From contig NZ_CP053906.1 of NCBI RefSeq assembly GCF_013256425.1, forward strand, positions 1 to 64,000: a stretch of 64,000 nucleotides of DNA, in the 5' to 3' direction. Source of the stretch: Hymenobacter sp. BRD67 (GTDB lineage Bacteria; Bacteroidota; Bacteroidia; Cytophagales; Hymenobacteraceae). Under the pieces are notes generated by a model, which saw only the letters and a list, made by a program, of their open reading frames with translations, was not told where the DNA came from and did not search any database. How positions within the stretch are numbered: position 1 is the stretch's first letter; the number at the start of each line of letters is the position of its first letter. The translations under genes and the position numbers were made by a program. Positions 1-64,000 of this stretch are shown here, piece by piece.

Positions 1-1
1 G

Positions 2-637
2 AGTACCGCCCGCCAAGGCCAGTCTGGCCTCGGCCTCGAAGCCCAGCAGGCAGCCGTGCAAAACTTCCTGCGCGGCGACGCCCAGCTGGTGGCCACGTTC
101 ACCGAAGTCGAGTCGGGCAAGAAAAACGAGCGGCCTCAGTTAGCCACGGCGATTGCCCGGGCCCAGCAGGAGGGGGCAGTGCTGCTGGTAGCGAAGTTGG
201 ACCGCCTCGCCCGTAACGTCGCCTTTCTGGCTACGCTCATGGAAAGTCGGGTGCGCTTTCAAGCCGTCGACTTGCCCGCAGCTGATGAGTTTACCCTCCA
301 CGTTATGGCGGCCGTGGCCCAGAAGGAGGCGTCGGCAATTTCCACTCGCACGCGCGATGCCCTGGCGGTCAAGAAGGCCCGCGGGGCGCAGCTAGGTACC
401 CCAGCTAATTTGACTCAAGCCGCGCGCGAGAAATCCTGGGTGGCCATGACCCAGAATGCGCGAGCGAATTTAAATAACCGACAGGCAGCGCAGCTGGCTA
501 CATTGTTGCGGGCCACGGGGGCAACGTTGCGGGCTATTGCCGAGCAACTCAACCAATCGGGTTACCGCACTCGGTACGGGAAGGTATTCCATCCAATGGG
601 TGTGCAACGCCTTCTTATGCAGTCCAATAAATTATAG
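2..637 (+). CDS. Serine recombinase (resolvase/invertase family), N-terminus cut by window edge
   Basis: This is a site-specific serine recombinase that would cut and rejoin DNA through a phosphoserine link. The open frame already runs from base 2, where it reads STARQGQSGLGLEAQQAAV. In this family that matches the sequence starting at the catalytic Ser of the Y-x-R-V-S motif, so only a short N-terminus lies outside the window. Further along are the conserved KLDRLARN segment and a C-terminal helix-turn-helix region (RAIAEQLNQSGYRTRYGK). The first in-frame start inside the window is a GTG at 56, but it would remove the catalytic residue and is not the true start. A hairpin terminator follows at 685. 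Recombinases of this type sit at the edges of mobile islands, which fits the accessory block downstream. The family call is firm; its specific target is unknown. Confidence 0.88.
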   Translation, partial: STARQGQSGLGLEAQQAAVQNFLRGDAQLVATFTEVESGKKNERPQLATAIARAQQEGAVLLVAKLDRLARNVAFLATLMESRVRFQAVDLPAADEFTLHVMAAVAQKEASAISTRTRDALAVKKARGAQLGTPANLTQAAREKSWVAMTQNARANLNNRQAAQLATLLRATGATLRAIAEQLNQSGYRTRYGKVFHPMGVQRLLMQSNKL

Positions 638-684
638 TGGCCTTTATACATTGCAAACCTCATCACTGCGTCTCACGTAAATTC

Positions 685-706
685 AATGCATCCGTGCATT
701 TTTTTT
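685..706 (+). terminator. Intrinsic terminator after the recombinase
   Basis: AATGCA and TGCATT form a 6-bp stem around a TCCG tetraloop, followed directly by a run of T. It lies 48 bases after the recombinase stop codon and ahead of the next gene, as expected for a rho-independent terminator. Confidence 0.6.
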
Positions 707-782
707 GTCAAAAGTGCTTTTTTAGAGTTTTGTACGATATATTTGCTAATGCAACGACGCATTTTTCTCGCTGCTACCACCT

Positions 783-1940
783 ATGATTGACAAGTTCAGC
801 GATATAGACGCTCTGCTTAACGGGCTCATGAAGCCGGACAAGCAGACACTTCAGACGCTTTTCGATAAAAAGCTTCTAGAACTAGAGATGGCTCTAACGA
901 ACGCATGCAAAATAATTGACATTCAGCCTCGTACACTGAAGGGGATTTTAAGCGGGACACAAAAATTAGTTGACATTACCAACCTTGCTAAGCTAGCTAA
1001 CTTCTTACAACTACCTAAAGAGCAAGTAGTCAAACTATATCTAGACACAGTAGAAGAACATTTTCCTACAGATACGATTACCCCTGACAGAATCAACTTT
1101 ATTAAAGAAAATTTTAATTTGGCTGTACTGCGCAAATCTGGCTTGATTGATAACATCACCGATTTTGCTCACATAGAACAACGGTTAACTGCTAGACTAG
1201 GCCTGAAATCTATATTTGAGTACAGAAAGCCTAATGTAGACATTGCTTTTAGCTCGGGGAATTTTAAAGCAGAGAATGACCTAACCCGTGCCTATTGGGT
1301 TAACGCCGCAAAGGTTGCATTCAAAGAAATTGATAATCCTTACCCATACAGTCGGGATGAACTTATCAAACTTGTTCCTCAGCTACGCTGGTATACTACA
1401 AACGTAGATATGGGTCTGGTAGATGTAGTGAAACAGCTTTATAAGGTTGGTATTACAGTCATTTTTCAGCAATCATTACAGACACTACAATTGCGAGGTG
1501 CAACATTCAGTGTCAATAGCAAGCCATGTATTGCACTTACTAATTACGTTGGCTTCTATTCTACCGTATGGTTTGCCTTAATCCATGAGTTATATCATGT
1601 TCTCTTTGATTGGGAAGAAATAAAGATTAATAAATACCACTTAACTGATGACTCCAATGAGCAATTATCAGTTAGAGAGCGCGAAAAGGAAGCAGATGAT
1701 TTTGCGCGGGGGTATTTGTTCTCCCAAGAGAAAACCGAACAAGTAAAACGCTTCATTAATGATGCGGAATACGTCGCTGAATTTGCGGCGGAAAACCACG
1801 TCCATAGTAGCTTCCCTTATGTTTTTGCGGCATTCGGGTCAAATAATAGAACAGCTTGGGCATTAGCGCGTGCCAAGTCTCCTGACGTTAGTCGTGCAGT
1901 AGAACTCATCGATATGACCTGTCATGGGCAGAAATGGTAG
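783..1940 (+). CDS. HTH-type regulator fused to ImmA/IrrE metallopeptidase
   Basis: This 385-aa protein combines a helical N-terminal part (about residues 30-90), resembling an XRE-type DNA-binding domain, with a C-terminal ImmA/IrrE zinc-peptidase domain. The zinc motif HELYH is at residues 268-272 and is preceded by the usual FALI stretch. Proteins of this build cleave partner repressors to switch on mobile elements, or act in toxin-antitoxin modules. A -7-like box TATATTTG lies at 738-745. The next gene (P63C-like) follows after 46 bases on the same strand, so the two probably form an operon. Codon use is AT-rich, unlike the GC-rich plasmid backbone, which suggests transfer from another host. 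The peptidase call is confident; the DNA-binding part is inferred from helix pattern and position. Confidence 0.8.
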   Translation: MIDKFSDIDALLNGLMKPDKQTLQTLFDKKLLELEMALTNACKIIDIQPRTLKGILSGTQKLVDITNLAKLANFLQLPKEQVVKLYLDTVEEHFPTDTITPDRINFIKENFNLAVLRKSGLIDNITDFAHIEQRLTARLGLKSIFEYRKPNVDIAFSSGNFKAENDLTRAYWVNAAKVAFKEIDNPYPYSRDELIKLVPQLRWYTTNVDMGLVDVVKQLYKVGITVIFQQSLQTLQLRGATFSVNSKPCIALTNYVGFYSTVWFALIHELYHVLFDWEEIKINKYHLTDDSNEQLSVREREKEADDFARGYLFSQEKTEQVKRFINDAEYVAEFAAENHVHSSFPYVFAAFGSNNRTAWALARAKSPDVSRAVELIDMTCHGQKW

Positions 1941-1986
1941 AAGAAAAGGTCCAGAAGGTTAAACTCAAAGTGTACGCGTAGTTCTT

Positions 1987-2634
1987 ATGAAGAAAGCTAA
2001 AAAAACAGACCTGCCTACCAAAGAGCAGGAGAGTCCAGCTTCGCCTGGTTTCCCTATTGAAAATCTCCACCACATTGAGATAAGTCAAGAGCAAAAGTTA
2101 GAACGCTCTCTGCTCTCCGGCTTGCTCCTACAACAAACCGAGGACCTTGGGCGAGAAAAGCTTGAACTCAAAAAGCAACGTGACCAAGAGGTCATTGAAC
2201 TGCTTGGCGGCGGCACTACTTCACTCGGCTCCTTAAAGGCCCTGATTGCATCGAAGCGTCAGCCTTATGCGCCCCGATTTCCTAAGTCTGTTCCTTTCTT
2301 CTCAGAAATCTACCGCTTGAATGGCTGGCACCATTTAGACCCAGCTAACTATATCAAGCCTGCTGAAGTAGCCACGTGGATTAATGAGCTGATATACAAT
2401 CGTTTTTCACAAGATGTGCTACCCACATTGCGAATCTTCAATCCTAAAAAGTCAGGTGGCGGCCGATTGTACAAGCACTTCCAGTTCTTGAACGCTGAGG
2501 GACAAGCTGAATTAGAACAATACCGTGACGAAGCCATCACTCTTATGCAAACATGCTCGACTTGGTACGAGTTTCGTGCAAAGCTCTTTGCAGTACATGG
2601 TGTACCTTACCAAATTGATCTTTTTGCTGTATAA
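1987..2634 (+). CDS. P63C-domain-like protein
   Basis: This 215-aa protein has a charged, coiled N-terminal half. From about residue 95 to the end it resembles the P63C domain: KSVPFFSEIYRLNGW matches the typical FYxxIYRLxGW signature, and the C-terminal part carries conserved aromatic and basic residues. P63C proteins occur in phages and mobile elements and their molecular role is not established. It lies 46 bases after the HTH/ImmA gene, and these two families often neighbour each other, so it is probably a partner or target of that peptidase. No membrane segment or signal peptide is visible. The domain assignment is from remembered signature only. Confidence 0.6.
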   Translation: MKKAKKTDLPTKEQESPASPGFPIENLHHIEISQEQKLERSLLSGLLLQQTEDLGREKLELKKQRDQEVIELLGGGTTSLGSLKALIASKRQPYAPRFPKSVPFFSEIYRLNGWHHLDPANYIKPAEVATWINELIYNRFSQDVLPTLRIFNPKKSGGGRLYKHFQFLNAEGQAELEQYRDEAITLMQTCSTWYEFRAKLFAVHGVPYQIDLFAV

Positions 2635-2763
2635 CGCTTTAAATCAGAAGCTCATGAATTATATAGCCTGGAAAACCCGCGCTTATATGCTACTTGCCGG
2701 GCTATATAATAAATCCACACCCTTAAAATTGATCTCTCGACTACACACCGCATAAAACGCAAA

Positions 2764-2791
2764 CCGGCTGCCACAGGTCAGTAGCAGCCGG
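2764..2791 (+). terminator. Hairpin downstream of the P63C-like gene
   Basis: CCGGCTGC at 2764-2771 and GCAGCCGG at 2784-2791 form a perfect 8-bp stem. There is no clear T-run after it. The rest of 2635-3066 shows no gene and no other clear structure; it probably holds the promoter of the following gene. Confidence 0.4.
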
Positions 2792-3066
2792 CATGGCAGA
2801 ATTGCAGTAAAAATTGGTTGGCGCCTCCCTTACTAGTGCCGGAAATAGTCCTCCGGCCGCACACTTCTACCATGATTCTCAACGAGGCTGCAAAGGTAAT
2901 GGGTTTCCATTTCTTTGCAAGTCATAAGTCCTCGTGCTTGGCCCAGTGTAATGTTAGCCACTGAGTTCTCTGCTAGCAGTTACAAAAGCTTGAGCGATAT
3001 GCTCAGTGCAGGAAATGGCTATGTCCTTTCCGGAAGCTTAGTACTACTTTTTAAAGAATACAAGCC

Positions 3067-4398
3067 ATGAGTGATTTTCAGTATAAGAATAACAAGTTTA
3101 CTTCCAAAGACATTGACGCTCAAGATACTGGTGTCACAATTAAAGAAGCTCTTTTGTTAATTCGGGATAGTGAGTATTATGATGACATCTATGCAGCCCT
3201 CAAAGTAGGCGAAATCATTAATGAGACTGTTGCTATACCTGGAGCACGGATGCTTATCAGTTGCGTAGACGCTGAAAGCAAGCGCTATACAAAGGTTGAC
3301 GTTAGTAAGAAATACGAAGACCTTCAATTTGAGATTTCAGATGACGAATCTGTAATCAACATTGCATTTCCCTCTAGCGACAATTATCCTGTTGCCTTCA
3401 CTGCGTCTCCTATTTACTCGGCACAGACTGACTTCTTCGAGAATTCATGTAGCATGAGCAAATATGCTAACAAGCTGATTAGAAGGGAGCGCATTGACGT
3501 AGTTCTTGAGAATCTAGAATCTATTCGTTCTATCTATACCGAAGGTAAAGACACACATGAATACAAGTATCGGCTTCTTAAGGATAGCAAAGGAAATCAC
3601 TTTTTTCGGGCTACAACCTCTATTACACACTACAAAGACTATAATATTGGTCTTTCTGTATTTGTTGCTTTAGTTGCTCTGTATCGACATATGCAGGCCA
3701 CGACTGACAAGTTCGTTGTCAACCGTTGTGAATATAATGAATCTTCAATTAGAGTTTACTTTGAAAAACTGGGTAAACGTTCAACTCCTATTGGTGAGGT
3801 GAAATACCTTGTGGAACTCAATAATAGTGAGATTAAGGAGGGCGCGGTAAGATTCTCAGGTGTTTGCGCTATTCTCATTGAAGATAACAAAGCTGATAGG
3901 GATGCCATTCACAAAGAGAAAATTCACCTCGGTATTGAAACAGATTATGAAGAATATGAAGAAGGTGGAAAACGAGAATTACTCGTTAAACCTCGCCCTA
4001 CTAACCTAAGGTATTCTATCCAAGGTATCAAGCACAATGTAAATCCAAAAAAAGCTATTCCAAGCATGATTTTGGCGAGTAAAATTCAAAAAAATGAGGC
4101 AAAAATCTATGATGATTTAGCTTCTATTGGCGAAGCCCGCTCATTTAGTGCAATTCGAAAATCTATTGTGGATAAGGTAAAGAGAATTCAGAAGGAGAGC
4201 GAACTAGGCGAGTTCAAATCTTCCATGCAGAAAGAAATACCTGAAGCAATTGAAAATTACCACGAACTTCTACGTCTATTAAATCGATTAGACCTGATTG
4301 CATCCAGTAGCCTTGATGCGAAAGAACAACTTCGTTATTTATTCTACGAAGCGCTAATAGAGCGGCGGAATCTAGGTTTCGAACAGCCCGAAGAATAG
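3067..4398 (+). CDS. Unrecognised 443-aa protein of the accessory island
   Basis: I do not recognise this protein. It is soluble and acidic, with no signal peptide or membrane segment. The N-terminal two thirds look like mixed alpha/beta. The last about 110 residues are charged and helical and include a stretch that could form coiled coil (SFSAIRKSIVDKVKRIQKES). Base composition is AT-rich, like the neighbouring reverse transcriptase gene, suggesting both came from the same donor. It is transcribed towards the reverse transcriptase gene and the two are separated by a perfect 66-bp palindrome. Whether it works with the reverse transcriptase or is a stand-alone defence or cargo gene cannot be told from sequence. 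The full-length open frame and start after a non-coding gap make it a real gene. Confidence 0.75.
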   Translation: MSDFQYKNNKFTSKDIDAQDTGVTIKEALLLIRDSEYYDDIYAALKVGEIINETVAIPGARMLISCVDAESKRYTKVDVSKKYEDLQFEISDDESVINIAFPSSDNYPVAFTASPIYSAQTDFFENSCSMSKYANKLIRRERIDVVLENLESIRSIYTEGKDTHEYKYRLLKDSKGNHFFRATTSITHYKDYNIGLSVFVALVALYRHMQATTDKFVVNRCEYNESSIRVYFEKLGKRSTPIGEVKYLVELNNSEIKEGAVRFSGVCAILIEDNKADRDAIHKEKIHLGIETDYEEYEEGGKRELLVKPRPTNLRYSIQGIKHNVNPKKAIPSMILASKIQKNEAKIYDDLASIGEARSFSAIRKSIVDKVKRIQKESELGEFKSSMQKEIPEAIENYHELLRLLNRLDLIASSSLDAKEQLRYLFYEALIERRNLGFEQPEE

Positions 4399-4427
4399 GT
4401 CGAATAAAGTGTCTTACTAATTCAAAA

Positions 4428-4493
4428 ATCTCAAATGATAAGACCCAAGGGCTAAGCAAATTTGCTTAGCCCTTGGGTCTTATCATTTGAGAT
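4428..4493. repeat. Perfect 66-bp palindrome, likely bidirectional terminator
   Basis: The two 33-base arms at 4428-4460 and 4461-4493 are exact reverse complements with no spacer; the left arm starts ATCTCAAATGATAAG and the centre is AAATTT. It lies exactly between two convergent genes, so a transcript from either side would end in the same very stable hairpin. There is no long T-run, so it is not a textbook terminator. A perfect palindrome this long is unusual because it tends to be deleted during replication. Confidence 0.8.
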
Positions 4494-4503
4494 CTACATA
4501 AAT

Positions 4504-6045
4504 CTAGTCATAATTATACTTGTCAGTTTTGCTATCAATAGTCGCTAGACCGAACTCTCTTATACCACGTGAAATAGCATTGTGAATTCGCAGAAAACTA
4601 GGAATAACAAATGCATTTACACTTTTTGTTGACTTCAAAACCCGTTTTCTTATTTTACAAATTTCTACTAGATTATCTACATCTAAGTTGTAAGGAAATA
4701 AAGCTTTTTGACTTCCAAAATGCTTGCTTAAAATACTTTCTCGCAATCTTAAACAATTAAGAATTGTAGACACCAACCATTTATCTATATCTTTTAATTG
4801 CTGTGTATTATCTACAAGAGGATAATAACTCATTAATCCTTTAAATTTTAAGTGTTTATATTTTCCCTTTAAATAAAGCCTTAATTTATGCTCTGAGAGG
4901 TTACCATACATATACCTTCTAATCTGATGTATCGCACTGGCAAACGCACCTTCATCGTCATTAGCAGGCAGCTTAACAGCATTAGTAATGCCTGCATTCA
5001 ATGGCTGCAAAAGATTTCTGTATAAAATGTAGCTAATTTGCTTCTTTGCCTTTTTAAAAGACTTATCTTTAATAGCAACCCCATTATATGATAAATGATA
5101 ACCTAGAAAATCAATATTAGTCTTCGTTTTAAAAACCTCTGAACTGGATGAATAACTTTTTTCAGTTAACAAACTGATTCCATTGGATTTTTTTATATTT
5201 ATAGAAACTCCTGATACATTGCTAAATTCATGTATTATATTGAACGCTCGGCATATTTTCTCGTAACTATCAGACCATATGACTGTATCATCTGCATATC
5301 GAGCGAATCTAACACCTTCTCTTTCTAGGTCTCTGTCTAGTCGCCAACAAACTAGGTTTGCTAGAAACAATGATATAGATGTCCCTTGCGGAACACCTTT
5401 GCCATTTAATCTTTCTAGGAATTTTTTTATTAAACCTCTCTCAGCAGTGGACGTGATAAATGCATTTTCAGAGAGCTGAGAAAATAAAAATGGATGATTA
5501 ATAGAATCAAAAAATGCGGAGAAATCAAATTCTGCTACAAACATTCTTGGATATTTACTTAAATCATGAAAAATATCCTGTATTGCATGATGCGCGTTTC
5601 TATCATTTCTATAAGCATAAGAAGAACCACTAAACCTATGTTTATTTTTGCTTAAAAGTTGTGAATAAAGCTTTTTAGAGATAACGGCATCTGGTATTTG
5701 GTAAACGCTAATCTCCCTAATCTTTCCATTTGCCTTTTTTACAGGCATCGTATGCGGAAGGTTTGGGCTATATATACCTTGTTGAAGTTTTTTGTAGACA
5801 GACTTCGCAATTTGCTTACTATGCTTAATCACATAGAAAGGATTATATAATTTAGATTCTAACCAATAAGATGGTGTGTGAATTTCCTTTTTCTTAGGGT
5901 TTGTTATTCTAAGCTCAGACTTTCTATGCTCTATCACCATGTAATTATGGTACAGCTGAAAATACTTTGCCTCTTTTTCAGCTTGCTTCATGATTGCTTC
6001 CTCTAACTCATTCTCAGAGTCAAAAATATTTATATTAGCGCTCAT
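4504..6045 (-). CDS. Reverse transcriptase of defence (DRT) type
   Basis: This 513-aa protein is an RNA-directed DNA polymerase. Motif A is AEFDFSAFFDS with catalytic D174, motif B is GVPQGTSIS around residue 220, and motif C is YADD at 250-253 with the two catalytic aspartates. SINIKKSNG and DFLGY follow as motifs D and E. There is no maturase, endonuclease or integrase domain and no group II intron around it. About 120 N-terminal and 190 C-terminal residues extend beyond the polymerase core. A stand-alone enzyme with a long structured non-coding leader matches single-gene defence reverse transcriptases such as DRT2 or DRT9, which copy an adjacent ncRNA; retrons are an alternative. The exact class cannot be fixed from sequence alone. 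The start was chosen because the leader with its hairpins begins just upstream. Confidence 0.88.
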   Translation of the reverse strand: MSANINIFDSENELEEAIMKQAEKEAKYFQLYHNYMVIEHRKSELRITNPKKKEIHTPSYWLESKLYNPFYVIKHSKQIAKSVYKKLQQGIYSPNLPHTMPVKKANGKIREISVYQIPDAVISKKLYSQLLSKNKHRFSGSSYAYRNDRNAHHAIQDIFHDLSKYPRMFVAEFDFSAFFDSINHPFLFSQLSENAFITSTAERGLIKKFLERLNGKGVPQGTSISLFLANLVCWRLDRDLEREGVRFARYADDTVIWSDSYEKICRAFNIIHEFSNVSGVSINIKKSNGISLLTEKSYSSSSEVFKTKTNIDFLGYHLSYNGVAIKDKSFKKAKKQISYILYRNLLQPLNAGITNAVKLPANDDEGAFASAIHQIRRYMYGNLSEHKLRLYLKGKYKHLKFKGLMSYYPLVDNTQQLKDIDKWLVSTILNCLRLRESILSKHFGSQKALFPYNLDVDNLVEICKIRKRVLKSTKSVNAFVIPSFLRIHNAISRGIREFGLATIDSKTDKYNYD

Positions 6046-6059
6046 GATTCATATTGCAT

Positions 6060-6600
6060 TTTAATTGTAAACAATAATACCTGTCTTCAAAAATGAAAAC
6101 AGGTATTACCACGGACACAACTCAATTAAAATTAAGCAGTAAACTAGCGTTCAAGCTTACGAGGCTTTTACGCACCACGAACAAACCTTAGCCTGTTAGT
6201 GAGGTATCCGTTCGTCCCCTGAGGACATGCTGCAAACATAGGCATGTGGAAGAGTTATTTTTCATTCTCTGCGCTGTGTGCTCCACGCTCAGCCCTGAAA
6301 GGAGTAGTTAGTACGCCCATAGAACAACTCATCCGATAGGCCTTTATGCAAGAAGAGTAAGACAATTAAAGCATTCATGACAGCTTTTATACTGGCTGCT
6401 ATAGTCTTTAAGGCAGGACGCATACAGCCACCGGTAGTATCCGCGAGCAGGCCATTGCCGACGAATATTCTATTTAGGCTAACCAACGCTAGATAAACTA
6501 TTCAGTTGTGGCCAGTTTACTCCGCAAACTGGCCATTACTTTCAGCTGCATGGCTGAAGGCAACTGCCTACTCGCTGCTCACAAAGACCAATTCGGTCTG
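6060..6600 (-). ncRNA. Candidate structured non-coding RNA upstream of the reverse transcriptase
   Basis: The 819 bases between the reverse transcriptase start and the divergent regulator gene hold no convincing gene but many hairpins. From the reverse transcriptase outward they are: 6075-6108 (10-bp stem TAATACCTGT plus 4 bp); 6177-6215 (ACGAAC/GTTCGT with inner ACCT/AGGT); 6225-6247 (ACATGC/GCATGT); 6509-6535 (TGGCCAGTTT/AAACTGGCCA, 7-base loop); 6541-6558 (TTCAGC/GCTGAA); and 6585-6599 (AGACC/GGTCT). In the hairpin nearest the gene the single mismatch is C-A on the plus strand but a U-G wobble in RNA made from the minus strand, which favours transcription in the direction of the reverse transcriptase. 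Exact ends are not visible. By analogy with DRT systems this RNA could be the template. Confidence 0.5.
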
Positions 6601-6810
6601 TAGACTCGCAAGATCCATTAGTAGCAATAGAAGGTGGTCATGTCGAGCGCGGTGAATCAGAGTCACTTTCTCTAGCTAAAATGCTGTGAATTAGTATTTT
6701 TCTAGATAGAGAGGCTAGATAAAAGGCTACAGCCCAATGGGAACAGCTGAATGAAGTGGCTACTAAGAACACCGTGTTACAAAATAAAACCATTTTTTAA
6801 AGATTGTCGT

Positions 6811-6838
6811 TATATTTGTCACATAGAGTGGCCACTCT
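6811..6838 (+). promoter_or_regulatory. Promoter box and palindromic operator of the XRE-ImmA-PIN module
   Basis: TATATTTG at 6811-6818 fits the Bacteroidetes -7 consensus TAnnTTTG. Seven bases later a perfect 14-bp palindrome, AGAGTGGCCACTCT at 6825-6838, covers the expected transcription start, 27 bases before the regulator's ATG. This is where an autorepressing XRE protein would bind. No good -33 TTG at the usual spacing was found. Confidence 0.55.
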
Positions 6839-6864
6839 TTATCCTGCCGTGAGGCATCATTCCC

Positions 6865-7224
6865 ATGACCATGCAAGAATTCACCCCTGGATTGGGGAAC
6901 AATATCAAGACCCTGCGCGAAAACATGGGCCTGAACCAGCAGCTGTTAGCTGAATACCTCGGCGTATCCCGAGGCGAAGTATCCTATTTTGAAACCGAAG
7001 CCCGCCGCCCCAACCTCACCATCCTACGCAAACTCTCCGACTTATTCGGCGTCAGCCTAGCCGACCTACTTTCCACCGAGCCCACCGTTCAGGCGCTCAA
7101 CGCGGCTTTTGCTTTCCGCTCGGCCGGTGCCATTAGCCTCACTCATCTCGAACAAATTGCCTCGTTCCGCCGCATCGTATCCAACTACGTGCGCTTGGAC
7201 AATCTCCTGAGCCGTGAAGATTAA
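6865..7224 (+). CDS. XRE-family transcriptional regulator
   Basis: This 119-aa protein has a standard Cro/C1-type helix-turn-helix in residues 9-66: NIKTLRENMGLNQQLLAEYL, then GVSRGEVSYFETEARRPNLTILRKLSDLFGVSLADLL. The last 50 residues are helical and probably bind the partner peptidase. Its end overlaps the ImmA/IrrE gene by 11 bases, which ties the two together in translation. The palindrome at 6825 is its probable operator. With the next two genes it forms a three-part regulator / peptidase / PIN module, in which the regulator is expected to act as repressor or antitoxin. Confidence 0.87.
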   Translation: MTMQEFTPGLGNNIKTLRENMGLNQQLLAEYLGVSRGEVSYFETEARRPNLTILRKLSDLFGVSLADLLSTEPTVQALNAAFAFRSAGAISLTHLEQIASFRRIVSNYVRLDNLLSRED

Positions 7225-7962
7225 AGACGTTGAAATTCAGCAGTTGGAGGCCAAAGTAGCCCGCTTTCGCCAGCAGCACGGCCTAGGTCGTGGTCGCTCC
7301 ATTGACATGGAAAAGTTACTGCTGCACCTTGGCGTGCGCACGGTATTCAAGCCACTCGATGGCCTTTTCTCAGGCATGGCTATCAAGCACGACGGCAAGG
7401 CATTTATGCTCGTTAACTCCGACCACTCTCGCGGCAAGCAGAATTTCACGATTGCTCACGAGCTGTACCACCTCTGCGTGCAGCCCAATTTTACGCCTCA
7501 TCCTTCGCAGGCGGGTCGGTTTGGTTCCCAAACCGACCCGAAGAGCTGTTTGCAGATTGGTTTGCCGCGCTGCTCCTCATGCCCGATTTCCGCATCTTGG
7601 TGGTAGCTGATGAGGCCGGTGAAATGGAGCCTACTCCCCATCTCTCTCTAAACACAGTAGTAAAGCTGGAGCAGGAGTTTCAATGCTCCCGCCAGGCGCT
7701 ACTGGTGCGCCTCGAAAACATGGGCTTGATTGCCCGCACTCGGTGGGAAGAATGGGCCGCCAGCCCAGCGGCTACCGCGCGCCAGTTTGGCTTTCCCACT
7801 GAACTATACCGTACCACTCCCCATCGCAAGTCTATAGGTGACTATGTGCCGCTAGCCTCGCAAGCCTATGACAAAGACCTTATTACCGAAACCGACTACG
7901 CTAACATCCTGCGAGATTTTGGCCTTGACCTGAGCGATATCGGTACCGAAACCCCTGATTAA
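7214..7962 (+). pseudogene. ImmA/IrrE metallopeptidase, frameshifted
   Basis: The first part carries the zinc motif in FTIAHELYHLC. The family's next conserved block, PEELFADWFAALLLMPDFR, is found only in another reading frame. The frame must change between about 7500 and 7540, and an exact 13-bp inverted repeat lies at that point. Joined, the protein would be about 249 aa, the usual size for a stand-alone ImmA/IrrE protein, and would end LDLSDIGTETPD at 7962. It would cleave the XRE partner or release the PIN toxin. The break may be a real mutation, a sequencing error or a hairpin-induced shift. The second part could also start at an ATG at 7579 but would then lack the zinc motif. Confidence 0.75.
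7512..7540. repeat. 13-bp inverted repeat at the immA frameshift point
   Basis: CGGGTCGGTTTGG at 7512-7524 and CCAAACCGACCCG at 7528-7540 are exact reverse complements around a 3-base loop. The repeat sits inside the coding region exactly where the ImmA/IrrE reading frame is lost. Confidence 0.7.
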
Positions 7963-7979
7963 CGTGTACCTATTCTTTC

Positions 7980-8519
7980 ATGGCCGCCCGAAAACCTCCT
8001 TCCACACTACCCCGCATTCTGCTTGATGCCGATGTTTTAAGTCACTTTCTCAAAGGCGAGCGGGCAGGCCTGCTCAACGCTGTTTTTCCCGGCCGCCTCG
8101 TCATTCTGCGCGAGGTGATGACCGAGCTAGCGCAAGTCTCCCGCTTCGACCAGCCCCTCGAAATGCTGGTGAAACTTTCCAACATCGCCATCATTGATTT
8201 CTCTTCCGATAACCAAGTACTGCTTGAATTTGAAAATCTACTAGCCCGGCGTGGTCCCGGCGAAAGCGCCTGCATGGCAATGGCCCGCTACCACGGCGAC
8301 TACATCGCCAGTAGCAACCTGCGCGATATCGTCGATTACTGCCGCACCCACAGCATCACGTACTACACCACCGTCGACATTCTACATTTTGCTATCCAAG
8401 ACGGCCACTTGACTCCCACTGAGTGCGACGCCTTCCTAACACTTCTCAAAAAGCGCAATAGCAAGCCCGGTTTCGACACTTACCAGCAATACCTGAAAGC
8501 TGGCCCTCGCAGCCGCTAG
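7980..8519 (+). CDS. PIN-domain-like ribonuclease, probable toxin
   Basis: This 179-aa protein fits a PIN-like nuclease fold. It has ILLDADVLSHFLKG near the start with acidic D16 and D18, a conserved glutamate in the LREVMTEL segment, and RRGPGESACMAMAR followed by YIASSNLRDIVDYCR, which supplies further acidic residues of the active site. PIN proteins cut RNA and often serve as toxins controlled by an upstream partner. It starts 17 bases after the ImmA/IrrE gene on the same strand, completing an XRE / ImmA / PIN operon. A hairpin follows at 8588. The PIN assignment rests on motif layout, not on a search. Confidence 0.7.
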   Translation: MAARKPPSTLPRILLDADVLSHFLKGERAGLLNAVFPGRLVILREVMTELAQVSRFDQPLEMLVKLSNIAIIDFSSDNQVLLEFENLLARRGPGESACMAMARYHGDYIASSNLRDIVDYCRTHSITYYTTVDILHFAIQDGHLTPTECDAFLTLLKKRNSKPGFDTYQQYLKAGPRSR

Positions 8520-8587
8520 GACACCTTTCTTCCACAAGATTCTCTCTGCAAATGACCTAGTTAGTACTTTAAAATACAAAAACCGCC

Positions 8588-8605
8588 CGTCACGGGAGTG
8601 TGACG
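8588..8605 (+). terminator. Hairpin downstream of the PIN gene
   Basis: CGTCAC and GTGACG pair as a 6-bp stem with a 6-base loop, with partly matching CCG/CGG outside it. A T-run is not adjacent. It is a plausible end of the XRE-ImmA-PIN transcript. The remaining 8606-8830 bases show no gene; the region should contain the promoter of the CBASS-like operon. Confidence 0.35.
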
Positions 8606-8830
8606 ACCGGCTTCTTCTGTACAAGTGCAGCAAGGCTAGACGTGAGACCTTGAACCTGGCTGCCCCCGTTGAGGACCATAGATTAGCCACCTACGGACCC
8701 CTCTTTTTTCGACAAATTCGTCCGCAAAAGTAAGTGCGTTTTACGCAAATAGCCCAAGCGCGTTCGGTTGTCTGGCTCGGTGTGCCCTTCTGGTAAGGGT
8801 AGTAATTCCTTAAAAACCCCGACAATTATC

Positions 8831-9052
8831 ATGGGCAAATCCGTCCACGTCACCCCCCGCCCCAACGGCTTCGCCGTTATCACGGCTGGCGCGCAACGCG
8901 CATCCGTCATCAAGCCCACCCAAGCCGAGGCCATCGCCGTAGCGCGCCCCCAGGCGGCTCGCAATGGCAGCGAGTTGATTATTCATCGCCCCAACGGGCA
9001 GATTCGGGCCTCTGATAGCCACGGCCGCGACCCTCGCAACATCCCCGGCTAA
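8831..9052 (+). CDS. DUF2188-like small protein
   Basis: This 73-aa protein starts MGKSVHVTPRPNGFAVITAG and contains TQAEAIAVARPQAARNGSELIIHRPNGQIRASDSHGRDPRN. This is the DUF2188 pattern: V-x-P-x-x-x-G-W/F, then TQAEAI, then a G-S-E-L-x-I-H-x-x-x-G-x-I-R strand and a D-S-x-G-x-D-P tail. Earlier in-frame starts exist, but this ATG opens exactly at the family start. The function is not established. It is the first gene of a tight co-directional set ending with a CBASS-like effector, so a role in that defence operon is likely but inferred from context. Confidence 0.75.
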   Translation: MGKSVHVTPRPNGFAVITAGAQRASVIKPTQAEAIAVARPQAARNGSELIIHRPNGQIRASDSHGRDPRNIPG

Positions 9053-9191
9053 TTTATCACGTGTAGCGCTGCCCCCTCGCGGGCGGCGCTCTTCACGCGC
9101 CGGTGCAAGCTGGCCGCCTAACTCCGTGCGCCCCATCCATTCCGCAACTTTTTCAATGCTGGCTATATCCCAGCCACCAGTTCCAGTAATC

Positions 9192-9389
9192 ATGAAGTCT
9201 ACTACTCAGCCCACTATCGCAGATGCCGTGCAACTAGCCTCAACAGTCCAAGGCATCGTGGCCAATCCACTCACTGCGGGTGTCAAATTCTTTCGCACCC
9301 TCAACAAAGACGCTAAGGCACTTATCGTTGCCCTGCTCACCCTCGCGGGTTTGGTGTATACCATCCAGTATCTCACCAATAAGCGCTAG
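9192..9389 (+). CDS. Small single-pass membrane protein in CBASS-like operon
   Basis: This 65-aa protein has a polar N-terminal half and one hydrophobic segment near residues 44-60 (ALIVALLTLAGLVYTIQ), followed by a short basic tail. The start is the ATG nearest the family-size frame; an upstream ATG at 9126 would add only low-complexity residues. It lies 139 bases after the DUF2188-like gene and 80 bases before the CD-NTase gene, all on the same strand. I do not recognise the family. It may assist the S-4TM-like effector at the membrane, but that is inference. Confidence 0.6.
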   Translation: MKSTTQPTIADAVQLASTVQGIVANPLTAGVKFFRTLNKDAKALIVALLTLAGLVYTIQYLTNKR

Positions 9390-9469
9390 GCCTCAGTTAA
9401 AGCCGTCGACTAGCTAGTTGGCGGCTCTAGGCTCTACCCCTACTCTTTTACCTTCTGCTATCAAGTATC

Positions 9470-10438
9470 ATGACGCTATTACAATGCATTGGCCAGTTGC
9501 TGGCCGATATCACCATCACCGATAAACAGACTTCTTCGGTGAGCACGACCTACAACAACCTCAAAACTCTGCTGCTGGATAGCGAGAGCAAGCTCAACGG
9601 CGAGCGGGTATTCCAAAACGGCTCTTATGACCGCGATACCATCATCAAGCCGCTCGATGATGTTGATATCTTCCTAGTACTCGACCGTACCGAATATGAA
9701 GATGGTGGTGTGCTTCGCAAGCCACAAACGGTCCTGACCAAGCTAAAAGATTACCTGAACAGCACTCGCGACTACAAGGATAAGGCTGTGCAGGACCGCC
9801 CCTGCGTCACGGTGCACCTGTGCGACAAGCGCTTCGACGTGCTGCCCTGCTTCGGCGACGACCTCGAAGGCTACTGGATACCTGATTCCGACCTCTCCGG
9901 CTGGATATGGTCCAACCCCGTTCTGCACTCTGAGAAGCTAACCGAAGTGAATAAATTGCGCAAAGGTCGCATCGTGCCGCTCATCCGCATTCTGAAATAC
10001 TGGAATCGGGAAAAGCTGGGCAAACTCATTCCATCCTACCACATCGAGGATATCGCTACCCACATTTTCACGCTCTTCGATACTGCTAACCACGAAGACG
10101 GCGTGCACACTTGGCTACGCTATGCCACTAACTACCTCGACTCCGACAAATTCGCGGACGAAGATGATTACAACGACGCCGTTGAGGCCATTTCCGCCGC
10201 TTATGAAAAGATAGACGAAGCCCATACGCTCTATGAGGACGGCAAGGAAAACGAAGCCATCAAGCTCTGGAAGGAGGTTTTCGGCACCAAGTTTCCCACT
10301 ATTTCCGATGCTGAGGCTCGCCAGCTCAACGAGTCTATGCGGTCGGGCAGCCTGAAAATAGCCGGCACCGGCTTGCTGGGTGCCACTGGTCAGCGGGTGC
10401 CACCTACTTCTTACTTCGGTGATGACGCGCCCCGCTAG
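9470..10438 (+). CDS. CBASS CD-NTase (cyclic oligonucleotide synthase)
   Basis: This 322-aa protein has the nucleotidyltransferase core of the cGAS/DncV-like family: NGSYDRDTIIKPLDDVDIFLVLD with Gly51-Ser52 and the metal-binding pair D64 and D66. The third aspartate is likely D123 in CDKRFDVLPCF. The C-terminal half is helical, as in the SMODS/OAS1-like domain, and ends GDDAPR. When phage infection is sensed it would make a cyclic di- or trinucleotide that activates the effector. The stop overlaps the start of the E2-like gene by 17 bases, showing translational coupling. In type II CBASS the E2-type partner attaches the enzyme's C-terminus to a target. The nucleotide product cannot be told from sequence. 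Confidence 0.87.
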   Translation: MTLLQCIGQLLADITITDKQTSSVSTTYNNLKTLLLDSESKLNGERVFQNGSYDRDTIIKPLDDVDIFLVLDRTEYEDGGVLRKPQTVLTKLKDYLNSTRDYKDKAVQDRPCVTVHLCDKRFDVLPCFGDDLEGYWIPDSDLSGWIWSNPVLHSEKLTEVNKLRKGRIVPLIRILKYWNREKLGKLIPSYHIEDIATHIFTLFDTANHEDGVHTWLRYATNYLDSDKFADEDDYNDAVEAISAAYEKIDEAHTLYEDGKENEAIKLWKEVFGTKFPTISDAEARQLNESMRSGSLKIAGTGLLGATGQRVPPTSYFGDDAPR

Positions 10439-10835
10439 CCCACGCCCAAAACCCTACCGCGTGGCCGCGCAAGTTGCAGCCATGCGGCAGCGCTATCCGC
10501 AATTCACGGTGCGGGCCAGCCTCAGCGACCCTCGTTTTCTGACCTTCACCGGCGAGGTGCTAGCCCACGAAACCTTACCTGTTTACACCTTAAGGATAAG
10601 CTACTGCTACAATCAGCCTCCACTGGTGCAGGTGCTCGCACCCGCACTGGTCGAGACGCCCCCGCACTTCTACGCCGATACGCAATCGCTCTGCCTCTAC
10701 CATCCCCGAGATTTTACGTGGTCCCGAGAGGTATCTCTTGCTGCCGAAATTGTGCCGCGGGCAGTAGGGTGGGTGTATTTCTACGAAAAGTGGCTCCAAA
10801 GCGGGGAGTGGTTCGGTGACGAAGCCCCTCACTAA
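10422..10835 (+). CDS. Stand-alone E2-like conjugating protein of CBASS
   Basis: This 137-aa protein resembles the E2 domain of the CBASS protein Cap2. PPHFYADTQSLCLYHPRDFTW carries the putative catalytic cysteine C91 in the L-C-L context, after a conserved histidine, and the C-terminus reads WLQSGEWFGDEAPH, similar to the W-x-G-x-E-x-x-H tail of these proteins. No E1 or JAB protease domain is present here or nearby, so the operon fits the short type II CBASS layout with E2 only. It starts inside the end of the CD-NTase gene and would act on that enzyme. The start ATG at 10422 was chosen for this overlap. Confidence 0.8.
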   Translation: MTRPASPRPKPYRVAAQVAAMRQRYPQFTVRASLSDPRFLTFTGEVLAHETLPVYTLRISYCYNQPPLVQVLAPALVETPPHFYADTQSLCLYHPRDFTWSREVSLAAEIVPRAVGWVYFYEKWLQSGEWFGDEAPH

Positions 10836-10865
10836 AGTCTTGTTAATTCCCAACTCCTGTAATCT

Positions 10866-11675
10866 ATGGCCTTTCCATCCACCCGCGTGGTGCCTATCGA
10901 CAAGCAGTTCAAATTTGTTGAACGCCTGAAAATGTGGAGTGGCCGAGCGTTGATTGCCACCACGATTCTAACCCCGCTCATTAGCATCCTCGATAACCAG
11001 CCGCCGGCAACCATACCCGGTTGGGAGCCACTAGGTAAGTCAACACTGATAGCGTTTAATTGTCTGATAATTGTGGCCTTTGCTGGCCTAGAATTCATAG
11101 CCAGCGTTTTCCTTTCTAACGCTGAACGGGACCGTCGGTTAGACTTCTTGGATAATGCATTTGGCCAGCGCTATTCCGGTCAAACGTCGATTGGGTATTT
11201 CACTAACGACAACTTGCAGCCTGGTATCTACAAATGCCTGGTGAATTGCTTCGAAAATTGCTCACATTCACTGGCCATTGTTGATATGATGCTCCCACGC
11301 GAGATTGCCAAGGGCGTGCTAGTTATCTCGGTATTCGTGCTCACTGCTATATTTGGCAAACGAGAATTGATACGCCAGTTTTTTGAGCTGCCCCTAGCCG
11401 CTGTAGTGGTGCAGGACACATTAAGGCTTATTCTATTCCGGTTTCGCTTGGCGCAGAACCACGAAACTATCCGGTTTTTCTTTAACGACATGCGTGGCAA
11501 AGCCTTCGATGACAATCGGGTTGCGGCAGCTATGCGCGATATTCTGGGTTACGAAACCATTATCTCTTGGGCGGCTATTAAACTTGATAGCGATTTATTC
11601 AGCGAGCATTGGGACGACCTAGCACAGAAATGGGAGCAGCTTAAAAAGCAATACGATGTGCGGTCTATTGATTGA
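10866..11675 (+). CDS. S-4TM-like membrane effector of CBASS
   Basis: This 269-aa protein has four hydrophobic segments in two pairs: about residues 28-45 and 60-82, then 147-165 and 172-192, with a soluble stretch between the pairs and a charged C-terminus rich in tryptophan and acidic residues. This matches the SMODS-associated 4TM effector family. On binding the cyclic nucleotide such effectors disrupt the inner membrane and stop phage spread by killing the cell. It follows the E2-like gene by 30 bases and closes the operon. The effector call follows both from topology and from its place after the CD-NTase and E2 genes. Confidence 0.78.
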   Translation: MAFPSTRVVPIDKQFKFVERLKMWSGRALIATTILTPLISILDNQPPATIPGWEPLGKSTLIAFNCLIIVAFAGLEFIASVFLSNAERDRRLDFLDNAFGQRYSGQTSIGYFTNDNLQPGIYKCLVNCFENCSHSLAIVDMMLPREIAKGVLVISVFVLTAIFGKRELIRQFFELPLAAVVVQDTLRLILFRFRLAQNHETIRFFFNDMRGKAFDDNRVAAAMRDILGYETIISWAAIKLDSDLFSEHWDDLAQKWEQLKKQYDVRSID

Positions 11676-11978
11676 CTTTTAGAATTCTGAGTTTCTTTCT
11701 AGCAGAAAAAACAATGACTACTAACGAGCTACAATTTATTCGTGAATTTCAGTTGCACTACTATATTCTCCTCGCCCCAAATTTAATTTAGCCGGTTGTG
11801 TCGCGTGCTCACGTAGCACACCACGACTTTTTAGCGTAGCGCAGGCTACTATTTAGCGAGTATAGGACGCTCACTAACCCCGAGTCTGCATACTCCAATA
11901 AGGGTTAGCGAGAAACGCTCGGTAAAAAGGCCTCTGCGCGCTGGAAACGGCCTGTCGAAAACCATCCAATAAGGGCCC
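11676..11978. other. Gene-free stretch with an imperfect inverted repeat
   Basis: No gene is visible here. CTCACTAACCC at 11870-11880 pairs with GGGTTAGCGAG at 11902-11912 with one mismatch, and a short GTGCT/AGCAC hairpin lies earlier. The region separates the CBASS-like operon from the insertion-sequence graveyard that follows. Confidence 0.4.
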
Positions 11979-12116
11979 GTGGCTGTTGCAGAACTAACGT
12001 ACTTGTTCAACAAGTAGTCGCGGCAACGACAAAACCTACAAAAAGCAGCTTTATCGCCAGTTTGTGGGACTTAGTTGGTTAAAGCGAGGCGCTCGGCCGA
12101 GTTCTGCAGCAGCCAC
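11979..12116. mobile_element. Probable MITE with IS1182-like ends
   Basis: The left end GTGGCTGTTGCAGAA (11979-11993) is identical to the left end of the IS1182-like element at 24956. The right end TTCTGCAGCAGCCAC (12102-12116) is its reverse complement with one change. The 138 bases between hold no coding capacity. This is the expected form of a miniature element mobilised by the related transposase; a deletion derivative is an alternative. Bases 12117-12260 after it show nothing recognisable. Confidence 0.55.
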
Positions 12117-12260
12117 CACCGTTCATAAAAGGTCTGAATCTACGATAGTCCTGTGCCAAACCAGCCGTTCCGAAACGTTAGCCGGCCGGGTGGCTACGCG
12201 CCCCCTTTCTGATTGCCCAAGGCCCTTGTTCGCCATCGCTTCCGCGAGGTGCGGGGTTCC

Positions 12261-12645
12261 CTATTCCACAAGGAGCCGTTGCGTAGGTAAGGCCCTGAGG
12301 ACCGCTCCTTGTCCCGTGAGGGCGCGCAGCTGCAGCAGATACAACCCGGCCGCCAGCCCGGCCGTGGGTACGTCGCCCGTCGCGGCTCCCTGCGCGACGG
12401 GCAAGGGGAAGCGGCGCACGAGCTGGCCCAGGGGACTCAGGAGCGTGACTTCCACGGTGCGGGCGGCCGCGGGCAGGCCCGTGGCCGTGAGGGTGGCCGC
12501 CGCGCGGGCTGGGTTGGGGTAGAGCGTGGCGCGGGCGTCGGGCAGGGAGGCGCAGGTGGCCAGCACCGAGGCTGTGCGCAGGAGCACGCCGGCCGTGTTA
12601 TTGCCCGAATTGGCCGTGAGCACGTCGAGCTGCCCGTCGCCGTTG
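12261..12645 (-). pseudogene. C-terminal fragment of a T9SS-secreted FG-GAP/VCBS-like protein
   Basis: Read on the minus strand, the fragment enters with [20 protein letters not shown], typical of an FG-GAP/VCBS repeat. It ends with a type A T9SS sorting domain: ATLYPNPARAAATL, LLSPLGQLVRRF, LAAGLYLLQLRA and a final LLVE. The tail would direct the protein through the type IX secretion system to the cell surface. Everything upstream is missing: the coding region stops at about 12645, where an IS3-type transposase remnant begins. It is a truncated relic of an adhesin-like gene. Confidence 0.7.
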
Positions 12646-12783
12646 ACAGTTGACCGATGCCCAAGAGAAAATCGAGCACTGGCGCCAGGAATACAATGGC
12701 TTCCGACCGCACAGCTCCTTGCAGAATTTAACGCCTGATGAGGTAGTGGCGGCCGCCATTACCGTCGAGCTTCAGAATGCCTG
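12646..12783 (+). pseudogene. IS3-family transposase remnant (OrfB C-terminus)
   Basis: The frame reads [20 protein letters not shown] then [13 protein letters not shown] and stops. This is the last part of the DDE transposase of IS3-group elements (the E-x-W-R-x-x-Y-N-x-x-R-P-H-S-S-L block). The rest of the element is absent. It abuts the truncated T9SS gene. Confidence 0.7.
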
Positions 12784-12844
12784 ATGCTTTACTTTCGACC
12801 GGCTTAAGTATTGGGGAGGAGGTCACCGCAAGGCGGAATGCTTA

Positions 12845-13057
12845 AATAATGCGCAAGCCGAGAGCCTCTGATCCCGCTTCAAAACCGAAGAACTCGCCGC
12901 CCGCCCACAGCCCTATTTTACCGACTTAGCCGATGCCCGAGCGAGGATGGCCACTTATTTTGACTACTATAACTACGAGCGCCGCCACTCTGCGCTCGTC
13001 TATGAGACTTCACAATCCTTTTATCTTCAAAATGCGTCCCTAAACTATCCTGCCTAA
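12845..13057 (+). pseudogene. Second IS3-family transposase remnant, related to the intact IS at 29650
   Basis: The reading frame gives NNAQAESL, an in-frame TGA at 12869, then SRFKTEELAARPQPYFTDLA and FDYYNYERRHSAL before the stop at 13055. The intact transposase at 29663-30562 has the matching AQAESLWSRLKTEVL and FDYYNHERLYSS. The tryptophan codon has become a stop here. Only the C-terminal about 70 residues remain. Confidence 0.72.
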
Positions 13058-13099
13058 CTGGACTACCTCAAAAGGCTTCCCATTCTATTAAGGTGGTTT

Positions 13100-13675
13100 T
13101 TACAGACTGTTTTCGCTTGTTTTGTAATACGCCCTATTTGCCAGTAAAGTAGTGAACTCACCCTGCCAAAAGCCTTTCGCTAACACTGCCTGTTCGTCTA
13201 TTTTTGATAAGCCTGTTTTCAGCTCAGTAAGCTGCTCATCGGTAAAATCTGCTTTCTCATAGGCATCAGGCCCACGTGTTGCTAACAGATTCTCCACAAA
13301 TTGATGGTACAACACCATCGAGGCACTCAGCGCTTGAAGCGAACAATTTACGTAATGAGGCGCAAACTGCGTTTCATGGTCAAGCCATTCTATCAAATCC
13401 TCTTTTTCGGTATTGATTACTAGTGGGTTGCCTGCGCTATCAAAGCCAATCCTAATAAAATGAGCGAATTGAGCGCCTATTCTATAGCTCGTACTAACGC
13501 TCTTAAAGTCCCGATCAAAGTTTAGAAAAGGGTCTGCTTCGACCGGAAGGCCAACAGTCTGTAGTAAGTCAAGTGTTGCTTTTTTAAACCCACATGCTTC
13601 CACACTTTCTAGGCGATAAGTGGTCAGTACGACCCCGTGGCCGCTCCAATAAGCTAGTATCTCTTCGTTACGCAT
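13100..13675 (-). CDS. SUKH-4-like immunity protein
   Basis: This 191-aa soluble protein resembles the SUKH-4 family: a G-L-P motif near residue 42 (TVGLPVEADPFLNF), the YRIG and FIRIGFDSAGNPLVINTEK strands, then a stretch around NCSLQALSASMVLYHQFVEN. SUKH proteins usually neutralise nuclease or deaminase toxins of contact-dependent or polymorphic systems. No cognate toxin is visible nearby; the flanks are IS remnants and duplicated regulator DNA, so this is probably an orphan immunity gene. The start is the first ATG of the frame. Bases 13676-13854 upstream show no gene. Confidence 0.62.
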   Translation of the reverse strand: MRNEEILAYWSGHGVVLTTYRLESVEACGFKKATLDLLQTVGLPVEADPFLNFDRDFKSVSTSYRIGAQFAHFIRIGFDSAGNPLVINTEKEDLIEWLDHETQFAPHYVNCSLQALSASMVLYHQFVENLLATRGPDAYEKADFTDEQLTELKTGLSKIDEQAVLAKGFWQGEFTTLLANRAYYKTSENSL

Positions 13676-13854
13676 AAGTTGTTGAAATAATCGAGTAAGG
13701 TAAAATTCAAAAAGCTAGGCTACAAAAATTGCCTTTCGAAATTTTTCATTTTCATGTGATTGTCTTTAAAGAAACATTACGTTAAGGAATTTTTCTAAGA
13801 AAGCGAAGCGAAGTAAGTCATAGGGTAAGGCCCGCTACCTGCTATTGCGGCGCC

Positions 13855-13992
13855 CCGAGCTATAAGCTGGTGGCCGACCGGTATGGGCTGAGCACGGCCA
13901 CGGTGAAAAACCATATCCGGGCCGTGTACCACAAGCTCGAAATCAACAGCAAGGGCGAGCTGCTGGCTCTTGCCCTGCAGCGGCGTGGGTAA
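13855..13992 (+). pseudogene. Fragment of a LuxR-type response regulator C-terminus (duplicate)
   Basis: SYKLVADRYGLSTATVKNHI continues to LEINSKGELLALALQRRG and stops. This is nearly identical to the last 45 residues of the response regulator ending at 18802. The following about 110 bases before the next gene also match. The rest of the regulator is missing, so it is the broken end of a segmental duplication. Confidence 0.8.
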
Positions 13993-14108
13993 GCGTGAGC
14001 ATAGTCCTTTTGTGCTATACCCCCGCGTGGGGCTGGCGCCGTCCTTTGTAGGCGCTAGCAGTGGTGCTAGTCAGCGCTGGTTGTATTTCCCTCCTCTCTT
14101 CTTTTTTT

Positions 14109-15188
14109 ATGGCTGATTTTTTACTTCCTGCCATCCTTTCCCGCCTAAATGCCCGCTGGCTAGCTTCTGGCCTGGCGGCACTGGCTCTGCTACTAGCTTC
14201 GGCCGGCGCGGCCCTGGCCCAGGGGCCCGTGCTGGCCGGCAGCGTGAACACGGACGCTACTCCCGGCAGCGTGGCCGTGAGCGGCACCACGGCCTACGTG
14301 GTGAACATTGACGGTAACACGCTGCAGTGCTTCGACGTAAGCAACCCGGCCAGCCCCACCCTGCTCGGTAGCGTGAGTACGGGCGCAAATAGCGCTCCCT
14401 ACGGCGTGGCCGTGAGCGGCACCACGGCCTACGTGGTGAATTTTTACGGTAGGACGCTGCAGTGCTTCAACGTGAGTAACCCCAGCGCCCCGGTCCTGCT
14501 CGGCAGCGTGGGCACGGGCACAAATACCAATCCCTACCGCGTGGCCGTGAGCGGCACTACGGCCTACGTGGTGAACTATTCCGGTAACACGTTGCAGACT
14601 TTCAATGTAAGCAACCCGGCCAGCCCCACCCTGCTCGGCGGCGTGAGCACGGGCAACAATCTCCGCGGCGTGGCCGTGAGCGGCACCACGGCCTACGTGG
14701 TGAACTCGGGCAGTAACACGTTGCAATCCTACAACGTGAGCAACCCAGCCAGCCCCACCCTGCTTGGCAGCGTGAGTACGGGCTCGAACAGCTATCCCGT
14801 CAGCGTGGCCGTGAGCGGCACCACGGCCTACGTAGTGAACGCCAGCAACACGTTGCAATCCTACAACGTGAGCAACCCAGCCAGCCCCACCCTGCTCGGC
14901 AGCGTGAGCACGGGCAGCAACCCCGCCGGCGTGGCCGTGAGCGGCACCACGGCCTACGTAGTGAACACTGACGACAACACGCTGCAAGCGTTCAACGTGA
15001 GCAACCCGGCCAGCCCCACCCTGCTCGGCAGCGTGAGTACGGGCGCAAATAGCAATCCCTACGGCGTGGCCGTGAGCGGCACCACGGCCTACGTAGTGAA
15101 TCAAACCAGCAACACACTGCAGACTTTTATTTCCGCCCCCACCCTCAGCAGCGTCTCGCCCCGAGCGGGCCGGCGGGCACGAGCGTAA
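14109..15188 (+). CDS. Secreted seven-bladed propeller-like repeat protein, N-terminal part
   Basis: The protein starts with a signal peptide (ARWLASGLAALALLLASAGA, cleavage after ALAQ). Seven tandem repeats of 42-45 residues follow, each carrying a V-A-V-S-G-T-T-A-Y-V-V-N core and a L-Q-x-F-N-V-S-N-P-A-S-P-T-L-L-G-S-V stretch; repeat starts at DNA level are 14271, 14406, 14541, 14670, 14805, 14931 and 15066. They resemble LVIVD-type repeats that fold as a seven-bladed beta propeller. The frame breaks at about 15163: the sequence up to LSSVSP continues in another frame as an IPT/TIG domain, so this and the next entry are one gene of about 1,070 residues. The product is expected at the cell surface. 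Confidence 0.78.
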   Translation: MADFLLPAILSRLNARWLASGLAALALLLASAGAALAQGPVLAGSVNTDATPGSVAVSGTTAYVVNIDGNTLQCFDVSNPASPTLLGSVSTGANSAPYGVAVSGTTAYVVNFYGRTLQCFNVSNPSAPVLLGSVGTGTNTNPYRVAVSGTTAYVVNYSGNTLQTFNVSNPASPTLLGGVSTGNNLRGVAVSGTTAYVVNSGSNTLQSYNVSNPASPTLLGSVSTGSNSYPVSVAVSGTTAYVVNASNTLQSYNVSNPASPTLLGSVSTGSNPAGVAVSGTTAYVVNTDDNTLQAFNVSNPASPTLLGSVSTGANSNPYGVAVSGTTAYVVNQTSNTLQTFISAPTLSSVSPRAGRRARA

Positions 15189-15205
15189 CCCTAACGGGCA
15201 CGGGC

Positions 15206-17320
15206 CTGACGGGGGCCACGGCGGTAAGCTTCAACGGCATCAACGCCACCACCTTCAGCGTGGTGAACGCCACGACCGTAACGGCCACCGTGCCGGCCGG
15301 GGCCACGAGCGGCAACGTAACGGTCACAACGCCGGGCGGCACCAGCAACGGGGTGCTCTTCACCGTAACCTTCCCCGACCTTGTCGTGAGCACGAGCGGG
15401 CAGACGGTGGCGGCGGGCACCTACAACTCCATCACCGTCAATAGCGGCGGGGTGGCGACGCTGGGCGGCGCCGTAACGGTAAACACGAGCACGACCATTA
15501 ACAGCGGCGGTACGCTCAATACGAACTGCCAGCCCCTGACCGGAGCGGCCACGTTTACACTGGCGGCCGGCGGCACACTCGGCATCTGCGACGCGGCCGG
15601 CCTCACGGCTACCGGCAGCACAGGGGCGGTACAAACCACGGGTACCCGCTCGTTTAGCCCCGATGCGAGCTATGTGTACAACGGCAGCACCACTACCCAG
15701 GTAACGGGCGCGGGCCTGCCCGGCCAGGTGCGCAACCTGACCACCACCAACCCGCAGTTTCTGACCCTGAGCCAAGCCCTGCGCGTGGCCCAGGTGCTGA
15801 CCGTGGGCGGCAGCGGCAACCTCGTGACCAACGGGCAGGCCCTGACCCTGCTCAGCAGCAGTGCCGGCACGGCCCTGCTCGTGAACAGCAACACGGGCAT
15901 GGTGAGCGGCAGCGTGACGGTGCAGCGCTACCTTGATGGGACGCTCAACGCCAACCTGGGCTACCGCCACCTCGCGCCGCCCGTGAGCGGGCAGACGGTC
16001 GCGGCCTTTGCCAGCGGCGGCAGCGCGCAGGTAGTAAACCCGGCCTACAACAGCAGCCCCACCCCGGCCAGCACGCCGACCTTCCCCACCGTATTTGGCT
16101 ACGACCAAAGCCGGCTGGCCTCGGCCACCAACAACCTGAGCGCCTTTGACAAGGGGTGGTACTCGCCGACCAGCCTGAGCGACAACCTCCCGGTCGGTGC
16201 CGGCTACACGGTGCAGGCCACGGGCGGGCAAACGCTGAGTTTCACCGGGGCGGTGGCCAGCTATGTGATGCCCGTGTCCTTCAACCTGAGCCGCGGCGCG
16301 GACCCAGCCGCCGGCTGGGCCTTGGTGGGCAACCCCTTCCCCTCGCCGCTCGATTTCAGCGCCATCCCGTCGAATCAGTTCAGCAACGTAGGCCAGTCGA
16401 TGTACGTGTTCCAGAGCAGCGGGCAGTATGCGGGCAGCTACCGCTCCTACGTCAACGGCGTGGGCGGGGGTAACCCGCTCATCGGGATGGGCCAGGCCTT
16501 TTTCGTGCGGGTGAGCACCGGGCAAGCCACCGGCCGCCTGTCGATAGGGAATGCCAGCCGCGTAACCAGCTACGGCCAGCAGGTGGCCGTGCAGCGCACC
16601 GGCGCCGACCCGCGCCCGCTGGTGCAGCTCACCCTGGGCGGCGCTGACACCACGGACGAATTATATGCCTACGCCCAGGCCGGGGCCACGCCGGCCTTTG
16701 ACGGGGCGTATGACGCCTATAAGCTCAGCAACCCCACCGGCCTGAACTTGAGCAGCCTCAGCCCCGATGGCCAGCGCCTGAGCGTGGACGGGCGCGGCGA
16801 GTGGACCGCGGCTACAGTGCTGCCGCTGCAAGTGGGCGTGCCCACCGCGGGCAGCTATACGCTCACGGCCGCGCAGCTGAGCAACCTGCCCGCAGGCCTG
16901 ACGGCGTACTTGCGCGACGCCGAGACGGGCCAGAGCCTAGCCCTGACGCCGGGTACGAGCTACCGCTTCAGTGTGTCGGCTGCCCAGGCGCAGGCCCTGC
17001 TAACCGGGCGCTTCACGCTGCAATTCAGCGCGCCGGCGCCGTTGGCAACGGCGCCGGCCCAGTTGGCTGCGCAGGTGAGCGTGTTTCCCAACCCGGCCCG
17101 CGAGCAGGCCAGCGTGCGGGTGCCCGCCGTGCCCGGCGCCAGCCAGGTACGGGCCGAACTACTGAACGCGCTGGGCCAAGTGGTGCTGCGCCAGCAGGCT
17201 AGCCTGCCGGCCAGTGGCACGACGCTGACGCTGCCCACCGCCGAGCTGGCCGCGGGGGTGTACGTGCTGCGCCTGACGGCGGGCGAGACGACCGTGACCA
17301 AGCGCCTGACGCTGCAATAA
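15206..17320 (+). CDS. Secreted protein C-terminal part with IPT/TIG and T9SS sorting domains
   Basis: This is the continuation of the preceding propeller gene in a shifted frame. It opens in an IPT/TIG immunoglobulin-like fold (GTGLTGATAVSFNGINATTF through TVTTPGG). A beta-rich stretch with repeated G-S-G-G-T-L segments and a long unrecognised region follow. The end is a type A T9SS sorting domain (VSVFPNPAREQASVRVP, LLNALGQVVLRQQ, LAAGVYVLRLTAG, KRLTLQ). The sorting tail predicts export by the type IX system and anchoring at the outer membrane surface. The nominal coding start lies inside the IPT domain and is not a real start. A terminator follows at 17329. Confidence 0.78.
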   Translation: MTGATAVSFNGINATTFSVVNATTVTATVPAGATSGNVTVTTPGGTSNGVLFTVTFPDLVVSTSGQTVAAGTYNSITVNSGGVATLGGAVTVNTSTTINSGGTLNTNCQPLTGAATFTLAAGGTLGICDAAGLTATGSTGAVQTTGTRSFSPDASYVYNGSTTTQVTGAGLPGQVRNLTTTNPQFLTLSQALRVAQVLTVGGSGNLVTNGQALTLLSSSAGTALLVNSNTGMVSGSVTVQRYLDGTLNANLGYRHLAPPVSGQTVAAFASGGSAQVVNPAYNSSPTPASTPTFPTVFGYDQSRLASATNNLSAFDKGWYSPTSLSDNLPVGAGYTVQATGGQTLSFTGAVASYVMPVSFNLSRGADPAAGWALVGNPFPSPLDFSAIPSNQFSNVGQSMYVFQSSGQYAGSYRSYVNGVGGGNPLIGMGQAFFVRVSTGQATGRLSIGNASRVTSYGQQVAVQRTGADPRPLVQLTLGGADTTDELYAYAQAGATPAFDGAYDAYKLSNPTGLNLSSLSPDGQRLSVDGRGEWTAATVLPLQVGVPTAGSYTLTAAQLSNLPAGLTAYLRDAETGQSLALTPGTSYRFSVSAAQAQALLTGRFTLQFSAPAPLATAPAQLAAQVSVFPNPAREQASVRVPAVPGASQVRAELLNALGQVVLRQQASLPASGTTLTLPTAELAAGVYVLRLTAGETTVTKRLTLQ

Positions 17321-17328
17321 TGTAACCC

Positions 17329-17364
17329 GGCCGGCGCCGCACCCAATGGGGCCGGCCACTTTTT
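17329..17364 (+). terminator. Intrinsic terminator after the secreted protein gene
   Basis: GGCCGGC at 17329-17335 pairs with GCCGGCC at 17351-17357, followed by ACTTTTT. It lies within ten bases of the stop codon. Confidence 0.6.
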
Positions 17365-17374
17365 AGCTTCCTTT

Positions 17375-17568
17375 ATGAAACCCGTTTTGCTACTTTTCCT
17401 GCTGCTGGGCGTGGTCACGCTTAGCAGCCACGCCCAGGCCCCTAGTTCGGGCGGCCCCACGCCGCAGGCCGACCCACGGCCGTGCCCCTTGATGGGGGTG
17501 CTTCGCTGCTGCTAGCCTCGGGCGTGGCCTATGGCCTCAAACGCCTGCGCGACCGGCGCCGGGCCTAG
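17375..17568 (+). pseudogene. Small PID-CTERM-like surface protein, frameshifted
   Basis: The frame opens MKPVLLLFLLLGVVTLSSHA as a signal peptide and then, after about residue 33, switches frame to read TAVPLDGGASLLLASGVAYG followed by LKRLRDRRRA and stop. P-L-D-G-G followed by a hydrophobic segment and a basic tail is the PID-CTERM type of C-terminal sorting signal found in Bacteroidota. A one-base loss near 17470 explains the break. The whole mature protein would be only about 40 residues. It sits between two terminators, so it is probably its own transcript. Confidence 0.55.
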
Positions 17569-17593
17569 TACTCGCCGCTCCGCTGGAGGTTAC

Positions 17594-17631
17594 AAAAAGC
17601 GCTCGCTGGCTTCGGCCGGCGGGCGCTTTTT
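17594..17631 (+). terminator. Strong hairpin terminator
   Basis: AAAAAGCGC and GCGCTTTTT bracket a further CGCTGGC/GCCGGCG stem with a short TTCG loop. The hairpin is symmetric and can work on both strands. Bases 17632-18148 after it show no gene; they should contain the promoter of the response regulator. Confidence 0.65.
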
Positions 17632-18148
17632 GCCTGCGCACCTAGCTGGGTGTGCAATACGGCCATCCTTTAGCAGAAAAGAGCTAAGTGCATGTTAAGG
17701 ACATATTAGATGTGATAGGTAATTGGTTTATAGTCAGGCGTGACTTCCACTTAGTTCAAAAGCCAGATTCAATAAACCAAGTGGCTGTTTCTTCTTGGAC
17801 TGCCTTTCTGAACCAGTCAAACTGAAGCAATTGGTGTAGTGGGCCACAGCATATAAAGGGCCAATAAGTTTGCTCCTTTTGGGGTCTAGTGGTCACCTGC
17901 TTTCTACTAAGCAGACGGTCAGCTGCGGAGTTGCTGCCCGTTCCTACTCGTTGCGGCCGATCTGCTACTTCCGGAAGCGGCCAGGTGAGTCACTGCCGGG
18001 CCATTGCTTAGGCGTCGGGACGCGGCTGGCTAGTGGCGGGTGACGCAGGAGCGGCCGCCGCGCTAGGTCACGGACTAGCCCAGGCAAGCCACTCGTATGA
18101 TTCTTTTGTGCTGTACCCCTGGGGGCTGAGGATCGCTACCTTTGCCCA

Positions 18149-18802
18149 ATGTCCGCGCCCCTACCTATTCTGCTCATTGAGGACCAGCCCGTCATCCGGC
18201 AGGCGCTGGCCGAGTACTTGGCCGCGCAGCCCGAGTTCGACTGCGTGCTGGTGGCCGACTCGGTGGAGGACTTTCTGCGCCGGCTGCCGGCGGAGCTGGC
18301 CGGACCGGTGCTGGTGCTCAGCGACATTGGCCTGCCCGGCCGCTCGGGCATTGAGGGACTGCCCCTCATTCGGCAGCGCCTGCCCCAGGCCCAGGTGCTG
18401 ATGCTGAGCGTGTACACCGACGCGGCGCGCGTGTTCGAAGCTATTTGCGCCGGGGCCGTGGGCTACTTGGTCAAGAGCCTGCCGCTGCCCCAGCTCAAAA
18501 TTCACCTGCTTGATGTGGCCGCCGGCGGCTCGCCCATGAGCCCGCAGGTGGCGCGCCACGTGCTGGAAGCATTCCAGCGCCAGCCCCCGGTGCGGGTGGC
18601 GGCCACGCCCGCGGCCCGCCTCACGCCCCGCGAGGAGGAAATTGTCGCGGCTGTGGAGCAGGGCTTGAGCTACAAAATGGTGGCTGAGCGCTACGGCCTG
18701 AGCACGGCCACGGTGAAAAACCACATCCGGGCCGTGTACCGCAAGCTCGAAATCAACAGCAAGGGCGAGCTGCTGGCTCTTGCCCTGCAGCGGCGCGGGT
18801 AA
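18149..18802 (+). CDS. NarL/FixJ-type response regulator
   Basis: This 217-aa protein has an N-terminal receiver domain: acidic pair in LLIEDQP, phospho-acceptor Asp in LVLSDIGLPGRSG, and conserved Lys in GYLVKSLP. The C-terminal LuxR helix-turn-helix spans about residues 152-212 (LTPREEEIVAAVEQGLSYKM, then ATVKNHIRAVYRKLEINSK). It is probably phosphorylated by the histidine kinase encoded at 22740, with which it brackets the large secreted protein gene, and it likely controls that gene. A broken second copy of its C-terminus lies at 13855 in front of the other secreted protein. Confidence 0.88.
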   Translation: MSAPLPILLIEDQPVIRQALAEYLAAQPEFDCVLVADSVEDFLRRLPAELAGPVLVLSDIGLPGRSGIEGLPLIRQRLPQAQVLMLSVYTDAARVFEAICAGAVGYLVKSLPLPQLKIHLLDVAAGGSPMSPQVARHVLEAFQRQPPVRVAATPAARLTPREEEIVAAVEQGLSYKMVAERYGLSTATVKNHIRAVYRKLEINSKGELLALALQRRG

Positions 18803-18923
18803 GCGCGGGTGTAGTCCTTTTGTGCCATAGCGCCGCGTGGCCGTGCTGCCGAGCTTTGTAGGCGCTAGCAGCGGCCTAGCCAGCGGCGTTTGTATTTCCC
18901 TGCTCTCTTTTTTTCTGCCTCCT

Positions 18924-21900
18924 ATGGCACACCTCTTCCTTCCTACTGCCCTTTCCCAACAAGGTGCCCGCTGGCTGGCGGCCGGCCTGACGGCGCTAGC
19001 CCTGCTGCTGGCCCCGGCCGGCGCAGCCCTGGCCCAAACCACCACCTTTAACTACACCGGCGGCACCCAGACCTACACCGTGCCGGCGGGTGCAACCGCT
19101 ATTCAGGTAGTGGTGGCAGGCGCATCGTCGGGCACCTACGGCGCGGTTAATGCTGTGGTGGGGGCGCAAGTAACGGCTACGATACTCGTGACGCCGGGCG
19201 AGTTGCTGAGTGTGGTGGTAGGGGCCAGCCGGGGAGCCAGGCCGGGGGCTACAACGGCGGCGGTAACAGCACCGGCGGCACCGGCGGCGGCGGCGGGGGC
19301 ACCGACATCCGGCGGACAAACGGCACGAGAACCGACGACGTCTCGGCCGCGCGCAATGCCTTGGTGGTGGCCGGGGCGGTGGCGGCAGCCAGTTCGCCAA
19401 CGCTGCGCAAGGCGGGGCGGGGGCCTGCCCAGCGGCGCTAACGGCGCGACTAATAATTGTACCAAAGGCGGCTACGGCGGCACCCAATCGGGCGCCGGCT
19501 CCGGGTCCTATAATGGCACGATAGGCACCGGCGGCTACGGCGGCTCCTACAACGGGGTTGGCTCGCCGGGCGGGGGCGGCGGCTACTACGGCGGGGGTAG
19601 CGGGTATCTTGCTTATTGCTCGGGGTCCTTTGGATTTGGCGGCAGCACCTACGCGGGCGGCGGGGGTGGAGGCTCCTCGTGGACTACGGCTACGGCTACC
19701 GGCGTAAGCTACGTAGCGGCTCCCATCGGCAATGGCTCGGTCACTATCAGGGCCACGGTGCCCAGCTTGGCGACTTTTGCTCCAAACCCGGGCAGCATAG
19801 GCCAGGCGGTTACGCTCACGGGCAGCAACCTAGCGGGCGTCACGTCGCTTCTGGTGAACGGCGTAGATGCGACGGCCAGCATTACCAACAACACGGCTAC
19901 CAGCCTCACCTTCCGCGTGCCCGCTGCCACGCCGGCCACGGGCACCACTACGCTCACCACGGCCACGGGCGTGGCCACCAGTACGGCGTTTACGGTGGTC
20001 CCTCAATCCAACAACGCGCTGGCCTTTAACGGCACGAATAATTACGTGAGCCTGCCCTATCTGACCCCAGTGCCGCTGGGCAACAGCGCCTACACCCTCG
20101 AAGCGTGGATAAAGCCCACCAGCATGGGCGTCTACGGCATCATTGGCTGGGGCAACTACGGCATCACCAATCAGGCGACTGCCCTGCGGCTGGACCCGGC
20201 CAATGGCGGCTCTGTCCGCAACTACTGGTGGGCCAACGACCTGATGGTAACGACGGGCAACCTAGCCGACGGCAAGTGGCACCACGTGGCGGCCACCTTC
20301 GACGGCACGACCCGCACCATCTACGTGGACGGGGTGCTGAAAGGCAGCGACACGCCCAGCGGCCACAACGTGCCTAATGCCGCTAATCTGCGTATTGGCT
20401 CGACCAGCGTGGCGACGGCCAACAACCCACCCACCGGCCTCGGCACGGGCGAATATTTCCCCGGTAGCCTTGACGAGGTGCGCATCTACAACGTGGGGCT
20501 GACCCAGGCCCAGGTGCAGGCCGATATGTTCAGCGCCAGCGGTGCGGCGGCTGTGCCAGCCAGCCAGGTGTACTACGCCAACTTCGACCAGGGCATCGCC
20601 GGAGGCAACAATGTCGGCTTGACCAGCCTGCCCGACCTGAGCGGCAACAACAGCACCGGCACGCTCACCAACTTCGCCCTGACCGGCACCACGAGCAACT
20701 GGGTGCGCAGCTTCCCGACCATCACCGGTATCAGCCCCAACACGGGCAAGTCGGGCACGAGTGTGACGGTAACCGGCACCAACCTGACCGACGCCACGGG
20801 CTTTGCCTTCAACGGGCTGGCCTCGGCCAGCTTCACCACGCCTACCAACGACCTGACGGCCACCGCCACGGCCCCGGTGGGCGTGCTGACCGGGCCGCTG
20901 AGCCTGAGCGCAGCCACGCTCACGCGCTACAACGGGCCGGTCTTTACGTTGGTTAATGACCTGGTGGTAACGACCACCACCCCCATCGCGGCCGACAGCT
21001 ACAGCAGTATCACCGTCAACAGCCCCGGCGTGGGCACGCTGGCCGGCAACGTGACGGTGAGCGGCAGCACGACCGTGGGCAGCGGCGGCACGCTTAACGA
21101 CGGCTGCTTCGTGCTCGGCGGCCCCAGCAGCTTTACGCTGGCGGCGGGCGGCACGCTGGGCATTTGCAGTGGCCAGGGCATCAGCGCCGCGCCGGCCGCC
21201 ACGGGCAGCATCCAGAACACGGGCGCCCGCTCGTTTTCCACCGACGCGCTCTACACTTACACTGGCACGGCGGCCCAGGTAACGGGCTCGGGCCTGCCGG
21301 CCACCGTGCGCACGCTCACGCTCCGCAACGCGGCCGGCCTCACGCTCACGGGCGCGCTCACGACGGCCACCAGCGCCGTGAGTTTGACCACCGGCGTGCT
21401 GAGCACGGGCGCGGGCGCCCTCACCCTGGGCCCGGCGGCCACGCTCAGCGAGACGGCTACGGGCTACCTGACGGGCACGGCGCAGACGACGCGCAACCTG
21501 AGCACGGCCGGCGCTCCCGAAACCTTCGGCGGGCTGGGCCTGCGCCTGACGCCCAGCGGGGCCACGCTGCCCGGCTCCACGCTGGTGGTACGCACCACCG
21601 GCGTGGCCCGCGCCGGGGTCGGCTCTAGCCAGAGCGTGCTCCGTAACTACGACATCCGCCCCACCCAGACTACGGGCCTGAGTGTAGACTTGACCCTGAC
21701 TTTCCGCGACGACGAGCGCAATGGTATTGCGGCCGCTAACCTGCGCCTGTTCAAGAGCGACGATGCGGGGGCCACCTGGCAGGGGCAGCCGGCCACCATC
21801 AGCCCCACCGCCGCCAGCGGCAGCCAGCCCACTACTTATTCGGCCAGCCTGGTCAGGGTCAGCAACTTCAGCCTCTGGACGCTGGGCAACTCGGCCAACC

Positions 21901-22427
21901 CGCTGCCCGTGCAACTCGTCGCCTTCACGGCCCAGGCCGAGGGCCGCGGCGCCCGCCTGCGCTGGCGCACGGCCTCGGAGCTGAACAACGCCTACTTCAC
22001 CGTCGAGGCCAGCGCCGACGGGGTAAACTTTAGCGCCGTGGGCCAGGTGCCCGGCCACGGCACGACGGCGCTGCCCCAGCAGTACACCTACTTCGACGCC
22101 GAGCTGAGCCGCTATGGCGCCCTAGCTGTGTACTACCGCCTGCGGCAGGTAGACGACAACGGGCAGCGCACCTACTCGCCCGTGCAGGTAGTGACCGTGC
22201 CAGCGGCCGGCCTGCTGAGCCTGACACCCAACCCGGTGCCGACCGATGCGGCGGCCCGGCTGGTTGGCGCCGCGCCCGGCGCCGAGGTGCAGGTGTTTGA
22301 CGCCGTGGGCCGACGCGTGCTCCTGACCCTGGCCGACGCAGCGGGCGTGGCCCGGCTAGCCTTGCCGGCGGGCCTCTACCTGGTGCGGGCCGGCACGGCC
22401 CCGGCCTTGCGCCTAGTGGTGGAGTAA
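18924..22427 (+). CDS. Large secreted protein with LamG-like, IPT/TIG and T9SS sorting domains
   Basis: This protein of about 1,167 residues begins with a signal peptide (ARWLAAGLTALALLLAPAGA, cleaved after ALAQ) nearly the same as that of the 14109 gene. A glycine-rich region covers about residues 95-265. IPT/TIG domains follow (PGSIGQAVTLTGSNLAG and PNTGKSGTSVTVTGTNLTDA), with a LamG/concanavalin-like domain between them (YTLEAWIKPTSMG, KWHHVAATFDG, LDEVRIYNVGLT). The end is a T9SS sorting tail (LSLTPNPVPTDAAARL to LRLVVE). It should be a surface adhesin or glycan-binding protein. Between about 19225 and 19440 the glycine-rich pattern moves through other frames and returns, so two or more compensating indels are likely there. 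Confidence 0.82.
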   Translation: MAHLFLPTALSQQGARWLAAGLTALALLLAPAGAALAQTTTFNYTGGTQTYTVPAGATAIQVVVAGASSGTYGAVNAVVGAQVTATILVTPGELLSVVVGASRGARPGATTAAVTAPAAPAAAAGAPTSGGQTAREPTTSRPRAMPWWWPGRWRQPVRQRCARRGGGLPSGANGATNNCTKGGYGGTQSGAGSGSYNGTIGTGGYGGSYNGVGSPGGGGGYYGGGSGYLAYCSGSFGFGGSTYAGGGGGGSSWTTATATGVSYVAAPIGNGSVTIRATVPSLATFAPNPGSIGQAVTLTGSNLAGVTSLLVNGVDATASITNNTATSLTFRVPAATPATGTTTLTTATGVATSTAFTVVPQSNNALAFNGTNNYVSLPYLTPVPLGNSAYTLEAWIKPTSMGVYGIIGWGNYGITNQATALRLDPANGGSVRNYWWANDLMVTTGNLADGKWHHVAATFDGTTRTIYVDGVLKGSDTPSGHNVPNAANLRIGSTSVATANNPPTGLGTGEYFPGSLDEVRIYNVGLTQAQVQADMFSASGAAAVPASQVYYANFDQGIAGGNNVGLTSLPDLSGNNSTGTLTNFALTGTTSNWVRSFPTITGISPNTGKSGTSVTVTGTNLTDATGFAFNGLASASFTTPTNDLTATATAPVGVLTGPLSLSAATLTRYNGPVFTLVNDLVVTTTTPIAADSYSSITVNSPGVGTLAGNVTVSGSTTVGSGGTLNDGCFVLGGPSSFTLAAGGTLGICSGQGISAAPAATGSIQNTGARSFSTDALYTYTGTAAQVTGSGLPATVRTLTLRNAAGLTLTGALTTATSAVSLTTGVLSTGAGALTLGPAATLSETATGYLTGTAQTTRNLSTAGAPETFGGLGLRLTPSGATLPGSTLVVRTTGVARAGVGSSQSVLRNYDIRPTQTTGLSVDLTLTFRDDERNGIAAANLRLFKSDDAGATWQGQPATISPTAASGSQPTTYSASLVRVSNFSLWTLGNSANPLPVQLVAFTAQAEGRGARLRWRTASELNNAYFTVEASADGVNFSAVGQVPGHGTTALPQQYTYFDAELSRYGALAVYYRLRQVDDNGQRTYSPVQVVTVPAAGLLSLTPNPVPTDAAARLVGAAPGAEVQVFDAVGRRVLLTLADAAGVARLALPAGLYLVRAGTAPALRLVVE

Positions 22428-22449
22428 GCTTATTGCTTTCCCATGTTTA

Positions 22450-22483
22450 AGCCCCCGTCGTCGGTTGGCGGCGGCGGCTTTTT
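22450..22483 (+). terminator. Intrinsic terminator after the large secreted protein
   Basis: AGCCCCCGTCG pairs imperfectly with CGGCGGCGGCT around TCGGTTGG and is followed by five T. It starts 23 bases after the stop codon. Confidence 0.5.
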
Positions 22484-22739
22484 GCGGGGCGGTGGGGAGG
22501 AACCGGCCCCTGGCCGCTCCCGCGCTGAACGCGTTACTGCTTCAGCCATTGGGCCTTATGGCCCTGCCGAAGTTGGGTTGATTGCTTCCTTTCCCGGCAA
22601 TTCAGCCGACGCTCACGCCATCCGTTAGGGCTGGACGCCCAACCACCACGGCGCCGGGGCCTGGGCGGAAACGGTAGGGCAGTTGGTCTGAAGTTGCCCG
22701 GAACGCGCCCGTTGGTGTAGCTTGCAGCTTTGCTGCGTT

Positions 22740-24748
22740 ATGCTCCGCTGCTTGCTGTTCGTCTGCCTACTGCTGCTGGCTCTGGGGGCCCGCGCCCAGG
22801 TGGCCGGCCTGCCCAATCTGGCCGACACAGTCCGCACCCGCTGGGTGGACGCCGACAACACGCCCTGGCTACGCCAAATACGCTACTGGCCCCAGCCCGA
22901 GGAGCGTCCGCTGGGCTGGTGGCAGGCCCAGGTGCGGGCCCACCCCAGCCCACGCTGACGCGGGTCACGCTACTCGACCGCCTCACCGAAGCACTGGAAA
23001 TTACCGACCAGGCGGCGTCGTACGCGGCGCACCTCGAAGCCTGGCGCCTAGCGTTTCAGCTGCCCTACCCCGAGGTGCGGGCCGAGATGCTGCTGGGCCT
23101 AGCCGACTACCATGCCGAGCTGGCGCACTACGACTCGGCCGCCACCTACCTGCCCCTGGCCGAGCACCAGTTTCGGCTCGACCACAACCTGGGCGGGGTG
23201 GTGCGTTGCCTCCTTCGCCTGGGCCGCATGGCCGACTACCAGGGGCGTTACGCCGCCAGCCTGGGCTATAACCAACAGGCCCTGGCCCTGGCCACCACCG
23301 GCAACACCAACCGCTTCCGGGCCACTGCTTACCTCCAGCTGGCCACCACCTACACCCAGGTGGGCGAGTTGGCTGAAGCCCGCCGCTACCTGCTAGCCGC
23401 CCGGCAAGAAGCCGAGCAAGAGTACTACCCCGACCGCCTCAACCTGGCCCTGGGCGGGTTGGGCGAGTTGGCCCGCCAGCAGGGCCACCCCGCCGAGGCC
23501 CGCCACTTCTTTATCCGCGCCCTGGCCGTGAGCGAGCGCATCGCCGACGTGCCCACCGCTCTAAACATGCAGCTGGCCCTGGCCCGCCTGCTCGCTGACC
23601 AGGGCCAGCTGCCGGCCGCTGCCACCGCCGGCCGGCAGCTGCTCGCCCACCTCCAGGCCGCCCACTTGCTGCTGCTGGTGCCCCCGGCCCAGGCCCTGCT
23701 GGCGCAAGTGGCCCTGCGACAGGGCCGGGTGGCCGAGGCCGTGGCCTACGCCCGCCAGAGCCTGGCCGGCAGCCGACGCGCCCACCTGCTGCGCGGGGTG
23801 GCTGAGGCCAGCGCCGTGCTGGCCGACGCCTACGCCCGCCAGGGCCGCTACCCGCCCGCCCTGTTGGCCCTGCACCATTACCTCGCCGCCCACGACAGCC
23901 TGCTCGGCGAGCAGGCCCGCCGCCGCGCGGCCGTGCTCGAAAACAGCCAGCAGCAGCGCGAGCAGCGGGCCCGCATTCGGCTGCTGACCCAGCAAACCCG
24001 CTTGCAGGCCCAAACCCAGGAGGTCGCCCGCCTGCGCAGCCAGCGCACCGTGTTCGGGCTGGGCGCGGTACTGCTGCTGACTTTGCTGCTGGCCGGCGGG
24101 CTGTTCTGGCAGTACCGCCGCCGCCAAGCCGCCGCCCGGGCCATCGCCGCCGCCGACCTGCGCCAGCGCCTGGCCGCCGACCTGCACGACGACGTGGGCA
24201 GCCTGCTGACCCAGGTGAGCCTGCAAAGCAGCATACTGCGCGAGCTGGCTCCGGACGCGTCGCCCTTGCACGGCCGCCTCGACGCGCTGGCCACCACCGC
24301 CCGCTATGCCGCCCAGCAAATGACCGACGTCGTGCTCTGCCTGCATGAGCAACTGCACACGCTGCCCCAGCTACTGGCCCGCCTGCGCGACCACGCCCAC
24401 GAGGTGCTCGCCCCGGCCGAGGTAGATGTCACCTTCGCGGTGCCCGCTACCCTGCCGGCCCCCTCACTGCCCCCGGAGGTACTGCACCAGCTTTACCTCA
24501 TCTACAAGGAAGCTCTGCACAACGTTGTCAAGCACGCCCAGGCTACGCAGGTCACCGTGACGCTGACCGTGGCCGCCGCGCTGACCCTGCACGTCACCGA
24601 CGACGGGCGGGGCTACGACGGGTCCGCTCGCCCCGGCGGACAGGGTCTGCGCAACATGCAGGAGCGGGCCCGGGCCGTGGGCGGCACCGTGCGCTACTAC
24701 CCGGCAGCGCCGAGCGGCCGCACGGTCGAGGTGCAGCTGCCCCTGTAG
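22740..24748 (+). CDS. TPR sensor histidine kinase (NarX/LiaS type), frameshift near the N-terminus
   Basis: The kinase pairs with the NarL-type regulator. In one frame it opens MLRCLLFVCLLLLALGARAQ, a clear signal peptide; at about 22950 the sequence continues in another frame with tetratricopeptide repeats (LGLADYHAELAHYDSAATYL and onward to about 24000). One membrane helix (VFGLGAVLLLTLLLAGGLFW) follows. The HisKA_3 block has LHDDVGSLLTQ with the phosphorylated histidine, and the GHKL ATPase has an N-box (IYKEALHNVVKHAQA) and G-box (DDGRGYDG, GQGLRNMQER). The long frame alone also has an ATG at 22730, but that reading destroys the signal peptide, so the ATG at 22740 is preferred. Confidence 0.82.
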
Positions 24749-24955
24749 GCGGCTGCCAGCCGGGAATCAGCGGCAGCGGCTCAACTCGCTGGCCTAGTAG
24801 TCCCCGGTCGGAGCTTGCCACCGCGCGGCCGCTAACCCAGTAGCCGCTCCCTCGCCAGCAGCACGGCTTCTTTTGCGCCTGCACCATTTTCTGGCTGAAT
24901 TTAGCCACTGTGCTACCAGAATATTGTCTTGAATAGGTCGGCCCCGAAAGGTGCA

Positions 24956-26551
24956 GTGGCTGTTGCAGAAGTAGGCGCTTGGCCTGCGGTACCTTGGGCT
25001 TATGCAGGGCCACAAGCAATTCGTCGACAAAGTCGTGCTGCGCTTCCAGTTGTCGGAGCGCGTGCCGCAGCACAATCTCTACCGCCGCTTGCGCGAGCTA
25101 CTCGACTGGGACTTTCTCTATGCCCAGACGCAGCCCTTTTACAGCCACACGGGTCAGCCCTCGCTCGACCCGGTCGTCTTCTTCAAGCTGATGCTCATTA
25201 GTCGGCTGGAAAATTTGGTCAGTGACCGCCGGCTCATTGAGCACTGTAGCCTGCGGCTCGACATCCTCTACTTTCTGGGCTACGACCTCGACGAGGAGCT
25301 GCCTTGGCACTCGACTATCAGCCGCACCCGCCAGCTCTACCCCGCTGCCGTCTTCGAACACCTATTTGAGCATGTCTTTGCCCAGTGCGTGGCCGCTGGC
25401 CTCGTCACGGGCCACACCCAGGCCGTGGATTCAGCCTTTGTCAAGGCCAACGCTTCACTCGAAAGCTTGTGCGAAAAGCAGCCCGCCGACGCGACGGGCC
25501 CTACGTTACACGTGGCCGGTGAGCCGGTGACCGACGCGTCAGGCCCGCTACCAAGCACCCTTATTTCCAGTCCTGCGCATCAGTTACAGCGCCTGGCCGC
25601 TACCCACGCCCGCTACTTACGCAATGACAGCGGACCCTTGGGCGCGGCCGTCCGCAAGCCCGTTTACTGAGCAACAAGACGCACTATAGCCCCGCTGACC
25701 CCGACGCGCGCATCTCCGTTAAACCAGGTAAAGCACGGGCTCTCAACTATCTCTGTAGTATGGCCGTGGACGAGGCCCACGGGGTTATCAGCCACGTGCA
25801 AGCCGACTTTGCCGACCAGCGCGATTGCACCTTGCTGCCCAGTATCGTCACGCCCTTACACCAGCGCCTGACCACGCAGGGGCTGCCGCTGCGCGAGGTC
25901 GCGGCGGACACGAACTATTCAAACGGGGTGAACTACGCCCTACTCGAAGCGCAGGGCATCACGCCCTGGATACCGGTCTTCGGCAAGTACAAGCCCCAGA
26001 TTGAGGGCTTTAGCTATGACCAAGAAGCCGACTGCTTTACCTGCCCAGCTGGCAAGCAGCTCCTATTTAAGGGCTTCGACTCTGACCCAGACGGCCGGCT
26101 TAGTAAGCGCTACAGTGCCTCCAGCCGTGATTGTCGCTTGTGCCCGCGCAAGCCCACCTGCGCGCCGAAGAGTACGAAACGCAAGCTTACGCGCACGGCC
26201 TACGATGCGCAGTACCGCCGGGCGCTCGCCCGGCAGCAGAGTCGCCCAGGCCGGCGCATGCGCCGGCTGCGCCAGCGCACTGTCGAGCCTGTATTTGGCA
26301 GCTTGCTCCAGCACTACGGCCTGCGACGAGTCAATACACGGGCCGCAGTAGCGCCCACAAAACGATGCTTTTGACCGCTATCGCCTTTAATCTCAAGAAG
26401 CTACTCAAGCATCAGCCCAAAAAGACGCAATGCTTGGCCATCGCCCTGCCAGTCCTATCACCCAAGGGGTATTTTTTGCGGTCCTGGCAGAGGCGATACC
26501 GCCATCATATCGGCTTGGCAACGGGAAGGCCAAGAGTTCTGCAACAGCCAC
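24956..26551 (+). mobile_element. IS1182-like insertion sequence (decayed)
   Basis: The left end GTGGCTGTTGCAGAA (24956-24970) and the right end TTCTGCAACAGCCAC (26537-26551) are perfect inverted repeats. The flanks GGTGCA and TGCACC extend the symmetry, so either the ends are longer or the target was palindromic. The element carries one transposase gene broken by two frameshifts. It is inserted between the histidine kinase and the MazEF pair. Confidence 0.8.
25002..26490 (+). pseudogene. IS1182-like transposase, two frameshifts
   Basis: The N-terminal part (VDKVVLRFQLSERVPQHNLY, then LLDWDFLYAQTQPFYSHTGQ and SLDPVVFFKLML) is the DUF772 domain. VDSAFVKANASL carries the first catalytic Asp. 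The frame shifts at about 25660 to HYSPADPDARISVKPGKAR and the second catalytic region (EVAADTNYSNGVNY), followed by a cysteine-rich stretch (CFTCPAGKQLL, CRLCPRKPTC). A second shift at about 26355 leads to TMLLTAIAFNLKKLLKHQPK. The protein is a DDE transposase that is inactive as written. A related, also broken, copy lies at 31614-33102 on the other strand. Confidence 0.82.
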
Positions 26552-26750
26552 TGCACCTTGCTGACCCGCCCTTTTTCGGCTTCTGAAACCCCTGCCACGA
26601 GCAAGGAAGACGCTTGTGGTTTACTTTCTGAGCCAGCCGCCCCGTGAGGCACTTTCTGAGCCTCTCAAGGGGTACCTTTCGGGCTGCAAGTAAGGTCTTA
26701 TACCATCCAGCGTAGACGAGCTTCCTGCTTCACGAATTGCCCAGCTGGTC

Positions 26751-27083
26751 TTAATACTGAAAAAGCTCCTGCAGCCGCTCACATACTGCTTGCGCCGTGG
26801 CTTTAGACAGGGTGCCTAAGCGGCGCACCAAGCGGGTCTTATCCACCGAGCGGATATGGTCCAGTGCTACCTGGCCTTCCTTGCCCTGAAAAGTGCAGTC
26901 TACCCGGGAGGGGTAATCGCGCCGGGTGCTGGTCAGGGCGGCAATGGTCACCGTGCGCAGGTGGCGATTCATCTCGTCGGGGGAGAGCACCACGCAGGGG
27001 CGAGTCTTGTTAATTTCGCTGCCCTGGGTCGGGTCGAGGTTGATGAGCCACACCTCGAAGCGCTGCACCGCTACCACTGCCAT
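26751..27083 (-). CDS. mazF: MazF/PemK-type endoribonuclease toxin
   Basis: This 110-aa protein has the MazF beginning V-x-R-F-E-V-W-L-I-N-L-D-P-T-Q-G-S-E-I-N-K-T-R-P with the conserved R-P pair and L-S-P-D-E, then the I-A-A-L-T-S-T loop and HIRSVDKTRLVRRLG. MazF toxins cut mRNA at short sequences. It overlaps the upstream antitoxin gene by 13 bases, the normal arrangement. It probably serves plasmid maintenance. Bases 26552-26750 between the IS and this gene show no other feature. Confidence 0.88.
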   Translation of the reverse strand: MAVVAVQRFEVWLINLDPTQGSEINKTRPCVVLSPDEMNRHLRTVTIAALTSTRRDYPSRVDCTFQGKEGQVALDHIRSVDKTRLVRRLGTLSKATAQAVCERLQELFQY

Positions 27084-27331
27084 TCCGTTTCCTCAAAGGC
27101 CTCCTCCGAGAATCCCTCCAGCAGCTCGCCCTCCGGGGTCTGCCCCTGGGCAATCGCGTGCTGAAAGCGCTCGTCCCACCCCTGGCGGCGGGGCTTCGCC
27201 ACTGGCTTGATAAGCAGGCCCTCCGGCGTGGGCTGCAGGTCGACCTCGCCGGCGAGGTGGTACTGTTGCAGTAACTTCTTGGGCAGCACAATACCCTGGG
27301 AATTGCCGACCCGAATCAGGCGCGTGTTCAT
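27071..27331 (-). CDS. mazE: MazE-like AbrB-type antitoxin
   Basis: This 86-aa protein has an N-terminal SpoVT/AbrB DNA-binding fold (TRLIRVGNSQGIVLPKKLLQ, then GEVDLQPTPEGLLIKP) and an acidic C-terminal tail (GELLEGFSEEAFEETEW) that would wrap the toxin. It binds MazF and represses its own promoter. The palindromic GTAC repeats just upstream (27336-27366) are the likely operator. Confidence 0.85.
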   Translation of the reverse strand: MNTRLIRVGNSQGIVLPKKLLQQYHLAGEVDLQPTPEGLLIKPVAKPRRQGWDERFQHAIAQGQTPEGELLEGFSEEAFEETEWQW

Positions 27332-27335
27332 AAAG

Positions 27336-27366
27336 CAAATGTACGTACAATGTACTTACATGCAGT
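27336..27366 (-). promoter_or_regulatory. MazE operator and -7-like box
   Basis: TGTACGTACA at 27340-27349 is a perfect 10-bp palindrome and a second GTAC half-site follows at 27352. On the minus strand 27343-27336 reads TACATTTG, which fits the -7 consensus TAnnTTTG. This lies only five bases before the mazE start, so the mRNA would have almost no leader if the box is used. Confidence 0.45.
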
Positions 27367-27644
27367 ACGCAGTATTCGTTCTCCAACCAACTACCAGTAA
27401 TTGGCCTTCCTGAGCCCCATATCATGCTGCCAGGTAACCAGCAATATGTTCAATACTGACCAGCATGTTCAGTTAAACGACCGTTTTTATGAACAGTGCT
27501 GAAATGTATTACACACCACTAATACCGACGCGCACTTTAGCCCTCAACCAGTGCCAGAAAGGCCGTGAACCGGCCGTTCGGAGAAAAGCGGCCTCTAACC
27601 CGATCCCTTCGCCGGTCCACCCCCGGGCCCGCCGGGCGGAGGCC

Positions 27645-28683
27645 TTAGCGGGCCGTTACCACTTGGTTGCTCCGCGCATGAGCCGACCGTTTGGGTACGT
27701 AGCTGGGGACCGCCGATTGGGCCAGCACTTGCTTGATGGCGGCCGTGACGATGTCGGGCTGCTCCAATTGTACGTAGTGCCCGCTTTGGGGCGCGAGCAG
27801 CTGCGCGCTGCGGGTAGATAGGCGCAACTGGTCTTGCTGCATCGCGCCCCACGCCCGGTTTATTTGCTGCCGCCGCGCGGCGTCGGGCTCGTCTTCTTGG
27901 TCCCGGGTGGGGCTGGTGCCGGTCACCACGCGCAGGGGAATGTCGCCAAACGACATTACCGGCCGCGCCTCGTCTAGCAAGGCCGGAATCTGCGCCTGTT
28001 CCTCCAGCACCGCATCGACCGACTCGGGCAGGAAGGCCCGGTTGACCAAGTTGATACGGTCGTTGGGACGCGTGCCCGCGTACTGGGACGTATTGAGGAA
28101 GCGGACCACGCCCACCGCCGCCGCCAGGCGCACGACCCACCGGGCGGGGCATCATCCGCCGGTAGCGCGGCAGGCAAGCGCCGGAGCTGGTCGGGGTGCG
28201 AGGCCTCGACCAACACCACGCCGCGCACCTCCGCCGGGTACTGTGCCACGAAGGAACGGAGCAGGATGCCGCCCAACGAATGCCCCACGAGCAGGTACGG
28301 GGCGGGTACCCGGCCCGATGCAGCAGCTCGTGCAGGTCTCGGGCCATGGCGGCGCCGGTTGTGGGCCGCGTGCCGCGTTCGCTGCGCTGGATGCCGGCGC
28401 GGTCGTAGGCAAACGCGGTGACAAAAGGCGCCACTTGGGCCACCACCCGCTCCCAGGGCAGCAAGCCTCCCGGGTCCAGTCCCGATTCGAAGACCACGAC
28501 GGGCCCACGTGGGGCCGTGGCCAAGTAGTGCAGCCGGTGGTCGCCGACAGGTAGCAGGCGGCCCGTTAGCGGATAGGTGCGCCGGGCCCGCAAGCGCCCG
28601 ACTTGCTCGTACAACACGCCAATACCCACGGCCAAGAGGACCAGCAGCAACACAATGCGCCCGGCTTTCTTCAGTATTCTCAT
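27645..28683 (-). pseudogene. Alpha/beta hydrolase, two frameshifts
   Basis: The protein starts MRILKKAGRIVLLLVLLAVG with one membrane or signal segment, then the hydrolase core (HYLATAPRGPVVVFESG and AFAYDRAGIQRSERG). The frame shifts near 28315; PYLLVGHSLGGILLRSFVAQ follows with the nucleophile elbow G-H-S-L-G. A further shift near 28145 leads to the C-terminal half (RINLVNRAFLPESVDAVLEE, then LLAPQSGHYVQLEQPDIV), where the last His is the catalytic base. Joined length is about 345 aa. Substrate is unknown. The active-site residues survive, so the shifts may be sequence errors. Bases 27367-27644 hold no other gene. Confidence 0.72.
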
Positions 28684-28731
28684 CTCGCAAGATAGAAGAC
28701 CGCAACACTCACCGTGGCCCCGAGAGAACAC

Positions 28732-29157
28732 GTTGTGCCACTACTTCATTTTTAGCTCCCCTACCCGTTGCTAAAGCACGCGCCCTGGTCAGTTCACAAA
28801 CCCTCGTTTTGCTTAACAGCCACGTTCGGCTCGTTTGTAGTACTACTAAATCACTTAGTAAGGTACTTGGGGTTCAGAAAACTGGTTGCTTAAATCAACG
28901 TTCACAAAACGCCCAATCGAGAGGCGTTACGTAAACTCCCCTACCCTTCCAAGAAACGCTCATTTGCTGGGCTATTCGCGCGAGTGCCTTAACGGCCCCG
29001 AAAATGCGCGTTTTTGGGGCCGTTTGCGTGCACCGTTTTTTGGATGGGTCGCTAGTCCGAACTACGTGCGTTTTCTTGGCTGTATGCGCTCAGCTTTCCA
29101 AGGGCGAGTAAAAGCGCTTTTTCGAGAAGGCGGGCCCGGTCAAGCAACGCCTCTTTG
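28732..29157. other. Gene-free stretch with two hairpins
   Basis: No gene is supported. AACGGCCCC (28991-28999) pairs exactly with GGGGCCGTT (29016-29024), with AAAA/TTTT inside, forming a terminator-like hairpin. A smaller one uses ACTAA/TTAGT at 28845-28859 inside AGTAC/GTACT. The bottom of the region probably holds the end of the minus-strand gene at 29158. Confidence 0.4.
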
Positions 29158-29588
29158 TCATTCAAAACCCGCCACCGGCACGGAACTAAGTTGGAAATAG
29201 CGCCGCAAAGCGTCTTGCTCCCCGGCGCGCAACGGGCTGAAGGAGACCGTAACTGACGGGCCTGTTCGGGTAGTGAATTTCAGGTAGGGTCCTCTAAAAT
29301 TCTTTAATTCTACCTTGGTCAAGCTGTTCAGGGGAAGGAGTAGTTTCGGGCGTAGAGCGCAAAGGGCTTGTGGATAAGAAGCCGCTCCGGGGTACAATGC
29401 AGCACGGTATACTGAATCAAAGAGACAACAGCGGCGATGGAGAAGGCAAAAACAGCGACCCAATCCACGTATTGAATGAAAGCAAAGCGGTAGCAGACGA
29501 GCAACAAGAGCAGCAGCACAACCAGGATGGGTACCAATACTTTGACCCAAGAGCTTTTGAGAGTTAAGTTAGCTACTACGCTCTTCAT
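29158..29588 (-). pseudogene. Small membrane protein with PH-like C-terminus, frameshifted
   Basis: The first frame gives two hydrophobic helices (VKVLVPILVVLLLLLLVCY and WVAVFAFSIAAVVSLIQYTV) and then ERLLIHKPFALYARN. At about 29335 the frame changes and continues PLNSLTKVELKNFRGPYLKF to the end. The two-helix plus beta-strand layout resembles bacterial PH-like membrane proteins. The combined protein is about 142 aa. No function can be assigned and its neighbours are insertion sequences. Confidence 0.5.
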
Positions 29589-29662
29589 TTAAACGGTTGT
29601 TTAGCTGTACTAATTAGCCAACAGGAGCGCTGGACAGAGCCTAGTACTGTGGGGTGGTCTAG

Positions 29663-30562
29663 TTACGCTGGACAGTTTAGGGCGTTAAGTTGAAGAAGTT
29701 GCTGGTGAGTATGATAGGGCGTCTGGTAGTCGATGCTAGAGTACAGCCGCTCGTGATTGTAGTAGTCAAAATAGTCGGCGACGCTGGCTTGGGCATCGGC
29801 CAGGTCGGCAAAGACGGGCCGCTCGCGCAGTTCGAGCACCTCCGTTTTGAGGCGTGACCAGAGACTCTCAGCTTGCGCATTATCGTAGCAGTCGCCGCGG
29901 CGGCTCTGCGAGCGCAGAGCCTGGTGGTCGTGGAGCAGCTTGCGGTACACGTTGCCGCAGTACTGCCCGCCGCGGTCGGAGTGGACAAGCAAGTCCGGTG
30001 TGGGCGGCTGAGCCCAAAAAGCGCGTTGCAAGGCCGTGGTAATCAGCTCCTCGGGCATGGTGGCCATGACGTGCCAGCCCACCACCTGCTTGCTAACCAT
30101 GTCCTGGTACGCGCACAGATAAGCCCAGTCGCCGTTGGCCAGCGGCAGATAGGTGATATCGCTGACCCATACCTGGTTAGCTTGCGTCGGCTTGGGCTGG
30201 TTGAGTAGCCGGTTCGGCGCGCAGCGCAGCCCGTGGGTCGAGTCGGTGGTGCGTGGGGTAAAGGCCTTGGGTTGCAGCGCGTGCAGGCCCCGGCGACGCA
30301 TGGCCCCGCGCAGGCGCTGGCGCCCGACATGGTAGCCCTTGCGGCGCAAAGCGACCTGCAGCCGGCGCGTGCCGTAGCGGCGCTTGTGTCGGCCGAAGAC
30401 CTTGACCAGCGCCTCTTCCCAAGCAGGCTCCTTCTCGCTACCTACTTGTTCTTGAGTTTGTTGCCATGCATAATAACCGCTGGCCGGCACCGCCACCACC
30501 TGGCAAAGCAAGCGCACGGGGTACTGACTCCGCTGCGCTTCGATAAAGCGATAACGGCTCAT
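29663..30562 (-). CDS. IS3-family transposase OrfB
   Basis: This 299-aa protein has the helix-turn-helix-like HTH_21 region (KVFGRHKRRYGTRRLQVALR) and the rve integrase core: first Asp in WVSDITYLPLANGDW, second in VHSDRGGQYCG, and Glu in NAQAESLWSRLKTE. The C-terminus FDYYNHERLYSSIDYQTP is typical. The start overlaps orfA by four bases (ATGA), so the two may be joined by programmed -1 frameshifting or coupled translation. No internal breaks are visible, so it may be active. Confidence 0.9.
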   Translation of the reverse strand: MSRYRFIEAQRSQYPVRLLCQVVAVPASGYYAWQQTQEQVGSEKEPAWEEALVKVFGRHKRRYGTRRLQVALRRKGYHVGRQRLRGAMRRRGLHALQPKAFTPRTTDSTHGLRCAPNRLLNQPKPTQANQVWVSDITYLPLANGDWAYLCAYQDMVSKQVVGWHVMATMPEELITTALQRAFWAQPPTPDLLVHSDRGGQYCGNVYRKLLHDHQALRSQSRRGDCYDNAQAESLWSRLKTEVLELRERPVFADLADAQASVADYFDYYNHERLYSSIDYQTPYHTHQQLLQLNALNCPA

Positions 30563-30867
30563 TGGTTGTCGGTCACCGAGAAGATGGCAATGGCTTTTTT
30601 TAAAATTTCGAGCTCCTGCGCTTGCCGCCGGTTGGTGGCCCGCAACTGGCGCAGTTCAGCGGCTGTGGCCGGGTCAAATTCTGCCCCCCGGGCGGCGGCC
30701 ACCGGCGTGAGCGCTTCTTTTTGCCACTTGTAGAGCAGCTTAACATTGATGTTTAAGGCCCGGGCGGCGGCTTGCGTCGAGCGGCTTTCACCGGCTAGGC
30801 GCAGGGCCTCGGCCCGAAAGGCGGCGTCATAACGCCGGCGTTTAATAGGTTGAGGGCTGTCTTTCAT
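30559..30867 (-). CDS. IS3-family transposase OrfA
   Basis: This 102-aa protein has the IS3 orfA helix-turn-helix (RRYDAAFRAEALRLAGESRS followed by TQAAARALNINVKLLYKWQK) and a leucine-rich C-terminal helix for dimerisation (ELRQLRATNRRQAQELEILK). It recognises the element ends and regulates the fusion transposase made with OrfB. Confidence 0.9.
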   Translation of the reverse strand: MKDSPQPIKRRRYDAAFRAEALRLAGESRSTQAAARALNINVKLLYKWQKEALTPVAAARGAEFDPATAAELRQLRATNRRQAQELEILKKAIAIFSVTDNQ

Positions 30868-30989
30868 GACGTGCGAAAGATAAGACCCTATTCTGTCCAG
30901 AATTACCCGACCACCTCAGTTTTACCCTTGCGGCCCCTATCCTCAGCTTGTAGTACTTTGCTACTGTATCTACCACCTAATCGGGTCTC

Positions 30990-31544
30990 ATGCGGCTAGT
31001 GGCTTTCCTATTCTTATTTTTTGGTGTCTGCTCCTTAGTATCTGCACAGGATAAACCAGTGGACCTCCCTGTAGACCCCATCACGCATCTTATTACCTAT
31101 TCGGGCGTTGTAGAGCGTCCAGGAGTGTCCAAAACGGAACTCTATGCTCTAAGCAAGCAGTGGTTCAGCGCTTTTTTTTCTATTCCAAATGGTGAGTCTG
31201 TTTCCTTCGATGAGGCAGCGGGTACTATGGAAGGCATACAGCACCGTTACTATCGCAATAGTATTGAGGGTTCAGCCATGACTTCGACTATTATCCTTTG
31301 GTATACCGTGCGCGCAGCCGTGAAAGATGGGCAATATAGTTACGTTATTAACCAATTCCGGCTCGCAAAGTATGGGGAAAATCCTACTCCTTTCTTGCCG
31401 GCAGGACCAATTGAGGCATTCATCCTAACACATCCTGCTAATCGTATGCTGCGGGACCTTATAGAACAGCAGCGGAAACACGTAAAGGGTGCTGCGGAAA
31501 ACTTCCTAGAGAATTATAACTACGATATGAAGAGTAAGCCATGA
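30990..31544 (+). CDS. DUF4468-like exported protein
   Basis: This 184-aa protein has a signal peptide (MRLVAFLFLFFGVCSLVSAQ) and then P-V-D-P-I-T-H-L-I-T-Y-S-G-V-V-E-R-P-G-V-S-K-T-E-L-Y, the opening of DUF4468 (TBP-like fold), which is common in Bacteroidota periplasmic proteins. Function is unknown. Its expression context is unclear: it sits between an intact IS3 and a decayed IS1182-like element. The start is the ATG directly before the signal sequence. Confidence 0.7.
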   Translation: MRLVAFLFLFFGVCSLVSAQDKPVDLPVDPITHLITYSGVVERPGVSKTELYALSKQWFSAFFSIPNGESVSFDEAAGTMEGIQHRYYRNSIEGSAMTSTIILWYTVRAAVKDGQYSYVINQFRLAKYGENPTPFLPAGPIEAFILTHPANRMLRDLIEQQRKHVKGAAENFLENYNYDMKSKP

Positions 31545-31613
31545 AATTTTATATACTATAAACGGTGAAATACGGCTTGTAAAAAGGGCAATAGGCGCTG
31601 TCCGAGAAGGTAC

Positions 31614-33102
31614 GTGGCTGTTGCAAAAGAGTACTGAGCCCCAAAAAAGGTGACTGGGTTGCGGCAGGGCGATGGCCGAGCTAATCGGTTGCGGAGGAGC
31701 AGCAGCGCGTAGATACTTCTTCAGATTGTAGGCCATGGCGGCCAAGTACATCACCTTGGCGGCCCCAGCTTGGCGTTTTTTGCTGATCTGGCGCAAGCCG
31801 TAGGAGGTGATCAGGCTGCCGAGTACGGGTTCGACCGTGGCGGCGCGCAGGCGCCGCATGCGTTTGCCTACTCGGGTAGCTAGGCGTGCTAGCATGCGGT
31901 CGTAGTGGGTTTTGTGAGGCGTGTGGTGTAAGCGTTTCTCCTTGGCCTTCTTGCCCTTACACTGTTCCCGAATGGGACAGCTCTTGCAGTCAGCGGCCTT
32001 GGCCATGTAACGTTTCTTGGCGTGTCCCTCCGAATCGACGAACACTTTGTGAAAGGTCAGTTGCTTGCCCTGACTGCAGGTATAGCTGTCACTGACAACA
32101 TCATAGATAAAGCCTGTGCGCTCGGTCTTGTACATCCCATGGGCGGGGATATAGCCGGTTAGGCCGCGGGCTTCCAGTTGTTCATAATTCTCGCCCGAGC
32201 AATAACCGGCATCCGCCACGACAAGGGACATGCGCAGGCCGAAGGTCTGCAAGCGCTGCTGCGTAGCCTCCACAATGGCGAGCAAGTACCGGCTATCCCG
32301 CCTGTCAGCCAAGTCTGCATGGCTATGCGTAATAACATGCCGCGCCGCATCGACACTCACACTGGCTGTGTAGGCTAGGATGCGCGCTTTGCCCGTCTTG
32401 AAGGCAACCCGCGCATCGGGATCGGACGGACTATAATGGGTCAAGTTGCTGACGAGTTGACCCGGCTTGGTGGGCCCCACCTTGCGAATAGCCGCCTGGA
32501 AGCGCTGTAGATGCAACAAGCGCTCGGCCGAAGCGGTGATGGCTGGCGCGGTCGCGGGCCCATGGAGGTAGTTGCTTCAGCTGCTGCCAAGGAACGCTTG
32601 GGTTGCAGCCGGCTGATGGAGGCGTTGGCTTTAATGTAAGCGGAATCAATCACTTGGGTGTGCCCGCTCACTAAGGCCTGTTGCACACAGGCCCACCACG
32701 TGCGTAAAGCAGGCCTCAAAGACGGCCACAGACAGCCGCTGGCGCGTCCGGCAGACGGTACGATGACTAGGCAGCGGCTGGCCGAGCTCATAGCCGAGAA
32801 ACGCGCGGATGCCGACGTGCAGGCTGGCTAGCTCGACCAGCTTGCGGTCAGACGTAATATTCTCCAAATGCTGGACTAAGAGCAACTTGACAAAGACTAC
32901 GGGGTCGAGCGAGGGGCGGCCGATGGGGCTATAAAAGGGCGCCACCAAAGGCCGCACAAAGCCAAAGTCGATGCGCTGGAGCAGGCGCAGATAGACGTGG
33001 TGCGCAGGCACGAGCTTGACCAACGACGTGCCGACGGGATGGAAGCCTAGCATAAGCTAGCAACTTACTAACCCGCAGCAAATTGCCTTTTGCAACAGTC
33101 AC
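31614..33102 (-). mobile_element. Second IS1182-like insertion sequence (decayed)
   Basis: The end at 31614 reads GTGGCTGTTGCAAAAG and the opposite end (33087-33102) is its reverse complement with one change (GTGACTG). ACGT straddles both junctions, so the target was symmetric. The element holds one transposase gene on the minus strand with frameshifts. It is related to, but clearly different from, the element at 24956. Confidence 0.78.
31650..33053 (-). pseudogene. IS1182-like transposase, frameshifted
   Basis: The N-terminus (SLVKLVPAHHVYLRLLQRID and SLDPVVFVKLLLVQHLENIT) is a DUF772 domain. The frame shifts near 32650 into VSGHTQVIDSAYIKANASI with the first catalytic Asp, and again near 32520 into HYSPSDPDARVAFKTGKARI. 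MSLVVADAGYCSGENYEQLE carries the second Asp, followed by a zinc-finger-like CKSCPIREQCKGKK. As written the gene is inactive. Bases 33103-33319 after the element show no gene apart from a small CAGTCGATGACTG palindrome. Confidence 0.8.
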
Positions 33103-33319
33103 GTGGGTTATGATAAATACCTGCCTTCATACCTGAAGTTCTACTTGTAGTAAGCTTTAAGCATGAAGAGGACCATTCAATTAACCAAGATACCATTTGG
33201 TTAGTAACTATGGAGTTTGCTGTGGAACAACTCCTCCCCCTTAACGTCAGTCGATGACTGAGGGAGCTCAAGGAGCCCTGAACTGAGAGCTCTTGCCATA
33301 GCCTACGTTCGCCAGTTGA

Positions 33320-34198
33320 TTAAAAGTGCCCTGTGCGACTAATGCTCCGCAACAACTGGTTTTGTAGTAGCTGGTCGCGATATGCTCCTTCCACGGCCAG
33401 TCTGGCAGGTCCAGGTTTCCCCGTCTCTTGAATAAGGCGGTCGGCTTCCTGCCGAAGTTGCAGGGCCTTAATCATATTGTCATTGGCCTGCCCCATAGCC
33501 CGCAAGCGCTCAGCTTCCGTCATCGAGTACCGTCCTGGATTCTTCAGCGTGGCCATCAACTCAATACTCTGGGTGGTCATCTCGTCGGCAATCTTCTGGT
33601 AGTTGAAGGCCGTTTCGACGTTCTTTTTCTTGAGTACCTCTTCATAAGCATATGCCGAAGCAAAGGCTTCCTCCCGCATGTTCTTATAGTCATGGTATGT
33701 GAAGGATTGCGCCCCATTACGCCCGATGTCCAGCCCCGAGAATGCCTGGTACACGGTTTCTACGTCCGGTGCCGTGCGCCCCTGCAGTGCCTGGTGCAGC
33801 CGCTGTGCCTTGGCAATGGCGGGCATATAGTCGGGTTGAGAACTGGTATTCATGGCCATGGCCCGGCCGAACAGTTCCAACGGATTGGCATAACGCAAAT
33901 CCTTTACGGATTGCACCTTGCGCAGGTCCGCCTGAATCTGCTGTTGCAGCATTAACGTCTGGCCGGTGATGTTTTTCACCTCTCCCGTGATGTCGCGGGT
34001 GACCCCGGCAATCTGCCGGGCATCCTGAATAACCTGATAGTTCTTTATGGTTTCTCCCCACTCCCGGAGTTGTCGGGCGAACTGCCCGATGTGTACGCCC
34101 ATGTGAATAGGGTCATTAACCACCATCTGCGCCCGGCCTGCTGTTGCATTAGCAAGCAGGCTTAAGGTCAGGACCGTTGCTGCAAACCGATGTTGCAT
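33320..34198 (-). CDS. VirB5/TrbJ-like (TraI-type) conjugation protein
   Basis: This 292-aa exported protein has a signal peptide (TVLTLSLLANATAGRAQ) and then MVVNDPIHMGVHIGQFARQL, the start shared by TrbJ/VirB5-type minor pilus proteins; in Bacteroidetes elements the equivalent is DUF4141 TraI. The remainder is helical (MTTQSIELMATLKNPGRYSM and further). VirB5 proteins sit at the pilus tip or help build it. It is the last gene of the minus-strand transfer cluster. It has no frameshift. Confidence 0.7.
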   Translation of the reverse strand: MQHRFAATVLTLSLLANATAGRAQMVVNDPIHMGVHIGQFARQLREWGETIKNYQVIQDARQIAGVTRDITGEVKNITGQTLMLQQQIQADLRKVQSVKDLRYANPLELFGRAMAMNTSSQPDYMPAIAKAQRLHQALQGRTAPDVETVYQAFSGLDIGRNGAQSFTYHDYKNMREEAFASAYAYEEVLKKKNVETAFNYQKIADEMTTQSIELMATLKNPGRYSMTEAERLRAMGQANDNMIKALQLRQEADRLIQETGKPGPARLAVEGAYRDQLLQNQLLRSISRTGHF

Positions 34199-34237
34199 AC
34201 TTAAAGAAGCTAGGAAATAAGTTTATTAGGAAATAAA

Positions 34238-35615
34238 TTAGCGCGTGCTGCTGGTAGTGGTCGCACCGGTAGTCAGGAGTATGGGGTAGCCGTCGGGCAG
34301 GCGCACGTCGCGCAGCTTCTGGCGCGGCGTTGAGGTCCGGCTTACTATGGCTGCAGCCACCCGACCACCCACGCCGACTACCGAGTTAGCGGCCGACGCG
34401 GTGCGGTCAATAGCCAGGCCCACTTCCTGGGCGCCAATGGCCCGGGCGTCATTGAGGGGGTTATCACCGGCGGGTAATGGCTGGCGCTTCTGCGGGTCTA
34501 TCATGAGGCCAGGCAGGTAGTGATAGTCGAAGATTTCAGCCGCCACCCGTGTAGGTCCCAGGCGGCTGATATTAATGGCCACGTGGTTAGATTCTACGCT
34601 GGCGATGCCGGCAAAGACCAGATTCTTCGGGAAAGTCTGCCCGCTGATAACGGCATCTTCTACCAGGCGAAGCAGCACTACCGAACCAGTACGCACCTTC
34701 TGCTCCCCGTTCACCACTGCCTTGTAAAAGATTTCAGGTAGTAGCTCGACCTGAGTAGAATTAGTCGAGGCGTAACTATAAGAACCAGCTTTGATGGTGC
34801 CAAACGCATCGGTGACCGGTATGCCTTCCGTTGGCGAAGTGGTAGCACCAGCGGTGCGAAGGACCGCCCGACGGTCAAAGTAGCGGCGGCCGGTCATCTG
34901 CTCATACGCAGTGCGGGAAGCAGCCGGGGCAGCATCCAGCATGTCCAGCACGTCGTCATTTTGCTCATAGGGCACGCCATCGGCCGCCGTGCGGGGCCGG
35001 GCACTGGCTCGCAGACGTCGACGTGGGTCGGCATTGCCGTTGCTACTCCGGTTACTGGTCTGCACGAGCGGTATGCGCACGGCCCGGTACGCCCCGGTCT
35101 GTGCATCCACGGCCGTCATCTCCGTCGAATCAGGCGGCGGCAACGCGGCCCGGGCCTGCCGCTCGGCGGCCGCCAGCGCGGTGCGGCGGCGCAAGGCAGC
35201 CTGGCCTACGGTATCCACGGCGAGGCCACCGGCCAACTGGTCCGGCGTGGGGACTGCCCCCGGCAGCTGCCCGCCGGCCTGGCGCGCGGCGGCCTGCTTT
35301 AGCTCGATAACGTCTGTGGGGCGGGCGCGGCGGCGGGGGTGGCGGGGCAATGCTGGGCTCCATGTTTTGGGAAGTAGCTGCCACCGGGTTGGCTTGTTGC
35401 GCTACTTCCTGCGAAAGGGAGCGGGCGTAGAAAAACAGCGTTACCGCCACCAGCAGGCCGATGCCGACCAGCAGCGGCAGCCAGTGCCGGCGGGCCAGCT
35501 CGCCCACCGAAGGGCGCGGCGGAGTAACAGGGGGAGAAGCATTGCCGGCCGCCGGCGGTTCGGTAGCAGGGGATTCGCCGGCAGGATACACCGGCTGCAT
35601 GTTGGGCTCGGGCAT
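34238..35615 (-). pseudogene. TraM/VirB10-like protein, frameshifted
   Basis: The N-terminal part (cytoplasmic, proline-rich) carries one membrane helix (HWLPLLVGIGLLVAVTLFFY) and ends SQNMEPSIAPPPPPPRP. There, near 35330 in a CCCCGCC-rich run, the frame changes, and the periplasmic part follows (TDVIELKQAAARQAGGQLPG, then TDAFGTIKAGSYSYASTNST). The C-terminal DUF-type TraM domain (RLVEDAVISGQTFPKNLVFA, then NHVAINISRLGPTRVAAEIF) ends at 34238. VirB10 spans both membranes and gates the channel. The break is in a homopolymer-rich stretch and is likely a sequence error. Confidence 0.75.
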
Positions 35616-35625
35616 GGGGAAGGTG

Positions 35626-36552
35626 TTAAATGGCTGCTGCCGTGTTGATAACTTTGCTGGGTACTTTCAGCACCAGCACCCGGGCCCCGAACTTCTCGCG
35701 GAGCGTGATTTCAAGGTGGCCCCGGTCGGTGGCCGCGTACAGGGGCACGGCGTAGAGCAAGTAGCCTGTGGCCCGGGCCGGAATGGTCTGGCTGGCTTCC
35801 CTACCCGCCGGCGTGAGCGGGCGCTGGGCTTCGTTCTTCTTCTTACCCAGAAACTTCTTGCGCGAGTTTTCTACCAGTTCGAAGTCGGTGAAGTCCACGG
35901 CGTAATCAATGGTTGTGGTGTTGCGCAGCTTCAGGCGCAGGTAAGTGAAATCCTTGTCGTTACGCACGTTAGCCAGCGAGAGCACCAGGTCGTTATCGGC
36001 GGTACGCAGCCCGCTGCTGTCGGCGTGCTTGGCAGCGGCCAGCTTGGCCAGCCGAGCCTCGGCCAGCTCCCGCTTTTCCTGTCCCTGGTTCAGGGCCAGC
36101 GCGTCATCCACCCCGGCGCCGTTGCGGGCATTGCCGGCGCTCACACCCAGCTCGCCGCCATCCTGAAAATCGTAGAGCTGCAGTACCGGCCGGCCCGTGT
36201 ACACCAAATGCCCCATCCAGTAGCGCGAGCCGTAGCGCACTAAGATGGGCGTGGGCGGCGGGTTGCGGCGGCGGGCGCGCACGAACACCGCGTTGGTTTC
36301 AATCTTAACCAGGTAGTGCGGTGCCTGACCTACGTCGACCAGCGACACCGGGCCAGGAAACACCAAGTACGTGGTGGATGAGTCGGAAACAGCTATTTCC
36401 AGCTGCATTTTCGGCGCTACGTTGGCCGGATGAGGCGTCGCGGGAGCGGCCACGCTGGCCACCAAAGGCCGACTGGCTTGAGCGAGCACGGAGAACGGCA
36501 GCAGGGCGAGCAGCGAACAAGCTGCCAGGGAGGAGGATAAACGCATGAGCAA
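35626..36552 (-). CDS. TraN/VirB9-like conjugation protein
   Basis: This 308-aa protein has a signal peptide (SLAACSLLALLPFSVLAQA). It then shows the Bacteroidetes TraN pattern: TTYLVFPGPVSLVDVGQAPH, VRARRRNPPPTPILVRYG, then LRLKLRNTTTIDYAVDFTDF and the RKKFLGKKKNEAQR stretch. VirB9 forms the outer-membrane ring of the transfer channel together with VirB10 and VirB7. It lies 10 bases before traM-like and 15 bases after traK-like, so it is part of the operon. No defects are visible. Confidence 0.85.
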   Translation of the reverse strand: MLMRLSSSLAACSLLALLPFSVLAQASRPLVASVAAPATPHPANVAPKMQLEIAVSDSSTTYLVFPGPVSLVDVGQAPHYLVKIETNAVFVRARRRNPPPTPILVRYGSRYWMGHLVYTGRPVLQLYDFQDGGELGVSAGNARNGAGVDDALALNQGQEKRELAEARLAKLAAAKHADSSGLRTADNDLVLSLANVRNDKDFTYLRLKLRNTTTIDYAVDFTDFELVENSRKKFLGKKKNEAQRPLTPAGREASQTIPARATGYLLYAVPLYAATDRGHLEITLREKFGARVLVLKVPSKVINTAAAI

Positions 36553-36567
36553 GAACAGGGGCAGAGG

Positions 36568-37311
36568 TTAATGGGCGGGTTGGGAGGTGGCTGGGGTTGG
36601 CGCGGTGGGAGCCGGTTGCGTCAGGGGTACGCCGGCCGCTTCGGCTTCTTCGCGCAGCTTGCGCTGGCGGGCCTGCTCCTGGTCGCGCAGCTGGTCTTTT
36701 TCCTGCTGCGTTACGGGTGGGTTGTAGGCGATGAAGTCGAAGTCGGTGATGAGCAGCCCGAAGGGGTTGGCATCGGAGCGGTCGGTTTCAACCAGGGCGA
36801 ACTTGGCCCCCAGCGGCTTGCTCTGGCTTTGCTGGTCGCCGATAAACACCGTCTGCTTGATGTAGGCGCGGCCGGTGATGGGCCGGTGGTTCAGGTCCAG
36901 GTGAATGCTGTCCACGGTCACGGCCTGGCGGGCGCCGTAACGGATGTAGTTCTGGAGTACCTGGCCGCGCTGGAAACTCTCGAACAGAAAGCGCCCGCCC
37001 CGCTCTTCAATCAAGGGCAGGCCCGCGTCGAGGTTGTGCTTGAAAGAGTACTGGTCGTGGCCGAACATGGTCAGCAGAAAGGTCTTCACCAGGTTGCGGG
37101 CCTCGAAGGACGTGTGGCCCGTGCCGCGGCCTAACTGGGCCGAAAAGGAGCCGGTGTCACTCACCACGTACACGCGCTGGCCGGTGGATTCGTAGGCGCG
37201 GTAGAGCAGCGCGCCGGAAGCGACGGTCACCACGCCCAGCAGCGCCAGCGCGGATAGCGCCATGGTGCGCATGGTGATAAAAGTCTTGTTCAGGTCCTGG
37301 ACTGAGTTCAT
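36568..37311 (-). CDS. TraK/VirB8-like conjugation protein
   Basis: The 247-aa protein begins MNSVQDLNKTFITMRTMALS, with one inner-membrane helix at about residues 17-37 (MALSALALLGVVTVASGALL) and then a periplasmic TraK domain (RVYVVSDTGSFSAQLGRGTG, LVKTFLLTMFGHDQYSFKHN). An ATG 57 bases upstream would add a non-conserved N-terminus; the one at 37311 fits the family. VirB8 nucleates assembly of the channel. The C-terminus is proline- and threonine-rich. Confidence 0.83.
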   Translation of the reverse strand: MNSVQDLNKTFITMRTMALSALALLGVVTVASGALLYRAYESTGQRVYVVSDTGSFSAQLGRGTGHTSFEARNLVKTFLLTMFGHDQYSFKHNLDAGLPLIEERGGRFLFESFQRGQVLQNYIRYGARQAVTVDSIHLDLNHRPITGRAYIKQTVFIGDQQSQSKPLGAKFALVETDRSDANPFGLLITDFDFIAYNPPVTQQEKDQLRDQEQARQRKLREEAEAAGVPLTQPAPTAPTPATSQPAH

Positions 37312-37383
37312 GAGTAAGTCGAAGAAGTTGGGTGATAGAAAGGAGCGGAGCCGCCCAGGGATTTTCACCCCACTGCCCCTTTG

Positions 37384-38061
37384 TTAGAGCGGCAGGTACA
37401 CCATTTTTCGGGCGTCGGGCGTACCCAGGGGATTATGGTAGGGATACAGCACCAGGCTGGCGCGCTGGCCAGCGGCGGGCGTCGTGGCATAGGCATACAG
37501 CACTCCGCGCACGGTTACTTCGCGCCACGGTCTCATGCTGATGGTAGCGTCACCGGCTTGACCAGGAAGGGTTACGCCCGGCTCGCGGAGCGTGAAGCTG
37601 GCCAATGTATCGGAGGCCCAAGGTCCATCCAGCGCCATCTCGGTGGGTATCTTCTCCCTGGGCGCGTAGCCCACCGGGTGCCATTTAAGGACTGCTTCGA
37701 AGGGCAGCCGGTACCCGGGGGCCACCGGTGGGTAGTTGCCCTTGATGGACCGCCACAGAATGGGTAGCTGTAGGATAGCGGGCTCCGCCGCATCCGCAGC
37801 TTTAACTGAAACAAGCTGCAGGTAGCCATCCTTGGGCAGGAGCTGCTCCACGGCGAGGCGCAAATCAATTGGCTTATCAGGCGCCAGTCGGGGTGGCTTG
37901 GTGGTAGCGAGTTTCCAGGCGGCTTCACGTGCCTTGGCTTCGGGCGAGTTCGCACCGGCGGTGGCTACCTGCTGGAGCGCATCGTCCGCTTTCTCGTTAT
38001 CACTCTTGCATCCGGTAAGAAGCATGCCTGCGCTTAGCAGGCTGAAAAGAAGCTGTTTCAT
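37384..38061 (-). CDS. Lipoprotein in the transfer cluster (VirB7 position)
   Basis: This 225-aa protein starts MKQLLFSLLSAGMLLTGCKS, a clear lipoprotein signal with lipobox L-L-T-G-C. The mature part is not recognised. It lies between the VirB6-like and VirB8-like genes, where a VirB7-type lipoprotein often sits, and it overlaps the VirB6-like gene by four bases. It is longer than classical VirB7, so a role in anchoring the outer-membrane ring is inference from position only. Confidence 0.72.
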   Translation of the reverse strand: MKQLLFSLLSAGMLLTGCKSDNEKADDALQQVATAGANSPEAKAREAAWKLATTKPPRLAPDKPIDLRLAVEQLLPKDGYLQLVSVKAADAAEPAILQLPILWRSIKGNYPPVAPGYRLPFEAVLKWHPVGYAPREKIPTEMALDGPWASDTLASFTLREPGVTLPGQAGDATISMRPWREVTVRGVLYAYATTPAAGQRASLVLYPYHNPLGTPDARKMVYLPL

Positions 38062-39171
38062 CGTGGTAAGTGGTTAGCGCCGCCGGCGGGTGGGAGCGCC
38101 CGAATTGCCGGCGGACATGGTGGGAAGGTCGGCCGAGGCGGAGCCTGAGGGAGCATTGCCAGCGCCTCCGGCGTGGCCGCCGCCTGCTTTATCCGGGCCA
38201 AAGCCCAGTTTGCGGCCCAGCGCCCCGCTGGCCCGCCGCCGAAGGCACCGGGAAATGCTACTCCGCTGACGGCGCCGGCTGCACCGGCTACGGCCCCGCT
38301 AAACATGCCCACGAAGCCCTGCACGGTCGAGGAGCCAATGAGAAAGCTGGTCAGCCAGGGCACCATGCAGTAGAGGATGACAAAGCCGATGGAATTGATG
38401 AGGTAGGTTACATCATTAGCATAAGCACTCGGGGTCATGCCGGTGGGCAGCAGCACGTTGCCCGTGGCCGGGCGAGTAGCCGCGTAGTTAGCGTAGATGG
38501 TATCCAGCAGGGAGTAGGTCAGCGACCAGAACTGCACGGCCATGAAATTCTGCAGCCACTGCTTGCCCAGCTGCGCGAAGGGGGCAGCGCCGACAGGCAA
38601 ATGGCGATGGGCCCGCTCACGTACAGGAAGGCCACGATGTATTGGCGCACCATGACCAGCACCTGCCGGATGAGCACGACGGTGCTGGTCGTGAAGAGTT
38701 CGGTGAGCAGGTTGAGCAGGGAAAAGTTGGTGAGCTTATCCCAAATAGATGTGATGGCCCCTATCTGCTCATTGACAAAGCCCGCCGTGTTCGTCGCCGT
38801 GTCGGGCGCTACGGAGGAGGCCCCCGCCGGATTGGTCAGCCCCTGTAAGGCCTCGGCAATAAATCCGGGGTTTGCCGGGCCACCAGGCTGGAAAATGCGC
38901 CGATGGCTCCCCCAATCAAGTCCATGAAGTCCCGGTAGAAGAACAGGATGAAGTACACGAACAGGGCCTTGAGCAGGGGCGAGAAATCCAGGCGCAGCTG
39001 CCCGCCCTGCAGGTAGCCCCGGCCCACGGTATAAAGCAGCGCCACCGAGAGAAACGGCGGAATCAGGTAGAGCTGACACGCCTGCAGCACCTTGCGTAGG
39101 GCCCCTTCCGCCGCCGTGATAAAGTCGGTGTCCAGGTCCATGCCGACCAGTAGAAACAGCGGCCCGCTCAT
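38058..39171 (-). pseudogene. TraJ/VirB6-like channel protein, two frameshifts
   Basis: The protein starts MSGPLFLLVGMDLDTDFITA with a multi-helix membrane region (LYLIPPFLSVALLYTVGRGY, ALFVYFILFFYRDFMDLIGG). At about 38880 the frame changes and reads PGFIAEALQGLTNPAGASSV through VRQYIVAFLYVSGPIAICLS. At about 38580 it changes again to MAVQFWSLTYSLLDTIYANY and VTYLINSIGFVILYCMVPWL, with a Gly/Ala-rich end. VirB6 is the polytopic inner-membrane channel subunit. The start overlaps the VirB4-like stop by four bases. All three parts are conserved in type, so sequence errors are likely. Confidence 0.75.
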
Positions 39172-41833
39172 GCCGGCAGCGCCCCCTTGCGCTTCTGCTT
39201 TTCTTCCACGAACTGGTCGACGGCAAAGTCCAGCCGCTGCTCGGTCACGGTGGTATAGGTGGGCCGGCCGTCGGCGTCGCGCACCAGGTTGCCCAGCGCG
39301 TCGCGTACCTCCACGGGCCGCTGGCGCTGGTAGTGGCGCACGAGCTGGTTGAGGTAGTTGCGCTCGGCCGGCCACGAGGTGAGTACCGCATCGAGTTGGG
39401 GCGAAGCTTCCAGCGCGTAGACCTTGGCTTGGCTGCCCTGCTTAATGAAAAACTCCCGGAACGAGTCGGTGGAGCGCACCGAGCGAATCAAATCCATCTC
39501 GTGGCCCGTGAGGCCCAGCGGCGCCTGCAGGCGGACGAGGGAAGCCTCGTTGGTATGACGCAGGATGATTTTGGTCGAGGAGTTATCAATCAGGGTGTAG
39601 CCGATGGGCGAGTCGATAATCTCCTGAATGCCCTGGGTGATGATGGTGATGCTGCCGTTGGTTTTGCGGATGGTGCGGTACATTGACACGATGAACTCTT
39701 CCAGCACGCCCGAGAGTAGGGCCCAGGCTTCGTCGAGGGCGATGTACTTCACCGCGTCGGGAAACTGCCGGAACAAATCCAGGCTCAGCTCGGTGATGAG
39801 CATGGCCACGACCGGGTAGAGCGTGGGGTCGGTTTTCACCCGCGCCAGGTCAAAGCAGATAAGCGGGTACTGGCTCAGCTGCGCCTCCCGGTTGGAGTTG
39901 AGTACCTTGGCGTAGCGTCCACCCGTCACGAACTCGCCGAGCACGAGAAAGAACTCGTGCATGTCGATGTACTTCATGTCGGTCTGGTACTGCGCCCGCT
40001 GCAGGGCCAGCACCGCGGCACTTTCATCGGAGCTCTCGCCCTCCCCTACTACTGGCGTTTCAGCCCGCATCCACTGGTCGAAGCGCTGCACGTACTTATA
40101 AAAGCTTTCCATTCCTGGAAACTCCTCGTCGGATTGCCCCAGTCGTTCGTGCTGGTTTAGGTCGTGGTAGTAGCCAGTCAGAAAGCGCGAGAGGATGGTG
40201 CGCTCACTCTTGCTTAGGGCGCGGTCCTTGCCGCCCTTCCAGAGGGCGGCGAGCAGCGCCAGGTGGAAGTTCAGCTTCTCATCCGAGTAGTGCCAGGGCC
40301 CGCTTTCGCCTTCGCGCGGGAGCAGGAAGGGGTTGAACTCAATCGGATTCTGCGGGTCGTACTCGAAGTAGGTGTTCTCGAATTCCGGTCCCATCAGGCC
40401 CTGGAACACGTTGCGGTAAGTGCCGCCGATGTCGATGATAATCTGGCGGGCGCCGCGCTCGTAGCGCTGCACGATGAAATTCCCAAAGGTGTAGCTCTTG
40501 CCCGAGCCCGAGGGCCCGATGACCAGAGCGTTCTGGTTGTCGAGGTCGGTGTTGAAGAGGTTCACCTTTACCAGGTTGCGGAACCGGTCGCAGAGGTACT
40601 CGCCCGTGGGCTCCGGCCGGTACGTCGTGGTCCAGTGAAAGTAGCAGGCCGCCCGGTCGGCCGAAGTGGTAAGCCAGCGGTCCGGTACCTGATAGGCGTT
40701 GCCCGGTGCCAGGCCGAAGAAAAGGGGCAAAGTCAGGTAGCTTTCCACCACGGCTTCGGCCCCGAAGATGGCGCGGAAGGCCGCTGTGGTCTTTTCCACG
40801 TGCTCGCGCCGGGTCTGGTCGTCCACGTCCCAGAGCAGCACCGAGAGGTGCAGGCCCACGACCTGCTTGCTGCCCGAGCGCACTTCGGCCGTGAACTCGT
40901 CAATCTCAGCGGCCCGCAGGTGGTTGTCCTGCGTGGCCAGGAAAGAGAGCGAGTTGTTGATTTTTTTGTCGTTGTCCAGACTCTTAAGCTCGGAGCGCGA
41001 GTCCTGAATCAGCATGGCCTGCGTCAGCACGTGCGGGCAGGAGAGGAAGGCCGTGAGCGGGTAGAGCATGGGCGAGGTCACCCCGTAGCCGTTGCGCACG
41101 GCGGGGTGGGCCTCACTGCCCTGCCCTACCAGCGAGACAATGCTCACGCGGTTTTCGCCCACGGTGAAGGCGCCCGGCACGTTGCTGATTTCGCGGGTCA
41201 GCCCAACGGGCTCCTGGTCGAACTCCAGGTTAAAGTACTGGGTGAAGACCTGCGGCAGCTGCGTCTGATTCAGCCGGCGGTAGTCCAGGCCCCGAGCCCG
41301 CGCAAGCTTTGCAGCAGCTCGGTGGCGATGCGCTCGGCCGTGTCCAGCGTTTGGACCACGCCGGCAAACGGGTTCTTGGCCAGCTTATCCCCGGCGCGGT
41401 TCACCAGGGCACTGAGCACATTCGGCCGCACCGGCTTGGCCTCGTCTGAGGGAGCGAAGGAAACGAACAGGTAAGCGCGGTGAAACAGGACCAGCCGCTG
41501 GGCAAAGTGGGCGTTCATCTTGCCCTCGAAGTAGCCGGGGCGGTTTTCGCGGCCGGTGCTCTGGTAGGGCCGGTCATAGTACACATCGGTTTTCTGCACC
41601 ACCGTGCCCACGGGCAGGGTGCGTAGGGCGCCGAGCAGCGCTGACTGGAGGTTGGCATACTCTTCAGCCTGCCAGCTCTCCATTTCGGGGCATTCGAGCA
41701 CGAAGCCGACGCCCACGCGGCCATCGCGAAAGATGACCTTGTCGTCCTGGTAGGCGTAGGCCGGGTGCAGGTCCGCGAATTCCGCCGTTCGGGCTGCGGC
41801 GCGGTCGGCCGCCTTAGCGATGGGAAAGCTCAT
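39168..41833 (-). pseudogene. TraG/VirB4-like conjugation ATPase, one frameshift
   Basis: The N-terminal part begins MSFPIAKAADRAAARTAEFA and runs to ERIATELLQSLRGLG, where the frame changes at about 41290. The remainder reads LNQTQLPQVFTQYFNLEFDQ and then the full ATPase domain. Walker A is VIGPSGSGKSYTFG, Walker B is YIALDEAWALL, and TQGIQEI follows. The joined length is about 887 aa, usual for Bacteroidetes TraG. The protein is the motor that powers pilus assembly and substrate transfer. Its end overlaps the VirB6-like start by four bases. Confidence 0.85.
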
Positions 41834-42159
41834 GGGAAGGGTAGAGAGCGAAAGGCGCGCCGGCTGCCGGCCCGGTCCGGGGCGTCCCAGGGCGATGCGG
41901 CGCGGCTGCCGCCGGTGGAAGGAAAGCCAGCTGAGCAAAAAGCCCGGGGCCGGTGCTTGGCCAGGTAGCGCAGGCCATAAAGCAGCACCACGAGCACTAC
42001 CAGAATCAGCAGGTAGAGAAAACGCGGCACCGTGACGACCAGACCCGCAATGCCGATTGCCAGCACAACGGCCAGAAACAGGCCCACTACCAGCCCCAGG
42101 TCCGGCAGATTCATGCCCAGCACCTGGGCCGGGCGCTCGATGCTTTTATAGGAACGCAT
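41830..42159 (-). CDS. VirB3-like membrane protein (DUF4133/TraF type)
   Basis: This 109-aa protein has MRSYKSIERPAQVLGMNLPD and then two long hydrophobic segments (LGLVVGLFLAVVLAIGIAGL and FLYLLILVVLVVLLYGLRYL), the short two-helix build of VirB3. After LAKHRPR the written frame becomes low-complexity; another frame offers GFLLSWLSFHRRQPRRI, which looks like the natural end, so a frameshift near 41940 is likely. It precedes the VirB4-like gene, as VirB3 usually does, and overlaps it by four bases. Confidence 0.7.
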   Translation of the reverse strand: MRSYKSIERPAQVLGMNLPDLGLVVGLFLAVVLAIGIAGLVVTVPRFLYLLILVVLVVLLYGLRYLAKHRPRAFCSAGFPSTGGSRAASPWDAPDRAGSRRAFRSLPFP

Positions 42160-42171
42160 GGACAGAATAGC

Positions 42172-42590
42172 TTAAGGAGTGACGCCGCCCTGTCCGCCAC
42201 CCATGGCGCTGGCCAGGTCTTCCTTGAAGTAGTTGAAGCCAAACCAGAGGATGACGCCGCCCAAAAGCCATCCCAGGGAGCCCAGCGCGTCCGGGGCGCC
42301 GCTGATAAACTTCTGCACGACGCGCACCAGGCCGATGGCCAGCACGATAATGAAGAGCACCTGCACGATGCTGATGACAATGGTTTGCACGCTGCGCAGC
42401 GCGCCCACAGCCCGGCCGCCAACGCCGCTCTGCCCAAATACCAGGGCCGGGAAGTAGCCAGCAGCAGTGTCATGGCCAAGCGTTCCGCGCGGGAAGGCTG
42501 ATAGGTGTGGCCAGCGGCCAGCAGACGCAGTCCGCCGGCCGCCGCATGGGCCGCGCCCTGATGCAGGCGCGCGAGCAGGGGATTTTGCAT
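42172..42590 (-). pseudogene. VirB2-like pilin candidate, frameshifted
   Basis: One frame opens MQNPLLARLHQGAAHAAAGG and contains a signal-like AERLAMTLLLATSRP. At about 42440 a second frame takes over with ALVFGQSGVGGRAVGALRSV and two hydrophobic helices (TIVISIVQVLFIIVLAIGLV and LGSLGWLLGGVILWFGFNYF). A signal plus two helices upstream of VirB3 and VirB4 genes is the VirB2/TraE (DUF4134-like) arrangement, which forms the conjugative pilus. The size (about 138 aa) fits. The exact start is uncertain. Confidence 0.55.
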
Positions 42591-42639
42591 GGGAATGGGA
42601 ATAGGTGAATGGAAAAGGATGAAAAAGGGAGGATGAGCC

Positions 42640-43131
42640 TCATGCCGTAGCCGGTGTGGCGCGACGGTTCTCAAGGGCTTCGCTCATCAGGGCCCGCATT
42701 TTGGCGCGGCGCTCGGCGGCCGTGAGTTCCACACCCCGGTTGTGCTCATCGGTGGCCGTGGCCGCGGGTGCCGAGAGGTAATTGTGCAGGGCGCCCTCGG
42801 GCAAGCGGCCGGCTTCCGGAGTGGCCTCGACCGCCTCGGCGGGTGGTGGGCTTTGCGCAGAAGCTTCTTCACCCACCATTTCTGAGGTGGGTGATTCAGG
42901 CTGGGCGGGGCTCTGCGGTACGCTTGCCTCCTCAGGAGTTGGTGGTACCACCAGGGGCGCCGGGTGGAAGTCTGCCAGCCGGTAGTGCCGGGTGCGTAGC
43001 GAGGGATGATTGCCTTCGAGTGGCGGTGGGACCACTGCGTCCCCGCCACTGGCCGGCATGGCAAACCGCCACCAGAGCACGCCCAGGGCCGCCAAGAGCA
43101 GGAAGAGCACCAACCACAGCATCAATTTCAA
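42640..43131 (-). CDS. Single-pass membrane protein at the head of the transfer cluster
   Basis: This 163-aa protein has an N-terminal hydrophobic helix (LMLWLVLFLLLAALGVLWWR) and then a proline- and acid-rich stretch, ending in a charged helical part (LTAAERRAKMRALMSEALEN). I do not recognise the family. It lies directly upstream of the VirB2-like gene on the same strand and is probably the first gene of the transfer operon. The palindrome at 43170 lies just outside its start. Confidence 0.62.
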   Translation of the reverse strand: MKLMLWLVLFLLLAALGVLWWRFAMPASGGDAVVPPPLEGNHPSLRTRHYRLADFHPAPLVVPPTPEEASVPQSPAQPESPTSEMVGEEASAQSPPPAEAVEATPEAGRLPEGALHNYLSAPAATATDEHNRGVELTAAERRAKMRALMSEALENRRATPATA

Positions 43132-43169
43132 GCAGCAGGTCGAAGTTTTTTAGGAGCAATTGCGGCAAC

Positions 43170-43190
43170 TATACGGAGTACTTCCGTATA
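43170..43190. promoter_or_regulatory. Palindromic operator between divergent genes
   Basis: TATACGGA at 43170-43177 and TCCGTATA at 43183-43190 form a perfect 8-bp inverted repeat with a GTACT centre. It lies between the head of the transfer cluster (minus strand) and a plus-strand gene, where a regulator of transfer could bind. Confidence 0.4.
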
Positions 43191-43233
43191 AGTTCTGATT
43201 TAGGAGAAGTTTTGAAGCAGCTATACCGAAGCT

Positions 43234-43800
43234 TTGGGGTATTCACCTTCCGAAGCCGGTGTAGTTAACTGCCCGCAGCAAGCGGGAGTAGTGCACAGGG
43301 CTGGCCAGTTTGCTACCTTGCGCGCCCTCCAATTGCTGCTGCATGAAGACCTCTATTCCCACCCCCCGGCATCCACTCCAGTAGAGCCGGTAAATGCGGG
43401 CTTTCCTGACCCTGCGCTCATTGTTTCCTATGCCACCGTTCTGCGCTATATCCGCCACCGTCTCAACGCCATGCTGCACGGGCAGCTCAAGCCCTGGGCC
43501 CAGCAGCACAAGTTCAACTACGCCCGGCTGATTGAAATCAAGAAGCTAGAGGAGGAAACCCAGGCCGTGCTGCTGCAGCGCCTGATGGCCCACTTCCAGT
43601 TTCCTACCGAGCTGCTGCGCATCATCGTGCACCAGTCGCGCCGCCATTTTTTCATGTTCACCTCGGCCGAAAGCGTAACCCGGTTCAAAGCCGAGCTTAA
43701 TCTCTTCGATAACCCTCCCTTCGACGCTCCGGCGTCCGCCCCCTCATCCCTAACTAGCGGAAAGGCCCTGGAGCCGGTCCGCTCCACGTTGCGCTTTTCT
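43234..43800 (+). CDS. Unrecognised protein next to the transfer cluster
   Basis: From about residue 23 the frame looks like real protein (RALQLLLHEDLYSHPPASTP, VSYATVLRYIRHRLNAMLHG, HKFNYARLIEIKKLEEETQA, LMAHFQFPTELLRIIVHQSR). It is helical and may contain a helix-turn-helix near RLIEIKKLEEETQAVLLQRL. The open frame runs past the start of the next gene, so the true stop is probably lost to a frameshift near 43800. No known family was recognised. The start used here is the first ATG; the first conserved-looking residues begin later. Confidence 0.5.
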
Positions 43801-43802
43801 CT

Positions 43803-44197
43803 ATGCCTGTTTCCGTTGCTTCCCGCCCCACGGCGAAACCTGCGACTTCAGCGGCCTGCCTGGCCCGCCTGCTGCCCGACCCGGCCTTGGCTATTGACTA
43901 CGACGAGGCCCGCCGCTACGTGCAGCTGCGCCTGCGTAGCCTGCCCCACGGGGCCTGCGGGCCACCTGCACCGCCTTTGGCTTTCCCTACACGACCAGTG
44001 TGGGATTGAAAACCGGCAGCCTGCAGCGCGAAGAGTACCGCCTGGTGCAAAAGCACCTGCGCGTGTTCGGCTTCGAAACGGAGCTGGTACGCCTGCCTCT
44101 CAACGGCCAGCTCTGCGAACACTACCTCTTCGCCGACGCGGCCCTGCTTGCCACCCTGCGCGAGCAGCTGGCTGCCCACGAGCAGCTGGTCAGCTAG
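43803..44197 (+). pseudogene. Unrecognised small protein, frameshifted
   Basis: The frame opens MPVSVASRPTAKPATSAACL and continues to YDEARRYVQLRLRSLPHG. Near 43970 it shifts to FGFPYTTSVGLKTGSLQREE and LVQKHLRVFGFETELVRLPL, ending AAHEQLVS. The joined protein is about 130 residues. I do not recognise it. It lies between another unknown gene and the Toprim-like gene, all on the plus strand, so they may share a transcript. Confidence 0.45.
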
Positions 44198-44283
44198 CCG
44201 CTCCTCCTCCCCCCTTTCTGGTTTTGATTCCCGCCCCGGATTCCGGCGGCGCGGCTGGTTTGTACCCATTCTTTTCCACTCCT

Positions 44284-46568
44284 ATGCCCGCAACCCCTCC
44301 CCGCGCGACAACGACCCGCAGGAGCTTGACCGCTTCAAGCAATCCATTGACCTGGTAGACTATGCCACCCGGCGCCACGGCTACGACGTGAAAAAAGCCG
44401 GGCCCCGCGGCCACTGGCACCAGCTGGAAAAGGACGGCGAGATGCTTATCGTTTCCCGCAAGGGCGACCACCAGGTGTACCTGAACCCCGGCGACGACCG
44501 CGATTCGGGCTCAATTATCGACTTCGTGAAAACCCGCGAAAATCAGACACTGGGCCAGGTGCGCCAAACGTTGCGCCAGTACCTGGGTGAGTCTGACCAA
44601 TCCACTACCCCAGGCTGGCAGGCGGCCCCTTCTCCCCCACTGCCCGCCCCGGCTGCCTACGCGCCCAAGGCCACTGAACCGGCCGACGTGGAAACCGAAG
44701 CGGAGCGCCGGGCCCGCCTCGTCGCGGCCGTGATGGGGACCCACGCTGCTCTTACTGACCGCAGCTACCTGCATAACCGTCACCTCTCCAATGAGACTAT
44801 CGACAGCCCGGCCTTCCAGGGGCGGGTATTCACGAGCCAGCAGGGCAATTTCCGCAACACGGCCTTTCCCCTCTACAACGAGCACGGCATCGCTACCGTG
44901 GAGCAGCGCAACGACGATTACAAGCACTTGCTGCAGCTGCCTAAAACGGGCGTGTGGGTGTCGCACCCCACCGATGGCAAGGACACGGCCGTGCAGCGCC
45001 TGGTCGTATCGGAAAGCCCGGTGGATGCCATGAGCTATCACCAGCTGCACCACCAGGGCGCGCCGGGTCAGCCCAATACGCTGTACGTGGCTACCAGCGG
45101 CACCGTCACCGAGCGGCAGGTCGAGCTGATTCAGAAGCTTATCGACAAGCAGGAGCCGAAGGAAGTGGTGCTGGCCAATGACAACGACGCGGCTGGCCGG
45201 CGCTTCAACATGAATTACCTCAATGAACTGCAGACCCCACGCCGGGCCCGCGAAGTATCCGGGGGCCAGGTGGCTTATGACGAGGCACCGCGGCCGGTAG
45301 AGTGGCACGCCACGGCCGCCGGCAAATACCATACGGCTCTGCGGGTGGAGTTTCACCATGCGACCCGCGCCGAAGGCACCGAGCACCTGAGCCAGCTTAC
45401 CGAGCAGGTGCAGCAGCTTCGGCTTCAAGCTGGCGAGAATATAGGCCTGGAAGTGCAGCGGGCCACCCGGCAGGAAACCGTCGTACGCCTGGTTGTGCCC
45501 AACGCTGACAGCCATAGCCTGGAAGAATTGGCCCGCACCTTACATGACCAGCGCGAAACGCAGCGGGGGCAACTGGAACGCGACCCTCAGGGGCCCGGCC
45601 GCCAGCCCGAAAACTTCCTTCGCGCCGAGTATGCCATCAGCAAGGACTTTAACCGCGACCTGGAACTACTGAGCCAGGGCCTCAGCCGCGAGCAGGTGGC
45701 TCAGCAGGCGCGTGCTGACGAGCTGGCCAGGGAGCAGCAGCGCCAGGAGCGCGCCCGCCAAGAACAAGAGCAGCGGCAGCAAGTCCAGCAGCGCGAAACC
45801 GAGCGAGAGCAGGCCGCGCAGTCCCCCGAAGTCCAGCGTCGCGAGGCTGAGCAGCAGCGCCAGGCAGCGGCCCTCGGTCTCGCGGCTGTCACCGGCGACC
45901 CGGCATTGCAGCGGACCGTGCAGCTAACGGTAACCGAATCCACGCCTGCGGACGAGGCTACGCCCAGCCAAGCCCAGCAGATGCGCGAGCTGCTGCGCAT
46001 GGCCGGTGCCGCAGTGGAGCTGCGCGCTGAGACGGACCCCGCCAGTGGCCAGTTGCGCAGTGAGCTTGACGTACGCTACCATCCCCACGCCACTCCCGGC
46101 GGCGTGCGCCAGCTCAGTCAGACGCTCGATGCGCTGGATAAGTCGCCGCTCGTAACCCTCACCGAGCCCGCCGACGAGCAGGCCGAGCGCCGCCGACTGG
46201 CCGCACCTCCGGAGCAATCGGTAACGAAAACGGCCATCATCCGCATCGACGAGCCCGAGCCCCGGGCGGGCGCTACCGGCCACGCCGAAGCCGTGGCGGA
46301 GCAGCTACGCGCAGGGGGCCTGAACACCGGCTCGCTCCGCAGCGCCACCGACCCGGCTACCCACCAGCGCCACAGCGAGATTGAAGTCAGCTACCGCCTC
46401 GACCAGCCCAATCTGGCGCGCGTCAGCGCCACGCTCGACGAGGTGGCCCGCCAGGCCGGGGCCCAAGTGCACGAACACGCCAGCGACCGGGCCGAGCGCC
46501 ACCGTCTGGTGCCGAACAGCATAAATGCCAACGCCCTGGCTGGGCGCACCACCGAGCCGGAGCGGTAG
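44284..46568 (+). CDS. Toprim/DUF3991-like primase-related protein with long coiled tail
   Basis: The first 300 residues resemble plasmid proteins with a DUF3991 and a Toprim domain: DRFKQSIDLVDYATRRHGYD, then WHQLEKDGEMLIVSRKGDHQ and GSIIDFVKTRENQTLGQVRQ. The Toprim-like part has LVVSESPVDAMSYHQL and VVLANDNDAAGRRFNMNYL, with the acidic E and D-x-D residues. These are thought to act in DNA priming or nicking during transfer. After that come glutamine-rich coiled-coil segments and two similar beta/alpha repeats (VELRAETDPASGQLRSELDV, LRSATDPATHQRHSEIEVSY). The natural ATG at 44284 is in a different frame (MPATPPRA), so a small frameshift near 44303 is likely. Confidence 0.72.
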
Positions 46569-46984
46569 CATTTAGTCGACGTGCCGTCCTAGGGCCCACT
46601 AATACGCCCCGATTATATAGTTTTGCAGGAATAGCAAGCTGTCAACCATGCTGGCGATAACTGGTTTTTATTCTACTCGTGCTTTGTTCGGCCTGCTGAG
46701 GGCGGCCCGAACCCCGGCACCCGCTGCCCAACGGCCGCGGCCTATCTCTGAACGTCCGGCCCTGTTTGCGGGGCCTAAGCGAGGGTAAGTCAACTTCCTG
46801 GTATGCATCCCGCCGCCGCGTTCTGCGGTGGCTGCCCGCGGCTTGTCTTCTAGTTCCGGGTCGGGTTGCCATTTCCGGTCCCCACCCAAGGGTGGGGCGG
46901 ATACCATTTTGCATTCCCTTTCAACTTGCCACCCTCGTTATGATATCATCCGGCCACCGGCCCTTTTCTGACTTTTGCCCGGCC

Positions 46985-47200
46985 ATGAAAGGCCTGATTT
47001 TACAGCTTATTCAGGACGAGTATCAGCCTTTGCTGCAACTCCCAGCGGCTCTGCCAAGAGAGGCCTGGTCCGAGGCCGTCACCAGGGCCAACCCCATTCT
47101 GTTTTACCTCAACGACGGCGCACCCCTGATTCAAATTGGGGAAGCCTCCCGCCAGAGCCTGCTTAAATTTCTGAAACAGGAATTTGGCTCCGCGCAGTAG
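46985..47200 (+). CDS. Small hypothetical protein, 71 aa
   Basis: The short frame starts MKGLILQLIQDEYQPLLQLP and ends LLKFLKQEFGSAQ, with an internal AVTRANPILFYLNDGAPLIQ. It is soluble and helical and not recognised. A strong hairpin terminator follows 20 bases later, which supports it as a real gene. The gap before it (46569-46984) contains only a -7-like TAGTTTTG at 46617 and no gene. Confidence 0.5.
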   Translation: MKGLILQLIQDEYQPLLQLPAALPREAWSEAVTRANPILFYLNDGAPLIQIGEASRQSLLKFLKQEFGSAQ

Positions 47201-47220
47201 CTCGTCCGTAAGCTCGCTTA

Positions 47221-47250
47221 AACGCCCGATTGGTCAGCCAATCGGGCGTT
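47221..47250 (+). terminator. Hairpin terminator
   Basis: AACGCCCGATTGG and CCAATCGGGCGTT form a perfect 13-bp stem with a TCAG loop, followed by CTGCTTTT. It ends the 71-aa gene. The rest of 47251-47687 shows no gene; its AT-rich end (47570-47650) is the probable promoter region of the ArdC-like gene. Confidence 0.7.
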
Positions 47251-47687
47251 CTGCTTTTCACCAGTGGCGGTCCTGTACCCAGTGCGGAGCTACTGCCCGG
47301 CGCTAGGTATTTCGGCTCCTGTTGCCAACGCCTACCCGCCGGTCCGGCACAGGCCGCATCGCTTCCCAGGGGCGGGGTTATGCTACTTCTTTGCCGCCGG
47401 TCGCGCCGGAAAGCCTAACCCCGTCCCCGGTTCACTTAGCAGCCAGAGCCGAGCCCCCTCCCACAAAGCGGCTGTCGGCCGTACCGGCTGGCCGGCACCG
47501 CCGGCGGTATAGGAAGCCGTCATATCGCCAGCCGTGGTTCTGGCGCAAGGGGCGGTAGGGAAGGAATGTTTTGCAAAGTGCAAATAAATCAATAATTGTT
47601 GCTTTAAAGACAACAAAAATGCTAAAAATTGCGTTTAATAAGTAAGGAAACGGTTTTAAAAACAGTCACTTAGCCCCTTACTCAGCG

Positions 47688-48977
47688 ATGAAAAAGCAAA
47701 CCCGCCCCGCCGCTCAGCCCGTCACCCGCCCCGACGTGTACCAGATTGTAACTGACCGGGTAATTGCCGCGCTCGAAGCCGGTCAGATTGCCTGGCGCAA
47801 GCCCTGGCATGCGGCCTACGGACTGCCCCGCAACTACGTCAGCGGCCGGGCCTATACCGGCATCAATGCTTTTCTCTTACACCTGGTCGGCGGCACTCCC
47901 TTCTTTCTCACGTTTCGGCAGGCTCGCGAGTTAGGCGGCAACATCCGCAAGGGCGCCAAAGGGATGCCCGTGATTTACTACAACGTCACGACCCGCACGG
48001 ACAAGCAAACCGGCGAAGAAGAGAAAACGCCCTTTATCAAGTACTACACCGTCTTTTCAGTGGACGACGTGGAAGGCGTTGACATCGTTTTACCGGAGCA
48101 GCCCCAGGACCGTCCTCACGAGCCCCTGGCCGCCGCGGAAGCCCTGGTAGCCAACTGGACCGGCTGCCCGCGCATTGAGCATGGCGGCGCACAGGCTTAC
48201 TACGCGCCCGGCCCTGACTTCGTGCACGTGCCCCGCCCGGAGACCTTCGTTAGTAGCGAAGCCTATTATTCGACCCTTTTTCACGAGCTGACCCACGCCA
48301 CCGGTCACCCTCGCCGCTTGGATCGTCCCGACCTGGCCGAAGCGTTGCGCCCCAGCGGCCGCGCCGGCTATGCCCGCGAGGAGTTGACGGCTGAGATGGG
48401 CGCCGCCTTCCTCTGTGGCCACGCCGGCCTAAATCCCGCTGCTACGCTCGAAAACACGGCCGCTTACCTGCAGTTCTGGCTGGAGCAGTTGCGGGGAGAC
48501 AAAAAGCTGGTGGTACAGGCCGCCAGCCGGGCCCAGCGCGCCGCGGAGCTGATACTTGGCCAACTGACTCCCCAAGATGCGGAGCCCGACCCGCAGCCCA
48601 CGCCAACCAGCCCCGCCGGCGCGGCAGGGCTGGTAGCCAGCGAGGAAGATGCTCACCCCGTGGCTGCAGTGGCGTTACCACCCCGTCCGGCTATTCCTAC
48701 CTTGCCGCTGGTGATGTTGGGACAGGAAACCCTGCCTTCTCTGACTACGGTCGTCGTGGCCACGCAGCGCATCGAGCTGAGCCGGCTGCTGGAACACCCC
48801 GCTTTCACCTGCGAGCAGCGCCGCACGGCTACCGGCCGCATCCTGGCCGAAACCGACCCCGCCCGCTTGGGCCGCTGGCTGAGCAACATCATGCAGCGGG
48901 TGGCCGAGTGGGAAGACCACCAACTGGCCGAGGAAGCGCGGCAGAATCCCCACCCTTACCCCGGCGACGAGTGCTAA
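47688..48977 (+). CDS. ArdC-like antirestriction protein
   Basis: This 429-aa protein has an N-terminal single-strand DNA-binding domain (DVYQIVTDRVIAALEAGQIA, W-R-K-P-W) and a zincin-like metallopeptidase domain (YYSTLFHELTHATGHPRRLD) with H199-E-L-T-H203 as zinc ligands, then EELTAEMGAAFLCGHAGL. ArdC proteins protect incoming plasmid DNA from host restriction during conjugation. The last 130 residues are less conserved. Its place next to the transfer and mobilization genes fits a leading-region gene, expressed early on entry. Confidence 0.85.
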   Translation: MKKQTRPAAQPVTRPDVYQIVTDRVIAALEAGQIAWRKPWHAAYGLPRNYVSGRAYTGINAFLLHLVGGTPFFLTFRQARELGGNIRKGAKGMPVIYYNVTTRTDKQTGEEEKTPFIKYYTVFSVDDVEGVDIVLPEQPQDRPHEPLAAAEALVANWTGCPRIEHGGAQAYYAPGPDFVHVPRPETFVSSEAYYSTLFHELTHATGHPRRLDRPDLAEALRPSGRAGYAREELTAEMGAAFLCGHAGLNPAATLENTAAYLQFWLEQLRGDKKLVVQAASRAQRAAELILGQLTPQDAEPDPQPTPTSPAGAAGLVASEEDAHPVAAVALPPRPAIPTLPLVMLGQETLPSLTTVVVATQRIELSRLLEHPAFTCEQRRTATGRILAETDPARLGRWLSNIMQRVAEWEDHQLAEEARQNPHPYPGDEC

Positions 48978-49053
48978 TTCCACCGGCGGGGCCGGGGCAG
49001 TGGGGAACCGTTTCCCGGCCCCGGTTTACTGCTTTAACTTCTCCTGACCCTGT

Positions 49054-49344
49054 ATGCCTGCTTCCCCTCCCCTACCGCCCGCCGGCGCTGCTCTGCCGCC
49101 CCGGCGTTTTACGGACCTGCTGCGCCACGGCCGCTACACCTTTACCGAGCGCGAGCTGATGGAGCACCTGCGCATGACGTACCGCACCATCAAGCAGCGC
49201 GAAGCCGACCCCTCCACCCTTACCATTGCCGAGCTGCTGCGGGTCGCGGATTTGCTTAACGAGCCCGTACAGGCCATCATTGCCGTGGTCCTGGCTGAAG
49301 TGCAGGCCGAAGGTTATCCGACAGTGGGAACGCCCTCAAGCTGA
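49054..49344 (+). CDS. Small helix-turn-helix protein
   Basis: This 96-aa protein has a proline-rich start followed by FTERELMEHLRMTYRTIKQR and LTIAELLRVADLLNEPVQAI. That is a compact helix-turn-helix pattern close to XRE-type regulators. Its stop codon overlaps the inverted repeat at 49344, so it may regulate the AbiE pair that follows or be regulated with it. It starts 76 bases after the ArdC-like gene. Confidence 0.62.
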   Translation: MPASPPLPPAGAALPPRRFTDLLRHGRYTFTERELMEHLRMTYRTIKQREADPSTLTIAELLRVADLLNEPVQAIIAVVLAEVQAEGYPTVGTPSS

Positions 49345-49394
49345 ATTCTGTCAAGTTTTTACTTGTAAAAACTTGACAGAATTGCGTACTTTTG
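49344..49394 (+). promoter_or_regulatory. Inverted repeat operator and promoter of the AbiE pair
   Basis: AATTCTGTCAAGTTTTTA at 49344-49361 and its exact reverse complement at 49366-49383 form an 18-bp stem with a CTTG loop. It is followed by TACTTTTG at 49387-49394, a perfect fit to the -7 consensus TAnnTTTG. The gene starts 23 bases later. AbiEi antitoxins repress their own promoter by binding inverted repeats, so this is the expected operator; it could also end the preceding transcript. Confidence 0.65.
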
Positions 49395-49416
49395 CTTCGT
49401 CAGCTTCCAGCTTCCC

Positions 49417-50140
49417 ATGTCAAAATCCATCATGCAGCGCATCCGCCAGCAAGTTGAGGCCTTTCCAGCGGGTGAGCTGCTGACCTACGCCAGCCTGGTG
49501 ACAGAACCCGCCCAGTTTGGAGCAGTAGCTGCGGCCCTGAGCCGGCTCAGCCGGCAGGGGGTGCTGAAGCGCTACGCCAAGGGGCAGTATTACCGGCCCC
49601 AGACCAGCCGCTTCGGGGTCCTGCAGCCTTCCGAAGGAGCCGTGCTGCGCACGCTCACTTCGGCGGGCGGCGACGTCGTAGCCTACCCGGCCGGCGTCAG
49701 CCTCTACAACCAACTTGGCCTGACTACTCAGGTGCCGGCCACCACGACGGTTGCCACCCCCGGCTGCGGCGCACCCGGCCTCCGCGGGTGTCGTTCGTGA
49801 TGCGCCCGGCGCCGGAGCAGGCCAGCGACGTGCCGTTGCTGCAGTGGCTGGAAGTGCTGCGCGACCTGCGCCACATCCCCGATACCAGCCCGGACCAGGT
49901 GCTGGCTCGGGTGCAGCGCGAAATTAAGGGACTCGCCCCCACTGCCCGGCGGCGCCTGACCGAGCTGGCTGCCCGCCAGGCGCCCCCCGCGCCCGCGCCG
50001 TGCTCGGCGCGCTGCTGGAGCGGCAAGCCGATAAAAAAGGCGCTGCCCAGTTGCGGGCTACCCTTAATCCCCTGACCACTTACCGCCTCGGCCTCAGCGC
50101 TGCAGCCTTGCCCAACCGCGCCGCGTGGAACATCCAATGA
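49417..50140 (+). pseudogene. AbiEi-like (DUF6088) antitoxin, two frameshifts
   Basis: The first frame carries the DNA-binding winged helix: MSKSIMQRIRQQVEAFPAGE, ALSRLSRQGVLKRYAKGQYY, and AYPAGVSLYNQLGLTTQVPA. Near 49780 the frame changes to RVSFVMRPAPEQASDVPLLQ and WLEVLRDLRHIPDTSPDQVL. Near 50000 it changes again to ALLGALLERQADKKGAAQLR, ending NIQ with the stop overlapping the toxin ATG (ATGA). Joined length is about 240 aa. AbiEi represses the operon and counters the toxin without direct contact (type IV system). Confidence 0.75.
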
Positions 50141-51099
50141 CCCTGCACGAGAGCCCTGAATTTAGCGAAATCCTGCTGGCCACAGCCCAGCAGATGGGCC
50201 TGCCCGAAGCGTTTATCGAGAAAGACTATTGGGTGACCTATGTGCTGCGGGCGCTGGCCGATTCCCCTTATCGCGAGCAGCTGGTGTTCAAGGGCGGCAC
50301 GGCCCTGTCCAAGGCCTATGGGCTGGTGAAGCGCTTTTCCGAAGACGTGGATCTGGCCATCGCCGGGACCGAGGGCTGGACGGGCGGGCAGGTTAAGAAG
50401 CTCATGGACGCCGGCGCCAAGCATATTACCCAGGGCCTGATGGCCGTAGTGGAGCCGGGCGTGACCATACGCGGCAGCCACTTTCGCAAAACGCTTCACC
50501 AGTTTCCCATGACGGTCAGCGCCCTACCCGGCGGGCAGGTGCGGCCGGGCGCGGTGCTGCTCGAAGTCAACGCCTTCGCCCGCCCCCACCCCAGTCAATG
50601 GCGGCCGGTACAGTCCTACGCCGGCCAGTTCCTGACCCAGCGCGGTGAGCTGGAACTGGTGGCGCAGTACGGCCTGGTCCCGTTTGAAGTGTTGGTGCTG
50701 GCTTTGGAACGCACGCTGGTGGAGAAGATTCTGGCGCTGGTGCGCGCGGGCTATGCCCCCGACCCGCTCACCGAGCTGCAGGCCAAAATCCGCCACGCCT
50801 ACGACCTGCACCAGCTGCTCCAGCAACCCGCCCAGCAAGCCTTTCTAGTCGGCGCGGCGTTCGAGACGCTCCTGGCTGAAGTGCGCGCCGACGATGCCCG
50901 TAACCAGGAGTTTCAGGGCGACTGGGCCACCCAGCCGCTGGCTGAAGCCCGGTTATTTAGCGATGGAGGTAGCACCTGGCAGCAACTTGTGCCGACCTAC
51001 CAGGGCGCTTTTCGGCAGCTTGTCTACGGCGGGTTGCCGCCCACAGGGGACATCCAGCGGACCCTGGGCCAGGTGGGTGCCCGCCTACGGGACTTCTAG
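50137..51099 (+). CDS. AbiEii/AbiGii nucleotidyltransferase toxin
   Basis: This 320-aa protein has the AbiEii motif pattern: FIEKDYWVTYVLRAL, VFKGGTALSKAYGLVKRFSE and DVDLAI. The G-G-T-A-L-S and D-V-D form the nucleotidyltransferase core, and LVEKILALVRAGYAPD follows. Such toxins transfer nucleotides to tRNA and stop growth; on plasmids they give addiction or phage abortive infection. The ATG at 50137 overlaps the antitoxin stop. An upstream in-frame ATG at 50125 is less likely because of this overlap. Confidence 0.88.
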   Translation: MTLHESPEFSEILLATAQQMGLPEAFIEKDYWVTYVLRALADSPYREQLVFKGGTALSKAYGLVKRFSEDVDLAIAGTEGWTGGQVKKLMDAGAKHITQGLMAVVEPGVTIRGSHFRKTLHQFPMTVSALPGGQVRPGAVLLEVNAFARPHPSQWRPVQSYAGQFLTQRGELELVAQYGLVPFEVLVLALERTLVEKILALVRAGYAPDPLTELQAKIRHAYDLHQLLQQPAQQAFLVGAAFETLLAEVRADDARNQEFQGDWATQPLAEARLFSDGGSTWQQLVPTYQGAFRQLVYGGLPPTGDIQRTLGQVGARLRDF

Positions 51100-51135
51100 G
51101 TGGCTAAGCCGCAGAATGAAATGGCTGCCCCTCCC

Positions 51136-51617
51136 CTACTTCCCCCTGGCGGGCGGGCCGTGCTGCAGATAATAATTAACCGCTTCGTCGACCAGCTCTT
51201 TCAGGTACACGCGCCGGCTGTGGTGCATGAGCTCCTCGTGGATGTAGGCTAGGGCGGCCCGCTGCGTTTCCCCTTCCAGACGAATCAGCGAGGGCTGCAG
51301 CCCAGTAGAGGCACCTTCTGCAACTTCCGGGGCAGCCGCTTTGGGCGGCCGTCCCCTCCCCTTCTTGGGGCCGGGGCTATCGGGGCCGCTGGGCGGGGAG
51401 ATATGGCCTCCGGAGTGGCAACCGGTGCTTCTGCTTGGACCGGTGCGGCGGCCACGCGTGGCGCCGCAACCGGCATAGGCTCCGGGGCCGGGTCGGGTGT
51501 AGGCGCCGGAGCTACCGGCTCAACCGCCACGGGCGCGGCCGGCATGTGGCCGGGCTGTCCGCGCAGCATGGACATCTTCTCGTCCGTGGAGATTTTCAGG
51601 CGTTGAATCTTGGCCAT
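51136..51617 (-). pseudogene. ParA partner protein with helical C-terminus, frameshifted
   Basis: The first frame starts MAKIQRLKISTDEKMSMLRG and runs through a long proline/alanine-rich linker. Near 51290-51360 (GC-rich) it shifts to LQPSLIRLEGETQRAALAYI and HSRRVYLKELVDEAVNYYLQ, ending GPPARGK at 51136. The end looks like a ribbon-helix-helix or similar DNA-binding tail. The start overlaps the ParA stop by one base, so it is the second gene of a partition-type operon, equivalent to ParB/TraB-like partners. Confidence 0.55.
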
Positions 51618-52345
51618 TACGCGACGAGTTCAGAGGTGAGTTGGGCACGGGCAATGAGTTCGTCGCACAGGGCGCGTACTTCGGCTTCCACGGCGGCATC
51701 AGCCCCCACCGCCCGGCGGTAGGCCGGGTTGAGGTAGCTGTAGCGCGTCGACAGGCGCTTGTAGCAGCCAAGCTGGCGCAGAGAGGCCTGCAGGCGCGGC
51801 AAGCCCAGGGCGTCGGTGAATTCGTCCATGTCCTTTTCTTCTTTGAGGTTGGTGCGGTGCGAATGCACGCCGAAGAACTGGAAGTCCAGCCCCTGCTCCC
51901 GCGAGAGCCGGGCAATCTCCTGCAGCAGCTGCATAAAGGAAATCGTGGCCAGGCGTTCGGCATCGGAGGCGCCCACGGGCACGAGCACCACGTTGGCGCC
52001 GCTGAGCACGTCAATCATGGCCGTGTCATCGGAGCGGCCCGGCACGTCGATGAATACCACGTCGTAGTCGTCGCTCACTTCGTCCAAGCGGTCGTACACT
52101 TGACCCATGCCCACGGATTCGAGCGCATAAGGAAAAGCGGGCTCGGCCAGGGTGCCAGCAAGGCGCTCCTGCTCCACGCTGGGCTGGTCGTTGGTGAGGC
52201 GCACCCCAGCAAGGGTTTGCTGGGAGTCGGCATCGACGACGAGCACGCGGTAGCCATAGTCGGCCGAGAGCGCCCCGGCCAGCACGGTGATGAGGGTACT
52301 CTTTCCAATGCCGCCCTTCTGGTTGGCAACGCAGATGATTTTCAT
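51617..52345 (-). CDS. parA: ParA-like ATPase
   Basis: This 242-aa protein has the deviant Walker A KGGIGKST at residues 10-17, then VLVVDADSQQ, YDVVFIDVPGRSDD with the Walker B aspartate, and VPVGASDAERL. ParA ATPases position and segregate plasmids; in Bacteroidetes conjugative elements the TraA protein is of the same type. It is co-transcribed with the partner gene. The 770-base region upstream contains AT-rich DNA, tandem repeats and inverted repeats that may be the partition site. Confidence 0.88.
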   Translation of the reverse strand: MKIICVANQKGGIGKSTLITVLAGALSADYGYRVLVVDADSQQTLAGVRLTNDQPSVEQERLAGTLAEPAFPYALESVGMGQVYDRLDEVSDDYDVVFIDVPGRSDDTAMIDVLSGANVVLVPVGASDAERLATISFMQLLQEIARLSREQGLDFQFFGVHSHRTNLKEEKDMDEFTDALGLPRLQASLRQLGCYKRLSTRYSYLNPAYRRAVGADAAVEAEVRALCDELIARAQLTSELVA

Positions 52346-52389
52346 AAAGCAGGGAACTAACGGGTAAAGCCGCGGCGGGCGTAAGCAGT

Positions 52390-52680
52390 TTGCAAATAAA
52401 GCAGCTTATTTCTCGGTTTTCAAAATTACTTGTAAACTTGTTTTTTTATTTCCTAAAAAATAAAATTTCTATCTAACAAATAAATAAACTTCTTAATTTA
52501 CGAAATTCCTTATTACTAATTTTTCAAGAAATGTAGTTAACAAATTTCTTAGTAAACATTAATCAAAAGCTCTTAAGAAACTTATTTCCTGAAATCTTAA
52601 GAAACAAAGCGCACTACGGAACGTAAAGCAGCCTGGATGCAAGTCATGTCTTAATTGTTTTCCTTATTTCCTAAGAAATA
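52390..52680. other. AT-rich region with repeated TTTCTTAAGAAA-like motifs
   Basis: This stretch is strongly AT-rich and gene-free. CTTAAGAAAC occurs twice as a direct repeat near 52573 and 52597, and TTATTTCCTAAGAAATAA and related half-sites (TTTCTTA, TTTCCTA) occur repeatedly. It lies upstream of parA and could be its promoter and operator or part of an origin. Bases 52681-52890 show nothing more. Confidence 0.4.
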
Positions 52681-52890
52681 AAAAACATTTAATCATCTTC
52701 CATAAAGCTAGCCAACTGCTTCCCACGGATGCCGCCAAGCATTCATGACCAGCAACAGTTATGGGATTTAACAAGTGTAGCAGCTTACCTCATCCGGTAG
52801 CGGAAGCACTGCCGGCCCTACCAATGACAATCAAGTGTCTCGTCCAAGCAGGGTAAGCACAGCTTGCCCTTCAAACGATCACTAGTTTAG

Positions 52891-52990
52891 GTAGCAGGGT
52901 AGTTAGCCAGGTAGCAGGGTAGTTAGCCAGGTAGCAGGGTAGTTAGCTAGGTAGCAGGGTAGTTAGCCAGGTAGCAGGGTAGTTAGCAAG
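52891..52990. repeat. Five tandem 20-bp repeats
   Basis: GTAGCAGGGTAGTTAGCCAG is repeated five times head to tail at 52891, 52911, 52931, 52951 and 52971; only the third and fifth units each differ, at one base near the end. The 20-bp period puts each unit about two helical turns apart on one DNA face, as in iterons or partition sites bound by a repeat-binding protein. It lies between parA and the mobilization genes. Confidence 0.85.
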
Positions 52991-52993
52991 AAG

Positions 52994-53056
52994 ACTATCA
53001 TTTAATTGAGCTAACGCGCTGATTAAATGATAGTTATTTATCAACAGAGTTGATAA
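52994..53056. repeat. Two inverted repeats upstream of the mobilization genes, candidate oriT
   Basis: ACTATCATTTAAT (52994-53006) and ATTAAATGATAGT (53022-53034) form a perfect 13-bp inverted repeat with a 15-base spacer. TTATCAAC (53038-53045) and GTTGATAA (53049-53056) follow. Inverted repeats just ahead of a relaxase operon are typical of oriT. No nick-site consensus was recognised, so the role is inferred from position. Confidence 0.5.
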
Positions 53057-53114
53057 GTGATAAAGTGTAGCTCTAAATGCTTGACAGACAGTTGTAAGTA
53101 GTTAAAACCACGGT

Positions 53115-53603
53115 ATGCAGGACCAGAACTCACCATTGCGGCCATCGGTAAGAAGTAACCCGGCCGTGAAGCACGTCACCGTCAGCGGACCGGCGCACCG
53201 GCAGGTAGGGGTAGAGTCGGCCCGGCTGGGTCTTACCCGGACGGAGTACGCCGACGCGGCCATTCGCTACTTCGCCGAGCGAGGCCTGAACCCGGTGGAG
53301 GCCCGGGCGCGGGAAGGTCAGCTCATCATGGCGGAAATCAAGAGGCTGGGCGACCGGGTGTTCTCCTACCTACAGGAGCAGGAGCGGGGACTGCTCCTGG
53401 AAATGGTGCGCTCCCAGCTGCGCCAGCAGGCGGTGCAGGAGCAAGCGCTACGGGTAGTGGAGAATTTATTAGCCCCGGAAGGAGGGGAGGCGCTGCAACG
53501 AATTCAACAGAAAAATCGAGCACGCATTGCGGAAGCGGTAGCAGCCGGGCTGGCGGCTCTGGATATAAAGGCACTAAGTAAGCCACGCAAAAGCGGGAAC
53601 TGA
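53115..53603 (+). CDS. BfmA/BtgA-like mobilization accessory protein
   Basis: This 162-aa protein has a ribbon-helix-helix-like segment (VKHVTVSGPAHRQVGVESAR, LGLTRTEYADAAIRYFAERG, then LNPVEARAREGQ), the pattern of BfmA/BtgA proteins of Bacteroidetes mobilizable elements. The C-terminal half is a long helix. It would bind oriT and recruit the relaxase. The relaxase gene follows after 4 bases. Confidence 0.7.
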   Translation: MQDQNSPLRPSVRSNPAVKHVTVSGPAHRQVGVESARLGLTRTEYADAAIRYFAERGLNPVEARAREGQLIMAEIKRLGDRVFSYLQEQERGLLLEMVRSQLRQQAVQEQALRVVENLLAPEGGEALQRIQQKNRARIAEAVAAGLAALDIKALSKPRKSGN

Positions 53604-53607
53604 AGCG

Positions 53608-54258
53608 ATGCACACCAAGCTTATTAACCCTAAAGCCAACGGTAAAAACGCCTATAATAATCAGGGGAGCGCCGCGCAGGCCTTGAATTACCTCACGCAC
53701 GAGGCCCGAAAAAACGGCCGCGAAGCTCTGTTTTTTGATGGACAGCAGGACGCACTGGACCGGGGTTCGGTGCTGGCAGCGCTAGACAACAATGTGAAAG
53801 GGCTGCGGGCCAATGAGGCCAAATTCTACTCGCTGGTGCTTAGCCCGAGCCCGGAAGAGCTGGCGCACATTGGGGGCGGGGATGAAGCGAAACTGCGCGC
53901 CTTTGCCCGGGAAGTTATGGCCTCCTACGCGGTGGGCTTCCGCCTCAAAGACGGTGGGGCGGTAGGGAAAGAAGACCTGGTATGGGGTGCCATCATTCAC
54001 CAGGAGCGCACGCACCGCGGCACGGACGCCGCGGTGAGGGAAGGGGAGGTCCGGCCCGGTCAGGCGCGCCCTGGTTTGCAGGCCCACATTCACGTGGTGG
54101 TATCGGCCCGGGACCGGGCCCAGCGCGTCACGCTCAACCCCGGCGGGCGCGTCAGCCGGTTTAGTCTGCGGGACTGGCAGGAAGAGGCCCGGGTAATTTT
54201 TGAGCGGCAGTTTCAGTACCAGGGACTCACGCCCGACCGGAAAGCTGCCCCGGCATGA
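53608..54258 (+). CDS. DUF5712-like HUH relaxase
   Basis: This 216-aa protein starts MHTKLINPKANGKNAYNNQG with SAAQALNYLTHEA following, and carries LQAHIHVVVSARDRAQRVTL with the two histidines of an HUH metal site. The catalytic tyrosine is not certain. DUF5712 proteins are the MobB/BtgB-type relaxases of Bacteroidetes that nick oriT and lead the strand into the recipient. It is short for a relaxase, having only the catalytic domain. The stop overlaps the next gene by four bases. Confidence 0.72.
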   Translation: MHTKLINPKANGKNAYNNQGSAAQALNYLTHEARKNGREALFFDGQQDALDRGSVLAALDNNVKGLRANEAKFYSLVLSPSPEELAHIGGGDEAKLRAFAREVMASYAVGFRLKDGGAVGKEDLVWGAIIHQERTHRGTDAAVREGEVRPGQARPGLQAHIHVVVSARDRAQRVTLNPGGRVSRFSLRDWQEEARVIFERQFQYQGLTPDRKAAPA

Positions 54259-54638
54259 GCGCGCCTAACCCGAAGCGCAACGCACGGATAGCGGAGCGAG
54301 TGGAACAGCTGAACCGGCAGGCTGCGCCCGGCCAGCGGCTGGAAGCGGAGCGGGTGCAGCGCATTGTGCAGGGGCGGGGCTACGACCCCATTTTCTATGA
54401 CCGGCTGCGGCGGCTGGAAGGCCGGGCGCGCCAAGGGCAGCCCCTTGACAACGCCTATCATCTGCTGGCCACGGGCCGTGAGGAGCCGGCCCGTCCGAAT
54501 ACCGGCCACCGGGTGCGCCAGGCCTTGCACAGCCTACAGCAGACCCTCCGAGCCACGAATGGGCCGGAGTGGGTGGCCACCCAAGGCATTGGGGAGCAGC
54601 CCCGACGTGGGCCCTCCCAACGGGAGGCCGAACTGTAA
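54255..54638 (+). CDS. Unrecognised mobilization operon protein
   Basis: This 127-aa protein is basic and helical (NARIAERVEQLNRQAAPGQR, RLRRLEGRARQGQPLDNAYH). It overlaps the relaxase gene by four bases and lies just before the coupling protein. I do not recognise it; a DNA-binding role in relaxosome assembly is possible but not shown. Confidence 0.6.
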   Translation: MSAPNPKRNARIAERVEQLNRQAAPGQRLEAERVQRIVQGRGYDPIFYDRLRRLEGRARQGQPLDNAYHLLATGREEPARPNTGHRVRQALHSLQQTLRATNGPEWVATQGIGEQPRRGPSQREAEL

Positions 54639-54671
54639 TTCCCCAAACGTGTACGCTTAAATCTTCCTTGT

Positions 54672-56176
54672 ATGAGCATGATGAGTGCCCCCGGCAGCCT
54701 GGTAGTCACCGCCTGACCGGTTTGTATATTGCCCTGGGCTTCCTACTGGTATTGCTGGCCGGCGGTGAGTATTACCTGCTTTCTCACCCTACATTCCTGG
54801 CAGGGGCAGTAGCGCCGGCTGCGCCGGGCGCCGGGCTGGGCGCTTCTATTATCGCACGCCTGCTTTCGGGCATGGCCACGTTTTACCAGCGATTTGGCTT
54901 GCTCATTCGCGCAGGCATCTTAGTAGCCGGGTGCCTGCTGGCCTTGCTGCTCAAAGCACCGCCCGCGCGGCCTGGTCAGCGGCGCTGGCAGCCCACCCAG
55001 CTACTGTTGCGGCGCATTCAACTCGGAGCTGCGGCAATCGGCTTGGTAAGTGGGGCGCTGCTGCTGGCCATGCGCACGTTTTCGCCCGGCGTGGTAGGCT
55101 GGCTTTATCCCACCGCGGCGCTGCTGGCCCTAGGTGCCGGGCTGGTGGCGGGTATCGCACGGGCTCTGCACAAGACCGAGCGGTTTGGGCTGCGCACCGA
55201 GCGTCGGCAGCAGGAGTCCGAGCACGGGTTCAGTCTGGCAACGACGGACGGCGGCTGGATTAACATTCCCAATCCGTTTCGCGGTACGCTGGTGCTGGGC
55301 GGCGCGGGGGCGGGTAAGTCGTATTCCATCGGGGAGCCGCTGATTGAGCAGTTCACGGAGAAGGGATTTGCCGGCCTCATCTACGACTTTAAGTTTCCGG
55401 TGCTGGCCGAGGCCGCGCAGAAGGCGTTCGTGCTGGCCGATGCCAAAGCCGCGGCGGCCGAGCAGGAGCGAGCTCAGGTGCAGCTGCACATCATCAACTT
55501 TAAAGACCTGGAGCGCAGCGAGAGGGTGAATCCGCTACAAGCCGACAAGATGCCGGTGGTGGCCTACGCCAACGAGTACGCCCGCGCCATCATGGCCAAC
55601 CTGAACCCGGAGAGCATTAAAAAAATGGACTTCTTCGATACCAGCGCCAACGCTTTTCTGACGGCCATCATCTGGTTTTACAAGAAGAACTTCCCCACGT
55701 TCTGCACCCTGCCCCATGTGGTCAACACGGCCCTGCACCCGGACTTTACCCACGTGCTGAGCATGCTGGACTCGGACCCCGAGTGCGGCGACATGGTGCG
55801 CTCGATTACCACGGCGGTAAAGCAGCGGGCGGAGAAGCAGGTGGCGGGCGTCATTGCTTCCCTGCAGATAGTGCTCACGCGCATCAACTCCCCCGAAATC
55901 GCCTGGGTGCTCACGCCCGACGAGGCAAGAGGGGAGGGGTTCAGCCTGGAGCTGAATGACAAGAAGGCGCCCAAGGTGCTGGTGGTCGGCAACGACCCTA
56001 CGCTGAAGGAAACGTTCTCACCGGTTATCAGCTGCATTGTGGCCGTGGCGCTGAAGCTGATGAACCAGCAGCACAAGCACCCGAGCTACGTGTTTCTCGA
56101 CGAAGCCGCCACCATCTACGTGCCCAACCTGGAGGTGATTCCGGCCACGGCGCGCAGCAACAAGGGGTTGCGTTAG
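54672..56176 (+). pseudogene. VirD4/TraG-type coupling protein, 5' part, split by Tn3 transposon
   Basis: The frame begins with two or more membrane helices (LYIALGFLLVLLAGGEYYLL, LLIRAGILVAGCLLALLLK, AAAIGLVSGALLLAMRTF). The ATPase domain has Walker A LVLGGAGAGKSYSI, Walker B YVFLDEAATIYVPN, and GLIYDFKFPVLAEAAQ. After IPATARSNK the transposon's first bases GGGGTTGCG give the false ending GLR. The missing end continues exactly in frame at 59985. Joined, the protein would be about 700 aa and would link the relaxosome to the VirB channel. The real start is unclear: the natural ATG at 54672 is out of frame with the main part, so a further frameshift near 54715 is likely. Confidence 0.85.
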
Positions 56177-56191
56177 TAACTGGACAAAGAA

Positions 56192-56820
56192 TTACGGTAA
56201 GGCCTTGTCGACTGCTTTTGCAGTAGGCACCATGGCTTTCTCGTTAATCTGGCAGCCGGCGAAGCGCAGGATTTTGTAGAGGGTGCGGCGGGAGCCAATC
56301 TGGAAGTAGTCCATGAGTTGGCGGGTGGACTGCTGGCCGGCCTCGTAGAGTTCCTTGACGGCGGGGGCCACTTTCTGGTAGCGCGGGGCCAGGCCCGGGG
56401 CCGGCCGCCCTGGCGGCCCCGGGCGCGCGCCGCCTGGAGCCCGGCGCGGGTGCGCTGCACCAGCACATTGCGCTCGTGCTCAGCCAGGGCGCAGAAAATC
56501 TGGAACACGAGCTGGCCACCCGGCGAGGTCGTATCGATGGGGTCCTGCAAGGAAATCAGGTGCAGCCCGCGGCGACTCAGGTCCTCGACCACCTCAATCA
56601 GGTGCTTGGTGGAGCGGCCCAGCCGGTCGAGCCGCCAGATAACGACGGTGTCGCCGGTGCGGGCGTAGGCCAGCAGTTTTTCCCAGTTCGGTTTGTGGGC
56701 CTGTATGCCGGAGACGGTATCGGTGTATACATCGTCGCAGCCGGCCTGGCGCAGGGCGTCGAGTTGCAGGTCGAGCACCTGCTCCTGGGTGCTGACGCGG
56801 GCGTAGCCGAGTTTCTTCAT
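56192..56820 (-). pseudogene. tnpR: Tn3-family resolvase (serine recombinase), frameshifted
   Basis: The frame opens MKKLGYARVSTQEQVLDLQL with the catalytic Ser in YARVS, then VIWRLDRLGRSTKHLIEVVE and QLVFQIFCALAEHERNVLVQ. After ARGRQGGRP a frameshift near 56405 leads to APGLAPRYQKVAPAVKELYE and the C-terminal helix-turn-helix (STRQLMDYFQIGSRRTLYKI), ending KALP with the stop inside the inverted repeat. It resolves cointegrates at the res site and represses its own gene. An earlier ATG at 56907 would overlap the res region and is unlikely. Confidence 0.86.
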
Positions 56821-56837
56821 GGTGAAAAGGGATAACT

Positions 56838-56956
56838 GGTACCGGAAAGAGGCGAAATGCGAATTTACGGTATCTTGATTGCGGAAACCAGTTTCGGGTA
56901 CCGCCATTTACTGGATTAGGCACCTGCTTTTTCAGGCGTCGGGGTGGTACCGGAAA
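56838..56956. promoter_or_regulatory. Candidate res site and divergent promoters of the Tn3 element
   Basis: Three related 11-bp sites lie between tnpR and tnpA: GGTACCGGAAA at 56838-56848 and 56946-56956, and an inverted variant TTTCGGGTACC at 56892-56902. Repeated sites between divergent tnpR and tnpA are the normal res layout, where the resolvase binds and represses both genes. Confidence 0.6.
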
Positions 56957-56987
56957 AGGGGCGTTTGTTTACCACTCCCTCCTGCCC

Positions 56988-59951
56988 ATGCCCGCCGACT
57001 TTCTCACCGCTCTGGAGCGCCAGCGCTACCAAACCCTGCCCGCCGACCTGCGCGAGGAAGACCTGCAGGCCAGCTGCTGGCTCACCCCCACCGACCAGCA
57101 ACTGGTCGCGCAGCAGCGCCGGGGCAGTAACCGCCTCGGCTTCGCCGTGCAGCTGGGCGTACTGCGGCTGCTGGGGTACCTGCCGCCAGAGTGGTACCGG
57201 CAGGTGCCCGATAGCCTGGTGCAGTTCGTGGCCCGGCAACTGGCGCTCGACCCGGCGCTGTTCCAGGTCTACGGCGAGCGCGAAGCAACTCTGACCGAGC
57301 ACCTGCGCGTATTGCTGGGCCATTTGCAGGTACGCCGCTGGCAGCCCGTGCTGGACGCGCCGTGGCTCGAAGCGTGGCTGGTCGAACGAGCCCTGGAGCA
57401 CGACAACGAGCGCCTGCTGCTCACCCTGGCCTTGGGCCACCTGCGCCAGCACGGCATCCTGCGGCCCGGCATCGTGGAGCTGGAGCGGCTGGTCGGGGCC
57501 CTGGCCGAACGGGCCCAGGCCGAGACCTACCGTCGGCTCCTCGTGCTGCTTACCCCCGAAGTCGTGACCCAACTCGATGCGCTGCTGGTGGTCGACCCCG
57601 CGCTGGGTCTGTGCCGGCATACCTGGTTGCACCAACCCCCGACCAGCAGCTCGGCGACCAGCATTCAGCAGACGCTGGGTAAGCTGGCGTACCTCGACCA
57701 GCTCGGCGTGCCAGGTTGGCAAGCGGACGACCTGCACCCCAACCGCCAGAAGCGGCTGGCCCACACCGCCCGCAACAAAACCAACCAAGTGCTCCAGCGC
57801 TTCGCGCCGGCCAAGCGCCATCCGCTGCTGGTGGCCGCGTGCCGCGAGGCCTACCGCGACTTGACAGATGTGGTGCTCAAAATGGTGGACGAACACTGGG
57901 AGCACGCCGTGGCCCGCGCCCGCCGGGCGCTGCAGGATGACCAGCTGGCGCACGCCCGGGCCAAAGACCAGGCCCTGCGCACGCTCGGGCAGGCCGTCGG
58001 CCTGGTGATGGACGAGGAGCACGTGCCGAACGAGGCGTTGCGGGAACAGATTTACGCCCAGGTGCCGCGCGAGCAGCTGCAAGCCGCGCTCACCGCCGTG
58101 GCGGACTTCGCCCGCCCGGCCCGTCACTCATACCTGGACTATCTGCTGCCCGTGGCCGCCCGCCTGAATATGCTGCTGGGCAGCCTCTTACAGCAGGTAG
58201 CGTTTGAGCAGGCGTTTGCGGGCGACGACTTCGCCCAAGCGCTTACCCTCATCAACGAGCTGCACACGGGCCAGCGCCGTAAGCTGCCCGAGACGGCCGC
58301 GACGGGCTTTATCCCCACCAGCTGGCGGGCGTTTGTCTTCGACCAAGACGGTCGCGCCCAGCGGGTGCGCTACGGCTTGTGCGTGTTGGCCACGCTGCGC
58401 GAGCGGCTGCGGGCCGGCGACGTGGTCATCAATGCGTCCCGCAAATACGCGTCGCTCGACACCTATTTACTCTCCCCCACCGAATGGGCCCGCCAGCGGC
58501 CGGACTTGCTGACGCAGCTCGGGAGCGCCCATCGCCTGGACGAGCGCTTGCAGGAAGTTGAAGCACAGCTGCCCCTGCTGGAAAGCTTACTTGCTCAGGG
58601 CCAGGACATCCGCCTTGACGAGGAGGGTGAACTGGTTGTGACCCCGCTGCGGGCGGAGGAACTCAGCCCCGAAGTTGAGCAGCTGCGGGCGCTACTGACC
58701 GCTTCGCTGCCACGGGCGGAGCTAACAGAAGTGCTGGTGGAAGTCGACCAGTGGACGGGCTTCTCGGCCGAGTTAACCGGCCTTGACCAAACCACGCCCC
58801 GCGCCCCGGAGCACCAGGCCCTGCTCTACGCGGCCCTGCTGGCCAATGCCTGCCACATCTCCCTGCGCGAGATGGCCCAGAGCACGGGCCTCGACTACCA
58901 GTCCCTGTGCTGGGTGGCGGCCAACTACTTGCGCGAGGACACGCTCAAACGCGCCACCACCCGTCTGGTCAACCACCAGCACCACCAGTGGCTGGCCCGG
59001 CACTGGGGCGGGGGCACGCTCTCCTCCTCTGACGGCCAGCGCTTCCCCGTCAGCGGCAAGATTCGTAACGCCCGCGCCCTCCCCCGCTACTTTGGCTACG
59101 GGCAGGGCCTGACCTTTTACACCCACACGGCCGACCAGTACGCCCAGTTCGGCAGCCGGGCCATCTCCTCCACCACGCGTGATGCCACTTATGTGCTCGA
59201 CGAAGTGCTGGGTAACGAGACGGAACTACCCCTGCTCGAGCACACCACCGACACGCACGGCTACACCGACATCGTGTTTGCCCTCTTCGATTTGCTGGGC
59301 CTGCAATTCTCGCCCCGCCTGCGCGACCTGGCCAACCAGCGCCTCTGCCGCATCAAGGGCCGCGAGTTGAGCTACCCTTCGCTCAACTTTACCGCTCATT
59401 TCAATCCCGCGTACGTGCGCCAGCACTGGGACGAGCTCTTGCGCGTGGCGGGCTCGCTGAAAACGGGCTGGGTGAGCGCCTCGCTGCTCATCAGCAAGTT
59501 ACAGGCCTATCCCCGCCAGCACCACCTCACCCACCTGCTGCAGGAATACGGGCGGCTGGTCAAAACGGCCTTCATCCTGCGCTACCTGCACTCGCAGGCC
59601 CTGCGCCGGCGCATCCACGCCCAACTCAACAAAGGCGAGCAGCTGCACGCGCTACGCAGCTGGCTCTGGTTTGGGGGCGACGGGGTGCTGCGCCAAAAAC
59701 AGGAAGAGGCCCAGCAGGAAGTCGTGCGCTGCCTCAACGTAGTCACCAACGTGGTCGTCGTCTGGAACACGGTCTACGCCCAGCTGGCCCTACAACGTCA
59801 GCAAGCAGCGGGGCTGCCAGCGCTCCCGGAGCATCTGGCCCAGCTCTCGCCAGCGCGTTTTGCCCACTTGAACCGCCTGGGCCGCTATTCCTTCCAACTG
59901 CCCGCCGACGTGCTGGTCAATGGCCTGCGGCCGCTGAGGCCCTTACCGTAA
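56988..59951 (+). CDS. tnpA: Tn3-family transposase
   Basis: This 987-aa protein has the usual Tn3 TnpA length. The N-terminus (MPADFLTALERQRYQTLPAD) is the DUF4158 region. The DDE catalytic part includes GTLSSSDGQRFPVSG with the first Asp, LEHTTDTHGYTDIVFALFDL with the second, and HALRSWLWFGGDGVLRQKQE near the final Glu. The end NGLRPLRPLP runs into the right inverted repeat, which supplies the stop codon. No break is visible, so the element may still be able to move, apart from the resolvase problem. Confidence 0.95.
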   Translation: MPADFLTALERQRYQTLPADLREEDLQASCWLTPTDQQLVAQQRRGSNRLGFAVQLGVLRLLGYLPPEWYRQVPDSLVQFVARQLALDPALFQVYGEREATLTEHLRVLLGHLQVRRWQPVLDAPWLEAWLVERALEHDNERLLLTLALGHLRQHGILRPGIVELERLVGALAERAQAETYRRLLVLLTPEVVTQLDALLVVDPALGLCRHTWLHQPPTSSSATSIQQTLGKLAYLDQLGVPGWQADDLHPNRQKRLAHTARNKTNQVLQRFAPAKRHPLLVAACREAYRDLTDVVLKMVDEHWEHAVARARRALQDDQLAHARAKDQALRTLGQAVGLVMDEEHVPNEALREQIYAQVPREQLQAALTAVADFARPARHSYLDYLLPVAARLNMLLGSLLQQVAFEQAFAGDDFAQALTLINELHTGQRRKLPETAATGFIPTSWRAFVFDQDGRAQRVRYGLCVLATLRERLRAGDVVINASRKYASLDTYLLSPTEWARQRPDLLTQLGSAHRLDERLQEVEAQLPLLESLLAQGQDIRLDEEGELVVTPLRAEELSPEVEQLRALLTASLPRAELTEVLVEVDQWTGFSAELTGLDQTTPRAPEHQALLYAALLANACHISLREMAQSTGLDYQSLCWVAANYLREDTLKRATTRLVNHQHHQWLARHWGGGTLSSSDGQRFPVSGKIRNARALPRYFGYGQGLTFYTHTADQYAQFGSRAISSTTRDATYVLDEVLGNETELPLLEHTTDTHGYTDIVFALFDLLGLQFSPRLRDLANQRLCRIKGRELSYPSLNFTAHFNPAYVRQHWDELLRVAGSLKTGWVSASLLISKLQAYPRQHHLTHLLQEYGRLVKTAFILRYLHSQALRRRIHAQLNKGEQLHALRSWLWFGGDGVLRQKQEEAQQEVVRCLNVVTNVVVVWNTVYAQLALQRQQAAGLPALPEHLAQLSPARFAHLNRLGRYSFQLPADVLVNGLRPLRPLP

Positions 59952-59979
59952 TTCTTTGTCCAGTTACTAACGCAACCCC

Positions 59980-60636
59980 AACAAGGTGGCCATGATTTAC
60001 ATGACGCAGGATTTGAGTCAAATGATTGACGCCTACGGTCGGGAGAAGATGCAGGTGATGGTGAGCAACCTCAACAACCAGTTTTTTGGCAAAGTCAACT
60101 CGCTCGAAACGGCCAAGTTCGTTTCGGAGCTGGTGGGCAAAGAGGACCGCGAGATGGTATCCGCCAGCCTGGGTCGCAGCCAGAGCGGGGGCATCCGGGG
60201 CGCGGGCAGCAGCACCAACCAGAGCGTGAGCTGGCAGGAGCGCAACCTGGTGCGTCTGCAGGACACCATTACTCTCGAAACCGGGGAGTTCATCGGCCAA
60301 ACGGTGGAGACAGAGCAGCCCTTTTTTCAGGGCAAGGTGGAGCGCCAGGCCGCGCCCGGGAATTACCCGCTGCACCCGCTGGCCACGTTCGAGGGCGGGC
60401 GGGCGCCGGTACTGGCCGATGCGCCGGTAGGGGAGGGGCTGAACCAGGATTGGCTGAGTCAGCGCCGGGCTGCCCGTCAGGCGGGCAGTGGCCCGGCAGC
60501 TGGCCCGGTTAGCGCGGTGCAGGCGATTATTCAGGCCAACTTTGAGCTCATCCGGGAAGACGTGGCCGGCATCGTGGGACAATATGCCAACACCCTCAAA
60601 CCGGGCCAGATGCCAGATAATGAACCCATGCTTTAA
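59980..60636 (+). pseudogene. Coupling protein (VirD4/TraG type), 3' part
   Basis: This is the rest of the coupling protein cut at 56163. The frame continues NKVAMIYMTQDLSQMIDAYG, then KFVSELVGKEDREMVSASLG and ending QMPDNEPML. VAMIYMTQDLSQ is the typical segment following Walker B in these ATPases. The fragment has a GTG at 59986 but no promoter of its own. It is separated from the 5' part by the whole transposon, so no functional coupling protein is made from this copy. Confidence 0.86.
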
Positions 60637-60712
60637 GAACTGTTTGAGGCACCTTAGGAGCCTTTTCGGTGTTTACTGAATACCCGTAATTTCTCTCTTT
60701 TACGTAGTTTGC

Positions 60713-60970
60713 ATGATGGAAACGCCCGCTTATCCGACCCCTCAGTTTGGCCCTCGTGAGCAAACCCGCGAGCAGCGGCAATTCATCATCAACCAGTCGT
60801 TGGGCATCACCCGCAGCCAGGGACCGTATGAGGTGCCGGCCTGGCAGCAGCAGTTGCATGAGCAATATGTGGAAGGCTTGGTGGACCTGAATTACGTGGG
60901 TGCCCGCCACGACGAGTACCGCGCCCAACTGCTCGCCAGCCATACCGCTGCTCCGGCAGCAGCCAAATAG
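60713..60970 (+). CDS. VbhA-like antitoxin
   Basis: This 85-aa protein reads REQRQFIINQSLGITRSQGP and QQQLHEQYVEGLVDLNYVGA. This resembles VbhA-type antitoxins of Fic toxins, which have an S-x-x-x-x-G-like inhibitory stretch and a Y-V-x-G-x-x-x-L tail. It lies 105 bases before the Fic gene on the same strand, the expected arrangement. Binding would block the Fic active site. Confidence 0.6.
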   Translation: MMETPAYPTPQFGPREQTREQRQFIINQSLGITRSQGPYEVPAWQQQLHEQYVEGLVDLNYVGARHDEYRAQLLASHTAAPAAAK

Positions 60971-61050
60971 TTCTCTAAAGTGAGAATCCCGCTGCCCGGC
61001 CTTACCCAACGGGCGGTGTTTCTCCGGCGCTGCCCTTGACCGGTCAGCCA

Positions 61051-62404
61051 GATTGTACCCAGGACTGACCGCTTCACTGACCCCGAAACCGGCGTTTTTT
61101 ATAACAAGCTGGGCATTACTGATGCTGATGAACTGGACCAAGAGGCTAAGCGCCTTTCCCTGCGCCGGCTCACTGAGGTGGCTGCCGGCCGCGGCCCGTA
61201 GGGTGACACGTATGACGCGACCCGATTGCGGGCCACCCACCAGCACCTGTTTCAGGATGCGTTTGAGTGGGCTGGCCAAACCCGCCGCGAAGGCAATTTT
61301 CAGGGAGTCAAAGCGGCCGACCTGTCAGGCATCGAGCGCCCCATGCACTTCGCGCCCTACGAGCGCACCGACGAGCGGCTGAATGCGCTGGGAGAGCAGC
61401 TAAGGCAGGAAAACAATCTGAAAGGGTTACCTACTGTTGAAGCTTTTGCCGAGCGGGCCGCGTACTATTTCGACCATTATAATCACGTGCACGCCTTCCG
61501 CGAGGGCAACGGGCGTACCCTGCAGGCCACATTCAGCGAGCTGGCTTACCAGGCCGGCTACCAGATTGATTTTAGCAAAGAGCACCCGCAGCTGAACCCG
61601 GCCCGCGACCAGGGCATCGTGGCATTGCACGGAATTCAGCACAAAGACCGCGACCTAGCGGCCTTGCGCGAGTTGCTGACCCGCAATACCACCCCGCTGC
61701 CCGGCCCCGACGCGGAGGCCGCCCGGCACCCCAACCAGGCGTGCTCGCTGTCCGATGGACCCACCCCCGCCGTGCGGCAGATAGAGCAGCTGCGTGAACT
61801 GGTGGCGGCGGCGCCCGCTATGCAGCAACTGGTGGCCGGCCTGGACTACCGGCGTAACCAGCGCGCCGATGCCTTGCTTACCCAGGTGCTGGATATCGAC
61901 CGCAACCCCAGGCAGGAAGTGGCCCAGCATGGCACCGGGCTAAGGCAGCTGCTAGAAGAGGTAGTGCAGGATAAGCGCTTTCAGGACCCGGATTCGCAGC
62001 AGGAGGCCGCGCGTTTCGGGGCCGCGCTGGCGGCATTGCAGCCTCCCGCCCACAAGCTTGCCGTGGAGGCCCCATCGGTGCCCGCGAAGCTAGCTGGGCC
62101 TTCGTCAACCACATCATTTGTGCAGGCCGCTAAGCAACTGGTTGAGGGGTTGGAAGTGCAGGGCTATCCGGGCCCTGCAGATTCCTTGTTGCGAGCGGTC
62201 AAAGCGGTTGAAAAGAGCAGCTATCTGGGCGGGGCCAACCTGCACGCTGTTTCTGAGGCCTTGACCCGGGCCGAGAAGATACCGGCGCTGGTTGAGACTG
62301 CGGCTAGCGTGCGAAGTGCCGGCCGCAGCCTGCAGGAAGCACAGCGCAGCCAAGGACCAGCAACCAAATCATCCAACCAGCATGTGGAAGGCCCAGAACG
62401 ATAA
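61051..62404 (+). pseudogene. Fic-family toxin with in-frame stop and unclear start
   Basis: The frame opens TDRFTDPETGVFYNKLGITD and then LRRLTEVAAGRGP, where a TAG at 61199 interrupts it; GDTYDATRLRATHQHLFQDA follows. The Fic motif is HAFREGNGRT, with the active-site His, Asn and Arg kept. The C-terminal about 230 residues are helical and not recognised. Fic proteins attach AMP to target proteins. The gene lacks a visible ATG and has the stop codon, so as written only a product from an internal start could be made, and it would lack the N-terminal helices. A sequence error is possible. Confidence 0.75.
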
Positions 62405-62528
62405 ATGCCAGCACCTGCGGCTTATTGACTATGCCCAAAACCCTGCATTAGCCCAGCAGTATCTGCTGAACTTAGCGCAAGCCAAAGCAGCATTGGCGGA
62501 ACAGGATAGCAAGTTGGGTAAGGCATAA
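62382..62528 (+). CDS. Very small hypothetical protein, 48 aa
   Basis: The short frame reads MWKAQNDKCQHLRLIDYAQN and LAQQYLLNLAQAKAALAEQD, and overlaps the end of the Fic gene by 23 bases. It is helical and not recognised. Its position and coding-like composition suggest a real small gene, but support is weak. Confidence 0.4.
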   Translation: MWKAQNDKCQHLRLIDYAQNPALAQQYLLNLAQAKAALAEQDSKLGKA

Positions 62529-62556
62529 GCTAAGAGCAACTGCTACCTTACCGCCC

Positions 62557-62754
62557 ATGAAAGACGAGGAGATGGAGTTTCTGCAAGAGCAGCTGGAGGC
62601 AACTGAGCTGTTACCCTGTGCTAGTTGCCAGCAGGAAACGCTGCACGCGCACGTAGAGGTACTGGAGCGGTATGCGCACGCCACAGAATTCCTGATGGAA
62701 TGCACGGCCTGTGGCACGCGGCGCAGCTGGATGCTGCTGGAAACGGCGGAGTAG
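62557..62754 (+). CDS. Small zinc-ribbon protein
   Basis: This 65-aa protein has two cysteine pairs, ELLPCASCQQETL and LMECTACGTRRSW, a typical zinc-ribbon layout. The N-terminus is acidic and helical. I do not know its role; it may bind nucleic acid or a partner. It is the last plus-strand gene before the convergent Rep gene. Confidence 0.6.
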   Translation: MKDEEMEFLQEQLEATELLPCASCQQETLHAHVEVLERYAHATEFLMECTACGTRRSWMLLETAE

Positions 62755-62810
62755 GGGATATACGGCGGTTAAATACCAACTTAAAGGCAGTCTGCTGAAG
62801 AATTACTCAA

Positions 62811-63740
62811 TCAGCGCAGCCCCTGCATTTTCAGGAAGAGCCCGCCCGGGTTTTTAGTGGCCTTGATTTTATCGGTCTTTAGCTTGTAGATGAAGGCAAA
62901 CAGCGCATCCACGTGCTTGGGCGAATGCAGAATGTCCTGTACCAGCTTGGGTTCGGCAATGCCCAGTGTCTCCAGGTGCTTGCGGGCCAACTGCCCCTTG
63001 GCATCATCGACCTCCAGCTCGAAGGGGATGGGCAGCTGCTGCGGGACCTGGGTGTTGACGTAGAACTTGATGCTTTGGTAGGAGCGGCCTTTCTTAAGCA
63101 GCTCATACTTGATGCGCAGGTCGGTGTGCTCGTTTATCTGGTTCGTGGCTACGTCGAGCACATACTTCTGCAACGCCGAAATCTGGGCATACTGCTCGGG
63201 CTCCTGACCCTTGGGGTCCTTAAGCTTGAGCATGCCCTTGAACTCATCCAACGTATAGGTTTTGGTTTCCCCGATGTCCTTCCACTGCGAGGCCAGCTGG
63301 TAGATGCGCTTGGCGTACTTGCTCGACAGGCTGAAGGCCGCCTGCAGGCGGTAGGAGGTAAAGTTGCTTTTCAGGTCAATCAGGAAAGGGCGCATGCGCT
63401 CGGATATCTCCAGCTCGATGGTACCCTCGCCCTTGCGGTATAGCGCCGAGGCCAGTAGACTCACCTGCAGCAGGGTCTTACCAGTTTCAATGTGGTAGAC
63501 GCGGCTGTTGAGGTTCTCGGTAGATTCGAGCAACTGCTTGTAGTTCCAGGTGCGGCCCGTCAGCTCCATCAGTTCCTGCACCCGGATTTCGTAGATGGTG
63601 CCGGACTTGTCCTGCTTGGTAAGTTTGGAGAGCAGCGAGAAGACAATGTCCATCTCGCAGGCACTCATCTCGTAGCGGGCCGTCGTCAGCGCGTTGTGCT
63701 GCCGGATTTCTAGCGGGACGGTGGATTCGGGCGCGGCCAT
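62811..63740 (-). CDS. Rep_3/RepB-type plasmid replication initiator
   Basis: This 309-aa protein has two winged-helix domains typical of Rep_3 initiators: LEIRQHNALTTARYEMSACE, then IRVQELMELTGRTWNYKQLL, and FSLSSKYAKRIYQLASQWKD with YTLDEFKGMLKL. It binds the iterons directly upstream (63846-63954), opens the origin and recruits the replisome, and represses its own gene. This gene and its iterons mark the molecule as a plasmid, or as derived from one. It is intact. Confidence 0.9.
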   Translation of the reverse strand: MAAPESTVPLEIRQHNALTTARYEMSACEMDIVFSLLSKLTKQDKSGTIYEIRVQELMELTGRTWNYKQLLESTENLNSRVYHIETGKTLLQVSLLASALYRKGEGTIELEISERMRPFLIDLKSNFTSYRLQAAFSLSSKYAKRIYQLASQWKDIGETKTYTLDEFKGMLKLKDPKGQEPEQYAQISALQKYVLDVATNQINEHTDLRIKYELLKKGRSYQSIKFYVNTQVPQQLPIPFELEVDDAKGQLARKHLETLGIAEPKLVQDILHSPKHVDALFAFIYKLKTDKIKATKNPGGLFLKMQGLR

Positions 63741-63845
63741 ACGCAGCTACGGTGGTGATGCAAAGCAAACATACGGCTTAATTCGGAAACTAATAGAGTC
63801 AAATCCCGAATCTATGAGTAAGGGCAAGGTCGGTAGCCGGGCCGG

Positions 63846-63954
63846 CTTATAAAAGCTATTAGTTAGACTTATGAAACCTATTAGTTAGCCGGGCGCGAGC
63901 TTTCGGCGAGGCTTATGAAAGCTATTAATTAGCCTTATAAAAGCTATTAGTTCG
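63846..63954. repeat. Four iterons of the plasmid origin (oriV)
   Basis: Four copies of CTTATRAAAGCTATTAG-type units start at 63846, 63868, 63912 and 63934. The spacing is 22, 44 and 22 bases, so all sit on one 22-bp grid with one empty slot (about 63890-63910) filled by a GC-rich stretch. They lie just upstream of the Rep gene, where the initiator binds. The remaining bases to 64000 and those between 63741 and 63845 hold no gene. Confidence 0.88.
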
Positions 63955-64000
63955 CGCCGTGTTGCTGAGGAGTCGCAATAGCCGCTAGCCCAAGCTGACT

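Follow-up and report, generated by a model that had tools for sequence, protein, structure and literature searches.

We identified a locus on a Hymenobacter contig that very probably encodes a two-component DRT9 (UG28) abortive-infection system, made up of a reverse transcriptase (RT) and its own upstream noncoding RNA (ncRNA). The stretch of DNA that we analyzed, hereafter the window, comprises bases 1–64,000 of a 93,613-base (93.6-kb) contig that we regard as plasmid-like. Eighteen plasmid records, all from Hymenobacter, resemble window positions 40,000–64,000, and among the plasmid matches listed (15 of the 18), several have conjugation or replication genes under the match. The RT gene occupies 4504–6045 on the minus strand as a full-length open reading frame (ORF) of 513 amino acids with no stops. 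Its GC content is 32.5% versus 59.5% for the whole window, suggesting that the gene was acquired from elsewhere.

Residues 11–509 of the RT match the Drt9 model of PADLOC with an E-value of 2.2e-190 (631.6 bits), compared to 122.2 bits for a generic RT model, 96.6 bits for RT_UG17, the next DRT model, and 70.5 bits for Drt2. Residues 11–512 align to the solved chain 9ioa (E 1.8e-152), the best solved relative, whose sequence is common to five further entries including the DRT9 structures 9NLV and 9NLX (PMC12483538); the next-best solved chain is that of the GsI-IIC RT (E 3e-20). Judged by sequence, the RT is a member of the DRT9 (UG28) family, with the UG28 assignment made from profile and structure-chain matches. 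The initial annotation had proposed a divergent or new subclass. What we find is a further, divergent representative of a known family, carried on a plasmid-like contig; the RNA, template and structure of that family are already published (PMC12483538, PMC12489045).

The initial annotation had also described complete catalytic motifs and the absence of an intron, integrase or endonuclease partner; our searches bear out the catalytic motifs and the lack of an intron. D174 and a YADD motif at residues 250–253 are present in the ORF, RVT_1 is the sole Pfam match to the protein (E up to 0.1), and no Rfam family, intron RNAs included, reached its gathering score in the window. We considered whether the protein could be a group II intron maturase residing in a truncated intron, as group_II_RT_mat leads the seven NCBIfam matches to the RT. 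The score of 150.1 bits falls well below that model's cut-off of 300, however, and the Drt9 model and DRT9 structure match far better. Moreover, no Drt9 model is among the seven matches, so NCBIfam offered no better-fitting class than group_II_RT_mat. With RVT_1 alone in Pfam and no intron RNA at gathering score, we consider a group II origin vanishingly improbable and place the protein in DRT9.

Searches for relatives recovered an E. coli locus, L002 (chromosome NZ_CP039298.1), whose RT is 51% identical to the window RT, and two usable loci in a viral collection, L005 and L006, with 47% identity each; a further viral hit, L012, is the L006 contig again. Among 5,426 E. coli genomes, two matched the window gene and three, one of them partially, matched the E. 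coli locus. The phage records held no DRT9 match and the plasmid records held one, L004. No other genome of the phylum among 395 (own genome counted) matched at E up to 1e-60, and at E up to 1e-50 the host genome was the sole positive in its order (291 genomes), family (204) and class (395), these four sets being overlapping. Scans of genome contigs with a few peptide patterns gave no confirmed relative, a result that is not evidence of absence. We dropped one candidate, L007, which shows 23–24% identity over part of the RT. Four of six stretches found by RNA pattern (L008, L009, L010 and L011) have no DRT9 RT by tblastn, and we regard them as chance matches. In the literature, 438 DRT9 RT homologs and 201 ncRNAs have been reported (PMC12483538); a literature search for DRT9 in Bacteroid- or Hymenobacter hosts found no paper, although such members may already be published.

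To number residues we used the 499-amino acid product of L002, which fits the numbering of PMC12489045 (YADD at 243–246, tyrosines at 496 and 498). The catalytic residues D174 and Y250-A-D-D253 are intact in the window RT, the latter aligning to Y243–D246 of L002. Y25, K98, R104 and R140 of L002 correspond to the identical residues Y32, K104, R110 and R146. An AlphaFold model of the RT, built from three sequences, has a mean pLDDT of 47.9; Y32 aligns with Y25, and the N-terminal helix extension itself appears only in this low-confidence model. The C-terminal tail reads KYNYD; its two tyrosines (Y510 and Y512) are the aligned counterparts of Y496 and Y498 in the L002 product. We propose these as putative priming tyrosines: in E. 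coli DRT9, Y496 and Y498 are critical for protein-primed synthesis (PMC12489045), and two C-terminal tail tyrosines are likewise implicated in PMC12483538.

The E. coli DRT9 RNA is 188 nt long with six stem-loops and positions U124–U127 near the active site (PMC12489045), and its U4 tract is implicated as the template (PMC12483538). Counting back from U124 would put the first base of the L002 RNA at 4489, with the RNA ending where the RT start codon lies. L002, L003, L005 and L006 all show the motif CTTA-N-TTTTA-N-TT. At a constant distance after it comes CC(A/G)TG(A/G), and beyond this lie a hairpin and the start of the RT, in that order. The window carries the conserved U-rich (U4) template of DRT9 ncRNAs as CUUAAUUUUAAUU at 6124–6136 on the minus strand, located by pattern match, with the presumed templating U4 at 6131–6128. 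The motif CTTANTTTTANTT matches the 64-kb window once, whereas 100 shuffled versions gave no match, and the spacing from the template to the 3′ strand of the closing helix is the same in the window as in L002, L003, L005 and L006.

Around this template, the predicted ncRNA runs on the minus strand from stem-loop SL1 right up to the RT start codon (6046–6226; 181 nt). Its length is probably about 160–180 nt, with a structured part at about 6226–6073. SL1 (6214–6226) has a 5-bp stem and a 3-nt loop, GUCCU CAG GGGAC, and all four distinct loci have this 5-bp/3-nt shape with anchors chosen by eye. Fold and alignment both identify the closing helix, with its 5′ strand, ACGGAUAC, at 6204–6211 and its 3′ strand, GUGUCCGU, at 6111–6118. 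Fold and repeats identify a 3′ hairpin equivalent to SL6 at 6073–6110, with a 17-pair stem that includes a U·G wobble. The initial annotation held that the hairpin closest to the gene (arms 6075–6089 and 6094–6108) pairs better as RNA of the RT sense, and this is borne out: its 17 pairs are unbroken on the minus strand, whereas mismatches break the stem on the plus strand. The minimum free energy fold of 6228–6069 on the minus strand contains SL1, the closing helix, inner stems and the 3′ hairpin, with a z-score of -5.7 against shuffles. We counted three aspects of the fold against the DRT9 explanation. The plus strand of the same segment also folds better than shuffles (z -3.9). In the minus-strand fold, the template lacks a wide open loop: its first U is base-paired, and a 7-bp hairpin carries the remaining three in its 4-nt loop. 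The middle stem-loops, finally, could not be aligned to their E. coli counterparts.

We examined covariation in the closing helix across the distinct loci, leaving L003, which is nearly identical to L002, out of the count and L004 out of the RNA alignments. With anchors chosen by eye, standard pairs form at eight of eight positions in three loci and at seven of eight in L005, and in the distinct loci the helix is followed by a stem of 14–17 pairs. In alignment A10, which comprises four sequences, pairing holds in 96.7% of 30 cells, and five of the eight pairs are changed on both sides; here gaps affect two of the eight pairs in L006, and L005 has one unpaired position. The covariation score of 0.604 was reached in none of 500 shuffles, and the best of six slid versions scored 0.375. 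At least as many pairs with changes on both sides arose in 17 of 500 shuffles, a result that we counted against the DRT9 explanation. When the window is removed, the remaining three sequences also show five of eight pairs changed on both sides. Pair counts exclude three MAFFT alignments (A2, A5 and A6) in which the 5′ part of L006 was out of place.

We also built a covariance model, R1, from L002, L005 and L006, with the closing helix as its sole structure and the window left out. Against the 64-kb window, R1 gave a single match at E up to 10, located at 6213–6109 on the minus strand (19.1 bits, E 0.071). Against the 819 bases upstream of the gene alone, searched unfiltered, the same match has an E-value of 0.00089 and the next has 0.47. 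Over six sources, the model's own members scored 70–154 bits, the window 19.1 and a chance place in L002 12.3, with nothing in L004 or L007 at E up to 10. An E-value of 0.071 is modest at the scale of the whole window, but we find the match convincing as a candidate DRT9 RNA given its position, strand and template. Overall, the covariation of the outer helix on four sequences supports a conserved RNA that adjoins the RT gene on the RT strand, with the outer helices directly upstream as in other DRT9 loci and the middle stem-loops of the window unmatched. The locus is consistent in this respect with the initial proposal of a single-gene, defense-type RT, which in all likelihood copies a neighboring ncRNA transcribed from its own strand.

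A DRT2-type system, which would copy its RNA by a rolling-circle route into a concatemeric gene (neo), resembles this arrangement: DRT2 (UG2) too has a single RT with an upstream ncRNA, and the two families have a common ancestor and layout (PMC12489045). The published product mechanism of DRT2 is different from that of DRT9, however, and the Drt2 models fit the window RT poorly, with 70.5 bits in PADLOC and 63.4 bits against a cut-off of 390 in NCBIfam, so that the protein falls outside Drt2. As the locus also carries the DRT9 U4 motif and the C-terminal tyrosines, we judge DRT2-type copying to be highly improbable and retain the assignment to DRT9.

The Bacteroidota -7 promoter consensus is TAnnTTTG. 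Just upstream of SL1, TATGTTTG at 6233–6240 on the minus strand fits this consensus and is a possible ncRNA promoter, on weak evidence; TAnnTTTG occurs in the window at chance frequency (22 observed versus 20.6 expected). A sigma-70 scan of 4300–6900 found 14 sites versus 8.8 (s.d. 3.6) in shuffles; on the minus strand, no site lies immediately ahead of SL1. The 3′ hairpin is followed by GUUUACAA, which is not a clean U run, and a terminator scan of 4300–6900 flagged one terminator-like site, which is not this hairpin.

The initial annotation treated the whole 819-base region upstream of the gene (6046–6864) as one hairpin-rich leader. The inverted repeats that it described are present, yet only about 6226–6046 matches the RNA of relatives. 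We therefore asked how the distal part should be read, including the possibility that a new DRT subclass copies a hairpin-rich leader of about 800 nt into a long cDNA. Several inverted repeats across 6046–6864 and the fold of 6343–6597 on the RT (minus) strand, which is better than shuffles (z -3.6), would fit such a leader. However, on the opposite strand this segment (6343–6597, plus strand) is a decayed remnant of an unrelated protein gene, from its 3′ end, and lies outside the DRT9 RNA. In a comparison with 120 genomes of the genus (own genome included), positions 6391–6596 match a single genome besides the host, where the matching sequence is the end of a long ORF. A tblastn search with that ORF aligns to 6343–6597 across 85 codons that are 54% identical and include five in-frame stops (E 6e-21). 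The distal inverted repeats (6365–6390, 6504–6540 and 6531–6568) therefore sit in a decayed gene, and of the proposed 819 bases the DRT9 RNA takes up roughly the 180 nearest the RT gene. The 819 bases have no match in the plasmid records. As to whether the distal leader is a repeated element, in the 120-genome comparison, which scored at most four candidates per genome among the genomes listed, the remnant alone was matched outside the host, in that one other genome. Since the protein is a plain DRT9 as well, we regard a long copied leader as very unlikely and favor the short DRT9 ncRNA.

Several other features lie near the locus. Downstream of the RT is a convergent, adjoining 443-amino acid ORF (3067–4398, plus strand; 38.7% GC) with no match in PADLOC, Pfam, NCBIfam, PHROGs or, by tblastn, plasmids. 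Between these two genes lies a perfect 66-bp palindrome (4428–4493) with 33-bp arms and no spacer, which has a z-score of -15 when folded as DNA and of which no other copy was found in the host genome. It is possibly a two-way terminator, though it is unusually long and perfect and was not flagged by the terminator scan. Further along, an ORF at 783–1940 (plus strand) resembles PD-Lambda-2_B (E 6e-18), also matches M78 peptidase at a score below the cut-off, and is followed by a P63C-domain ORF at 1987–2634. On the other side, 6865–7962 (plus strand) holds an HTH gene and then an M78 (IrrE-like) ORF that ends at 7606 and overlaps an ORF in another frame starting at 7579, as if one gene had been broken by a frameshift. 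PADLOC also identified a CBASS-like set at 9470–11675 (plus strand), with an oligonucleotide cyclase (9470–10438), a 4TM effector (10866–11675) and, between them, a 151-amino acid ORF with no Pfam match.

The window locus can be compared with two other DRT9 systems. Like the Salmonella and E. coli systems (SenDRT9; 9ioa, 9nlv, 9nlx; PMC12483538, PMC12489045), it has a near-full-length match of the RT, a YADD motif, the lock residues and a Y-x-Y tail, and its upstream ncRNA has SL1, a closing helix, a U4 template and a 3′ hairpin. Unlike E. coli DRT9, its RT shows only 51% identity, its middle stem-loops are unaligned, and its host is a Hymenobacter in which we found no exonuclease I (ExoI; see below). 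The second system, L004 on Thioclava plasmid p3, also matches the Drt9 model (E 1e-145), but its RT is 30% identical to that of the window, has one tyrosine in its last five residues (VYELQ), and is directly followed by a SLATT gene, whereas the ORFs that neighbor the window RT (3067–4398 and 6865–7224) have no Pfam SLATT match. With a single tail tyrosine and an RNA that R1 did not find, the L004 branch (3863–5993) may differ in template or priming.

Two contacts of the published E. coli complex were not found in the window. In E. coli DRT9, R205 and K208 hold U67 of a neighboring protomer's RNA; in the window RT this pocket is replaced, with E211 and G215 as the aligned residues. Likewise, a U occupies the expected site of the kissing nucleotide G114, as located by an offset count from the U tract only, so that neither the C94–G114 nor the U67–R205/K208 contact is present. 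The assembly loop of the window RT is also three residues longer than that of E. coli. We counted all of these differences against the DRT9 explanation. Among the relatives, L006 lacks both R205 and K208, and L005 lacks R205. The C94–G114 and U67 contacts are those of one complex, and we did not count them as defining features of DRT9.

As every catalytic, lock and priming residue that we tested is present, along with the template and the outer helices, the published DRT9 mechanism is the best explanation for the locus. DRT9 synthesizes poly-dA from a U4 template, probably with a C-terminal tyrosine as primer (PMC12483538). By homology, the window ncRNA would fold around the RT and offer its U4 tract to the active site, where a tyrosine of the RT's own C-terminal tail, Y510 or Y512, would prime synthesis. 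The RT would then copy the U tract over and over into a long poly-dA that is still linked to the protein. In published work, poly-dA accumulation drives abortive infection, and a U4-to-A4 mutant makes mainly poly-dT (PMC12483538). Phage infection of the Hymenobacter host may similarly lead to a build-up of poly-dA, upon which the infected cell would stop growing or die. In this model, the poly-dA product, protein priming, oligomer assembly and abortive-infection defense are carried over by analogy with published DRT9 work, whereas we observed directly that the RT belongs to the family, that its catalytic and priming residues are intact, and that the locus has the template motif and an outer RNA helix that covaries.

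In E. coli, ExoI removes poly-dA, and SenDRT9 gave no transformants in an sbcB deletion strain (PMC12483538). The C-terminal family of ExoI, PF08411, had no match in the Hymenobacter host genome, which is 94.4% complete. In a control search, E. coli was the sole positive among 14 control genomes, and PF08411 was found in 2 of 198 genomes of the phylum. The host does have ExoVII and two RNase_T (DnaQ-like) domains. An ExoI could also lie in the missing part of its genome, although that would make the host an exception in its phylum. With no ExoI found in the host and ExoI essential for tolerance in E. coli, another silencer, or none, must be at work; DRT9 could be kept quiet by another nuclease, by lower activity or because the complex is inactive.

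The last of these possibilities amounts to a locus that is DRT9 by descent but no longer works, the RT having moved into a plasmid and the RNA core having drifted to leave an inactive or silent complex. Such a complex would account for survival in a host without an ExoI match, whereas an E. coli sbcB deletion strain yielded no SenDRT9 transformants (PMC12483538), and it would fit the lack of conservation of several published RNA–protein contacts and the status of this locus as the sole DRT9 in the sampled genomes of the phylum. The ORF, however, is full-length without stops, the catalytic, lock and priming residues that we tested are intact, the template is intact, and the outer helix is kept by compensatory pairs. 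The compensatory pairs and intact template point to selection, at least until recently, and we consider an inactive system unlikely. We tentatively propose, at slightly less than an even chance, that DRT9 works in this host without ExoI, checked by a different nuclease or by a lower intrinsic activity of its altered RNA–protein contacts. If so, its silencing, and perhaps its phage trigger, would differ from the E. coli model.

Apart from its host and the ExoI question, the locus is an ordinary member of a published family. Its ncRNA is a natural variant in which the outer helix, SL1, the 3′ hairpin and the template are kept while the middle is changed, and may thus help show which parts of the RNA are needed. 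The ExoI gap in a host that carries DRT9, in turn, sharpens the question of how DRT9 is tolerated.
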